NCBI RefSeq assembly: GCF_042453785.1
Contig: NC_091662.1
Coordinates: 563,001-627,000, forward strand
Direction: 5' to 3'
Source: Malus domestica
Lineage: Eukaryota > Streptophyta > Magnoliopsida > Rosales > Rosaceae
Length of the DNA stretch: 64,000 bases
In this document: positions 1 through 64,000 of the stretch, piece by piece
How the letters are laid out: the number at the start of each line of letters is the position of its first letter
Position numbering within the stretch: the first letter of the stretch is position 1
Position numbers and translations under genes: made by a program
The notes under the pieces: model-generated
Told to the model about the DNA's origin: nothing
Seen by the model: only the letters and a program-made list of their open reading frames with translations
The model's database searches: none

Positions 1-122
1 TTTACTTGATGTTGGAAAACCAAAAAATAGTCACTGCCATTCTTGTTCCTCCGTCCATTGCGCCTCTTGGGGGCTTTAAAGTTTTAGCTTTTAACAGCAT
101 TTTGTTTGGCTTCTTTTTACAG

Positions 123-1374
123 TACACTTGGCCAGGGTCTTGCAACCAGCACCTATCCTGGAGAGGTTATATTTTCCATAGCACTGGCTATATTTGGACT
201 GATCCTCTTTGCACTTTTGATAGGAAACATGCAGGTAAACTTGGAAGTAACAGTTGATGCTTACAATGTAGCATGAAAAGCAGAATATTATTATTGCTAA
301 TATTCTGGTGTTATGGTATTGTTACAGACCTATCTTCAATCTCTTACTATTCGACTTGAGGAGATGAGAGTCAAAAGACGCGATTCAGAGCAGTGGATGC
401 ATCACCGCTTGCTCCCACAAGACCTTAGGGAACGCGTCAGGCGATATGATCAATATAAGTGGTTGGAAACACGTGGTGTGGACGAGCAGAGTTTAGTTCA
501 GAGTCTTCCAAAGGATCTCAGGAGAGATATCAAGCGGCACCTCTGTTTGGCATTAGTGAGGAGGGTACGATTAGTAATTCTTTTGTTCTTTGTGTATATT
601 TCTAGTGGTAATTGCTTTCATACTTGTTGGTTGGTCCTCCCACCATGAATCATTCGATAAATTTCACTTTGCTGGTCATCGCAGGTTCCACTGTTTGAGG
701 ATATGGACGAGAGGTTGCTTGATGCCATTTGTGAGAGACTGAAACCAAGTTTATTCACAGAGAGTACTTACATAGTTCGGGAAGGAGATCCCGTTGACGA
801 GATGCTTTTCATCATACGTGGTCGCCTGGAGAGCATAACAACAGATGGTGGTAGGAGTGGGTTTTTTAACCGCAGTTTACTGAAGGAAGGCGATTTCTGT
901 GGTGAGGAGCTTCTAACTTGGGCACTGGATCCCAAATCTGGTGCTAACCTCCCATCATCTACTCGGACGGTAAAGGCTTTAACAGAGGTTGAGGCTTTTG
1001 CCCTTGTAGCCGAAGAGTTGAAATTTGTTGCCAGTCAGTTTAGGCGCCTTCACAGTAGACAGGTTCAGCACACCTTCCGTTTCTACTCACAACAGTGGCG
1101 GACCTGGGCTGCTTGCTTTATCCAAGCAGCATGGCGCCGCTATTCCAAGAGGAAAATCTTGGATCTTCGTCGTAAGGAAGAGGAAGCAGAAGCAGAAGCC
1201 TTGGGAGGTGCCCGCAGCAATGCTGGAGGTTCGTATAGTATTGGTGCCACGTTTTTAGCTTCTAGGTTTGCTGCAAACGCACTTCGTGGTGTTCACCGGA
1301 ACAGGAATTTGAAGAGTGCTCGAGAATTAGTCAAATTACAAAAGCCTCCGGAGCCCGATTTTAGCGCTGATTAA
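123..1374 (+). CDS. Cyclic nucleotide-gated ion channel (CNGC, group II CNGC5/6/9 type), 3' part only
   Basis: Plasma-membrane cation channel gated by cyclic nucleotides and calmodulin. The 5' part lies outside the window. Visible exons are 123-234, 328-564 and 685-1374 (stop TAA), all with GT-AG borders. The first exon encodes the pore end (TLGQG, a GQG-type filter) and the S6 helix. The second encodes the C-linker (MRVKRRDSEQWMHHR, LPKDLRRDIKRHL). The third encodes the cyclic nucleotide-binding domain (LFTESTYIVREGDPVDEMLF, then the phosphate-binding cassette FCGEELLTWAL), a calmodulin-binding helix, and an IQ motif (FIQAAWRRYSKRK). The C-terminus KPPEPDFSAD is typical of the CNGC5/6/9 branch. 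Family and subgroup are clear; the exact orthologue is not. The reading frame shows no damage. Confidence 0.95.
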
Positions 1375-1515
1375 TTTGTGATGTATTATATGACTGGTAC
1401 AAGGTTGTTCCAAACCATGTAATATACACAATTCCAGGTTTGGAACTTGATGAAATGTTAAAATTGTATGTTTGATATTGTTTTCCATTGAGAGATGGTG
1501 TTGGTAGGTTATGCG

Positions 1516-2248
1516 TAGACCTGGCATTTTACACCCGTCCCGTTAAAATTAGTATTCAGGTGAGTATTTAACTGGTCGGGTTGTTAATGGGTCAACCTGT
1601 TAATCACTTGTTAAATAACAGGTCATTTTGGATCAACTTGCGAAACCTGTTAGCATTTGTTAACACCCGTTATTGAGGGCTTTTGTGTAATTTCAATAGT
1701 TATAATAAGAAGCCCTCAAACTCAAAGCCTATCTCTGCCACTTCAAGGAGGTTGCAGATATGCTCCAGGACTACATTCCCGGCGCAAAATGGCAACAGAC
1801 GACTCTTCCTACTCCGGCGGCTCTGACACTTCGTCTCAACCGCTTTCTCGAGAGCGAGTCAAGCTTCTCTCCTCCAACAACGGCAACTCGTCCTTTGGCT
1901 TGCCGGATCGGGATCCTTCCTTCAAGTGCTTCTCTGTCTCGGACTTGAAGAAGGTCATGGCATGCCTCTGTCAAACGGCGAAAAGGATGGATAATGGAGG
2001 TAACTTTCAAAATGGATTGATTCCATTGGTTTTGCATATTGGCATTGCGTGTTGGATTTTTGAAATGGATGGATTTTTGAATTTGAATTGGAATGCAAAA
2101 TTAAAAAAATAAAAATATGTTAATGGGTGTTAACGTTTGAAACAGGTGATCAATGAGCTTAACGGATTGGATTCGAATGACCCGTTAACTTAACGGGTCG
2201 TATGACATCCGACTCAAACCCAATAAACCCAACCCGTTTACAAGTCTA
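1516..2248. mobile_element. Non-autonomous hAT element with an exon-like insert
   Basis: A 733 bp element flanked by an exact 8 bp duplication, gttatgcg, at 1508-1515 and 2249-2256. The ends are short imperfect inverted repeats: TAGACCTGG on the left, and TAGACTTGT read inward from the right. Both subterminal zones repeat cccgttaa/ttaacggg motifs, common in plant hAT MITEs. The middle (about 1690-2010) is GC-richer and unlike the ends (see the separate entry). The 8 bp duplication plus TAGRSYTG-like ends point to hAT. No transposase is encoded. Confidence 0.8.
1789..2002 (+). pseudogene. Captured coding-like fragment inside the hAT element
   Basis: An open frame from an ATG at 1789 reads MATDDSSYSGGSDTSSQ... 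and ends at a possible splice donor (G|GTAAC, about 2002). Its base composition and codon third positions look like a real plant exon, unlike the AT-rich element ends. A second frame just upstream (EVADMLQDYIPGAK, about 1747-1790) also looks protein-like, so the true frame is uncertain. I do not recognise the parent gene. Because it sits wholly inside the hAT ends and is not flanked by partner exons, I read it as a transduplicated fragment rather than a working gene. Confidence 0.45.
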
Positions 2249-2683
2249 GTTATGCGTCGCCTTTTATCTTTCGTCACGGAACGATTTTCGCGTTCGCAGT
2301 TCTACTTTTAATCACAGAAGAGACGTTAAGCTATATTATTTCCAGAGATGTGTTTGGCAAGAAAACATAATAAAAAGCAGCAGTAGCAATTTTACATACA
2401 GGAATTCCCTTTTCATTCCTGCAATCAGCGATGCGCCGTCGACGACGGCACGGAGATTGCTTACAATTTTCTCGAGTGTTATCGTATGGAACGGAAAGAA
2501 CACGATGGTAGAAGAACAAATAAACAAAAAGAGCAGCTTAAAAAATGACCTGTATAGAGAAAGGCTAGGAACAAGAATTTCTACGACCTTGAGATTCAAA
2601 ATCGAACCCAGTTGGTAGCTCCACGAGGACATCATCATCGCGGAAAAACAAGAGAATCATTTCCTTCAGATTGGGACTATGAA
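2249..2683. other. Spacer and 3' untranslated region of the TM9 gene
   Basis: Between the hAT element and the TM9 stop codon. It should hold the 3' UTR and polyadenylation region of the minus-strand TM9 gene and the downstream end of the CNGC transcript. No coding region or repeat is recognised here. Confidence 0.5.
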
Positions 2684-5600
2684 TCAGTCAATCTTCACTG
2701 ACGAGTAGATGAGCCTAGTAAACCAGAAGCATGCGTAGAAACCGATTGTACCAGTCAGCACGAAGAAGGAATAAGAGGCAATCAGCATATACCCGAAATA
2801 CAAGGCTCCAGAAACTGGCTTCTTAATGTCAAGCTTAGTGAAGAAGTAGAAGGCAGCGTAGAGGAAAAGGTAGAGCGCTGAGGAGCCCGAGGTCAAATAC
2901 GACCTCCACCACCAAAGGTAGTCTTCACTGCACAACTGGAAGTAGCAGAGAACAATTGTGATCTCGGCACATGTGATGATGAGGATAATGAAGACGATGA
3001 AAAGGAATCCAAATATGTAATAAAACTGATGCAACCATATCGATGTAAGGATGAAGAAGAGCTCGATAAAGACGGCCCCAAACGGGAGTATGCCTCCAAT
3101 TAGGATAGAGAAGGCTGGATGCATGTACCATGCCTGTTCCGGGACTTGCCTAGGGATCTTGTTGGTTTTCACAGGATCCTCAATTGACGGCTTCCTAAAA
3201 CCCACATATGCACCAACGAAGATAAGTGGAACTGAAATGCCAAACCATAAGAATACCAGAGCAAACATGGTTCCAAATGGAACTGCCCCAGAGGACTTCT
3301 CGCCCCAGATAAGAGCATTCAAGACGAAGAAAATAACAAAGAGAGTTGCAGGAAACATGAAAGCTGTTTTCAGAGTGATTTTCTTCCATTCTGTTCCCTT
3401 AAACATCTTGTATAGACGGGCTGCAGAGTATCCAGCAAAGAGGCCCATAAAGACCCAGAGGAGGAGCATGGCGGTCATCAGCCCACCTCGGTTTGAGGGG
3501 GAGAGGAATCCAAGGACTGCAAAGAGCATGGTGACGAGAATCATCCCAAAGAACTGCACACCCGTCCCAACATACACACACAGTAGATCTGAGTTTGCTG
3601 GAGGTCTGAATACATCCCCATGAACCAGTTTCCATCCTGTCTCTTCTTGGGCTTCTTCTTGGGTCTCTAGTTGGTTGTATTTGGAGATATCCCGGTAAAG
3701 TGTCCGCAACATTATCATAGCAACCATGCCGGAAAGGAAAAGAACAATCATCAAAGAATTAACAATTGAGAACCAGTGGATTTGATCATCAGCCATCAGA
3801 AGATATGTGTCCCATCGGGATGCCCACTTCACATCACTCTCCTACAAGGTTAAACAAAAGCCAATCTGAAACCCAACTCAAAACGGCAAACAAAGAAGTC
3901 ATTTATTAGGAAATGGCAAGGGCACCAACCTGGAACTCAACATCATATGTGAATATAATTTCCTTTTTATCTTCAACCTCCTGAGGAGATTCGGAGCTGC
4001 TAACTGTTCGCTTCGCATGGGGATCACATGTTGTTAAACGTGTCTTGTTAGTCCACTCACCTTCATATTCATGCTTAACACTGCATTAACCAAAATTGTC
4101 CGCTATCATATAGGTATGAACTCTCATTGGAGAGAAGAGATAGTACAAACTAATTAGCCTATGATAGAAAAGAATAACAAATAAATACCTGAATGGTTTC
4201 ACCTCAAATCCGACAATCCTGGCAGATTCTGTCATTGGATCCTTGTGATACTTGACTGTAAATGTTAAGTGATTGTTGATAAAATGCTTTTCATCCTTGT
4301 TCTGCAAATGTTTAAAGGAAAAAGGGAAATTCAGCACTCTTCTATAAGCATGTCAGCAAAAGAATTAAGATCATGCAAAGAATGCTAATTGTTCAAACAG
4401 CTACCCCAGCATATTGTCCTCTAAGACCAACATGAAATCCATGTTGATACACCAAGGCATTTTCCCGATCAAGCCGTGGTATAGGAACAACCAGAGGAAG
4501 ATTATCCAGAATCCTGTAGTTTGACAAAATTTATCAGAATGTAACTCAATTGTTCATCACATCACATAGGAGCATATGATTCACATGCATGATATTCAGG
4601 ATTCACGACTCACATGTTCACCCGATACTCATCATCTATCTTTTCCTTAAACTCCTTTGCAGTTTTTGCATTAAGAACTACACGACATACAACACTGCAC
4701 ATCTTTGGTTCTCTCATTTTGAACTGCAACAAAAAAAATAAGATAAAATTATAGCTGCTCAATAACCAAAGCGAAGGACAACATAACCATAACAGTAATC
4801 TCTTAAAATCTACTTTACCTCGTAACGAGAGTTTTCAATGCGATCACCACGAAGAACTTCCCCAAGATTTTCTGCACTGTCTACTATATGCTCCGGAGTA
4901 CAGTATGGGAGGGAATAGTATGAGTAAGGAAGTTGAGTTTTTGTAGAGGTCAGTTTGTTCACCTTCACATTCAAGATATTTCCCTGCACGCACAAAGGTA
5001 AACAGTGTGAATACAACACCATTGGATAGCAAAACGCATGTATTAGTTGACATCAAACAATCTCAATCACGAAGCTTGTTCATTGACGAAGGAGACCTAC
5101 TACACCTATTGTAGATGTCTTAAATGATTTCTTTCGAGGCCGTCTATATGTTACTAAATCCGTACTGTATTTTTTCTTCCTCAATTGCAAAGTTGAGAAA
5201 AGATTTCACAATCTCAAAGCTATTCAGCACATCTTAGCATTTTCCTTTTCCCCGAAAATTTAAATTTTTTTTAACATTTGAACGACAATACAAGCTCTAA
5301 CACTAACCGAACGAAAGAGAACAAGAAAATTTGACAAATGTGCATGTAGATATTGCATCATTGCAATCTACATCTCACGCAATATAAGAAACCAACAGAG
5401 ATTTACAAAAATATACAGAAATGCAGCAACTTGAACTAAGATCTCAATGACTCGAGTCACAAGATCGTAAATTTATGAAATCTTTCGCCAAAAGACCCGA
5501 AATTGTAAGCACCCAAATGCCGAATTGTATACGGATCTGTCTGTAACTAAGAACACGCACCAAAAAACTGCCATGGCATACATTACATTCAATTATACAC

Positions 5601-5791
5601 AGAGGTTTAATCATATACACATATATACATATGTACACATGTATAGAGAGAGAGAGAGAGAGAGAGTTAAAGGTGCTGACCTGCTGAAAATCTTGAGGGG
5701 CGACACCCGGGAGGTAGAAGCAGCGACCATGAAAGAAGAGCAAAAGACACACAGAGATCCATAGCTGAAAAGCGAGAGGTCCTCTCGCCAT
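2684..5791 (-). CDS. TMN7: Transmembrane nine (TM9SF/EMP70) family protein, TMN7-like
   Basis: Nonaspanin of the Golgi/endosome membranes, involved in membrane-protein sorting. Seven exons on the minus strand: 5791-5681, 4983-4819, 4723-4614, 4513-4405, 4301-4189, 4080-3930 and 3841-2684, together 1,917 nt or 638 residues, the family's usual length. The start is the ATG at 5791, followed by a signal peptide (LWISVCLLLFFHGRCFYLPG). A lumenal domain of about 260 residues precedes nine membrane spans, all in the last exon (from KWASRWDTYLL on). The C-terminus RLIYSSVKID carries the KxD Golgi-retention signal known for this family. Intron 1 starts with a GA microsatellite and the 5' leader has a CT run. 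Subfamily naming rests on remembered similarity to Arabidopsis TMN7. Confidence 0.95.
5645..5666. repeat. (GA)n microsatellite in intron 1 of the TM9 gene
   Basis: An uninterrupted run of about 11 GA units just inside the first intron. A matching CT run (5823-5844) lies in the 5' leader, so the gene's first exon is bracketed by purine/pyrimidine tracts. Confidence 0.9.
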
Positions 5792-5822
5792 GGCTTCTTC
5801 CCACAAGATCTAGATCCACTTC

Positions 5823-5844
5823 CTCTCTCTCTCTCTCTCTCTCT
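5823..5844. repeat. (CT)n microsatellite in the 5' leader of the TM9 gene
   Basis: About 11 CT units roughly 30-50 bases upstream of the TM9 start codon; on the transcribed strand this is a GA run, frequent in plant 5' leaders. Confidence 0.9.
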
Positions 5845-7194
5845 GCAATTCAGATATTCTGTGAGAGTGTTTGTATGATTGTATCAAACCAATGTATCAC
5901 TCAGTGGTTGGTTCCCTGTTTGCTTTAAAAACACGAGAAGAACGAGAAGCGCTCTCTCTCTAAAACCAGATGGTTGGGATTTACAAGACGAGGCTGACAT
6001 TTGAAATCCCTGTCATCGCCGTTGGATTTTTTCGCGGGCCTGATGTGCGGTGGGGATTGGTTTGGACTTCACGGACGGCCTAACGGACCGACGGTGATTA
6101 CAAGTTGAAGAAATAAAAAATAAAAACCATGCAAGTGTTGGCCAAAAAATGAATGAGAAAAATAAGGGTGTGTTGTTTACACATCTATTTTTCTTTTTAC
6201 ACATCATTTTTAATTTTTTATCGTCGGATCGAATAAAAAATATGATGTAATAAGAGATCGTGTTAGCTGTAATGTTGATCGAAACGTTCGAGTTTAAAAT
6301 CTCCATCAATTTGTTTGGTCCTAACTTTGTGCTTATATTTGAAACCGTCATTTATAATTTTTTATGCATTTTTGTTCACCGATCTATTAATAAGTATTAG
6401 ATGAGTTTGAATATCGAGATGTGTGTAGTAGATACATTAAAAGAAAGGGAAATGATAAATACACATTTTTTTACCTCACACACATCCTTGTTTAAGCATG
6501 TTAGTTATTATGTTTAATTTACTCAATCTAATGGCTAGGAATAAAAAAGGTACGTGAAAATCATTTCCCTAAATCAAAATGAAATCCACTTCGGATCTTT
6601 GTGTCCAAAGCCCAAGAACTGAAAGATTCGGACCGTTCAAGAGAGAGAGAAAGGGATATGTGATGTCCAAGATTTTAAGTTTGTGAAGTGAGCCAGTGGG
6701 ATGGGCTAACAGGGGTGTATGATTGAAATTGAGTCGTCTAGATCTCTCAATCTGCAAGCTCTGGACACAGAGATTCGGAGTAGATTTCAAACCCTATTGT
6801 TTAAACAATTTGTTTTCACTTCTTTTGTAAACAAACAATATATACTCTCTTTATGAAACCTGAAATTCTACATTAGAATTTAACAATGCAATTTGATCAT
6901 GCAGGCGGAAGAAGGAACCAACCTGAACCAAAAGTTTGCTTGAATCGTAAATAATCAATCAAATTCCATTCCATAAAACTTGAGGGTAAAGCAACAGTAC
7001 AAAACGTCAAACACTTGAAATAAAATTGTTGCTACCTCTTTCGATGCACCTTCGAGTAAATTGAAGAACTCAATATAGCTATCAAAAGAAAAAATTGTGC
7101 ATTAAATGACCATCTAAATCCCGAAAACTATGAGCACGACCTTCAGTGATCGGAGGAGAAAAATGGGGAGGTGGCGGTTCAAAACAGATGCATA
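5845..7194. other. Intergenic spacer: TM9 promoter side and EEP gene 3' side
   Basis: AT-rich spacer. It holds the promoter of the minus-strand TM9 gene (start at 5791) and the 3' flank of the EEP gene. One short MITE candidate at 6446-6570 is listed separately. No further gene is seen. Confidence 0.5.
6446..6570. repeat. Short MITE candidate
   Basis: About 125 bp ending in AGGGAAATGAT on the left and its complement ATCATTTCCCT on the right. The inverted ends are only about 11 bp and no clear target duplication is visible, so the class is unknown. Confidence 0.4.
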
Positions 7195-9688
7195 TCAGTT
7201 CTCCTGCGTAGCAGGCGGGTCAATCATTCTCACCGTACGAGGAAGCATAAACTCGGCAAATATGGGATAGTGCGAGGATGGGTAATATCCATCAATGTTA
7301 TCACTCACCACTTCACACAAGACAGGGATAAGAGATCTACCTCTAAAAAGAATCCAATCTACATGTAGATCCTGTGTTTGTCGATCCCAGCAGAGGCAGA
7401 GCGCTCTGAAAATCAACTTGAGGAATTCAAGAGCTCCTTGTTTGTCACCTGAAAGCGTCATGTACTATGAAATTAAATCATGCTCAACGAGCAGCATTAA
7501 CAGCAGTAGTGGTATAGCAGGTACCTTTAAATCCATGGAAAGTGCGAATGAGAGAGGCATTTTTCCTCACACGAGCATTAGGCCATGCATCCCTCATATC
7601 CCCCACTGCACCGTGCTCTCTGCAGGGAAGCCAAGGGAGAAGATTTACTAAAAAGAACAAGCTGTTAGAGAAAATCCAACACCTATCTGGTGAGCTTCCT
7701 AGCAGAGAGAGACTAGCATGTAAATTCGTCTCACACTATATCTAACGGAGAATGATTTCGATACTGCCAATTTTAAATTGAAATCCTATCCACCAAACAA
7801 ATATCCGGTGGATAAAGGAAAAAGGGATCTGGTGGGTTTACAAAAGTGGAAGGGGATCAAAACGAGGACAAGAGGAAGGAGGTGTCCGAGATTTCTGCAC
7901 CGATGGAGTAGTACCATATCTAGAGGCACAAATGAAGGATGCTCCTTACAAAAATCTGTCAGCTCACAAAAGCATCACAGTTTCCTGTCTATTCCATAAT
8001 TCCCAAGTCCCAACCTTATGGGCTATTGCATATATGGAGACTGGTAATAAATATGGAAAAATTGCAACATGTAAAAACAATTGAATATCCACACGTTAAC
8101 TGAACCTTGATCTCCCCAAAAGAAACCGGCCAGTAGTTGATTCCTTTTGTGTGTTGAAACCTCCACAATATACAACTGGCAAGCCAGGTGGTAAGGACGC
8201 TATGTGCTGCCATGTGAGCAAAGCACTTCGTCGACGAGCACGAGCACTGAACTCATCCATGTTTGTATTTACTATCTGGAAGGAAAATCCAGGTGGCTCA
8301 GCTCCTTTCAGTTGAAATGTGTGGACATCATGTCAAGATAACAAATGATACGGCACTCTTTCATGGAAATGTTAAAGCAGTTGTTGAAGATTATGTAAGT
8401 TTGAGAAAGTAAACTGATAAGGATATCACCCATGTTGCTATACATGGAACTTCAGAACCCCATGACATGCTTCCGGGAACAGAAGGTGACTCTGACAACC
8501 AAAATGTTCCACCTTCAAGCATCTCCACCTAATTTTATGAAAAAATGGCACAAAGAAGGTCAAAGTTCGCAAGTTCTCAGACAAAAAAAGGTATCTGGAA
8601 CGAAAAACAGAAGGGAACTTCACCTTCTCCTTGTCATAGAAGATGGTGCAATGTTCATCAGCAGTGTCTTCAGGCCCTTTTCTTGATATTCCAAATTGAT
8701 CATAACCTAACAAATATGATAATACCAGTCCAATCATAAGTGGAAATAAATAAGAGGAGAGAAAGGAGATTGCATTGACATAAGACCATTGCATTCTATA
8801 TAATGAAGATCGATGCGAGGCTTGCCAGCAAACCGTTCTTCAAGAATATCTCAATATAGAAAAAACAGTGACATGTATCTTTCATTTTATACATGGAAAG
8901 TCGTAGGTAAACAAAATCAATTAAAGCGGGGAAGGGGCAGACACCGTAATTGCATCTTGCGAATGATGCATAATAATGCCTCTTGTCAAACTGTCAAGAA
9001 AGAGAACATAGTATCGAAGCCCTTCTTCATAAGAAACAAACAATCGAAACATGTACTCAAGAAAGCGAGCACAAAGATGCGCCTTTCCTCAACCATATGA
9101 CAAAATACCGATGCTGTAATTCGAAGAATCGAAAAATTTAACGTTTTGGAGAGAAAGTTACCTGGCAAGCACTGCTGAAGATAATCCAACTGTGATTTAA
9201 CTCCTGAAGCAGAAAATGAACATAAAAGAATCAAATTCCAGAAACAAGAAAGACACCAACCATTAACATTTCAACTTAAGTACACAATCAAGCATTTTGA
9301 ACATAAAAATGTAAACCCAGCACACCAATAATATTGCCCTATCCAATCAAGCTTCACCCCAGATAACTCACTCACCGCAAACCCAGCTCACCCCCAACAG
9401 ATTTCAACAGTGAAACCAAATCCAAGTCCCAAAAGAACAAAAACCCAGCTCCAAAAATCAAAAGGTAACAAAAACCCATATCCCAAAAGTGCAAGATCCA
9501 TGTGAAAATCACAGCAAAGTAAAGGAAAGCAGAAGAAAATATTTACCTTGCTGGGTACACAGAATCATAGGAGAATAGCTAGTTATGACGCTTATGCATA
9601 AATCCTTTCTCTTATCCCACGAGTTGGGACTGTCTTCCGTCTGATCTTCGTGAAGATTGAAGGCCATCACTGTCAAAGAAACACTCAT
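7195..9688 (-). CDS. Endonuclease/exonuclease/phosphatase (DNase I-like fold) family protein
   Basis: Seven exons on the minus strand: 9688-9547, 9203-9162, 8706-8624, 8528-8427, 8320-8106, 7619-7525 and 7448-7195 sum to 933 nt, 310 residues. The protein matches a plant-conserved EEP family: MSVSLTVMAFNLHEDQ at the start, then SYSPMILCTQQG, NTNMDEFSARARRRSALLTW, CGGFNTQKESTTGRFLLG and DWILFRG...SSHYPIFAEF. Intron 4 (8426-8321) is not GT-AG: it begins ATATCCTT and ends CCAC, so it is a U12-type AT-AC intron, and only this border keeps the frame. Several usual catalytic positions are altered: Gln where the metal-binding Glu sits (TQQG), CGGFN instead of GDxN, SSHYP instead of SDHxP. From memory, plant homologues share these, so the biochemical role is unknown. 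No signal peptide is evident. Confidence 0.9.
8321..8426 (-). other. U12-type AT-AC intron in the EEP gene
   Basis: Read on the minus strand, the 106 bp intron begins ATATCCTTAT, the classic minor-spliceosome donor. It ends ...TATCTTGAC-ATGATGTCCAC. TATCTTGAC matches the U12 branch-site consensus TTCCTTRAY at 7 of 9 positions, and its adenosine lies 12-13 bases before the end. No usable AG acceptor is present, whereas AT-AC joins ...ATATGG-type coding (TW V) to TFQLKG in frame. Confidence 0.85.
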
Positions 9689-10334
9689 TTTTTGGTTCTT
9701 CAGGTGCAAATCTCTGCCTGCTCTTTTATTTGTTACATGATCAATATTTGTTGCTGCATCATGCTCCACGAAAAAGAAAGGAGCAGATGAGATTTCCTTT
9801 GCTTACTCCATTCTTTTAAGCTCAGGGGAGCAGATTCTCAGAGATGACGATGCTCCAATATTAAAAGAAGAGGGGAGAGAGAGGGAGAGAGAGTCAATTA
9901 TGTCTGAAGCGTGAGAGGATTTTGTCAAATGTTTTAAAAGTTAGAATTTATAAATTTACGTACACGAATTTTCTTGTTTGGATTTATAACATAGAAATTT
10001 AGAATTTTTGTGTGGAAAAAAAATTTGGAATTTGGGGCCTCCAATTTCCAAGTTTAAATTCCATGTAAATAAGTGTCATTTCCCAATTTCTATGATTGGG
10101 AGTTTAAAATTAACAAATTCCGTTTTCAATTCCATTATTTTTTAAGTTAACCAAACAACAAAATTCACAAATTCTAGAAAATAAAATCCATTCATTTCAA
10201 TTTCTGTCATTTTAAAATTTCTTAGTAATCTTAAATTTCTTTATCTAAACATAGTGTAATGAAATTTAACGAAATGCTCCCAGTACTATTTACCTTAACG
10301 AAAAATCATATTTTTACGTTAAAAAGTTAATCCT
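9689..10334. other. Intergenic spacer with CT/GA-rich leader and AT-rich DNA
   Basis: Upstream flank of the EEP gene. It contains a GA-rich stretch near 9870-9890 that probably belongs to the 5' leader or core promoter. After about 9,910 it is AT-rich with repeated aatttcc-type words. From about 10,261 it becomes the left half of a dispersed Rosaceae-type repeat. No gene is seen. Confidence 0.45.
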
Positions 10335-10810
10335 TGTCACATCCCAGAAGGTATATCACTCCATCTCTGTTGGTCAATGTAGGATGTTACAATCCACCCC
10401 CCCTTAGGGGCCCAATGTTCTCGTCGACACATTCATACCACACGACAGAGTGACTCTAATATCATTATATCACATCCTAACGACTCCGCCGTAGTATGAT
10501 ATTGTTTGCTTTGGGTCCCGGCCACGCCCTCATGGTTTTGTTTCTGAGAACTCAGACGAGAACTTCCCAGGGGTAACTCATTCTGGGAATGCTCTATTCC
10601 AAACTCACTTAACTTCGGAGTTCCGATGGAATCCGAAACCAGTGAGTCCCCAAAAAGCCTAGTGCTATATGGAGGTGGGCATGTACATATAAGACACATC
10701 ATCCTCTCTACGTTGGTCGACGTGGGATGTTACAATCCCAATACTATTTAGTGTACCCTTTATTTTGTCTTTATTGTTAAAACTCAAAGTTCAAGCCATT
10801 TTCATTAGTT
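10261..10810. repeat. Dispersed repeat split by a 5S-like TRIM insertion
   Basis: The outer parts (10261-10334 and 10735-10810) together resemble the repeat at about 16425-16590: shared phrases include tttaacgaaaa, a tttttac block, taccctttattttgtc, aactcaaagtt and cattagtttt. Between them sits the 400 bp element of the next entry. The repeat is common in Rosaceae genomes as I remember; I cannot assign its transposon class. Confidence 0.6.
10335..10734 (-). mobile_element. Cassandra-like TRIM/LTR copy with 5S rRNA-like segment
   Basis: About 400 bp bounded by TGT...ACA. On the minus strand it contains a stretch (about 10525-10650) closely like 5S rRNA internal promoter sequence (ggaactccgaagttaag, then gggaagttctcg), the hallmark of Cassandra terminal-repeat elements. 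Its flanks are atcct and atccc, a near-perfect 5 bp target duplication. The start motif (tgtaacatccYac) recurs near the other end, so this may be an LTR plus part of a second one rather than a simple solo LTR. Old fossil; no protein is encoded by this family. Confidence 0.65.
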
Positions 10811-10986
10811 TTCATTTAAAAGTACTCACAAAAATATTTTCCACACAAATTCTATGGTGATTAGAATGTTTCGAGTATAGGATATGTTTAGCTTTTTAAT
10901 CATAAAATCTTGATTTTTGTATTTTTTTAACCATAAAAAAATTCATGTGTTTTTGTTTTTATTCAGTATGAAAGTTGTTGTAATTA

Positions 10987-11251
10987 GACAATCATACCTG
11001 AAAATTAGCGGAGACCTACAATCTTACCAAAGTTTCTCTATCACGTGTTTACAATTATATTTGAAGAAATATGAACCTAATTTGATACAAGTTATAAAAA
11101 AAAATTCTTTATTGGTTAAGACAATCATACCTGAAAATTAGCGGAGACCTACAATCTTACCAAAGTTTCTCTATCACGTGTTTACAATTATATTTGAAGA
11201 AATATGAACCTAATTTGATACAAGTTATAAAAAAAATTCTTTATTGGTTAA
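10987..11251. repeat. Tandem duplication, two units of about 133 bp
   Basis: Unit 1 (10987-11119) and unit 2 (11120-11251) are virtually identical, differing mainly by the length of one adenine run. The unit begins gacaatcatacctgaaaatt and ends ttctttattggttaa. The near identity indicates a recent local duplication. It contains no recognisable gene. Confidence 0.9.
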
Positions 11252-11465
11252 GAGGAATTGAGATCCTCTCCACATCCCGCTATCTAGGCTGCATTCGAGA
11301 GTTTGAACACCATACCAAAATACAACCTTCATTGTGAGTGGAAATTCCAATCCCATTTTTGTCCTTATTGCATCTAGAGTTGGCGGGCTCAAAAATCCAA
11401 ACCACTCATATCAACACTTATTATCGAAAAGCTTAAAGGTGGATAAACATTCTTTACCGTCTAAG

Positions 11466-11698
11466 AGCTCGTTTGGATGTATTTTTTAAACGACTGAAAA
11501 CGTTTTTGGTGAAAAAGTTTTTAAAACCAATCATTAGTATAGAAGCAAATAAATCCTGAAAAACACACTTATTGTGCTTCTTGGAATAAGCACATAATTG
11601 ATGATTCTTGCATAAAGCACTTTAAATGCTTTTGAAACCCAAAAATAATTTATCTAAAAACGTATTCAGTCATTTTAAAAGCACGTCAAAACGAGCCC
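11466..11698. repeat. hAT-type MITE (GCTCGTTTGG ends)
   Basis: About 230 bp from gagctcgtttgga to the inverted aaaacgagccc. Internal words (gcttcttggaataagcac, tgcttttgaaa, ttaaaagcac) are shared with the copy at 21133-21322. The inverted ends are short. No coding capacity. Confidence 0.6.
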
Positions 11699-11993
11699 AG
11701 AACCACAGGCTTGTTGAATACGACTTTACTTTTTCAATTTTCTTCCGATAGGGCACCGAGAAAACGACTACTTTACTCATAAGCTCTCTCTTTTTATTTA
11801 AACTTTTAACGTTCTAACGACATGATAAAAGGTAAAAACTTGAACAAGACCATGCCTAGGAGGCTAGGTCCATTAACCCTTTCCATTTCTTTTCCTGCAC
11901 ATTTTATTCATTAACTAAAGTCGACTCGCGGCACATCAAGATGCTTCTGTTGCCTCGGCTGGTGATGCTTATGTCGACGGATGCTTCAGCCAC

Positions 11994-14900
11994 CTAAGAA
12001 GAGTTCTTCTGAACCCACTCCACCAGAGTGGAAACACCGAACCCTGTAGCAGTGCGTTTCTTGTCATTCCAAACAGGCCCGGCCATGTCAATGTGCATCC
12101 ACTGAACCTTTTCGTCCACAAACTGCAAAAGCATAGTTGTAAACATTGTCATTAGTAAGTGAGACAACAGGACACAATAAGGCAGGTTTTGTCATCAATG
12201 GGAACAAAGGAGAAGACAGTAGTCCTAGATTCGTCGTAGTGTAGTTTCTTGGGCTTTAGCCCTCCACTTAACCGGAAAAAGAAAAGGTGAAACGGATGTC
12301 AAGTTATTTCGGTGATGAAGCAAGAAGCACAGAAGACACCAAGAATAAAAATATACAATCATATACCTGCTTCAAGAAGAGAGCAGCATTGATTGAACCA
12401 CCTGCACGACCACCGGTGTTGAGCATATCAGCTATTCCGGATTTCATTGTCTCCCAATAACTCTCCTCCAATGGCAACCTCCAAAATTTCTCCCCACTGA
12501 TTTCTGAAGCTGCAAATACCTCCTTCGCCAGGTCATCACTTGGTGTGAAGACGCCTGAAAGGAAAAGTTTTAACATCACGTAAACAGATATGACAGCTTT
12601 CAGAAATCCTATCCCAGCAGAAACGAGACTTTGCATTACTAACCATTTACTAAATGCTTGTAAGAATATGTTTATACCTGCTATTGAGGGTCCAAGAGCA
12701 ACTACACAAGCACCCGTTAAGGTTGCCAGGTCAACAATCTGCATAATATGATAGTGTTAGCATTAATAGAAATCGTTATGTACCATACATCAAGAAAGTA
12801 CAAACAAATAAACTTTTCAACAATTGCACAGTTCTAGAACTCAATTCTGATGAAAGAAAGACCAGTTAATAGTTACAAAACTAGCACCGATATTACAGAT
12901 ACAAAATGCATAGCCATGATGCATCACCACATGAATACCTTATCAACACCTTGGTTACAAGCATATACCAATGCGTCTGCCAGAGTAAGTCTACCCTCAG
13001 CATCAGTGTTATTGACCTGCAGCAGAAATTGAAGCAAATAGACCGTTAGTTCATAAAAACATGGATTTGCATATAGTGAATCAATTAGACGGTTAAACCT
13101 CTCATCAGCTAGAAAACATCTGCTCAAATCAAAGATAATGCGTAAAATAATTCTTCACGTTATGTTAAGCACATTTTAACAATTAGTCAGAAAACATACC
13201 TCAATTGTCTTTCCATTTGATGCTGTCACAATGTCTCCAGGCCTCATACCTGTTCCACTTATCATATTCTCACAAGCTGCAACAATGAAATGAACCTGCA
13301 CACACAATACCCATTATTGATCCATACTCGTGTACATCACTAAAAACTGCAACAGATCAATCATACACTATCCCAACGATAGAAACATGGAAAACACGAT
13401 GACTTACTTCTACACCAGGCGGTTTGATTTGAGCAATGGCTTTTGCTGCACCTAATATGGCTGCTGAACCTCCCATATCAAATTTCATGAGTTCAACTGA
13501 ACAGCCAGGCCCTGTCTTGATGTTGTAGCCACCGCTGATAACATAAAAAGATAAACCAAACAACACAGAGTCAGCTCATTGATAAAGAGAAAAAATGGTG
13601 TACACAGTATGAGAGTAAATGAACAACACTTACTACTATAGTACTATATAGACTTCATGCCACCATGAAACTCAGTAACTAACCCCTTTACCACAGACAC
13701 ATTGTAATATCACAAAATTTACAGGCAGCTAAACCAAACTGTTCTATTTTGCAAGAGCTAAAAGAACTAGGAGCAAAAAGTTCATTCTAAATAATTTGCA
13801 ATTACCTGTCAAAGGTCAGTCCTTTACCAACCAACCCTAATTTGACCTTAGCAGGTCCACCAGGGGGTTTGTAAATCAAGTGAATAAAATGTGGAGGATT
13901 TGCTGAGGCTGCGGCAACAGCCAAATAAGAACCCATTTTCAGTTCTTTGCATTGCTCTTCATTTAATACATTTGCAGACAGAACATCACTGTATGTGGAA
14001 GCAATCTTTGAGGCCTCTTCAGCTAGTTTCCCTGAGACATAATAAACATTGCAGACAGTCAATAATAGGAAATATCTCAATGAACAGGGACTGACGAACG
14101 AAAAATTGGGAACTACCAGTATAGGCCAGCTAAATGGAAACACTACGGAGAATCCAGATTTTCATTACTGGTCAACGAACTAAATGAAGAAAGTGCCGCT
14201 AAATAACATCGACATTAAAGGATAACAACTGCGAGAAATTAGCTCCTACGAACCAGGTGTAAGAACATTGGCAGGTGAATTTACTAGCTCTTTCCCAAAA
14301 ATTATTCCAGAAGTAACATCTTCAGCATACTGGAGCTTTTTCTCTACTTCAGGTCCAGTTCCGAGACCAAGAATGTCCACAGATTTTAGAACTGATTTCT
14401 TTGACTCTGATTTGTACCTATTATCTTCATATATCCCCAGCACAGTTCCTGCAGTAATTCAAGTCATTCCAACATGTTTACCACAACTATTAATATATTA
14501 CCATATCAGAATACCAAATACCAAATTAGAATAAAGAAAATATTGGGCCAAAGTACCAGAAGCTATTGCAGAAGCAGTATTAGATTTCGCAGAAATCCCC
14601 TCTGAAGAGGCAAGCACAATAGCAATGTCACCGGCTTGAACAGCCTTTGCTGCTGCTGCTACAGCCTCACCAAGACCTTGGAAAGCCTCTGTAGACGAAG
14701 CAGATTGGCCAAGCCCAAACAAGCCGACCCTCTTCGAGCCAAGACCTGGAAGCCTAACAACTGTTGACTGGCCAGACTTTCCGGTGAAGTCTTCCTCAGA
14801 AGATGCTTCAGCCAATAGACCACCCAAATGGGAATCTAGCTTCTTCAATACTGAATTTTGAAACTTGGAGTTCTCATCTTTCGCCAAATCTTTCTCTGTG

Positions 14901-15552
14901 ACACCCACTGCAAGTAGGTCTCCTTTCCATTCTGCTGCATCGAGCTCTTTCGCAGCAAAAGAGATCTTCCAGGAATTAACACACATGTCAGTTCAACATA
15001 TTCAAGTCCTTCCACAACTGAATCCAATATAATCAATCAAAGTCAACATGATCCATATATTTTTTGTTTATATCGTTTTGATTGTATATAAACAAAAAAA
15101 AAAATACAATCACCCCACATACAAAGATCGAATCTTTACAGATATAAACCCACCAAATCCATCAAATTACATGAAAAACTAACAATTACAACACTCAACA
15201 CCTCTAAACAATCGCAAACCCACCTACCAAAAAATCATTTTTCACAAACCAACCCCAAAAAATGATCGAAATTACAACCTTCCATCGACGAACATAGATA
15301 CACTGGATTGGGAAAGCGATGAGAGAAATATACCTTAGGGGCGTCGATGCAGGATGGGTGAGTGAGGCCGAGATTGGCCTGAGCGAGAGTGTGAGCCATG
15401 AGCTTCCCTCTGCGAGAGCACAGGTGTGTAACTGCAAAAGAAAGTCGGAGACTGTGGGCAGACCGTAATTTCGTCAAAAAGGAGGAAGAGTACGAAGGTG
15501 AAGTGACGGCAATAAGCGTAGACGCCAAGGACACTACTACGGCAGTCACCAT
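11994..15552 (-). CDS. LAP: Leucyl aminopeptidase, M17 family, plastid type
   Basis: Two-zinc exopeptidase that removes N-terminal residues and works as a hexamer. Ten exons on the minus strand (15552-15334, 14965-14557, 14448-14254, 14031-13806, 13534-13408, 13295-13200, 13016-12939, 12738-12678, 12554-12367, 12122-11994) sum to 1,728 nt, 575 residues, the expected size. The M17 signature NTDAEGRL is at about residues 427-434. The catalytic-lysine region KGLTFDSGGYNIK spans the exon 4/5 junction, and [12 protein letters not shown] follows. The ATG at 15552 gives a Ser/Arg-rich, Asp/Glu-free leader resembling a chloroplast transit peptide. A second ATG at 15401 ([12 protein letters not shown]) aligns with the start of cytosolic-type LAPs, so two products are possible. 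A MITE ends only a few bases upstream of the first ATG. Confidence 0.95.
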
Positions 15553-15558
15553 TTTTAA

Positions 15559-15916
15559 GACCATCTCCAACCCTGGGCTAAAAGCCAAATTACCCCCAAA
15601 CACTCTCCAACCCATGCTAAAATTTTAGGCTAAATGTCAAATGCTATTTCTGGGCCAAATACCCCCCAGCTTTCCCCCCGGGCTAAATGCGAAATGTTTA
15701 TCGGAATTTAAATTTTTTTAGATTAAAATGTTTATAAAATTAATTTACAATAATCTACATATTTATTTAAAAAAAAAAATTGATTTAAGAAAAAAATTTA
15801 GGCTAATTTCATTCTTTAATAATTCCGGGCTAAAATTTTAGGGTAGAATGGTTGGAGCAGAAAAGATGTTTCTGGGCTAAAAAATTTGGCTTTTAGCCCA
15901 AGGGTTGGAGATGGTC
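15559..15916. mobile_element. Tourist-like MITE (PIF/Harbinger) next to the LAP start codon
   Basis: 358 bp with inverted ends of about 35-40 bp: GACCATCTCCAACCC then GGGCTAAAAGCCAAATT on the left, mirrored on the right. It is flanked by TAA at 15556-15558 and 15917-15919, the target duplication of PIF/Harbinger elements. The interior repeats gggctaaa motifs. It lies in the LAP 5' leader or promoter, 3 bases from TSD to start codon. Confidence 0.85.
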
Positions 15917-15919
15917 TAA

Positions 15920-18409
15920 GTGTTGCCTAGTCCTCTGTATTTATAATGAGCCAGCCTATAGACGATCGAGGCCTTTACAGGAAGGAATTTTCATTCTTTT
16001 TTAAACGGATGATTTAGTGTAAAAATATTTATGTACTAAAAATAAATAAAGAAAAAAATGGGTGGTTGTTGAGTTCACATTATATCGAACTTTAACGATT
16101 CGAACTGTTTATTTTTCAAGTTGCACTCCATAAATATTTTTTGCAAAATATTAGTCAAATTGAAAATATTTGAGACATATAGTTGAATTTAAAAAATTTG
16201 ACGAACACTTTTTTTACAATAAATAATGAAATTTCATTGTGATAATTAAATGGTCAAATCGTTTCATATTGATTTTTTTTTTTTTTTTTGCAAAATTGAT
16301 CTATGAATGGAGATTTAAAAATAAACAATTTCGGATCGTTGAAGTTCAGTGTAGAGTGATCCCACAACTATCCCATTTTTTTTCAAAAAATATGAATTCT
16401 TTTCCTTTTAGATGATAAAATAAAGGGAACTTTAACAAAAAGCACCCGGTACTGTTCACTTTAACGAAAAACCACATTTTTACACTAAAAAATCAATCCT
16501 TGTACTATTCACTTTACCCTTTATTTTGTCCTTATCATTAAACTCAAAGTTTTCAAGCATTTTTCATTAGTTTTCCTTAAAATTAAAACCATGTTCTGAA
16601 TTTTCAAATGTCTTTTTATTTTGAGGATTTTTTTTTCATTTTTATTATTTATTTTATGTTTTGGGCTTAGGTTTAATTCCAACATCCGGCATGCAGTCCA
16701 TGGAGATCATCCAAATGGTTGGGCTCGACTCCAGGCCCGGTTTCTCTTTTTCTAATTAAGAGAATCATATTTTCCAAATGGTCCGATTATCTAATCACGA
16801 GACATGTTCGACCATCAAATAAGCATATTGATATGTTATCGATTATTAATGTGTCATTTATATTAGTAATGTTATGAAAACGTCTTTACAAACCAAGGAA
16901 AATCATTTTTAACTAAAAACTTTAGGTTATGTGACCCAGAGTTCAAATAGTCATTTCTCTACTACGACAAGAGTTTATCGCCGTATTAGTATTTCTCTTG
17001 TATATTTCACTCTTATATTAGAATCTTTCGTTATGACCAAAAATACATATATCACTTGTTGTACAACAGATTCTCCCATTTTCCCTCTTTTATAATGCTC
17101 TCCTACTTGAACGCTCAAGATTATAGCATGTCAAGTTTAGCCTTCTCTATAGAGAGAGAGGAGGACACCGAAGAAAAGATGAAATGGGAGGAGAGAGAAT
17201 CAAACTCCGTAAAACAATGTCTTGTCCTTCCTATCAAGAACGAAATTCCCCCACTTTTGGAGGTTTAAGCCATCCTAAAAGGTTTTCATTTTTCTAAAGA
17301 CAAGAATAATCGTACTATTAATATTGGTAAAAAAAAAAAAACCATCTTTATTCTCCAATGCAAATGCAAATTTGTTTCACTTTCTTAATAGATAGAGTTT
17401 TGAGTTTTTACCCATACATCACTGGTTTGAAACTGTCAGTCGCCTCAATAAGCTTGGATCCAATAAGAAAGAATCAATGCTGCTGTCCTTGTTGCAACAA
17501 TTTTAATTTGTGCGGCTATAAAAACATCCTCACCCAAATTCTAAGTAACATAACTTATATTCTCACAGTAATATTGGACCTGGTAATAAAAATCTGATAT
17601 TATATTTAACCAAAACCTATATGATTAGAAATCAGAAGACTGTAATATATTAATTAACACAAAAAAATTTATTTCAGATGACATTATTCACATAACTTCT
17701 TTCATAAGAAAGTAATATTCTATGTATTTTGGGACCTATCTTACTCTACATTGGTCTCATTCGTTGTAAAAGTTTGTATATCAACCGGAATTCAAGCTCA
17801 TGAAATTGTTGATCTTGTAGCGATTGAATAAAAAAAAATGTTATTTCACCCAAACCTAGATCATGCCCTAACCAAGCCAAAACATAATTAGTTACTAATA
17901 AGTACAAATTATCGATAATTTAAGTATGTAGCTTTTTATATGCCTGTCATATAGAAACTTAAAATAAAAAAATAAACAATGACGTGACAACATTTTGTTT
18001 GGATTGGCAGGCCGACCTTGAGGTAGTCGGATAAGGCAATTGCTTAGATAGGTTCAAATTTTTATTCTATATATACTGTAGATAATATAAATCAATAAAA
18101 GTAAGCCAAATTTAACAAATGTGTACCTGGCGTGGTGGTAATAGAGTGTGTAATGTTTCTCGGCGTTTGCAGTTTGAAATTCGATGGTGTTGCATATCAA
18201 TTTACAAAGGATCGAAGATCATAAAACTCTTGTGACTCCCAAATTTTCATCTTCTAATGAAGAATGATGCACGTGTCAAGCACGTGAAACCTTTATTTGA
18301 TTTTGCCAAAATTACCCTTGACTGACCGCCACCGGTTTTATTCTCTCTGGTTCTCTCAGTCTCAACTCAGAGTACAGAAAAGAAAAGAAAAAAGAGGAAG
18401 AGAAGTAAA
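15920..18409. other. Intergenic spacer between two diverging genes (LAP and PSMD9)
   Basis: About 2.5 kb of AT-rich DNA shared by the promoters of LAP (minus strand) and PSMD9 (plus strand). It contains a dispersed repeat at 16425-16590 (listed). A possible small open frame at 17056-17268 has no family features and poor coding character. No other element is recognised. Confidence 0.5.
16425..16590. repeat. Dispersed Rosaceae-type repeat
   Basis: Begins aaagggaactttaacaaaa and runs through cacccggtactgttcacttt, cctttattttgtccttatc and cattagttttcctt. It is the uninterrupted counterpart of the split copy at 10261-10810. Class unknown; no target duplication could be fixed. Confidence 0.6.
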
Positions 18410-20061
18410 ATGGTGCGAACGAATCTGAAGGGGGAGACGATGGGCCTGATGGAGAAGAGGACTGCCCTGGAGGCGGAGATCAACGCCATCATCGAGCGTC
18501 TTACTCAGCCCGGCGGCCCTGGAATCTCCGGCAACCTCCTTGACTCCGAGGTCAATCTTTTTTTTTCTTTTTTTTTTAATTTACAATATTTGGGGATTTA
18601 GGGTTTTTGGTGTTCCGTCCTCTTCGAATGTGTAGGGTTTTCCTCGCGAAGACATTGACATCCCAGCTGTGCGAGCGGAAAGGCGTCGTCTTGCGGGTAA
18701 AAAAAGGATATTTTAGTGTTGTATTTGAACAAATTGCATATTAAATTAATCGCAATAAATTGGGGAGCTTTGTTTATTGCTTCTAATGGAGGTTCTGATG
18801 TTGGTATTTGTTATTTCTTTGTGTTCTTGCTTGTAATTGCAGAATTGCGAAATGATCACAAAGAGGTTACCGAGAAATTGAACCGAAATATAGAAGTTCT
18901 GCATTCGGCAAGGCTTACTCCGAAACAATCATCACTCAAAGATTCAGGTAGGTTTTTGAAACCCGGCATGCATATTATCGTTTTGGTAGGAAAGTTATAT
19001 TTTCTGCGGTTTAATCTGTTTCGTGTTTTGATATGTATTGTGTGTATGTGAGTAGTGAGTGCCTGTGCATTGTGAGAATTCTGAGATTTATTGGCCTTTC
19101 CAGATAGGAGCTAAATATAAATTGTACTGTGTATCTATCAAGATATGTGACACCTGCATTTTTGTCTAATGTTTCTGTGATGATGGATGTCAGATGGCCA
19201 AAGCGCATCAGTTGTCAACGTGGTTGTATCTGCATCCTCAACCAATGTTCATACTGGTTCTACCAATACCATGGATGTGGATGTGATTGTGAGTGTACCC
19301 TTTGCGTTGGTGGATGAGATAGCTGATGAATCACCAGCAGCAGAGGATGGTTTGCAGCTTGGAGATCAGATTGTTAAATTTGGTAGTGTAGAAAATGGCG
19401 ATAATTTGTTGCAGAAACTTGCTTCCGAGGCTCAAGCTAATCAGGGCCGTGGGATACCTGTAATACTTGTAAGGCAAGGTGCTCAAGTCAACTTAACCAT
19501 GACACCTAGAACATGGCAAGGCAGGGGTCTACTCGGGTAAGTGTCGTTTCATTTCGTTTCATTTTTCTTTTGTTAAATGCATTCATGATTTGATTACTTG
19601 TCATAACTTCTTTGTTAGGGAGGGCACTGGTTAACATTTCGTGTTAGTGCTATTGAGGTTCATAAAAGTTCTCCAAAGAATATATAATTGACAACTTTTT
19701 CAGTAAATTTCCGATGTTCATCAAGTAACATTGAATTATTGTTAATCTTTCTTCTGAGTCTAACATCCAATCTAAGAACGATATCGTAGAAAACCTTTGG
19801 TCAGGAAATTGTTATATTGCCAACTCAGTTTGGATGGTGAGATTATGAACCCTTTGGTCACAAATTGCCTACCATTATTACGTAGGCGGGTGCTATTTGG
19901 AACGTTGTGCCCAACCTAAAGCTTGCTTTGCTAAACAAAACAACACATCCTTAACCAACCTGGTCCGTTTTTCTATTTTTGCAAGAAATATGTAGTATTT
20001 TGATTCACTTACTATTTGTTGTTTTGTCGGTACTTGCAGCTGCCATTTCCGGATCTTGTGA
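18410..20061 (+). CDS. PSMD9: 26S proteasome non-ATPase regulatory subunit 9 (PSMD9/Nas2/p27)
   Basis: Assembly chaperone of the proteasome base; its PDZ domain binds the C-terminus of the ATPase subunit Rpt5. Five exons (18410-18550, 18636-18696, 18843-18947, 19194-19536, 20040-20061) sum to 672 nt, 223 residues, the family's normal size. The N-terminal half is helical and coiled-coil-like (KRTALEAEINAIIERL, RAERRRLAELRNDHKEVTEK). The PDZ domain is at about residues 120-200 (PFALVDEIADESPAAEDGLQ, QLGDQIVKFGSV, PVILVRQGAQVNLTMTPRTW). The protein ends GRGLLGCHFRIL, the conserved tail. The last coding exon is only 22 nt including the stop. The start ATG at 18410 is preceded by a purine-rich leader. 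Confidence 0.95.
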
Positions 20062-22417
20062 GCGTTCTGTTTTCCGGTTCTTCACAAGCCAGAGGACTCA
20101 AAGACAGTTTAATGAACGTTGGTTAAGATGGTGCTACATCTTCTCTTCGACTTCTTTCTCTGCCGCGAAAAAAAAAAAAACACGTTTAAGTTAATGGTAG
20201 CTTTCAGAAATAGCCCTTTTTATTACATCATGTGTGGTTTCCTAAAGTCTTTCTACAGCTTCATTGCAGCTGCATCAAGCTCATTTGTGAACCGTGTTGC
20301 ATTGACAAATGAAAAGTTTTTCGGCGTGATTGTCACACCGTTATATGTTATTAATAATGCCCTTGTGACTGAAATATTTGTGTCTTTCCAAATTGTCAAA
20401 CTCCAATTAAGGTCATGCCAATATGATGGCTGTCACTCTCACCTGTAGCTTAGCCCATCTTCAAAGGGCAGATGAGGCAAGATATTGCATGTTTGTAATT
20501 TATGGTTTAGTCGAACTGAATGGGGAGAGTATATAAAATCTATTTACTCGAGTTTAAATTTCTTTTTTCGAAGTTTAAATTAATTTAATGTAGATTATCG
20601 TTTTGTTTACAAAATATTCTACCTTTTGTATGGTATTTTGTAGATTATATATATATATTCATTGAGCTCAAAACTCAATGGTTGCTTCTACCGTTTCCAC
20701 TAAAAAAATTAGAAACTATTTGAATTATATATTTAGTAATAAGTTGTGAAGGTGAAGTGTGCTATTTAAATATTTGGGTAGCAAACCATCTTAAAACACC
20801 AAGAAGTGTGTTATTAAATAAGGTATTTGAGTTCTTTTTTATATAATAAATAGTTTAATTCCATTTTTTAGTTGGCTATGAATTCTTATATAATTTATTG
20901 AGTAACATCCGGAGGACACAAAATGGATAAACAAAATTTTCTCCTCCTGAACATCAAAGGAATTAGAAACATTATCTTTACATAAAAAAAGGGTTAACAG
21001 ACTACGACCCCCTCATCATCTACGGGTCTTATTTCGTTTTATCTAATCACTTTAATAACATACTTATTTACAAGTTTACGTTGAAAAGCTTAACTCTAAT
21101 GATAAGTAGTTCAAACTTTTCAATGAACTAATAACTCGTTTGGAAATACTTTTAATTGACTGGATGTGCTTTTGGTAAGATTGATTCTGCATTTCAAAAT
21201 CACATCAAATGCTTGTTGGAATAAGTGCATATCTAGTGCTTCTTACTGAAAGCATTTCGAGGTATTTTTTTAAGATCACTAAAAACACTTTCAATCAATT
21301 TAAAAACACGTTCAAACGAGTTCTAATTTAATTTTACGTTTTGTATTAACTTTTGGAGAAAAAAAAAATTAACTAAAAAGGAGAAATATCTTTGTATATT
21401 AACTTTTAGTGAGTAGAATGAGTGGAAATTTGAGCAGCGCGGCAGGCGATCAATTTTACCGGGCACACCGGCTCTTTAGGTCACCCGACGAGAAAACAAA
21501 ACAGGACAATCTTTCACTCTCTATCTCTCTGTCTTTTGCTCTCATTCTGTCTCTCTCTCTCTCTCTCTCTGTGTCCAAATTCAGGGAGAGGAAAATTTCA
21601 ATTTCTGGAGATCGAAGCCATTTTGCTCCTCAGTCCTCACAAAAACCCACTTTCCCGCATTTTCCCGGAGACTTTCTTTTTTTTCCCGGAAAGTGAAGAA
21701 AGCATGGGAATTGCAAAGAGACCATGTCTTTTGTGTCAGCTTTACTCTTTCCAGGTGTTGCAGGGACCAAACCACATCGTTTTCGTTTGAAAAACCTGTG
21801 CTTTACTGCCTCATTTCTTTCAGATAGTTGATTTTCCACAGAAGTTAAGAGTGGGAATATCTGGGTTTGGAGGCTATTTGGAAGCTCATATATAAAGCCC
21901 TTGCTTTGGCACCAGAAGGTGAAGCTATTGTTCTTTCAATTATTTTCTGTGAAATTGTAAGTGGGTTTTGAATTTCTAGGGATTTTGGGCATCTGGAATC
22001 TGGGGTTTTGGAAAAATGGGGGCTTTAGTTGGTTTCTGTGAGAGGGGTTTGAGATATTGGATTGGTGAAATTTTGATGATTTGAATGTGAATGGACCAAA
22101 AGGGGTAGGAGTGTAACTTTGGGGCTGGGGGATCGTGTGGCTGAAAAGTTGAGATCTGTTTTGGGAACTTGAAGAGCAAAGTCAATGAATGTAGCTACTG
22201 CAAGTGTCAAATCTTATATACTTTCAGAGTTTTTCTGGTGATTTGAGCTTTTGAAAGTGAAAGAGAAAGTGGGTTTCAGTGAATTTCGAAGATGGGGTTT
22301 CGATGATTTGAGGCGGCTCAGGCAAATTCATAGTCGGGTTGGTTTTGTAGTTTTTTATTGGGGTAATAAAGCTGAGATCTTTAGAGAATTTGGTGTTCAA
22401 CCAAAGGAGTGATATCG
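20062..22417. other. Spacer: PSMD9 3' UTR, a MITE, and the DNA glycosylase 5' leader
   Basis: From 20062 to about 20540 lies the PSMD9 3' UTR. AT-rich DNA follows, with a hAT-type MITE at 21133-21322 (listed). From about 21400 on is the promoter and long 5' leader of the glycosylase gene, with a CT microsatellite at about 21551-21570. A short upstream open frame starts at the ATG at 21704. The leader may contain an intron, which cannot be settled from sequence alone. Confidence 0.5.
21133..21322. repeat. hAT-type MITE (AACTCGTTTGG ends)
   Basis: About 190 bp from aactcgtttgga to the inverted ttcaaacgagtt; flanks share ctaat. It has the same internal words (gttggaataagtgc, gtgcttctta) as the copy at 11466-11698, so both belong to one family. 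Non-coding. Confidence 0.6.
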
Positions 22418-25400
22418 ATGTCAGGAGCTCCAAGAGTAAGGTCTATCAATGTGGCTGATTCAGAGTCAAGGCCAGTGCTTGGACCTGCTGGGAACAAGGC
22501 AGGGACGTTCAGTTCGAGAAAACCGGCTTCAAAGCCACTGAGAAAGGCTGAGAAATTGGGTAAGGAGGTTAAATCAGCTGAAGAGAAGAAAACCCGTCAA
22601 TCTTCAATGCATACTACCTCTCCTCAACCGCATTCTCCCAAGGTTCATTCAGTGCTTCGTCGGCACGAGCAGCTATTGCACTCTAATCTTTCGCTAAATG
22701 CATCTTGTTCATCGGATGCCTCTACGGATTCGTTTCATAGTAGATCATCCACGGGTAGGCTGATTCGATCAAATAGTGTAGGGAGTGGGAGGAAGCAGTA
22801 TGTTTCAAAGCCGAGAAGTGTTGTTTCTGATGGTGGATTGGACTCTCCTCATGATGGTTCACAGTCTAAGAAGAGATGCGCTTGGGTGACGCCAAATACT
22901 GGTTCGTTTTCATTTCTTTGATTCTAGTCAAACTGTTTGCGTTGGTAATTGTTTATGGTTTTCTAGTTAGAAATGTAAATCTTCTCTGGATATATTCTTA
23001 TCTGGTAAAGCATACCATTAGAATTTCTAGAGTATATATCACATCCCCTATTGTTTTCTACCATCTTGAGCTTTGCTTTTGGAAAATTTGAGGGAATTTA
23101 CTGACCAAAATGCTAATTTGGGGCACGGTTTAGACTAGCAGTAGGACTGTCATGATTTAGTTCATAATTCAGCAAAGCGTAGGCAATTTATTCTTCACGC
23201 CCCATGCCCCCTCTGATTTAAGATTAGACTTGGCGATGTAGATACGAGTTAGCATCAGTTCAAAACCAAAATGACTAGGATGCAGTTCGTATTCCAACAA
23301 GATAAAAGCAGTTTGTACCTTAGAACGAAGAGCTTCAAGTTAAGGGAGCATAAAGTTTGTGAATAGGCGATTTTAAATAAATTTGGTTGATGGAAGTAAT
23401 TATGTTCAAGGCTTAATTTGGATTACTCTCTTCAGCTCTTGTATGAGAGATCCAATGAGTATATTACACTGTTCTGATGTCCAAGCCAAACAATTGTAGT
23501 CACTCAGCGGCTATTATTTTGATTTTGTCTCCTTTTTTATGAATAATTCACATTTCACGTTATTGGTGCATGAATGATAGAAAACAGATATATAACTGCA
23601 GAAGTAAACAATTTGCGAAAGTTGTGCATTTCTGCTTATTGTGTGCTTGTCAAATGAATCCAACCAAAGAGGAGGGGTAAGCTTAACCTTGCCAAGCATT
23701 GTGGAGGTAGAATTACGTTAATGTTAGCTTAGACACTCACTTTGTATAGTTGAAACAAATAGGATTTTCTACATGGCTTGGAATTCTTCTTCCGGATATT
23801 TATATTCTGATAGAGCCTGGTATGTTGAAGCAGATCCATGTTATGCTGCTTTTCATGATGAAGAATGGGGGCTTCCAGTACACGATGATAAGTAAGTCAT
23901 AGCAACACTATTTGCATATATGTTGACAGTAATGACTATTACTTTATAAAAATATACTTCACCATCATTTCTTTATCTTCTTGATCACATGCAGGAAACT
24001 GTTTGAGCTTCTGGTCCTATCAGGTGCTTTGGCTGAGCTTTCATGGCCTGCCATTTTAAGCAAAAAACACATCTTTAGGTATTGTCTCTGTGAAAGTTTT
24101 CTTTTCTATTTACCAACCTACTTACCCTGAATTATTTTCGGTACAAACTGTTGGGGCCTTTTCAGTGATGGTCCCTTCCTTGTTGAATGGGTATTTTTTT
24201 TTTTTTGCTTTCAGGGAAGTTTTTGCACATTTTGATCCCATTGCCGTTTCAAAATTGAATGAGAAGAAGCTAATAGCACCAGGAAGTGCTGCGAGTTCCC
24301 TATTGTCTGAACCGAAGTTGCGTGCTGTCATTGAGAATGCACGTCAAACAACCAAGGTATACGTTCATTTCCCTCTCCAATTGTTTGAGATTGAATTGCA
24401 GAAGATGCACACTCATTCCAGCTTAGTAAACCACTACTAACTCATATAGGGAAAGTACTAGAAATCATATGCTTGTATGCTTTTCCATCGCAAACTTACC
24501 TTTTCAATGATACCCAATAAAAGCAAACTTGGCAAGTTTTAGTATACTTTTACTAGTTTTATTTATGCATCAATCTATGAGTAATTTTTTCGGGTGACGC
24601 TAACACCAATGATCCACTCATGTTGGAACATATGGATCTGTTTGTTAATGCTATCAACCATATTGCTATAACACGTGGATTAGTAACACCAGGAGGCCGT
24701 GTCAGCGTCACACCCAGAAAAATTCTCTCTTTACAAGCCAAATAGCCTCATTCGCGGAGTTTTCTCCAGTATAGACCCGGGGACCCACATGTTTTCTGTT
24801 GTTTGTGCAAGCAATTAAGTGGCATATAATGAGTAGTTAGTGATCATTTGGTCAAGTAGGTTAGGTCAAAAAAGTAGTTGCATTGTGGTCCTGAACATCT
24901 TTGTTATTTGTATCACAATAGAGGACAAATCATAGTTCTATCATCCTTTGTAGGAGCCTAACCTTCCATCATACCTCAACAATTGCTCAACCAACCTAAT
25001 TATTCCCTTTCTTCGGCATGCCAGCTCGCTTCATTACTAGTCCTGAATTCACTTATCCTTATCCAACTCGATAGTTTTCCAGCCGTTCAATCAAAATATC
25101 CGAAAACCCTTTTTACGGAAGGCCATGATTGCAGATTGCACATTTCTTTAATCTCTATCATTGCAGCTAACTTTTTGCAGGTTTTGCTGATGCCAGGTCA
25201 TAGAGGAATTTGGGTCATTTGACAAGTATATCTGGAGCTTTGTGAATAACAAGCCCATCGTCAGCCGATTCCGGTATCCTCGGCAGGTTCCGGCAAAAAC
25301 TCCAAAAGCAGACGTCATAAGCAAAGACCTTGTAAGAAGAGGGTTCCGGAGTGTGGGGCCCACTGTCGTTTACTCTTTCATGCAGGTCGCCGGAATCACC

Positions 25401-25565
25401 AACGACCACCTCATTGGTTGCTTCAGATTCCAGGAGTGCGTAAACGCCGCGGAAGGGAAGGGAGAGAACGGCACCAAGGATGAGGCTGGAAAGAAAACGG
25501 AGAACGGGATAGAATCGGAGTTATCGGTTGCCATAGACGAGTTGAGTTTCTCGTCGGACTTGTGA
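22418..25565 (+). CDS. DNA-3-methyladenine glycosylase I (TAG family)
   Basis: Nuclear or organellar base-excision repair enzyme that removes 3-methyladenine from alkylated DNA. Exons 22418-22901, 23834-23891, 23995-24078, 24215-24356 and 25197-25565 sum to 1,137 nt, 378 residues. The start is the ATG at 22418 (MSGAPRVRS). Residues 1-160 are a basic, Ser-rich disordered extension seen in plant members. The catalytic domain follows: RCAWV, then YAAFHDEEWGLPVHDD with the base-binding Glu, KLFELLVLSGALAELSW (helix-hairpin-helix region) and DHLIGC, whose His and Cys with the earlier Cys and His form the expected zinc site. The C-terminal 45 residues are acidic and poorly conserved. Intron 4 holds a small MITE. 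Confidence 0.93.
24587..24726. repeat. MITE in intron 4 of the DNA glycosylase gene
   Basis: About 140 bp with inverted ends of about 20 bp (ttcgggtgacgctaacacc against the mirrored ggtgtgacgctgacacgg with one small gap). The target duplication cannot be fixed with confidence. It lies within an 840 bp intron. Confidence 0.6.
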
Positions 25566-27251
25566 AAGGCAATGCCTTTGGTCAGCTCAGCAGGGTTTAA
25601 TCATCAGTTAAGCCGCATTGACCGATTCGGAGCTACTCTTTGTATTGAGTAGTAGTGAAGAGGGTTTTGTGTTGTAATTAATGAAATTCTGAAGCAAAAT
25701 ATGGATTCTGGCAATGTGGATTACTGAAGTGGATTAAAATTAAACTGGTGATTTTGCTGTTGCTTGAGAGAGCCTTCAAAAACACTACAATGCAATTTTG
25801 TGTACAGTTAAGATATTGGTAATTAGATCTCTTTAAAACCGGATTAGGGTACTAATTAATTAAAAAGAAGGAAAAAGAAACTGAAAAAAAAAAAACCACT
25901 ACAATGCTTCACAATCTGAATTAAAGGGTGACTTCAAGCTAACAAGGCTTGTTGGCTTCCTGCTTTGCGACGGTTGTTGACTCCACAACTTGAATCCGGA
26001 CCTTCAGTCACAATGAAGAAACATTTTCGTTACATCAAGGTCGCCCTCTACAATTTATCATTTCAAAAATTTTACTATGCTCTGAGGTATTTTATACACT
26101 GAAAATTTGAGTGTTGGATAACCAACCGCAAATCTTGAGATATATAAGATACGTTGGAGTATACTAGAAATTAATCGAGGTTTGACCTAAAAGTTGTGGT
26201 TGACAGCTGGTGGTGGTGACAAATTGACAATGAAGGATCTGTAGCACGATGTCTCCTTGTCTCCAATAGGACAGCCTGACGGGGGAACTCCTTATTGATA
26301 GACAAGTCTGCGTTGAATTTGGTGGCTCGCCAACATCACCTAAAATGTGCGGCCCCACTCTTTTTATTTCAAGTAGGGAGTGTCGACGGGTCGTGTTCGG
26401 TTTTACTTATTTATATATACATATGGTAGATTAACATGCAAAACGATGTGAGGATAGTAATATAATATAGTAACTCACACATTGATGACAGACTGATCCT
26501 CGTCCTTATGCAACTTCAGCAGCACATGAGGCAGCATCTTATTTTTATCTCTGAATCAAACGGTATGCCAAAACAAAATTGGTGTCTCCAAATAATGTAT
26601 CCGTACAAGTTCGATGCATCAGTACAAGTTTCGACCCAAATTGAAGATTTCAAACCTTTGCTCGTTTTTCACTATACCAACCCTTACAAATTTCGAGTCG
26701 TGTTGTTGGATGCAGACTAATTAGGAAACGATTCTGCCTCCTGCCCCTGTTTTCTTTTTTATTTTATGCAATCCCACCAAATTGAGCAAATTGAGATAAT
26801 GACTGGTGGATAATATAAAAAGAAAAAGAAAGAATGGCATCCGAGGGCAACCCACATCCCATCTTTTTACCTCAAGGACTTGACCAAAGGGTGAGACGAG
26901 TCTAGCCGTCGAGCTGGTCAAGCTGCCCTACTCAAGTTTTTCTCGTTTGATACCACGCGCATGCTCGGAATTGAATTTTTAAACGAATGACATCCATTTC
27001 TATATTGTTTCACTGCCATCAGCCTAGTTAAAACAAGATGCAAGGGTGTACAATACCAAATCTCACGTCTAAGCACTATTAAACTACATCTGAAAGGTGA
27101 AAAACACCAAGGAAAAGGGGGAAAATAATCAAACCTGCCAATCTGATAATTTTGTAATGCTATATAAATACACTGCAGCTTTTATGAGAGGGAGAGAGAG
27201 GCCCGACGATTATGATGTTCCTTATTAGTCCTTGGGCCGGCAAAGGAGCTT
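25566..27251. other. Spacer between two convergent genes
   Basis: Holds the 3' UTRs of the DNA glycosylase gene (plus strand) and the WRKY gene (minus strand). AT-rich, with no recognisable gene or transposon ends. Open frames here are short and lack family features. Confidence 0.5.
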
Positions 27252-30200
27252 TCAGCAAGGCTTTATTTCAAATCCAATGCTCAGAAGAGTTCGAGCCGAT
27301 TCCATTGCCTTCTCTCCTCCGAGGTCCAAGGCCTCCCTTGTCAATTCTCCACCAGTGTCTACCGACCACTGGGTTGGCGAAATTGGCTTTGGGTCTGTAT
27401 CGGTTTTCTTGATATGCAAATTGTTCATGGAAGCAGGAGCGGCAGCAGCAACAAGAGGAGCGCTTGGAGGGCCATGTCGCTTCTTAGGGACAGGCATTTC
27501 ATGGTCATGTACCCCCTTGTATGTTATAATTACAGCACTTGAGTTATCTACGGCTGTTTCAATCTGCTTCCGGACTGGACACCCAGCAGAAGTACATCTG
27601 TAGTAGTTCCTGAAAAAAACAAGAATACAACAATTGATCAAAATCAAAGGAACGAATACATGTCGTATTTATCATAAAGCTCCGAATGCCAGCTCTGAAT
27701 ATATACCGTTCACTATTTTTACTTGTACATACACACTCTAGAAAAGTGGCAGATCTCCTTTATAACAAAAGTTTCGATTAAAGATACCACAAAATGCGTT
27801 AAAAGATTTCTTTGATGAGTATCATCTATGATCTGCTTACCTCTTCGAAATGCAAATAAAATAAACGAAAATGAATACAGCTTACATGTTAGAAATGCAA
27901 ATAAACGAAAGTGAATTCAGCTAAGATTGCTTAAGAGTCAATCACTAATTGGATCACTGCATTTTTGAGTTGTTCCAATTGTATCTTTCACAAGTTAACT
28001 GCGGTGTGAAGTTATAAAGTAAACATCTTGTACAAAGGAAAGATGAAGTTTATGTAAAAATAACGCCTACTGGACATCATTTAACCCACATACAAAAATG
28101 AATTTAAATCCCAGATGCTGATTAATTAGGCTAACATCAAACTACCAAGGAAAAAAAACTAGGAAATTGGAATGCACCTGGGATGAGGATTTCCTTTCAC
28201 CATCTTCTGTCCATATTTGCGCCATCTGTATCCGTCGCCTGATATTCCAACATCCCCAGCCGCATGCACAACTAATTTAGGTTTCTTGCCAGGTTTTGAG
28301 AGAGAAGCGGAATATTTTGAATTGCTTTTCTTCATTCTGGTTATCAATGAGGAAAGTATATTAGAACCAGGTGACATACTCCTTTCAGCAAGTATAGTAC
28401 AAAATAGAGGGGGGCGAAAGGAAACAAAATCTACACGTAAACTTGCCTTCGTTTGGGTTCTGGCTCATCACCATCACCATGTTCCTCCTTGATTTTAACA
28501 TCGCCATTATCATCAGAGTCACTTGAGCTCTGCCGTTTTCTTTCAGGAATTGAGGGTGTTTCTTCAATAGGTTCTTTTGAAGATGTGGACAACTCTGAGT
28601 CATTAACTATTCTGCAGGAATGTTCTGCAGCAGCAACTCTATATCTTACACACTCAGCAGAGAGTGCAAGTTTACTTTCCTTTATGCAGATACTTTTCCG
28701 AGGGGGATCATGAGTATGTTGGCTTTTGTAAACAATCTCTGTTACATGGCCTGAGTGATCACAGCGTTCTATCTTCTTGGCATAACACTCAGAAAATGTG
28801 CACCTATAATAGCTTCGAGAACCTTGAGGGCTCTTTACTTGCTTCTGACCATATTTCCGCCAGTTGTAACCATCAGAAGCAGATGTCTTCCCATGAGGAA
28901 CTCTTCGTTCTAGTGGAATTGGGCTTGGAGCAGATGAAATGGATTGAGTGACAGAAGTTGGAGATAGTTCTGAAAACGGAGTTGGATAAACAGTCAACTG
29001 AGTCTGACTTTGCTTCGGAGTCTTATGGTTCGCTACACTTGCCAAATTTTCCTGGTGGCTCAGCCCAAGTTGCTCCTGAGAAAATAACAAAGAAAATGAT
29101 TATACAACCACAATGTATTTGACTTTTGATAACAAGAGGTGTAATATTCTGAAGTTGCACGTAATTCAAACGATGTTATACAAGATGCATCTAAAATACT
29201 CTAACATCAAAGTGAGAACAAGAGGAAAACAAATACAGTGAAGCAACTAATATTCCATCTTGAGTCAACTGAATTTGCCTTCTAGTGGATCTATCTTAGT
29301 CATACTTCTGATATTATCAGATCACCGAGTGACCAAATTTCCTACTTTTGAATGTTTGCATTTGAGTTTAATACATCCTTCCGTAAAACCTCATTCCCGA
29401 TATGATGTGGGGTACCAGGGGTGTTGTATTAAGGTGAAACTTGTTGTTCTTTTGAGCCATTAATAGTTGATACCAGGCTAATAACTTTCAGTGATGCAAA
29501 TTTTTGCTTGTTATTGTCTCTTCGATGATTCTCTTCCAATTACTCAAACATCGCTTCACTCGCCTCTCCAAAACGCAAGCAGAATACAAACCTTTCCCTA
29601 CTTGGTACCTAAGAGCGCGTAACACTTGCAAATCAACGTTAACTGCGACGTCGTAATCACAAAGATTTCAGATTCATGATTCCAACCCTCAAACAAGAAC
29701 TTAAACAAACATTTTTGCCCTTCCCCCACATAAAACGCATTCATAATTTCGATATCCTACCGGAAAAAAAAAATCAAATTTCTAGTCCTAATCTGCTCTA
29801 TCCTAACGCAGAAATTTACAAAACAATCAGTAACTGCACACATACAAAAATGCTCGCGATTCACTTAGCCAATGATCAAAAGCTCAAAAATTTCAAAGGA
29901 TTGAACTTCTAACCTGCAATCCAGCTCCATCAATCGACTGTGACACGGACTCAAGCTGCAAACCTGTAGGATCAACCACACATGATCACCACCCTTCACT
30001 ATAATCCCACCCAAAAAAAGCACCGTTTTCCGAAAAAAAACAAAGCTTTACCTGCAAACTGATCATTCCCTGAAACTTCCAGCGTCGAAGGCGCCGTTGG
30101 GGTTTCTAATCGCGTCTGTCTCAACTCGGATACAGAACTCTCTAACTCGCCGGATTGAAATTTACCGAGTCGTTGTTTTTCTTTTTCGTCTCCGTCGCCG

Positions 30201-30277
30201 CCTTCTTTTTGTTCTTGTTTCCTTGGCTGTAGTTTCTCTGCTGGGAGAGCATGGGAGCTCTCGCGGTGCTCCGCCAT
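27252..30277 (-). CDS. WRKY32: Group I WRKY transcription factor, WRKY32-like
   Basis: Nuclear DNA-binding regulator that recognises W-boxes (TTGACY). Five exons on the minus strand (30277-30052, 29963-29914, 29075-28447, 28336-28178, 27609-27252) give 1,422 nt, 473 residues. There are two WRKYGQK heptads, at about residues 164-170 and 340-346, each with a C2H2-type zinc finger (CTFSEC...HTH and CTSAGC...HDH), which defines group I. An acidic Ser-rich linker separates them, and the tail ends LLSIGFEIKPC. The C-terminal domain (GDVGISGDGYRWRKYGQK, PPSAPLVAAAAPASM) matches WRKY32 as I remember it. The exon 3/exon 4 junction uses a GC-AG intron; exon 4/5 splits the Arg codon at the site usual for the C-terminal WRKY domain. 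Confidence 0.93.
28337..28446 (-). other. GC-AG intron in the WRKY gene
   Basis: On the minus strand exon 3 ends CGAAG and the intron starts GCAAGT; the intron ends AACCAG. The nearby GT (six bases further on) would end exon 3 in a different phase and break the frame to KKSNSKYSAS. AG|GCAAGT is the well-known strong context for GC donors. Confidence 0.75.
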
Positions 30278-30420
30278 GGCCGATTTGTCACTCTGAGAGA
30301 GTAAAGTTCGTCGAAACTGTTGGTGTCCGAAATCGAGCCGAAATTTAGACCGGAACCGTGAAAAGTTCCGGATTTTGTGTACCGGTTTAGATTAGGCGAG
30401 AGAGAGAAAGGCGGAGAGAA

Positions 30421-30580
30421 GGGGTTGCTTTAAATAGTGGGGGATGTATGTGTGTGTCTTTGACTAAAGTTGACTCAGGTGGTTTTTAACTTTTTTTGAC
30501 GGTGTATCCGAAGCCGTTAATATCTCCGTTAAATCAGGTGCAGGGATTGCCGTGGGTTTTGTTGACTTGACGGTTTCCTT
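30421..30580 (-). promoter_or_regulatory. WRKY gene promoter with W-box cluster and TATA-like box
   Basis: About 150-290 bases upstream of the WRKY start codon lie W-box cores TTGACT at 30460-30465, 30470-30475 and 30562-30567 (read on the plus strand; W-boxes act in either orientation). A TATTTAAA-like box (complement near 30430-30438) is close to them. W-boxes in WRKY promoters usually signal self- or cross-regulation; that function is inferred here. Confidence 0.5.
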
Positions 30581-32024
30581 AGGCTGCCGTTTGGTCTCGG
30601 ACATAGTCCTCTTAGCATTTCTCATGCAAATGTGACGCATACTTCCAAGTCCCAACACGTACTCAACTCTCGAAGTGAAATTTTTCATAAATTCTATGAC
30701 ATATCTTATTTTTGCTACGATGTTGATAATATTAATATGAAAATTAATGATAAATAATAAAGTGACAGATAACCTATTGAATATCTAATCTTAAGAGAGT
30801 CCTTAGTATTTCTATTTTTGCATTAATCTTAAAAGATTTCATTCTCACTTCTATTAAAACAATAGTTGTTAGTAAGTACGTAAGCAATTTTATTATGTTT
30901 TAGTGTAAGATATTTATTAGATAAATAAAGGGTTGTATGTGTAGGCCTTGTAGTAAAAGATTTAATAATTTAAATATTTTATATTGTGAATAAAAAGGTG
31001 TGGTTAAGTAAAAGTCAAAAAAGTAAAAAGTGAATGGCAAAGTGTTTTATTCCGTGAGAGGAGATCTCCTCCGGATCTTTTTCATTAAGATTACTGAATC
31101 AAATGATCCGGATCTTTCAAATTTCATTCGACAGTACAAAATTATTACAATTTTTAAGGGATCAAAACAGACGAACCGTCGGATGGAATTTAAAAGACCC
31201 AGATCACTTGATCCGATAACTTTGGTGAAAGAAATCCAGAGAGGATCTCTTCTCTTATTCCATCATCTTGTTGAGAATATTTATTTGTTTGAAGTGTTTC
31301 TGGTTATGGTAAAAACACACTTTCACTTTACCAAAATATTGATTAACAGTTTCCAATTAAAACTGCTTTCATAAAAGATTAAAGTTTAAAGGGAGTTTCT
31401 TAAGCTAACATCATAAAAACCACGGACCATTGAATTTTTATCGTTCCATGTATTGTAATAGCATCGAAACCTCCAGGTCGGGTTCGGTTGAGGAATGGTA
31501 ATACCATCATCGCTCCATATCCCTTACCAATAACCGTCACCACACACCCAAAGGTCCGTGTTTACGACACCATGAACCTAGAGGTCCATCGTAAACACGG
31601 GATGATGAGTTTAATACTTCATGAACGCATTTAGGCAATACAGAACTCGAGGAAAAAGCGGAGGGTAACAAATATTCAATAAGTGTAGAATCATCAAACA
31701 TCACAAGAACATCCGAAACATCGCAAGATAAACCTTAACAAAAATCATACATAAGAACATCTTTCTTTTATCCGAAAAAAAAAAACCGGAAATAGTTTTC
31801 ATAGATATGCAGCAAGTTCCCTTTGCCAAGGGATCCGGCAGCTTTAAATCTTCTTCGCGTCGTCACTTTTACAAGCTTGGCAAGATAAAACACCATTTAA
31901 AATAAAGGTTCATTGCACAGATAGTATGGTTTCATAAACCTCCCTGTTAGCAACGGTTCCACCAAAAAAAGTAAAACGGATAAACGTCTTGCCATCAGCT
32001 ACAGCTACTGCTACAGCATCATAC
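30581..32024. other. Spacer upstream of WRKY and downstream of eIF5A
   Basis: AT-rich. It includes a MITE candidate at 31056-31255 (listed) and, next to the eIF5A stop at 32025, the eIF5A 3' UTR (about 31,800-32,024). No further gene recognised. Confidence 0.5.
31056..31255. repeat. MITE with GAGAGGATC-type ends
   Basis: About 200 bp. The left end (gagaggagatctcctccgga) and the mirrored right end (gagaagagatcctctctgga) match at most positions over 25 bp. Similar ends are seen near 34505-34970 and 53527-53735, so it belongs to a dispersed family. Non-coding. Confidence 0.6.
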
Positions 32025-33690
32025 TTAATTCTTCGGACCAATGTCCTTAAGGGCACAGATCTGCTCCTCTCCCATGGCAGACATGACAGTCACCACAAGA
32101 TCCTTTCCATCATTAAACCCGTCCTTGATCTATCAAAACAGATATGAAAAGATTTAGTCGAATACGAAGAAAATAGATGCAATAAAGCAACTTGAGGTAA
32201 ATGAGTTTTATTTGCTTGATGAGATAGATAGATACCTGGGTAAGCAGACTGTCATCAGTGGGCAGCCTCAGATCATCCTTGGTGTTTCCATTTTCAGTCA
32301 AGAGACTCACCTACAACATGTTGAACTCCAGTTAGTTCAGATAAAATGGATGAAAGGCATGTCACTAGAAATATACAACTTCTGTGAGCATAACACAAAC
32401 AGGGAAGAAAATTATCAATAAAGTCAAATAATAGATGGTTCTATTGTCTTAATGTGCACAAGTTTGTTTCCCTTGGTGTCATGATTATCATCGACGTGCA
32501 CATACTTCACATAACAAACAAAATTTCTGATGACATGTTCGGAACAAATTGTTAAGAAAACTTACAAAGCCATCCTCAGAGATATCAATCAGCTGATAGT
32601 CAGTACGGTTGACATGGGGAACCTGCAAAACAATGGGAGAATGAATGATCCAACTTGAAACCAAGAAATACAACACACATATACATAAATACATGAAAGT
32701 CAAGTTTTGCGATAGCATTACATCACAATTGTGGGACGAAGGAACAATATCTTCAAGCTTCTTTCCATTGAAAATATCAATTGCCACAAAGTGACACTTA
32801 GCGTGACCGTGCTTTCCGGTTTTGGAAGTGGAGACTTCAACAACCTGCAATGAGGGCAAACAGGATAATAAATGATAATGGATTAAACAAATAAATCATT
32901 CACATCACAATGGTTTACAAGGAAGACGAGCAATAACGTCACAGTTCAATCAGTATGACAGACATGAAAAATTGGGATTTATAGTTAAACCATTCGATTT
33001 ACAGCACAAAAACTTTAGATCTCAATAAGAACCAGTTGTATTCGTGTACGAGTGTGTACGTTCGTGCTAACCCCCACACTTTAACACGACAAATCTAGAC
33101 ATACACAAAGATGCCGTGCATTTAATTGCTAGCACTAATAATTGTAGCAAACGAATGTCGAATACCAAGTATTATTAGTGTATGACTGTATGCGTGCTAC
33201 ACATGAGAGGCAATCTTCATCCGCAAAGCCGAACATAAGTACTTTGTAACAAGAACTACTACAACCTTAAAAACCCTAAATTTTCAACAAAGAAAACGTA
33301 ATCCATCAAACAAACCCACATGACAAATCTTTCAACAACATCGACATCATTAACATCACAAACAAATAATTATCCCCCACAATAAACATAGGAAATCACG
33401 AATAAGTCAATCTTACACCATAAACAAACAAACAAAAAAAACAGTGAATCAACATATTTCAATCAAAACAACAAAACCCAATAAAGATCTCACAAAACCC
33501 AGATGGATTTCGACCTAAAACCCCTAAAAATTGCATCTTGAATTCGAAAAATTAGGGAAGAACAAACCTTGCAAGGCCTGGCCTTGATGACGATGTAGCC
33601 ATTCTTGCGGATGGTACCAGCCTGCTGGGGGTAGGTCTTGGATGCTCCGGCGTCGGCCTTGGATTCGAACTGGTGCTCCTCGTCCGACAT
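32025..33690 (-). CDS. ELF5A: Eukaryotic translation initiation factor 5A (eIF5A)
   Basis: Translation elongation/termination factor and the only protein carrying hypusine. Five exons (33690-33568, 32844-32722, 32622-32566, 32310-32236, 32129-32025) give 483 nt, 160 residues, exactly the plant eIF5A size. The start is the ATG at 33690 ([15 protein letters not shown]). The hypusination loop [12 protein letters not shown] is intact, with the target Lys at about residue 52, at the start of exon 2. The C-terminal OB-fold ends [14 protein letters not shown]. All introns are GT-AG and every coding exon length is a multiple of three. Cytosolic, probably constitutively expressed. Confidence 0.97.
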
Positions 33691-34642
33691 CTCTCCTTCT
33701 CCCAACTTGATGAGCTTCTCTGTCCCTCTTGAGTTTTTTTTTTTTTTTTTTTCCTGCTAAAACACCGAAAGAAGGCGACTTCTGGTTCTGATGGTGTGAC
33801 GGGCACTATATTCGATCCCTTCTAGGTCAAATACAACCCTGGTTAATCTGATTGAATCTCCACCGTTGGATCTGTGGTTAGCGTTTGTCTCCCCTAAACT
33901 CAATGCCTTCAAAAACTTATCCAATACGAATAGGAGAAGCAAGGGAATTATCCATCCCATTTTTATTATTTTATTTATTTATTCCTATCAATTTTCTAAT
34001 AAACTAAAAAATTATATTTTTAATACTAATAAAATAAACTAAATCAATGTACAGCCTAATATTTATAATTTCTAGTGCGGTTAATTGCACATTTTTTACA
34101 TGCGTGTTTACGAAAAATGAATTGTGTGTATTTTTGTTTGAAAAAAAAATTGTATGTATTTTCGATATTGTCTCGATTTGGAATCGATAAATTTTTTGCT
34201 GAAGGTGCAGTTAACTATACATGAGAATAGCTAAGCACAAGTAAAATTTTATTTACATAAATATAATTTCACTCGCCCACCATGATCTTATCACACAAAA
34301 ATTGTTGCAAGATAACAGAATATACCCAATAGTGGTGGAATATTTGATCACTGTCAGTAAACAAATTCACCATATGACTCTTATTTTATTTATTTTTCTT
34401 ACTTTTAAATTTTCTTATTCCAAAATTCATGGTTCCAAAGCAAAGATAAATCTTGGAAAATTAAAAAAAGGTACAAATAAGGACGCCGTGTTGGACTTGG
34501 ACGGAAAGTGATCATCTCTAGATCATTTTTTAACTAATCCAACTAGTTCGGGATTCGGGCTGTTGAAATTTGATCAAACAGTTACAGTTATTATCATTTT
34601 TAAAATGACACCCTGTTTGTAGCCGTTTGATCAAATTTCAAC
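33691..34642. other. eIF5A promoter side and spacer
   Basis: The eIF5A leader contains a T-run on the plus strand at about 33735-33752. Beyond it is AT-rich DNA. From 34505 a MITE-like repeat begins that is interrupted by the solo LTR at 34643. No gene recognised. Confidence 0.45.
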
Positions 34643-34970
34643 TGTAACATCTCACATCGCCCAGTGGAGTAGATCCTTTAAACATTATATGTATATTATC
34701 ATCTCTACCTAGCACGAAGCCTTTTGGAAGCTGCTTCGGGTTCCATTGAAACTCCAAAGTTAAGCGAGTTTGCACGAGAGCAATCCTATAATGGGTGATC
34801 CACCCTCAGAAACAAAACCGTGAGGGCGTGGTCGAGGTCCAAAGCGGACAATATCGTGCTATGATGAGTCGAGTCCGAGATGTGGTGAAGACCCGGACCA
34901 GGATGTGACATCAACGGTCCGAATCCTGAACAAAGTGAATTAGGTAAAAAGGAATCGGGAGAGGATCCTT
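34505..34970. repeat. MITE-like repeat interrupted by a Cassandra LTR
   Basis: The left end (gtgatcatctctagatcatt) and the mirrored right end (ggatcctctcccgattcc) are loosely inverted. Inside, the phrase gttgaaatttgatcaaac recurs inverted at the LTR's left flank (gtttgatcaaatttcaac). The solo LTR at 34643-34910 sits in the middle. The outer repeat resembles those at 31056 and 53527. Confidence 0.4.
34643..34910 (+). mobile_element. Solo LTR of a Cassandra TRIM element
   Basis: 268 bp beginning TGTAACATCTCACATCGC and ending GGATGTGACA, flanked by an exact 5 bp duplication, tcaac (34638-34642 and 34911-34915). The centre (about 34735-34800) carries the 5S rRNA-like Pol III promoter block (aactccaaagttaagcgag), the defining mark of Cassandra. 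Only one LTR is present, as expected after recombination between two LTRs. Old, non-coding fossil. Confidence 0.88.
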
Positions 34971-36035
34971 TCCGACTTGGACCGAACCAAAGAATCCTAT
35001 CCTCATTACAACTCTTGATGGGCCCAACCATTATTCCGCCAACAAAACCAATTTCTTAGCATACAAATATCCCATCCTATTCGAAAATATTTTATTTTTC
35101 TTTGGCTGAACAAAAATTTTTAAATACTTAAATATCTTTTGCAATATAATTTGAAAAAAAAATTGTTATTCAATCTGATTTCAAAAGACATTGAAATAAA
35201 AACCTTGTTTAGTAATCAATTCCGACATAACTTTCACAATGAATTCGAACATGTTAAAGAAACGGAGAACCGTTGTAAGTTAAACACAAATTTGACGAGT
35301 ATATTTCACCATCATCCTGTATTCCATTCCTATATCAAGATTAGGATTCTCTTCCGTCCAAATCTTCCCCCTCCAGTCCCCTCCTTTTTCACTTTGTCTT
35401 TTTCTTTTTCTCTGCTATAAATAAGTCAACACCAGATATTAACGTGACTTAATCGTAATTGTACAAATATGAGAGGACTGGAGGGGAGGGAAACCAATGG
35501 AAGAGTTGTGCAAAAATGTGTAAAATGAAGGTCAACATATAATCATATGGCTCGCATGCAATGTGATGTACCTTGTTAGTCACAGTGACATTTTATCATA
35601 AAACGAGACATCACAGTAATTGTATACACGTGTCATGTAAGTTGTTATTATCGAGAAAGAGAAAATAGTGACATAAAGTTGAAGATGATGAATGAAGATA
35701 ATCATGCTATTATGTGGGGGTTACAGATAATCTTCAGCTTCATCAATTAATAGTGAAGCAAGATTATACTTTGAACCTTTTGATTAATTCTAGTGATACG
35801 GATTATATCTGTAATTAAGTATGTCCCAAAAGCCCCAAGGCAATCATGCTTGATTGCTAAAAAATCTAAACTGAATTAATTACTTACAGAATTCAAATGA
35901 TAACATCACATTTCCTTTCGATTTCGAAGATTATATCAATCATGAATATTATTGTGATTTATCAAAATATTATTTTGCAAGTTATGGTAATCACTAGTTA
36001 GTCCCTAAAAGCAAGAAAAAACATTCCGCCTATGA

Positions 36036-36198
36036 AAAATGCTAAGGAAACTCTTTCTAAGGATGAAATTTTTCGTGGACTCTATGACACATCACAGTAT
36101 GACGTTGATTACTGTGTTAACATTATAAAACATTGTGTCAAAAGCATGAGGTGGGTGACAGAGAGTTCGAGTTCGATTTTGAGAGTCTCCTTAGTATT
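36036..36198. repeat. MITE candidate with TGCTAAGGARACTC ends
   Basis: About 160 bp between tgctaaggaaactctt and its inverted partner gagagtctccttagta (about 12 of 16 positions). A related single end (gagagtccttagtatttc) lies near 30795. Class unknown. Confidence 0.5.
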
Positions 36199-36847
36199 TA
36201 TCTCCACGTATTTATTTGGTGTCCTGTCTACTGTGGGGGAGGACCACTTAGTTATATTTGATGCTGCATCTTCATGTGGAGTGATTGTGAGGACCATTTC
36301 CCTTGCTGAGAAAGGGGAAGAGGCACACATGTAGAAGAATGGTCCATACACATACAAACCCTATAAAAGATCCATATACTTACCCTCATCCCGTTTTCGG
36401 AAATACTTTTTAAAAAAACACTTCTGCCCAAAAGCATTTTTTAGTAGAAGCACATCAGTATTTTAACTTCTTTAAAAGCAATTATAAAAATGTTTTTAGT
36501 AGAAGCACTTCTAAACAAGCCATAATATATGAAAATTAAGTGCTTAATGGATGGTTAATCTTGGACCACCTCGTTAAATAATTGAAATGGGTCGCATGCT
36601 TTGCATTTTATAATTCGAAGTGGTGCAGGAATTTTTCGCATGCGTGCATGTTGCAAATAGAGAGGTTGATTATCTGCAGATTGTGCACTAATAATGCAGT
36701 CAAGGAAAGATTAATTGAGTACTTTTTCTAATTCCTCCTCTAATTATCTTCTGTATTAATTAGTCTTTGATAATTAAGCTGCAGTCTGCAGAGCACTTTT
36801 GTTCTGCGCATGGTAAAAGATAGATACGAAAGCATGCATAAACTATT

Positions 36848-36960
36848 GATATTTTGCAGAAGCATGCCCAAGTTGCTACATCTTCTTGTTACTTATGATG
36901 ACCATTGATATTTTGCAGAAACATGCCCAAGTTGCCACATCTTCTTGTTACTTTTGATTG
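36848..36960. repeat. Imperfect tandem duplication, about 58 bp unit
   Basis: The phrase ttgatattttgcagaagcat, then gcccaagttgctacatcttc and ttgttact, occurs twice in a row (about 36846-36897 and 36904-36956) with few differences. No coding or structural role is apparent. Confidence 0.8.
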
Positions 36961-37843
36961 TTGGCAACTTGACATGCATGTTACTTCGTGTCAAAGTTTC
37001 AGATTCACTGCTAACCAAACATCAATAGTTTTTGACGTAATCACTCGTGTAATCCAAATAGGTGCGACATTTTTATAAAAAATCACGATACAATTAATAG
37101 TATAATAATTTAATATAGGAGGGATTTAACTTCATGAAATTTCAAATGTGAGACATGTTTCATCAAGAAATAGAACTGACTGATCCTAAGGCAAAGGGTC
37201 AAGAAACTCAACATCACTATTCTTGAACAACTTGGAGTCGGGCCTTCTTCTTGCACCATTATGGATACAAAAATAATGGGAAAAATTAAATTAAATTGTT
37301 AATTGTTCCTATCGAAAAATAGAATTGACTATGGATTCGAGCCATAGCAAATGGTTTTAGAAAACCGTATGATGTTTCCGATCTAAATAAAGTAGGTTTT
37401 ACATGAAGAGGATTTGGCTAAGCATGTTCTAAACACTTCCAATTCTTCCTAGTCCGAAGCATCTGTTTGTAAATAATGAGTGCATTTTTTACATTGCCCC
37501 TTTAATAAGTGTAGTTTAATCTATTTACTATACGGATCTCAAAATTTAAACTCGTTTAACGGCAAAATCAACGTGGTGACCAAGTTACCAACAATATTAG
37601 GCCTATATGTTAATTTTCAATTATGCAGGAAGCTCTCAGAGGACAATATTTCTGCTGCATCATGTATAGAATAAGGATGCCAGACTCTACACATTAAGTT
37701 GCAGTTTGGCACCAACGAAAAGTACGCGATTTTGTATATGTACATCCCGTGTTAGGAATCACGTGTGTTTTTAATGTCTCCGGCCACATATACATAAATA
37801 CACAGCCACTCATTTTGTACATTTTGCTTCCGGTGGAACCATC

Positions 37844-38533
37844 TGTTGGATTTTTGGATTGTCGGGCTCGCTCCACTCTAGCAACACCGATATTATCCCC
37901 AACTTTATCATCCGCTCAATCTGTCAGGTGTGAGGTTTTACACAAAAAAACCTCAGTATTAGTTAGGGTAGGGTAATTCTATTTAAACTCATTGGGTTTC
38001 TTTGAACCTACCGATGTGGGACATTTAACACTCCCCCTCACGTGTAACCTCATTTAGTGGTTCACACGTGGAGATCCATACATCAGTACACTCCGCCTCA
38101 CGTGTAACCTCATTTATTGGTTCACACGTGGAGATCCACACATCGGTAATTAAAACTCAGAGGTCGGCTCCAATGGAGTTCAAACTTGTTTTCAATCTTT
38201 TTCAGGAAGTGTCTTTTTCGGAACTTAGAGGCCGACTCTATGTTAAGAGTCCAAGCTCATTTCCAAGCCCTTCCTGTTGACAAGCCTTTAGGTCAACAAG
38301 GCTTTAGCTTGCACGGGCGGCGGGCCCGAACCTTGACTCTGATACCATGTTGGATTTTTGGATCACCGGACCCACCCCACTCTAACGATACCGTTACTAT
38401 TCTCAACTTTACCACCTACCCAATCCTTCAGGTGTAAGATTTTACCATAAAAGGCCTCGGTATTGGTTTGAGTAGGGTAATTATATTTAAACCCATTGGA
38501 TTTCTTTGAACCACCGATGGGGGACATTTAACA
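37844..38533 (-). mobile_element. Whole TRIM retrotransposon (terminal-repeat in miniature)
   Basis: 690 bp with two direct terminal repeats of about 185 bp (37844-38030 and 38349-38533), each TGTTAAATG...CCAACA when read on the minus strand. It is flanked by an exact 5 bp duplication, ccatc (37839-37843 and 38534-38538). Just inside the 5' LTR (minus-strand sense, so the right one) is TGGTATCAGAGTC, a perfect initiator-Met tRNA primer site. Before the 3' LTR is the purine tract GAGGGGGAG. The interior holds two copies of a roughly 60 bp unit (cctcacgtgtaacctcattta). No protein coding, as usual for TRIMs. The LTRs differ at many positions, so the insertion is old although structurally whole. 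Confidence 0.9.
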
Positions 38534-38538
38534 CCATC

Positions 38539-39141
38539 GATGGCCGACGGTGCAAAAGGTGGTCCAGGACATTACTGCAAATGCCAGAGCTAGCTAGTTC
38601 TCGAGGCTCTTATGTGAGTCTGACTCACCACCACTAGGTCCCCTACCGCTCCACATGCATCGTATGCATAGGACACTATCTGACAGATAATTTAGCATAT
38701 CAGAACGGGCAAAGGAATGAACTTACCATCAATGCCCGAGGCAGACAAGCGAAACAGCAAAACATGAATCCTAACTACGAACAAAAGATTTCATATCGAA
38801 CTAGTTTTGCTTTAGACAAGAAAGAAGGCTTCTCAAAGAACTAAATTGATAACAAGTTCATGAAATTCTGAGAAAGATACTGCAATATGTGGTCAAATCA
38901 AACTCCTTTGTATATATAAATCAAACTTTCATTTCATGCCACCAACAATAAGAAACAAAAAGGAAAGAGCGAGCAAGCGACATAAAAAATTCCGAACAGA
39001 ATTTCCAGGGCTGCTGTACAATCATGGAGGCAAAACAGAACCGATCATATGGGGCAACAAGAACAAATTAATAATTAGGAAAACAAAAGCTAAACCCGAA
39101 ACTCCCACATTTTCCTTTTTTTTTTCAGCTCAATTTGTTCT
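38539..39141. other. Spacer and 3' UTR of the receptor kinase gene
   Basis: About 600 bp between the TRIM and the kinase stop codon. The part nearest 39141 should be the kinase 3' UTR. Nothing else recognised. Confidence 0.45.
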
Positions 39142-41727
39142 TCATCTGTTACCTGTTTGCTCGATATCTTTAAGAAGTCCGACTATCTGATGCATGCTTG
39201 GTCGTTTTGAGGGAAGGTCAGCTGTGCACAGATATCCAATCTTCAGGGCCTCCTCCATTTGGTCATCTGGTCCTGTGTCACGAACTTTTGGATCAATAGC
39301 GCTCGTCCCTTTGTTCTTCCTAATCAGTCCTCTAACCCAGCTCACCAAGGTTGCATCTTTCTCCTCGGGATAGTCATCGCCAAATGGCTTCTTGGAAGTA
39401 ATCAGCTCAAAAAGAACAACTCCAAAGCAATACACATCAGATTTTGGCGTTGGAGAATCATACTCGGACTGAGAAAACTCTGGCGGCATGTAGCCAGGTG
39501 ACCCTCGAGAGATCTCCTCATCCATACCGCTGCCAAATATCTTTGCCAGTCCAAAATCAGATAATCTTGGCTCTAAGTTATAGTCCAGATAAACACTACT
39601 AGCTTTAACATCTCTATGAATAATTGGAGGAGAGCAACCGTGGTGTAGAAATGCCAGTGCTCTGGCAGTGCCAAGTGCAATCTTGTGACGGAACCCCCAT
39701 GATGTTAACAACCCTTCAGAGCCAACATTTTGAATGCCATTGTTATTGTCTTCTTCCCAGGTATCTGTGCTCCAATCCTCTGTTGTTTGCAGTACCCCAA
39801 GCGGCAAGTCATGTAGCAAATTCTGTATATTCCCATTCTCCATGTAGTCATAGATAGCAATCCTTTGGTCCCCAGCTAAACAATATCCCGTCAATGGAGC
39901 AAGATTAGGGTGTTTGATTCGTCCGAGATACTCAAACTCTCTTGCAGCTTCCTGGTCTGTCAGTGTAGAACCGTGGACCAAAACTTTCACCGCTACATGA
40001 ATTCCACCCGGTAGAAATCCTCTATAAACAGGCCCGAATTTCCCTTCAGCCAAAAGGGTTCCTCGATCAAAGTTCGAAGTTGCAGATAAGAGATCTGCGA
40101 ATGTGAAATTCAGCAATGGCTTCTCGAAAATCACTACAGGTACTGAATTTGCTTGCTTAACATCTGCAACCCATGTTGTTGAATCAGTGTGGAAGGAAAA
40201 GGGGCCTGATACGCTTTGCTCTTCCTTGTGCGAGGTTTGTTTTACCTCCCACCTTCTGGTTTTCCTTCTGCAACAAACTGCTAGAAACAGCAGACCAGCT
40301 AGCAAGAATACCATTGAGAAGGTCAAAACCAAGGCAAGCTTTAGTACCTTGTGCTCCTTAGCCTTATTAGCTCGTGCTCCAAAAGGGCCCGGGTTTGCTG
40401 CAATGGGGCAGCTGTTTGTTGAACCAAAGAAAGATGCTTGAAGGGTTGCATTGGAAATTCCAGAAGTACATAGTGTCAAGTTATTGTAAGAGAAGTTGAA
40501 GCTCTCCATCCAAGGGAGTTTCTCCAAGAGAGACACAGGGATTTCTCCGCTCAAATTGTTGTGAGAAACATCGAAAACTTGGAGATTTCTCAAATTAAGC
40601 AATGGGATTTTGCCTATAAGATGGTTTTCAGAAAGATCAAGTGTGTTCAAGTTACTCAGCCGAGAAATTTCAGCAGGAATGCGACTGGTAAGACTAGATT
40701 TCGACAAGTTAAGGTACTCCAAACCAGAAAAAGTTTCCACACTTCTCGGGAATTCTTGCCTAGTAAATCTATTGTGTGCTAGATTAAGGTGTTTGAGATT
40801 CTGGGATTGATTCCAATGATGTAAAATTTCTCCATTAAGCTGATTTTCGGACAAATCTAAATAAACCAAACGAGACCAATTGTAACTAGCATTGAATTGT
40901 ACCTTCGAAATGTGGCCTTCAAACCGGTTCCTGCTAAGGTCAGCCACCTCCAACAGCTCCTTAAACACTCCCATCACTGAACCCTGAAACACATTCCCTG
41001 AAATGTTCAGAGTAGTAATGGAATTCATCTCCGAAAAATCGGAGCCCCGGCCATGAATCCCATTCCCAGCAAGGTTCAATACTTGCAGCTTAGGCAATGC
41101 AGCACCAAAACCAGCTGGAAGAGAACCGTTTAACCGATTCGACGAAAGGTCAATCCAAACCAAAGATTGACAGCTCAGAATTCCTGATGGGATGCTCTTC
41201 TCAAACGAATTTCCATTGAGCTTAAGAACTCGCAGGCTGGCAAGTGAGCTTATACCAGCAGGAATCTCCCCAGAGAAATTATTGCTGGAAACGTCGAGGG
41301 TTTCGAGCAGACCGAAGTTGCCAATGTTGTTCGGCAACGACCCGGAAATCTGGTTGTTGGAGAGAATAAGGTGCTTGAGAGAACTTATGCTCCACAAATC
41401 CGAAGGAAGACCGGTGATTTTGTTGCGGCTGAGGTTCAAAGTTTGAAGCTTTGTGAGCTTTCCGATGGTGGTGTCGGGAACCGGACCGGAGAGCTCCAAC
41501 CCGGAAGCCTCAAAGCCGATAACATCGTTGGATTCACAAGAAACTCCTTTCCATGAACAAACAGGTGCAGAGAAGTCGTAGAGACTGGAAGAAGAAGATG
41601 AAGAAAACGAACCCATTTTTTTCAAAAACTCAGAGACAAAGAACCCATCTGTATTGGGTTGTTGGGAAGCCAATGGATTCAGGAACAGTGAAAAAACCAG
41701 TAGAGAAGCAAAGAAATGAACACCCAT
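39142..41727 (-). CDS. LRR receptor-like protein kinase, At2g24230-like
   Basis: Plasma-membrane receptor-like kinase of unknown ligand, 861 residues in one exon. The ATG at 41727 opens a signal peptide ([20 protein letters not shown]). A Cys-containing cap (CSWKGVSC) comes next, then about a dozen leucine-rich repeats to roughly residue 420 ([30 protein letters not shown]). A transmembrane helix lies near residues 455-480 ([20 protein letters not shown]), followed by basic CCRRKTRRW. The kinase domain runs from about residue 545 to 855: glycine loop [10 protein letters not shown], catalytic-Lys stretch [36 protein letters not shown]. In the catalytic loop the usual Asn after HRDVKAS is Ser; I recall the Arabidopsis relative having the same change. 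Kinase activity may therefore be reduced. Confidence 0.95.
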
Positions 41728-42406
41728 TGGGAAAATAGTGCAGCAGAGAAAAGGGTGTGAGAAAGTTTAAACCTTTCTTTCTCTATCACTTTCTCTCACT
41801 AGAACTTCAGAAGCAGCATTGCAGTAGCATAAATGGTTCTGGTCCCATTTCAGAAGTAATTGCTTGGGGACTCTGCAGCCCCATTAAATCCAACGCACAG
41901 TGTAAAGTGGGTTATCGTTTTTGGAGAAGAGAAGGCTGTTAGGCTAAAACTCCCCCCAAAAACAAGAATTTACATGCAGGACTTTATTGGGTTGGTGGTC
42001 CTTGTTATCCTCCCTAAGAAAAACCCAAAAAAAAGCTCTGGGAAAATAAGCCAATGGTTGAAACAGTTCATGCAAATAACAAACTTATTGCGTTCTCAAA
42101 GAGCTAAGGGTTTTCTGGGGTTTTGACCTTTGAGAGTGGGGGAATGTGAGCTCACCTTTTGGTGGTTTTGCAGGTCCACGACCATGAAATCCTGCAGAAA
42201 CAAACAACAAAAGAAGAGGAAGCAATTTTCTCTCTGTGTGAGGAGAAGGAGAAGGAGGAGAAGGCTCTAGTTTTTGCTGCATATATATTTTTTATAACAA
42301 AAAAACAAGACTGTCATGTGTTTTTAAATGAAATGAAAACAAGGAGACTGTGAGGACTGAGGGGGGAGAGAGAGAGGGAGGGAGGGTATATTGGGAAAGA
42401 AGTAGA
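41728..42406. other. Promoter and 5' leader of the receptor kinase gene
   Basis: Upstream flank of the minus-strand kinase gene. It includes pyrimidine/purine-rich stretches (for example aggaagcaattttctctctg near 42220-42260 and a GA-rich block at 42360-42390), typical of plant leaders. No separate gene seen. Confidence 0.45.
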
Positions 42407-42613
42407 GGACAAGGATTGTCTGCCCTCCCATTTTTTATGTTCTCTCGTGCCCTCCTGTTTTGTGTGGTCACAGTTAAACCACGTCAACATTTTATATTGT
42501 TTTTTATAGAGATAATAAGACAAAAATAAATAGTAATATAAAATGTTGAGTGGCTTAACCGTGACCACATAAACAGAAGGGCACGAAAGGAGGGAGGCAG
42601 ACAATCCTTGTCC
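42407..42613. mobile_element. MITE with long inverted repeats (about 85-90 bp arms)
   Basis: 207 bp almost entirely made of two inverted arms: ggacaaggattgtctgccct on the left and its complement on the right, continuing through gtgccctcctgtttt, gtggtcacagttaa and acattttatatt. The loop is only about 25-35 bp. No clear target duplication. A transcript would fold into a near-perfect hairpin. Probably Mutator- or hAT-derived. Confidence 0.8.
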
Positions 42614-45426
42614 GGAAGAAGAACGGGTAGACAGAAGTTGAGCTTCATAAATGAGAAAGGCTTAATGGAGGGAAGTAAGTGTCTTCCATTTGGGTTGGTG
42701 GGAATTTAGTGATGTTCTTCATGGAGTGTTGTTTTCTGACCACTAGATTCTTCTTCTCTAATTGGAAGTAGGTTGATTTCTTTATCTGATTCAAGTCCAA
42801 TTGGAAATTGCCAATTTTGCCATTCAAAATGCTAATCACCATCTTTCAATGGTGTTTTGATTAGAATACTGCCAATTAATAGTGTGTTCCTATGTATTAT
42901 GTAATAACAATTGGTTTTACGTCTAAAAATTTGAGTAGGGATGTCTGACCACATTATTTGTAAAACACTTCTTATAAATATATGAACACGTATATATTGT
43001 CTCATTCATTTTTATGCTAATTTTACCTAATATAAGAATTAGCCTAATCGGAAAGCCATATCAAAATATCTATCATATTGACGTTATTTTTTATTTTCAA
43101 AAGTATCAACCTTTAGAAAACAAAATTTCTAGTTTTGTTTTAGCAAAAGAGAAATTATGACCTTCTCCTCAACTTTTCGTAAAGCATGATGGCCAATCAA
43201 TTCCTACATTCATTTCTTTTGCTATTTAAATGTACCAATTTTCACTTTAAATACTTAAATATGAACTCATGATATGCCCTTAACAATGTTATAAGTTGAT
43301 CACATGAAGGGAAGTATTACAATCAAGCAAGACCGGTTATGAGTTTTCAAATATCCGGGATAAAATTTCAAATGGTGTTCTTTGTAGATTGATTAATAAA
43401 TATTATAATGGATTGAAAAGCAAACTCATACTTATGGAGCCATGCGTTGAGCACATAGCGAACTATTCTTTTGTCTTTTACTAAAGAATATCGGGTGTTC
43501 ATCGCTTTAAGTGACATACGTCTATTTTTGGAGGGGATCACCTCTGTGGGTATCCCTATAAAAAATTAAAAAAAAAAAAGAAAAGAAAAAGCAAACTCAT
43601 ACATACTAAATGCAACAAATACCACTAAACACTTTGATAATGAATCAAATTGTTTACTATTTATACAAATATAACATAAGTTCATATAAAGTACCTTAAT
43701 ATTTTTGGCGCCTGATTTTTTTTGGGCCTGGGACAATCATCATGCCCACACTGTTTCAGGGCCAGCCCTGCAATCAAAACAAGTTCATGGTTCTCATTTT
43801 GGTAAATTATAAAGTTTGCAACATTATATTTGCTAAATTAGGAAGTAAAGTAATGTGATGGGGCATATATTTCAATGGATTAGCTAGAAATGTTTGGTGT
43901 GAGGTACCCTTTTGTTGACTTGTACATTTCAAAAAGGTTCTCCCAATGGATTATGAGTCCCACCCATTTGCTTAAACAAGTGATATACCCCCTCCTAACC
44001 CATGATCACCATTTAAGTATACTTAATGGTGGGTCTAGTCTTCATAGTAAGATTTAAGGGATTATGATTACTCTCGCCTACAATCAATCATCTCGACTGT
44101 TTGTTGAAGAAAAACTTACTTACATTAGCTATTTCACTTTAGTAATATCCCAAAATAATAACGCAACATCATACAACATGTTATTGATCTGAAATATTAT
44201 AACGGCGGAATACCGACATAAGTCTCTCTCATAGCGGGTTAGTCACATGATTAGAATTAAAAAAAAAACATATATATAATATTATATTTCTCCATATCTT
44301 CCATTCCATGTACTCTGCTTTCTTTTGAGGATTTGGTTTGGGGTGTGACTGCATAATGAAAGTTAATAGCACATAATTAATGTTTTCATGCTGATTAAGA
44401 CACCTTCCCCTTAATTAAACTCAAGGCACATGAGGGCCTTGACAAGTTTATACGACGACCCTTGTCCTAGTGGATTAAGAAAACCCCAAATTATTTGTAC
44501 ATGGTAAAGGGTCCTCTTTGTCAAAACCTTAGGCGATATCCGAAACTGTTTTTAGGATGGTTAAAAGCGCTTTCAAATAACTAGAATTGCTTATGATTGT
44601 ATTTGATGGGAATAATCATAAAAAGGTTTGAGATCATATGTAACAAAGAATGTTTTTAGGTTGTATTTGTGTGGATGCATTTCCAATCCGCCTAGATTGC
44701 TTTTTATCATTGTATAGAAAGAGGGAATTGAGCAGAAAGGGAGCACGCCAAGACCCGACAAGAAAGAAAATGGAGGAAGATTGCATCAAGTGGTGATAAT
44801 TTGCACCAATTGAGGGATTAAGGAGAGGAGTAATAAAAAGATCCACCGACCCACACAAGGACTAATGATAACATTTGGTTTCATGACGTTGCCAATTTGC
44901 CAGCTGCAAACTTATTATTCCTGAGACAATTATGAATTTCCTTTTTAGCACTAGCGAATCATACGATAGTGGGCAGGGAAGATTGAAATGTCTGTATGAG
45001 TTTTTTCGGCTTCTAAAAGATTTGACTACATTGACAAAACCACCGACTGATCCCTGTTTCTCAAAAAAAAATAAAAAATAAAAAAATCCAAATCTATATT
45101 AGTGAACACATAACCCCAGCCACTTTTCTGGTTGTTTCCCAGCGAAGCCTCGCGCATGACGTTTAAAGAGTAGGCAAATTTTCGGGTGTAACAGGAGGTA
45201 TTTACCCTCTCTCCAACTTTCGCCAGCTTTCTCATCACGGGAGGAGGATATACCCTGGTTACACGCTAAGAAACTCTCCTAAAAGTTGCACCCATGCAAA
45301 GGATGGATGCGTCGTTAAAATCTTATGATCGTCACTGAAAAATGGAAAAATTAAAATCTGACCGCCTCGACTCCTTAATAGAGGTCATGGGCGAGCAAAT
45401 GAAAAGCGTCTGGGATCGATTGGGAG
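42614..45426. other. Gene-free AT-rich intergenic DNA
   Basis: About 2.8 kb with no supported gene. A fragment resembling a hAT terminus (cagggccagccctg) lies at about 43757-43770 next to an otherwise featureless region. Open frames are short and lack family signals. Confidence 0.45.
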
Positions 45427-46305
45427 TAGGGAAGGGCAAATACCCATCGGTTATGTGTAACTGCGGTTACCTGGCCATTTAAATTTCACAGTTACGGTTA
45501 TGGGTAACCGTTTAGATAAATAAACGATTATGGGTATAATTGTTTACCCGTGAAATTTAAATGGGCGGTTATGGGTATTAACTGCGGTTATAAACGGGTA
45601 ACCGTTTACCTATTTATTTTATATATGTAAAATTAACACAAATTATGTTCCCTATCAGACAAAACTTTGATCAATGCTATTGACTATAGTGCATGATTTA
45701 TGTAGCTAATATAATATAGTTTTCCTTAACCACTTTAAATTTCATGGTCCATTATATATATTATGTTAATACTTTACATTCCGAGTTAAATAACCTAAAA
45801 ATATTGTCTTTTAACAGTTTTCGTAACCCAAAAATGCTTAGCAAATTTTATATTACCTTCATTGTTAACAGTTAAAAATATCGTCTGTAAACTATGATTT
45901 CAATTATTGAAATGATATAAAGACTTAAAAAATTAAAATACGAAAATGTATGATGAATGTATCTATAACGGTGCTTAATTGTTAGAAAAAGAAAATTATG
46001 ACAAATTTTTCTTTTTTAATTTTCAAGTTGTTAAAAAAACACGTAGACGGATGAAAAATGAGTAAATGGTAAAAAAGAAAGGATAAACGGGTTAAAAATG
46101 ATAAATGGGTAAACAGATACTAAACGGTTACAGTTAAATGGGTACACGGTTATGGGTATAGTTAATCATTTATAAACTGTTATGGGTATATGTATAACAG
46201 TTTAAGCAATTACCCAACTGGTAAACGGTTATACGGGTATGAGAATAAACGGTTATGGATAAATAACCGTGGTTACCCGTCCACTATAACCATTGCCCAT
46301 CCCTA
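45427..46305. mobile_element. Non-autonomous hAT element
   Basis: 879 bp with inverted ends TAGGGAAGGGCAA and, mirrored from the right, TAGGGATGGGCAA. It is flanked by an exact 8 bp duplication, attgggag (45419-45426 and 46306-46313). The subterminal zones are full of ggttatgggta/aaacggttac motifs in both orientations, typical transposase-binding arrays of plant hAT MITEs. The middle is AT-rich and encodes no protein. Confidence 0.9.
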
Positions 46306-46313
46306 ATTGGGAG

Positions 46314-46935
46314 ACGTAGAGAGGGTGTCCAAGCCCAGAAATCACAAATACTCCAATGAATAGGTCCCTCTACCATTTTCCTAGGCCTTGCTAGATAAGA
46401 GATTTTTCAGTGTGACCGATCAGTACAATGAATGATGCACCACGTGTCACTATACAAATGATGGAATATGTGTGTTAAAAAGTTAATAACTTAAAAAAAA
46501 AATATTTTCCACCACTTATATAAAAATACGTGATATACTACCTATATTTCGGTCACAATGAAAAATTTCTCATTCCCGACGACCCAACGGGTGGTGAGAC
46601 ACGGGGCTCAAAACGTAAAGCAGCACCTAAAATATCACACCACAATAGAACACAACCATCAAAAGTTCTAGTGATTGATTGTAGGCGACCAAAAATAGAT
46701 ATATAGTAATACAAAAATCTTAATGCATCTCCAAAGGACCGAGCTAATACAATTATCCGTCCATGAGAAATCTCCCAAAGCAGTAAGATACAGTTCGCCT
46801 GCTCAGAGCTCTCTTCCTCTCCACACTCCAAATGCAACACATAAATAATCACCCCTTGTTACAATCTCTCTCAAAAGCTTAAAGAAAACAAAACAGCAGA
46901 CCAACAATCTGTTCGTCGAAATTCGCCTTCTTCCG
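46314..46935. other. Spacer and 3' UTR of the UBP gene
   Basis: Between the hAT element and the UBP stop codon at 46936. The end nearest the stop codon is the UBP 3' UTR. No further feature recognised. Confidence 0.45.
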
Positions 46936-49900
46936 TCATATCCTGAGCGGGTGATTTCCAGAACCGTACCTGTCTAGCTTTTCCTTTTTCACCTTTGATC
47001 TCTGGGTTGCAATCCTTTGGAATGGATTTGGTCCGCCAAACGTTTCTTTGGGTTGCCTTATCTTCTTTCTCTTTCCGCGATCATATTCTTCATCCCTGCA
47101 TCAATTGACATTCCACAACTCATGAGAAGTTTTTATAGGCAATGCTTTAACTGGTGAAAAATCATGCTGATCTAAAGTAATGTGAGATAAAAGGGATTCC
47201 AAACTCACCATTCATCGGGTATATAACCGATGCTGACGCTCTCTGCACGGCTTGATTCTACAATATGAGAACGAGGCAGTTCTATTCCGTCCCACCGAGC
47301 AACTGCAATCAACATCTTTTTTTTGAGAGACGCAATAAGAAATTATGACCACAATAACATTAGGTAACGCCAGATTCAATGGGCTTCTTGTCCATACTTT
47401 CTAAGACATAAGAAAGAACAAAACAAAAAAGTAATCCAGATATGGGAAACTACAAGGTTTATCCAGCATTCACAACTAACAGATAAATTGGTAGAAGTGA
47501 AGCTCAACTTGCCAATCAGAAGAAATACAAATGCAAAAGGCATTGCAATTGTGAAGGCAACACATGCATGACTAGATAACGGGACAACATATATGCGAAT
47601 ACTAAAAACTACCAGCAACCATGGATATATGGCCAGGAGGGCAGAGTTCTAGATAATGTACTCACCGACTGTCTCATCAAGGCCACGGGTTAGCACACCA
47701 ATCCCTCCATTTTGTGTTCTGTCTCTTTTATGGTTGAGTGGGGTATCATTTTCCCCCATCTCCCGCAGGTTTTCTTTTGAGCACAAGCTAGAGACATTAC
47801 CATTTTGTAGTCTTTTATCAGTTGCAAGAACTGTACCATTCTGACCGAGAGTTTCTCTAAACACTCCCTTTTGAACAGCCATTAAAGAATCACGATGAGA
47901 TTTCACTTCCCACTTTTTATCAGTTCTGTCTGCATCGTTTTTTAAGCCAGATTTGGTCCCCTTTCTCTTAGAATTTCGCTTAGAAGGGTTTACCAAGGGA
48001 ATTGACCGGGTTTGCTCAGATGTAGACGGCCCCATGCCATATAAGCAAGAATTGTCCATAAAATGTTCCTTAAGAAGGCTCTTGGTATCTGAAGAGGGGT
48101 GCTTACTCCTTTTGTGTTTCTTTTTCTTCTGTACACTTAAGACCACCCGGGAAAGTAAGCTAGGTCGTAACTGCATGCATGCAGCCTTAGACTTCAGCTG
48201 CTTCTTTTTCAATTTTCTATGGCGTTTGCAATCAGGAGATTTTACAAGCAACGATCCATTTGCCACAATTGATGAGCCTGGCAAATTTGCTGACTCGTCA
48301 ATTACCACTTTTTGGCCAGAATCACTAATCTTCTCACCCAAAACATTACAAGCAGCACTTCCACTGGTAAAACTTCCAACCTAAAAAAAAAAAGAAGTTA
48401 AATCATGACAACACAACCTATCATAAAATTCACAAATGATACAAACAACAAAAATAGGAAAAAAAAAATACCTGACTAATTTTAGAGCTTGGTTCATCTG
48501 ATGATCTGACAGTGTGAATTCCCTCCTTTTTCGTACTGCTAGGAACTCCGGATGACATACTCAAGTCTCCCTTCGAGGAAACTACATTATTCTGGATGCA
48601 TTAACAAGTTAAAAACTCAAGCACAAAACAAAAGTAAAATTATATATCAAGTAGGTAAAACTAGAGACATCAAAGTGCATAGAAGATGTTGCCGACTTAC
48701 ATTATAAGGGGTCTCATCTTGTATGGGTTTAGCCTCAAGGCTTTCAGGGTCCTTCACATTGGGTGATATGACACTGGAAACACCATTTTCAATTGACCTT
48801 CCTCTCTCATTAAGTTCAGTTTTATTGGCATCAGCTTTTGCAGCTGTGGCATTTTCAGGACCCGAAGTGCCACCATTGCTGGTTGGAGATGATGGTAGCA
48901 TATCTTTTCCCAATTTAGGAATTGGAATGGAAATCCCTTTCAAGGAATCCTTTGGTACTGATGATGAAGATTCTGAAACAGGTTCCTTCATAGGCACTGT
49001 ATTTTCTGCCGCATTTTTAGACTCAGAAGCACCACCATTGCTGCTTGGAAAGGGAGATAATGATGGAGACAACTCTGAAGCAGGTTCCTTCATAGGCACC
49101 ATATTTTCTGTCATTGTCTGGCAATTAACTGATGCTTCCTTCAAAAGGGGCACCATAGGTGGAACTATAGTTGACTTTTGTGTCACAACAATAGATGAGG
49201 ATGGACCACTTGATCTGCCCTCAACAGAAACATTCTGAACGGGTACTTTGGAACCTTGGTTGTTAGTGGAAGGAGTTTTTAATCCAGCACCATTTGCATT
49301 GAAATTCTCCTTCCGAGCAACTTCAACAGGCTTCCTCGGTATTATATTTCTTCTATCGCGGACATAAAACAACATGTAAGCCCTCTGTTCTAAAACAGTC
49401 CTCTCACTAACTTGGTATACCTGTTCCATCATAGTTGTGCAAACATGTAAGAAACCTTGATTGCTTCTTTTTTTTTTCATTTCATATGCAATTTAAATTT
49501 TGTGGATTTACCGCTGCTCTATCCCTCAAATATATACTAAACCACAATTAGTTACAAACTAGTACCACTCATCACAAACAAGTGTCACAATCTGGTGATG
49601 CCAAGTGGCATCCTATCAATGGTAGTAGCTTTTCTTTATCATATAGCAAGTATACCCATCCAAGTGGGGTTATTCAAAGATAAAAACACAGCATATCTTT
49701 GGATGAGGGACTTATACGAGGGATTTGCATTCCCATTTTGAAGAGTCAAAAGTGGTCGGAAACCATAGAAAAGGAATTTGTCAATTTTGGGTGGGACTTG
49801 AAAGAGATTTTAAAGCCCGGAACCCCACTTCAAGGTAGACAAAAATATAAGTGGCTTCAAAAATCCATTAGACGAGAACTTAGTCCAACACTGAACCATG

Positions 49901-52900
49901 GACCCATAATTCAGGATCCAAGACCCTGGACACTCAAGACCCGGGATTCCAAACCTGGTGACCGAAATGTGAGACTCGTGACCTGAGACCTAAGACCTGG
50001 GAACAAACCTGAAAACCAGGACCACAGATCCAAGACCCAGACCAAGTAGTCAGAACACTGGACCAAGGTTCAGGACCCAAGACCCTGGCCGAGGGCACAG
50101 GCTAAACATGTTGTATAGGTTCCTTAAATGAATCCCACCACACTGGATAGATTAACCAAACAAGTAAATTTCAGGGCTCAATCTCATCTTTTCAAATTCC
50201 ACCATTTTTTTTCTTTGTTCCTTCTAAATATCTCATCCAAAGGGAAACTTTTAGCAGAAAATGATCATAATCTGTTTGCTAAACATGGCACATTTAAGAT
50301 CCATAAAGTTTGGTTACACCAACTGTAGAAAATCCAAATTGTGAAGCATTATGAGGCAACCAATGCAAATCTGGAAGCACTATACATCAAGGCCAGCTAC
50401 TGGCTAGTGAAATCTCAAGTTATCAACGCACCTGGTTGTCGTCAAGGGAGTACCACATGCCACTTGATGTGCGAACATAGCAATAATAATGGCCAGAATA
50501 GGTGGTAGCCCCACAATGAACAAGAACCCCATAAAGTGTATATTTCAAATCTCCTTCCTGTCAAGTAGAACGTAAAATTAAGTTAAAATACAAAACCATG
50601 ATGTGAAAAGCACGAAACATAATCAAATCACCAACATATGACTCTTGGCTTCCTCTAATGCGTTGTCCTGATCATAAACCTAATGGTCCAGATTCTAATT
50701 CCTAATTTAACCTTTTTTCAGCAAAAAAAAAAAAAACCAAAATTAAGATACAGTTTTCAACAAGCATTGGGCAAGATTATGAAATATGAAATAAAATAAT
50801 AAGTAAACAGAATGAGTGACTTGAACAATCTAATACCACAATCTGTGCTTCTTTTAGATTGCTTCATTTGTAAAATAAAGAAATTTAGAAGTAAAGCTTG
50901 CATGGCTAAAAAGCTTGAACACTTACATAGGAACCACTAACAAAGGGCTTTAAATCCAATGTGGGGCCAAATTTTACATGTCTGTCAATTTTTCGCCCAG
51001 GATCATGTGCACGAAATCGTTTCAAATGGATGGTAAGTACATAAGGAGGCTTTTGAACAGTCATTTGTTTGAGAGCCCGAACTTTCTGGTTGCATCGTTG
51101 GCACTGATATTGCCTTTCCCCTCCATCTAACTGTTCTGCTGCAGTAAAGTTTCCAAGTGCTTTTTGCAAGGAATCTGCGTTGAATATTTCAAGACTTAAA
51201 TCTAAGAATGGGTCAAACTTGTTGGAGCAATAGGAGCACTGCATACACTTGACCTGAATAATAATAAAAAGGATCATGAAACATCAGCAAATATTTAAAA
51301 TCTTTACCTGTTTACAAAAAAGATAAACTCCCACACACTACAGTATCGCAAAAACCATAAAGTCTTACCTGGCTTCGAAGGCGACCGCCAAAGATCTTGT
51401 GTACCAAGCTCTTCTCATAGGCACTTGGGGATTCGCTTGGCACACCAGACGGTAAACAGCATTTATGCATGGACTCCAGCAAGTTTACCATGTATTCATG
51501 TGCATCCTCCTGTCTAGACTTAGTGAAAGTTCGAGATATGCCTTATCATGTGTCAAGGATTCCAACTTCCAAAGCATAGAAGCAATAAAATAGACCCGAT
51601 ACCACACTTAAAAACTGACCACTATTCTTAACCTTACGAAAATGTAAAATTGGAATGGTGAACACAAGAAACTTCTTGATAAACACTCCTTAAACTTGTT
51701 ACTAGTTACTAGTTACTACACAAAAATTAACAGAAGAAAAGAAATAGGAAGTTAAAAATGAATAATAGCAAAGACACTAGTTATGAATCTTTAGTAAGGG
51801 AATTGCTCCAATCAGATCATTTGAGTATAGTTATCCCAAAGAAATTTGTTTTCTTGCTTATAAAACAACAATTTTGACTGTAAACTATAAAAAATATTCA
51901 TAGAAGATTTTTTTTTTTTAAATTGATTTTTATTTTTATTTTACTTCTCTTTTGACACACTTGGTAGTCTAGCTTGTCGAATAAATAAGAACTTGATCAA
52001 CAAAGAAAAGGTTCTATGGACAAACGTGGAGTCCAATGATTACGCCCATCTATGTATGGCAGAAGTATATCACCAGAAACATTTCAAGGATACATTGTAA
52101 GTTAATGACTAGATCCTTTGGCACCAAAATTCTCCCAGTGGATTGTAGAGCAAGACTAACATGCTTCTGGATAGCACATAAAGCACAAAACCCAGCAATA
52201 TGGCCTGTAAAAAGAACAAAATCAATCAAATTAGCTATGCACATAAATTCAAAATTTCATACATGCACATGTAAGCATATATGAGTGCATGCTTACCCCA
52301 CTTTACAAATGGTACACTATGAAAGTTTTTTTTGTTCATGTTAATTCCTTCGATGCAAACACACAGACAAAAAAATGTCATATTTATTTGTCTATATTAA
52401 CTTGTTGCAAGCACATCCTAAGAAAGGGGAAGTGGAGGATTGTCGGAGGAGTCCATACATGAATTTCGATGCTTTCCACTTTGCAAGTATGCAGCTAAAG
52501 GCTCAGTATATGTCAGACACTGCAACACTGAATTGAGATAACAAGTGTTTCCCATATTCCTCAAACCGGCACCCTGAAAATTACACACACCATTTTCACT
52601 GTCAAGCAACTAGGAACCGAAACAATAATCGGAGAACAATCAAATGCAGCAATAGCATTACCACCAAAACATCACATAACAGAGTATCGACTATGAAATA
52701 ATTGAAATTGGATAAACTATATCAACTGAAAATTGATTCGACACAAGAAGCCAAGCAACAAACTTTGAATTCAGCTACACAGAACATATAACAAGCCCAA
52801 ATCAAAAAAATCCAAAATGGTTCAATGCAAATGCGAAAAGATTCAATTCAACAATATTGGATGGGGAGTTAGAGAAGAAAGCGATCAAAGGCAACACTTT

Positions 52901-53201
52901 GACTCACAATTCTCCGGAAGGTGATGCCAAAGCTGAGCTCCGGATCGAACCCGTTCTCCAAAAACTCGGACCCATCCCTTTTTTTGGCACTCAAACCCGA
53001 CTGACCCTGACTAGAGCTGCTTCCGCCGCTGCTTCCGTGATTCAAGGTCTCGAGCCGGAAGTCACCGCCGCCAGTGTTAAACCCATTGAAGGGCTTCCTC
53101 GCTCGGTGGAACTCAATACGCCTCTGAAGCGGATTTGACCCAGTTTCCGATTCGGCCATTAGATCCGCAAACCCATCCGATTGTCTTTGGAGCTCCGCCA
53201 T
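46936..53201 (-). CDS. UBP23: Ubiquitin-specific protease (USP/C19), UBP23-like
   Basis: Cysteine protease that removes ubiquitin from proteins. Eleven exons: 53201-52908, 52573-52459, 52204-52094, 51541-51369, 51253-50927, 50557-50432, 49420-48701, 48591-48472, 48380-47666, 47302-47209, 47095-46936; together 2,955 nt, 984 residues. The catalytic domain spans about residues 99-400: Cys box [13 protein letters not shown] (Cys about 109), zinc-knuckle pairs CMQCSYC and CQRC, His box [20 protein letters not shown] (His about 363). The long tail is Ser/Pro-rich, with a polybasic nuclear-localisation-like stretch ([10 protein letters not shown]), and ends SGNHPLRI. Intron 3 (52093-51542) is a U12-type GT-AG intron. 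Intron 6 (50431-49421) holds a degenerate minisatellite. The tail is longer than I remember for Arabidopsis UBP23. Confidence 0.95.
49870..50095. repeat. Degenerate GACC/CCAGG-rich minisatellite in a UBP intron
   Basis: A run of loosely repeated 10-14 bp words such as ccaagaccctgg, aagacccggg, gacctaagacctggg and aggacccaagaccctgg over about 225 bp, far richer in C and G than the rest of this intron. No unit is exact enough to fix a period. The open frame across it (49699-49986) has no family features and is not called. Confidence 0.6.
51542..52093 (-). other. U12-type GT-AG intron in the UBP gene
   Basis: On the minus strand the 552 bp intron begins GTATCCTTGA, the minor-spliceosome donor, and ends ATCCTTGACACATGATAAG. 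ATCCTTGAC fits the U12 branch consensus TTCCTTRAY at 8 of 9 positions and its adenosine lies 11-12 bases before the acceptor. There is no polypyrimidine tract, as expected for U12. The join makes CIS and continues in frame to [10 protein letters not shown], the conserved UBP sequence. Confidence 0.85.
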
Positions 53202-53922
53202 TTCCGGAGCCCAAAAAGTTGAGATTTTGCAGAGAAAGTTGAGACTTGTCTTCAATGCGCTTTGAATTTCTCTCTCGCTAGAATTGGGACTCAAGGTTTT
53301 AGTGGCGGAATTGTTTTTTGGCGATTTGGGAGAAGCAGAGAGCTTTCTGAAGGCTTCTGCGAAAGAGAAGAGACAATGGAGGCGATGGAGGCAGTATTAA
53401 ACCCTACACAGAACCCCCCCAGATTTTTGGCACCAGGTGGCCGCCGCCTACACCGAACAACCGTGGGGGTGATGTAGGTGATTATGTCCTCGTGCCGTGA
53501 TCATGTTTAAGTTGGACAATTGGATGAGGGAAGGGATTCTATTCGGATATCTTCCATCAAATTAACCTAATCAACTAATTTGGATTTTTGAAATTTATTC
53601 AACGATTAATATTATTATAACTTTTAAAATGAACCTCTGTTTTTAGTTGTTGAATCAACTTTCAAATGTCCAAATTGATTGATTTGGTGAATTTAGTTAA
53701 ACGGATTCGGAGATGATCCCTTTCATTGGACGAGGACACATACAAAACAAGGAAAATACCTAATTGGAAATTGCTTGATGAAATTACTAATCAGGGTTTG
53801 ACGACAAGACTTTATTCTCTTTTGGGTTCCACACCTCGATCATAAGCCATTTTGGCATTTCCTACTTTAAACTTATGATATGTGGATTGCGATTGTCACG
53901 GTATTTCAGATTAATCATAATT
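53202..53922. other. UBP promoter side and spacer
   Basis: Contains the UBP 5' leader and promoter, then a MITE-like repeat (53527-53735, listed), then AT-rich DNA up to the LTR element's target site. No gene recognised. Confidence 0.45.
53527..53735. repeat. MITE-like repeat, relative of those at 31056 and 34505
   Basis: About 210 bp; the left end agggaagggattctattcgga is loosely inverted against the right end (tccgtttgattcg-like, gattcggagatgatcccttt). An inner phrase (gttgttgaatcaac) is palindromic. Confidence 0.4.
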
Positions 53923-54648
53923 CAATATGTTTATACCATATTTAGGGCCTCGTATTTAGATCTCGTACAAATACTCAGGGGACTTAAATGTAATTATGGG
54001 ATAAAGGAAGGGGCAAATATGTAATAAGTGAGGAGTCCTTATTCTATAAAAGGACCCCTCACCCTCACAATTGGAGGAGGCCTCACTCTCACTCTCAAAG
54101 GCCATTTCTGGAGCCTTCTCAGCCCTTTCAACGCTCTCACTTCCAGAGCTCTCTCTCCCCCTCACTTCTCAGAGAAATATAATACAATCAGTGTGGACGT
54201 AGCCCAAACCTTGGGGTGAACCACGATAAAATCCTTGTGTTCTTTGTGTTCTTCGTGTTCTTGAGCGTTTGTGCAGATTCACGGTCGGATTTACGTTATT
54301 CCAAGACCATCCGGTTTTGTGCATCAACATTTGGCGCCGTCTGTGGGAATCGACACAAAAAGTTATGTCGGTTCTCTCTCAATTTCTCACCTCCGCTGTG
54401 GATCTGCAAAACCAAAATCAAATCGAAACCCGAACCAAAAACCCCCATCTCTCTCTCTGTCCTCCTCGACCGAATTTCTCTCCTCAAATTGGACACAAGA
54501 CCTCATTCTCCTTCTTCTTCACCTGAAGTACCAGTCTTCCAGACCTACAATTTTCCAATTTCGCCCTTCAGTTCAGACATGCCTGTCCCAAACCGATAAC
54601 GTTGAGGAAGGAACCCAGCCACACCCAAAACGCCGTCGTTTACCCAGG

Positions 54649-55330
54649 ATGATCGTGAGAATGTACGGCCGTAGCAAGGGAGGGGGCCTACAGGCCGCCG
54701 CCGACGCCGTCTATTCTTGCGACGTCGACCTTGATGGAGGCGCAGGGGTTTGGGGAAATGATGGAGCCCGTGGACGAGGTCAATTTCGCGCTGGATGGAC
54801 TCCGGAAGGGTCAGCCGGTTCGGATCAAAAGGGCTAGCTTGCTGTCGTTGCTGTCTATTTGTGGCACCGCGCAGCAGACACGGCTTCTCAGGACTCAGGA
54901 TATTATTTCTTCCCGTGCAAGCTCAATGTTCGTTGGGGGCAAAGGCCTTCTCAAGGCGCTGTGAAGAACAAGGATTGCAAAGAGGAACTGAACGGCGTCG
55001 TTAAAGCAAGCAAAGAACGGAATAACAACCGTTCATTTGGTAATCTGGAGATGAGGCCCAGAGGTGGATAGATTGACGGATCGATCCACCATCACCATCT
55101 TCATGACAGCGATTTGGAGTTGAACAGTCCGCCAAGTTTGACAAAGCAGTGTCTTGGGCAGCAACTATTCCGAGACCACCTTTGCTAGCAGCAGCAGCAA
55201 ATGATCCTGTTAACCCCAGGCCTGGTACTCTTCGCCACGCTGTCATCTAGACCAAGCCTATCTGGATTGTGTTCAAAGCGAGACATGGTGATACAGTTGA
55301 AGCAGGAGCTCACAATGAAGTCTTTGAACA
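54649..55330 (+). pseudogene. Transduced host-gene fragments (WAPL-like and pectate lyase-like) inside the LTR element
   Basis: Within the LTR element, about 54649-54910 encodes stretches very like plant WAPL (cohesin-release factor): the N-terminal MIVRMYGRSKGGG and, after a gap, DEVNFALDGLRKGQPVRI. About 55198-55330 resembles pectate lyase: NPRPGTLRHAVI and RDMVIQLKQEL. A further coding-like block at about 55335-55600 is not identified. The pieces are partial and lie as a mosaic, so none is a working gene. Introns appear absent, consistent with capture from RNA. They are dead passengers of the element. Confidence 0.75.
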
Positions 55331-56025
55331 ATCCCTCACCTTCTTGCAGTCGATCTATCCGTCCGTCTCGGCCCAGTGCCTTTCCAAGAGGATTTTAAGA
55401 GAAAGACTAGAGCACTTCCTGGCCCTGAACCCGTCCAGCAACTCCGGCTACGTCGAAAAACCTCGGCGGTCTCAACTCCTACTGCGACCTCTCCTCGCCT
55501 CCGACGTCGTCCTCTACAATCCCTCCGACCTCGCCACCTGGGTCGACCCCCCTCCTCATCGAGTTCAACCACCAGCCCCTCATCTCCACCAACTGAACCT
55601 CGAAACATGGTGGTCCCTCGAAATCCCGAAAAATGGTCCATCAACATTTGTGCATGCATTTCTCCAGACATCTTTCTCCAGATCTCACAGATTTTACAAC
55701 TGGAGTACACTAGCTAGTGTTCAAAGGCAGTGGCGGACAAAGCAAAAGGAAAAGAGAAAGAAAAGGGAAAGTAAAAGCAAAAGCAAGTCAGTGTGTCTGG
55801 AAGTGGAGAGATCAAAGAGGGAACAGAAAAGAAAAAAGATCATGTTGTTGGGAGAATATTTCAGAAAGCAGAAAAGAGGAAGGCAAAAAGGATGCACATG
55901 GAGACACTGCCAAAACAAGGAATAAATACCCCACCCGAATGATGTAATTTATTTTTATTATCTTTCGGAGACATCTGTATAAACCCCATCAGAGGGTAAT
56001 ATATACATAAACCCCATCAGAGGGT

Positions 56026-56068
<43 letters not shown>
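56026..56068 (+). repeat. Poly(A) tract inside the LTR element
   Basis: About 40 adenines directly after a duplicated phrase (aaaccccatcagagggt twice, 55980-56026). Its position downstream of host-derived sequence suggests the tail of a captured polyadenylated RNA; a simple A-run is the alternative. Confidence 0.8.
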
Positions 56069-56070
<2 letters not shown>

Positions 56071-56179
56071 AAAGGAAAAGCCCAAAACAAATGGGCTGAC
56101 ATGTTATGGAGGGCAAAGGCCCATAGGCCTGAAATAGCACCAACCAGGTCATCAAAAGTACGCCCAGTACTCCAAATTA

Positions 56180-56525
56180 TACATGAGCACTACTCATGTC
56201 ATTCATACATAAACATTCATGAGCATCACTCATGACAATCATACATAAACATTCATGACCATCATTCATGTCAACATTCATGAGCATCACTCATGTTAAC
56301 ATTCATGAGCATTACTCATGACAACATCCATGAGCATCACTCATGTCAATCAACATAAACATTCATGAGCATCACTCATGTCAATCAGCTTCAAAAGCTT
56401 CATTTACAAAAGCTCCAGCTTCGAAAGCTTCATTTACAGAGCTCTAGCTTCAAAAGCTTCATTTACAGAGCTCCAGCTTCGAAAGCTTCATTTGCAAAGC
56501 TTCACCTACAAAGCTTCAGTGCAAG
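56180..56525. repeat. Two minisatellite arrays inside the LTR element
   Basis: First array (about 56180-56385): repeats of cattcatgagcatcactcat with short spacers. Second array (about 56387-56525): repeats of agcttcatttacaaagctcc and variants, about 30 bp period. Both lie in the element's 3' interior and have no coding meaning. Confidence 0.85.
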
Positions 56526-56692
56526 GTATACAAATACCGCCTTAGAACAACCGCCACTTCGGCCCATACATGGATTCAATTTGAAGTCTCCAGCCAACAG
56601 ACTCTATTGACCGAAGACTTGGGGGACTACATTATGTACCATATATTGGGCCTCAACTGGGCCTCATGAAAAATACTTGGGGGACTCTAGCC

Positions 56693-56934
56693 CATGATTT
56701 ATGTATTAAGGAGCGAACCCTTATTCTATAAAAGGGACTCCCTCACTTTTATTGAAAGATCACCCATGATTTATGTATTGAGGAGCGAACCCTTATTCTA
56801 TAAAAGGGACTCCCTCACCACCATTAGAGAGCATCGCCGCCTACTGAGCAACTGTCTCACTGCGAGCATCAACTCTAACTCATCACTTATGTATTGAGGA
56901 GAGAGCCCTTATTCTATAAAAGGGACTCCCTCAC
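56693..56934 (+). repeat. Three copies of a promoter-like module inside the LTR element
   Basis: About 50 bp units at 56693-56747, 56764-56818 and 56886-56934, each with cccttattctataaaaggga and ctccctcac. The same motif, including the TATAAAAG box, occurs in the LTR itself (near 54030-54062), so these look like repeated pieces of an LTR core promoter. Confidence 0.8.
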
Positions 56935-57559
56935 CTTCAAACGCCACAAGCCGAGCCAACCAAGGCAACACAAGCTACAAGCAGAGCGGCCTCGCAACAT
57001 GTGCTACTTCTAGTTGAGCATCATTTCAGATTGGGCACCGCCTCATATCAAGCATTAGTTCTAGACGACATCTAGTTACTTCGGCCCACACATGGACTGA
57101 ATTTCAAGTCTCCAGCCAAAAGACTCTCTTGACTGAAGACTTGGGGGACTACTGTTTATACCATATTTAGGGCCTCGTATTTAGATCTCGTACAAATACT
57201 CAGGGGACTTAAATGTAATTATGGGATAAAGGAAGGGGCAAATATGTAATAAGTGAGGAGTCCTTATTCTATAAAAGGACCCCTCACCCTCACAATTGGA
57301 GGAGGCCTCACTCTCACTCTCAAAGGCCATTTCTGGAGCCTTCTCAGCCCTTTCAACGCTCTCACTTCCAGAGCTCTCTCTCCCCCTCACTTCTCAGAGA
57401 AATATAATACAATCAGTGTGGACGTAGCCCAAACCTTGGGGTGAACCACGATAAAATCCTTGTGTTCTTTGTGTTCTTCGTGTTCTTGAGCGTTTGTGCA
57501 GATTCACGGTCGGATTTACGTTGTTCCAAGACCATCCGGTTTTGTGCATCAACACAATA

Positions 57560-59379
57560 TAAAATGAGAAGTTTTAAATCTGTATGCCTCAATATTACAT
57601 ATGCGACTGTCACTTATTATTAATAATTACAAGGACCAAAATGAAAAGCTTTCTAAATTCATCATAATGTACTTAAATAATGTAAATTACTAAAAATGCC
57701 CTTGTAAAGTTACTAGCTAGGATTGAGCTAGATTTACCTTTAGTTGTCGATAATCATTTTACAACTCTGGGAAGTTCTAAAGTCTTATCCAACGTCAAAC
57801 CTTACGTTAATTTGTGTTATGTTGTAAGCTCTTGTTTCGGCGGGCGTAATTGAATAGGATAAGTCCAATTAAATTGAATATAAATTTTGTTCGTTGTTTG
57901 GTGAAGTTAAGTGTATTACAAATCAAATATGAATCTCGCATTCATATAAAAAAAACAAGGGAGATGCAAATATCCAACTTTAGACATGGGTTTTCAAGCA
58001 ACTCCAACCGGGCCATGCCACTACCAAAACCCTAGTCCAAGCTATAATTCAAGTCAGCCCACCAAACATGACATAAGAGAGGCTCAACTCAGTAGAAAGA
58101 GTTGAGTTAACTACGAGTTTGAGCCCACCTTCCGTTGGAATGGATCTACAATTTTGAGCAAGGTGACCGTAGCCATATCGTGCATGATAGATTTGAAACA
58201 TCATCATCCCTGCATTAAGATGTAAGGAAAATTCCTGTGTTTGATAGTCGGTTTAGATGAACTATTCGACCAACTCACAAAATGGTGGCAACGATTTTGT
58301 ATTTGAAAGTAGATACCCAAATACGTTGATTCGACCACTTGTATTATGACACTTGATGTATCGTGCATTCTTTCTGGCACACCAAAAAATCTCTCAATAT
58401 TTACTAAGTGGATTGTTTCAACTTTTGGATCAGTTGATTGAGGTGGTAATAAGTGGATTGTTTTATCATCAAAATTTAATACAATGTATGAGAGCCTGAG
58501 TTGAATTATTGGTCCTTTTTTTCTCTTGGTTGAGAAAACCCTAGTTGGAAAATTGAGTAGCCAATTTCTTTTGATAGCTTATCTTCAAAAGAGTGAACAA
58601 TCTTCAAAAGAGTGAACAATGAGGAGGATATAACACCATGCATGCATATGACAGACAAACTTTCTCTTTCATTGTGATTCAGAACTTTCATGACTAAGTG
58701 ATTTAATTACGTTTACAATAAAAATAGTACACATCGATGGATGATTTGTAGTTGTGTTTTCCCTAATTGATATAACATGTAAAACCCTAATTTGTTTTAG
58801 GAAAAATAATAATTATTTGGACCACCAAACCCTAATTGCTTCATGCATGCTCTCTGATGAGTGACGAACAGTGTTTTTTCAATCTTGACCTCCGAATTAT
58901 ATAACATGCATGGAAGTCTTCAAGAAAAAAAATTTCCTGAAGCAACGGAAAATTCGTTGTCGTATAGTTTTATTCACAACTGAAATGATCGCATGAAGTC
59001 TGAGGAAACGATGAAGACACACACCCCTTTGTTTGAACAGTCGATTCCCAACTTCATACCTGTAGAGAACAGGTATATGCATAGTATAAATACATGTATA
59101 TGCATCTCATTCAAGATCACAGAAAATCATTCTGCCTACAATTCTTACCAATACCAATCATACTGAGAGAATCGCAAATAATTTCATCAACAACTAAGTT
59201 TTTTAGTGCTGAAATCTTAGTTTGCATTATTGAATCATGTTGACACATACGCTTACAGAACTACAAGCACAAAGTAGTGGTAAATTTATGCTTATAGGAC
59301 ATTTGTTTATTCGAATTCTGTCATTATACACAATTTATTTATTTATTAGCATATAATCTTGTATATATATTATTCCTGT

Positions 59380-59382
<3 letters not shown>
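57560..59382. other. Gene-poor AT-rich DNA after the LTR element
   Basis: No gene with family features. A 20 bp tandem duplication (atcttcaaaagagtgaacaa, about 58581-58619) is present. Short open frames here do not look coding. Confidence 0.45.

Positions 59383-59431
<49 letters not shown>
59383..59431. repeat. (AT)n microsatellite
   Basis: About 24 uninterrupted AT units, preceded by shorter gtatatatat runs. Likely length-polymorphic. Confidence 0.95.
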
Positions 59432-59434
<3 letters not shown>

Positions 59435-61555
59435 TTGGGATTGATTGTTGATTCTTAACCAACAAAAGAGTGTGACGTTTTATATATATTGATCGAATTG
59501 TGGATCATTCTCTCTTATTTCCCCATGAGGGCCAACCTTTGTGTTAAACAATGGTTTAATTTATTATAAGTTTTGATAGGTCGATCGATTAAGACTAATT
59601 ATGTAGATTAATGATAACACCCTAAGATCGCAAACCACTTCTTTGCTTTGTAAATGATATTACGCACCCTAATTGATCAATTACATAATTTTAAAAATTT
59701 GTTCACACTGTAATGTCACTGTATTTACCAAGTGGACCAAAGTTTACGGTGTTTTATTGTATTAAATATATTTTAAATTGCGAGGAATGAGATTCAAATT
59801 TAGGTGCAGAGGAAGGAGCACGTTAATCAAGCCCATTGTTCTAAAAATCCCACCTAGCGCCGTCTAGGCCTCTGTCCAGGCGTTAGCCGGTTGGCCACCA
59901 CTCTGACTAGTCCCTAGGCATTTCAAAATTATGAAAGTGCACCAAGATCTGCTTAGGCATCTGCCTAACCCGCCTAGACGCATACTTAGCCCGCCTAAAC
60001 TTGCCTATGCACCACCTAAGTCGCGACTCTCACACCTAAACAGAAAATCAATAACTTTTATTTTGCCTTTTATTTTTGTCAATAAAATGTAAGAGATTTG
60101 TTGAATACTTGGATGAACACTCATTATATGCTTGTTTCCCATGTTTTCAATATGTCCTAATACTTTGATAATCTATTTATTTTGCAATTTATGCATCCAA
60201 TACAATTATGTATTTTTTAAAAGTATAAATAGACACTTATTTATAAAATATATAATAAATTTACTTAAATTCATCTAGTCCGCCTAAGCGCTAAGCCTTA
60301 ACCCGCCAACTTGACTAGCACCTAGCGTTTTGCCCTTGTCATGCCAACTTACTTACACCTTTAATTGTTTGCCAATTAGATTAAAGAAAAATGTCAAATT
60401 GTAGTGTGATAAAAACTCATGGTTATCATCGATGAATAGGAAGTAAATCTATATGACTTCGTTCATTATCCTTAATCATCATGATAATGCAGGGTAATTA
60501 ATTATTCTCTTATTCCTTTTCAAACAAAGTGGTTGGTGACATATCTTTCTTCTCACATGAGTCAGTATGTCGGGAACCGCTTGCGGTATACCAAATGATG
60601 TAAAAAAAAATTAACCAATTATATTATGACACTTGATATACCGATGCTGTTACTAGTTATTTATATTCCAGTAAGACATTCAAATCCATAAGTGTTAGTT
60701 CGTACGTGATGCAACTTCTGTTTAAAAATTGCCAGGAAAAATAAACAGATCAGAAGAAGCTACTTAATTATACTTCTAATTCTAATTAATCAGGCTCTAT
60801 ACAGTAGAAAACTAAAGAAATTTCCAGGAATATCAGTTTAATTTATAATTTTGTTGCATGTGACAGTTAAAACAACTGGCCGGCCGATCGATAAAATACA
60901 TCAAATGGATCACCAAAGCCATTGGCTATTTCACTTGGACTTAGATTTATTTATTTCTTTGCATGTTAGCATATCGAGCATTGCTAGCTAAAGTCAATAA
61001 ACTTGGAGTTCTTGACTTAATTAAGTTGGCTAAAGTAGTGTGTGTGGTGCTTTTTTTGTATTCAAATTTGAATCTTCCTCTTCCGTAGTTTAAATCAATT
61101 TAAGTAGCTAGTGTGTTCGAGATGTACTTATTTTTAAGAGAGCTTGGGAAAAAAAATGACTTGAAAACTGAATTAATGTAGCTAATCTTCTGGTGATGCT
61201 TGGTGTAAAGATAACATATAACAATTGATGTGATTATTGTAGTTTATCTTCAGATCAGATCTTCAATATTACATGTGTAGTGCGTACAGAAAGAATGCGT
61301 GGAATAAAACTGCAACGAAACAGTGAGAGCTTCAGTCATGTAGCCAGTTGCATCAATCCTGCAAATCTGGGGTCAATATGAAATTAAAAATAATAGTAGC
61401 AATAATTTTTGAAATATCGCATATATCTTTCTCTCGTGCTAGGAGTGTCACATCTTGTGACTTCGATTGTCCAACAATAATAAGATGAAGGCAATATTGT
61501 AATGCTAACTTCATCAAATCATATAATTTGTGTTTATAATGGGTGTGTGTGTATA
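59432..61555. other. AT-rich intergenic DNA
   Basis: No supported gene. A MITE candidate at about 59842-60338 is listed separately. Remainder without recognisable features. Confidence 0.45.
59842..60338. repeat. Repeat with CCTAGC/CGCCTAG-rich ends
   Basis: Both ends are rich in cacctagcg, cgtctaggc and cgcctaag words in opposing orientation around an AT-rich centre, as in some plant hAT MITEs. Exact ends and a target duplication could not be fixed. Confidence 0.35.
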
Positions 61556-62575
61556 CAGAGCCGGCTTTTGGAGAGTGCGACCGGTTTTATTGTATATGGC
61601 CCCAAAATTTTGGGAGCCCCAAAAATATTTTTTATTAAATATAATAATAATAATATATAGAAATACTAATCAAATCAATATATATATAAATCTGATGGGC
61701 CCAAAACCCATCAGACTACTACCTAAAATGTACGAAATTATATAAAATAATAATTAATAAAGGGAAAAGCTAATCAATCAAAAGTGGAGAACCCCAGTGA
61801 CTGAGGCAATCAATTCAAAAACTCAAATTTCTTCTCTCATGCCAAAGTCCCATCGCTACTTCCCACTTTTCTTCTTTCACATCAGATTACCAGAGCACCA
61901 GAAGTCATAATCCAATATGCCTGTCACCAGTGTCCCAGTTTACTTCCCTTCTCTCTTCGTCCCATTGTTATATTTCCCACAAATTATTAAACCCTAATTT
62001 ATAAATTTATGAAATTGAAGAGAAATTCCCGAATCATGAAGGCAATTCAACTGATTAGAGTGTTGTAGACTTCGATCAAAGTAAGATATTTACTAATTTA
62101 AGTATATTGACTTGAAATTTGAAGATTTGGGTATTTCTCATCTATAATGATTTTTTTTTCTTTTGTACTTTTCAGGGCAAAATAAAGAGAAAAGCAGTCA
62201 CAAAAAAATTACTAGATGCACACGTATTACGGACTATCAGGTTTCATTGTTCATACTTTTACTATAATTTTGTTGTGATATTGTTTGAGATATAAAAGAT
62301 GGCACCTATTAGAAAATATACATCTGACTACTTGAAGCGTCAAAGAAAAATAAAAGTAGAACAATTGACTCAATCTCAAAAATGAGCTATTGTTAGTTAT
62401 TAGTACTATGGTTACTTTGTATCTTTCTTTACATTTAATAATATTTAGAAATAGATGGTTAGTTAGTTTTAAAGTTTATTTCGATATTGTTGTTCAATTT
62501 TTTTTAAGATGTCTTATAAGAATGACCCCTTTTATGAATTTCGCACAGGCCCCCGAAATCTCAGAGACGGCCATG
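61556..62575 (+). mobile_element. Deleted hAT element with transposase N-terminus
   Basis: 1,020 bp flanked by an exact 8 bp duplication, tgtgtata (61548-61555 and 62576-62583). The ends CAGAGCCGGCT and, mirrored, CATGGCCGTCT are the terminal type of the large plant hAT group with ZMYM/TTF-type transposases; ggcccc and gggccc words lie just inside each end, as usual. An open frame at 62299-62385 (MAPIRKYTSDYLKRQRKIK...SQK, then stop, 28 codons) matches the basic N-terminus of such transposases. The rest of the transposase is missing, so the copy is an internally deleted, non-autonomous derivative. Confidence 0.88.
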
Positions 62576-62583
62576 TGTGTATA

Positions 62584-64000
62584 TTATAGATATAAACGTA
62601 TTAGGGTTTTATATACACATACATATTTTTGCTCGTTATTTTATGAGTTCCGAATAAATGAACACTCTTTCATCTGGGTTCGAATCTTCCTTCTTATATT
62701 TCAAATAAAAGAATAAAAAAGGGATGTCCTTCAGCCTTACAATTTGGAAGAAAGCAAGAAGCAATTAATTAAATAAATTTGGCTCATGATCAAAGATTCC
62801 AGATCGAACCATGGATCAAATAAGACAAGCAGCAATTAATTAATCATACAAAAGGCATTGTATTTCTGGGTAATTGGCATACATATACAGCTTAAAGATT
62901 CAAAAGATCTGATAACATATTGCAACTTGGACGCAGAGTTGCAGCAAAGTATGTAGCTGGCTGCTGACTAATTTGTCGACTAGCACATTTTATGATCCTT
63001 AATTTGCTCTTTAATTTTAAGTAGGGTCATGCATCAAATCCCAATTTATCACATGACTTTAATTAATATAATAATAATTTATAAACTCTACGCGTTATTG
63101 ATAATCATTTTCTCAATATTAATTTCACTAAGCAATGACGTGAATTTTAAAAATTTTAAAGGTAGGAGAGTGGTCTAACTTCTTATAGGAGCACATATAA
63201 TTTTTTCAACTATTAAATATAAAACAACACTACTCACTCACAAATGGTGACACTTAAGTAAAAAATGTGGAAAATAGTTATTAGGTGACGTACAACATGT
63301 CGATCTTCACTTCTCATTAACTTTCATGTTATTTAGTTTACAAAATTGTCTACAAATTTGTTTCCCTAGCATTTCACTTAAAAATAATCAAAGCGGTTTA
63401 TTTGTTGACAAAGCTAAGCATGGACAACAAATTGTAGTCTTAATTAATTAATAAGTTGCAGTGATCCAATCTAGCACATTAAAATATGATCGGATGCATG
63501 ACTTTGCAAATACTTGGTCATACTTTGACATGAGTTTTCCGTGAAGCAAAGGATCGATTTCTTTAATACAAATAATATTAAGTAGAGAATTTGAACTCGA
63601 GATATCAACACAAGAGAGAATGCAATCTGAACATAAAACATTTCGTTTTGAAATTAAGAGTAAAAAGTTAAGAAGCAAATTCCAAATTTCCTATCGATCC
63701 TATCGAAGCTATATATTCCAAACTAATTATTTACTTCGACAAAAAAAAAAAAAGAGGAAGTTCCCAGACTATAGCTAATTAGTATTATATTTGTCTGTCC
63801 ACTGAAAAAATGGCAAAAGAAGGTGACATTTTGTATTTTATGTTATTTTGATGGAAAAAAGAGGTGGTTGTTGTGATCTGTATCTGCGGTTTGGTTTTTA
63901 TAACCTCTTTCATCTTTTGGATCGCAAATTTGTGGCTCAGTAAATTTTGTTTGTTTGTTTGTCCCCTTTAAGTGGTCCATCGTTTTCAGCCAGCCTAATA
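62584..64000. other. AT-rich intergenic DNA to the window end
   Basis: No gene or transposon ends recognised. The open frame at 63448-63678 on the minus strand is AT-rich and lacks family features. Confidence 0.45.

Follow-up and report, generated by a model that had tools for sequence, protein, structure and literature searches.

The window, that is, the whole 64-kb stretch of DNA that we analysed, carries a complete LTR retrotransposon at positions 53928–57554, along with several recognizable genes. A full-length U5 spliceosomal RNA gene lies at 43438–43553 (+) and scores 64.5 bits, where the gathering score is 40. An 874-codon open frame at 39145–41766 (−) combines leucine-rich repeats with a protein kinase domain, and is thus a receptor-like kinase. 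There is also an exon with the ubiquitin C-terminal hydrolase domain (PF00443) at 50909–51283 (−) and a possible start codon at 53201 (−), and the two perhaps belong to one gene. The 5′ LTR of the retrotransposon is 727 bp upstream of this possible start codon, and the insertion may sit in the promoter of the ubiquitin-hydrolase-domain gene.

The retrotransposon is 3,627 bp long with an interior of 2,823 bp; its features are all given here on the (+) strand. Its two LTRs, at 53928–54329 and 57153–57554, are 402 bp each and run from TG to CA (LTR start TGTTTATACC, LTR end TGCATCAACA). They are identical at 401 of 402 sites, and the sole mismatch, at LTR position 371, is A in the 5′ copy and G in the 3′ copy. 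The target-site duplication CAATA lies at 53923–53927 and 57555–57559. The first-pass annotation had reported two 402-bp LTRs with one difference, an exact 5-bp duplication, caata, and an element running from 53928 to 57554; all of this held, the coordinates to the single base. A 402-bp repeat with 99.75% identity and a matching duplication is not a chance event. The TATA block of the 5′ LTR, CTATAAAAGG, is at 54044. The primer-binding site TGGCGCCGTCTGTGGGAATCGA (54332–54353) starts two bases past the 5′ LTR and, when reverse-complemented, looks like the 3′ end of a tRNA, which we take to be plant tRNA-Lys(UUU). At the other end, a purine-rich tract, GACTTGGGGGACTAC (57138–57152), abuts the 3′ LTR and is probably the polypurine tract. 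The locus thus has everything expected of an intact LTR unit: near-identical LTRs with TG..CA ends, a duplication of 5 bp (within the range of 4–6 bp), and a primer-binding site and polypurine tract in the right places.

Within the 64-kb window, we found no second copy of the LTR or of the interior. Exact-pattern searches gave no matches, either with the TATA block and the primer-binding site in viral contigs or with the primer-binding site and an LTR stretch in prokaryotic contigs; this was expected of such collections and has no bearing on copy number. A word search of the literature for the letters of the primer-binding site did not find them. Since the LTR begins with TGTT and ends with AACA, we considered the Rosaceae TGTT/AACA subfamilies of PMC5659011. 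As that source describes them, however, those elements end in TG..TT or AA..CA, while the ends here are TG..CA, and the assignment was rejected.

To look for retroelement proteins, we took all stop-free frames of at least 40 aa that overlap 54330–57152 and scanned all 43 of them against Pfam. Two reached the curated cut-off, and these match WAPL and DELLA. No frame among the 43 matched gag, protease, reverse transcriptase, RNase H, or integrase, and this bears out the first-pass claim of an interior devoid of gag-pol; the gag-pol domains that define an autonomous Gypsy or Copia element are thus missing from these frames. Rows below the cut-off (DUF3558, MEIOB, DUF5965, DUF3669, AP3D1, SR-25, Vma22, OAD_gamma, and Ribosomal_S21e) were rejected as chance matches. 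The element resembles the LARDs and TRIMs of pear and apple (PMC4668562, PMC5659011) in being an LTR unit without coding capacity that inserted recently, but it differs in size from the elements described there. It is larger than the 2.1- to 2.7-kb elements with 203- to 244-bp LTRs that are named TRIM in PMC5659011, and its 2.8-kb interior falls short of the LARD interior, which in the definition of PMC4668562 is usually >4 kb. With Bs1-type gene-carrying elements it shares the presence of pieces of unrelated host genes between the primer-binding site and the polypurine tract.

The interior opens with a leader-like sequence (54354–54724) that has no Pfam match above the cut-off. Near its end, the short peptide MIVRMYGR (54649–54672) resembles the start of a WAPL protein. 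The leader is followed at 54725–54907 by a fragment of WAPL, a cohesin-release factor. This fragment covers positions 3–64 of the 344 of profile PF07814 (Pfam E = 5.2e-12) and confirms the WAPL-like stretch of the first pass. The fragment sits in a 101-codon open frame, 54659–54961, and this frame has a weak match in PDB to the Wings apart-like homolog 4k6j (E = 0.041).

A fragment of a plant pectate lyase follows at 55200–55314, interrupted by a single in-frame stop and a single frame break. Its identity comes from a PDB match to Jun a 1 (1pxz), with E = 2.0e-4 when the stop is read as X and E = 5.6e-7 when the next frame is joined as well. The frame up to its stop gave no PDB matches, and in Pfam even the joined peptide does not match a pectate-lyase family. 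The pectate lyase-like stretch of the first pass is therefore supported by structure-database matches, but only with the stop read through.

The third piece, at 55483–55578, is a fragment of the DELLA domain of a growth regulator (positions 37–68 of the 69 of profile PF12041) with two frame breaks. From the single frame 55494–55547, DELLA is recognized in Pfam at E = 2.9e-5, with 24.3 bits against a cut-off of 23.8, and in PDB this frame finds GAI only at E = 0.54. With the three frame pieces joined, by eye, the Pfam match improves to E = 8.2e-11, and PDB returns GAI (5e-5) and RGA (1.3e-4). This domain lies inside what had been described as another coding-like block of unidentified nature, and that block now has a recognized part. 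Having read the interior as captured host sequence, the first-pass annotation made this reading depend on matches to host genes; the pieces found here match WAPL, pectate lyase, and DELLA proteins or domains.

The remaining stretches gave no identity: Pfam and PDB searches with frames from the leader, from between the pieces, and from 55600–56026 did not name a source. Over 54908–55199 and 55315–55482, the WAPL and DELLA matches already described are the only ones above the Pfam cut-off, and a PDB search taken up to E = 1 gave nothing for 54838–55068 and 55328–55714. The 15 PDB matches of 55072–55185 (best E = 0.19) are mostly to the starts of unrelated chains, and we read them as the effect of a histidine run. 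Apart from DELLA, the frame 55251–55922 matched alpha-protein kinase 1 (E = 0.31) and a galactosyltransferase (E = 0.53) in PDB; both were rejected as chance.

All three pieces are in sense orientation relative to the element, as they must be if mRNA was copied, an outcome that random orientation would give 1 time in 8. From the leader to DELLA, G+C is 48–61%, against 33–39% in the flanks. Downstream, a run of 42 A residues at 56027–56068 is followed by the A-rich GAAAAGGAAAAG. No other run of A or T in the window exceeds 19, and the 42-nt run matches the poly(A) run of the first-pass annotation. No identified coding 3′ end adjoins this poly(A). The sequence before it, 55601–56027, has a G+C content of 40%, the same as that of the element's repeats after the poly(A), so this part may be the element's own rather than the end of a captured mRNA.

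The 3′ region beyond the poly(A) is rich in repeats. Short tandem repeats take up most of 56171–56512, of the CATTCATGAGCATCACTCATG type up to 56387 and then of a 29-nt AGCTTC type. These are followed at 56556–56686 by a degenerate second polypurine tract with the start of U3, 81% identical to 57078–57209 (E = 4e-29), and at 56684–56937 by three 66-nt blocks that repeat the TATA region of the LTR (TATA at 56726, 56798, and 56914). These duplications of U3 and promoter sequence probably arose when reverse transcription slipped or jumped close to the LTR in earlier rounds. For the repeat-rich 3′ region we also considered Retand (PMC11963269), a comparison that would depend on pol.

What could have brought pieces of three genes into one LTR unit? 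We propose, with a probability of roughly 0.7, that this is a non-autonomous LTR retrotransposon without gag-pol, which carries a mosaic of host mRNA fragments acquired by template switching. We favor template switching since it accounts jointly for the sense orientation, the presence of pieces from several unrelated genes, the poly(A) run, and an LTR, primer-binding-site, and polypurine-tract frame that is intact. Template switching by way of microsimilarity between the RNA of an LTR element and an mRNA is a described mechanism (PMC5408686), and exon-only cargo from several genes is known in TRIMs, according to the examples in PMC4717578. The A-rich GAAAAGGAAAAG beside the poly(A) could have served as such a microhomology. 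Among the points that count against this reading, pectate lyase is recognized only if a stop is read through, and the poly(A) has no identified coding 3′ end beside it.

The second of these points bears on the origin of the poly(A), which may have been the tail of an mRNA that was captured, may belong to the element, or may be part of a nested insertion. If it was nested, the gene pieces would still have been acquired by template switching, and the poly(A) would mark an L1-like LINE-type insertion inside the element. L1-like retroposition that leaves a poly(A) and a target-site duplication has been reported in dicots (PMC4838847), and there is an 11-nt exact match, AAAAGGAAAAG, at 55744 and again just past the poly(A), which could be read as the duplication around an insertion of ~0.3 kb. 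However, both places are A/G-rich, and a match of that length occurs in 6–8% of locally shuffled sequences (1.2% with shuffling of the whole region). Moreover, Pfam recognized no LINE and no gene in the frames over 55714–56068. We regard a nested insertion as unlikely.

Capture could also have occurred without template switching, either at the DNA level, through ectopic recombination or insertion of the element into a gene-carrying Pack-MULE or Helitron, or by read-through transduction. Gene pieces are typical cargo of Pack-MULEs and Helitrons. The first-pass annotation had described the WAPL-like and pectate lyase-like stretches as without introns, but each piece is short enough to come from one exon and need not reflect intron loss. 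DELLA genes are mostly intronless, and the third piece is hence uninformative on this question. Against such routes stand the sense orientation of all three pieces, the poly(A) after them, and the single clean unit of LTRs, primer-binding site, and polypurine tract around them. Read-through transduction would, in addition, require three separate neighbors, and no inverted repeat of at least 14 nt frames the cargo. The review PMC13317346 files maize Bs1 under read-through transduction and treats template switching apart. The first-pass annotation had invoked template switching as in Bs1; the mechanism is in print and remains the best available explanation, but the parallel with Bs1 does not agree with that classification. 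On balance, capture by any of these other routes seems to us quite improbable.

Under template switching, the events could have run as follows. The RNA of an ancestral element would have been packaged together with host mRNAs. During minus-strand synthesis, the 3′ region of the element would be copied first, followed by a jump into a poly(A) tail via the adjoining A-rich stretch. In one or more rounds, reverse transcriptase would then have jumped onto mRNAs of DELLA, pectate lyase, and WAPL before returning to the leader of the element. The resulting mosaic RNA would have retained the primer-binding site, the polypurine tract, and the LTRs, and could thus be copied and integrated by proteins supplied in trans. 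The copy seen today would have inserted ~0.1 My ago, with one or more additional rounds in between.

The date of the last insertion comes from the LTRs. With 1 difference in 402 sites and a rate of 1.3e-8 per site per year, as used in PMC4668562 and PMC5659011, it is ~0.096 My, with a Poisson range of 0.002–0.53 My; the slowest rate that we tried, 4e-9, raises the upper bound to 1.7 My. We then compared this age with the decay of the cargo. The pectate-lyase and DELLA sequence, 261 bp in all, contains three frame breaks and one stop. Assuming that indels arise at 0.1–0.2 of the rate of substitutions, 0.03–0.36 indels are expected in 261 bp since the insertion (at 1.3e-8). Because three frame breaks are observed, the mosaic was probably assembled before the last move. 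Capture is therefore probably older than the last insertion, and the mosaic would have been copied since. The frame breaks could instead be copying errors made at capture, or unseen junctions, and this would weaken the case for an older capture. In soybean and Medicago, all but two of the gene-carrying TRIMs covered in PMC4717578 had two or more copies. The first-pass annotation had called the element very young. This is right for the last insertion, at ~0.1 My; capture is not dated by the LTRs, and the broken frames suggest that it is older. It had also concluded that a partner element still supplies the machinery. Something did supply the proteins at the last insertion, presumably a partner element, but this speaks for that time and does not support the word "still."

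Could the cargo have been kept for an effect on the host? It might form a gene for a chimeric peptide, as proposed for Bs1, or give rise to small RNAs against WAPL, DELLA, and pectate-lyase genes. A stop-free frame of 224 codons crosses part of the DELLA piece and is longer than the frames that 98% of 500 block shuffles produced (P = 0.016), and the TATA block of the LTR is joined by three more. However, the only ATG of the 224-codon frame is near its 3′ end, and two of the three pieces, pectate lyase and DELLA, are broken. No ATG frame of the cargo is longer than 76 aa, which makes a chimeric protein unlikely. Judging from sequence, we see no sign of a cargo product, and we consider selection for a host effect very unlikely. 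A further, highly speculative variant, to which we give hardly any credence, is that a young family, of which this element would be one copy, is multiplying and spreading the WAPL-pectate lyase-DELLA mosaic in fixed form, together with the additional internal TATA blocks, and that transcripts of the mosaic give rise to small RNAs that would dampen these host regulators in trans.

The closest precedents are the soybean TRIM GmaRetroS15 and maize Bs1. Like the element described here, GmaRetroS15 is a non-autonomous LTR unit with a 5-bp duplication and pieces of three unrelated host genes, which in GmaRetroS15 are 160–346 bp (PMC4717578). The gene-carrying TRIMs in that source are 1,172–1,449 bp, whereas the element here measures 3.6 kb, has LTRs of 402 bp, and contains a long poly(A) and duplicated U3/TATA blocks. 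For the cargo of GmaRetroS15, that source demonstrated that introns are absent. Bs1 is likewise an LTR element that holds segments from three genes of its host, in that case an ATPase, a xylan endohydrolase, and a beta-1,3-glucanase as listed in PMC13317346, instead of WAPL, pectate lyase, and DELLA. According to the same source, the Bs1 segments make up a transcribed and translated chimeric gene, a further difference from the present cargo with its short ATG frames. Host-gene sequence inside full-length LTR elements is also known from rice and sorghum (PMC3726574). The examples shown there are annotated genes in elements of 9.9–15.8 kb, in contrast to the 3.6-kb element here, in which several genes are each represented by a short piece. 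For rice, the paper counts 1,318 of 7,043 full-length elements that encode non-TE proteins, and its abstract states 672 captured genes. Judged by titles and the starts of abstracts, none of the papers among the matches listed deals with such an element, either with the WAPL/pectate lyase/DELLA combination or with a Rosaceae case.

Multi-gene cargo in small LTR elements is already in print for Bs1 and GmaRetroS15. Since plants thus have documented events of this kind, the general interest of the case is modest. Its value is as a specimen: capture junctions decay over time, and a recent carrier with an identifiable mosaic of three genes and a long poly(A) is a good place to study them. The case also illustrates that LTR identity dates the last jump, not the capture.

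Elsewhere in the window, we noted repeats of other kinds. A tandem duplication at 10986–11253 has a period of ~133 bp, and its copies are 99% identical. Two direct repeats of 188 bp, 37844–38031 and 38348–38534, share 80% identity and lie 0.5 kb apart. Finally, the sequence at 42407–42613 is a near-palindrome, 74% identical to its own reverse complement, and is possibly a small inverted-repeat transposon.
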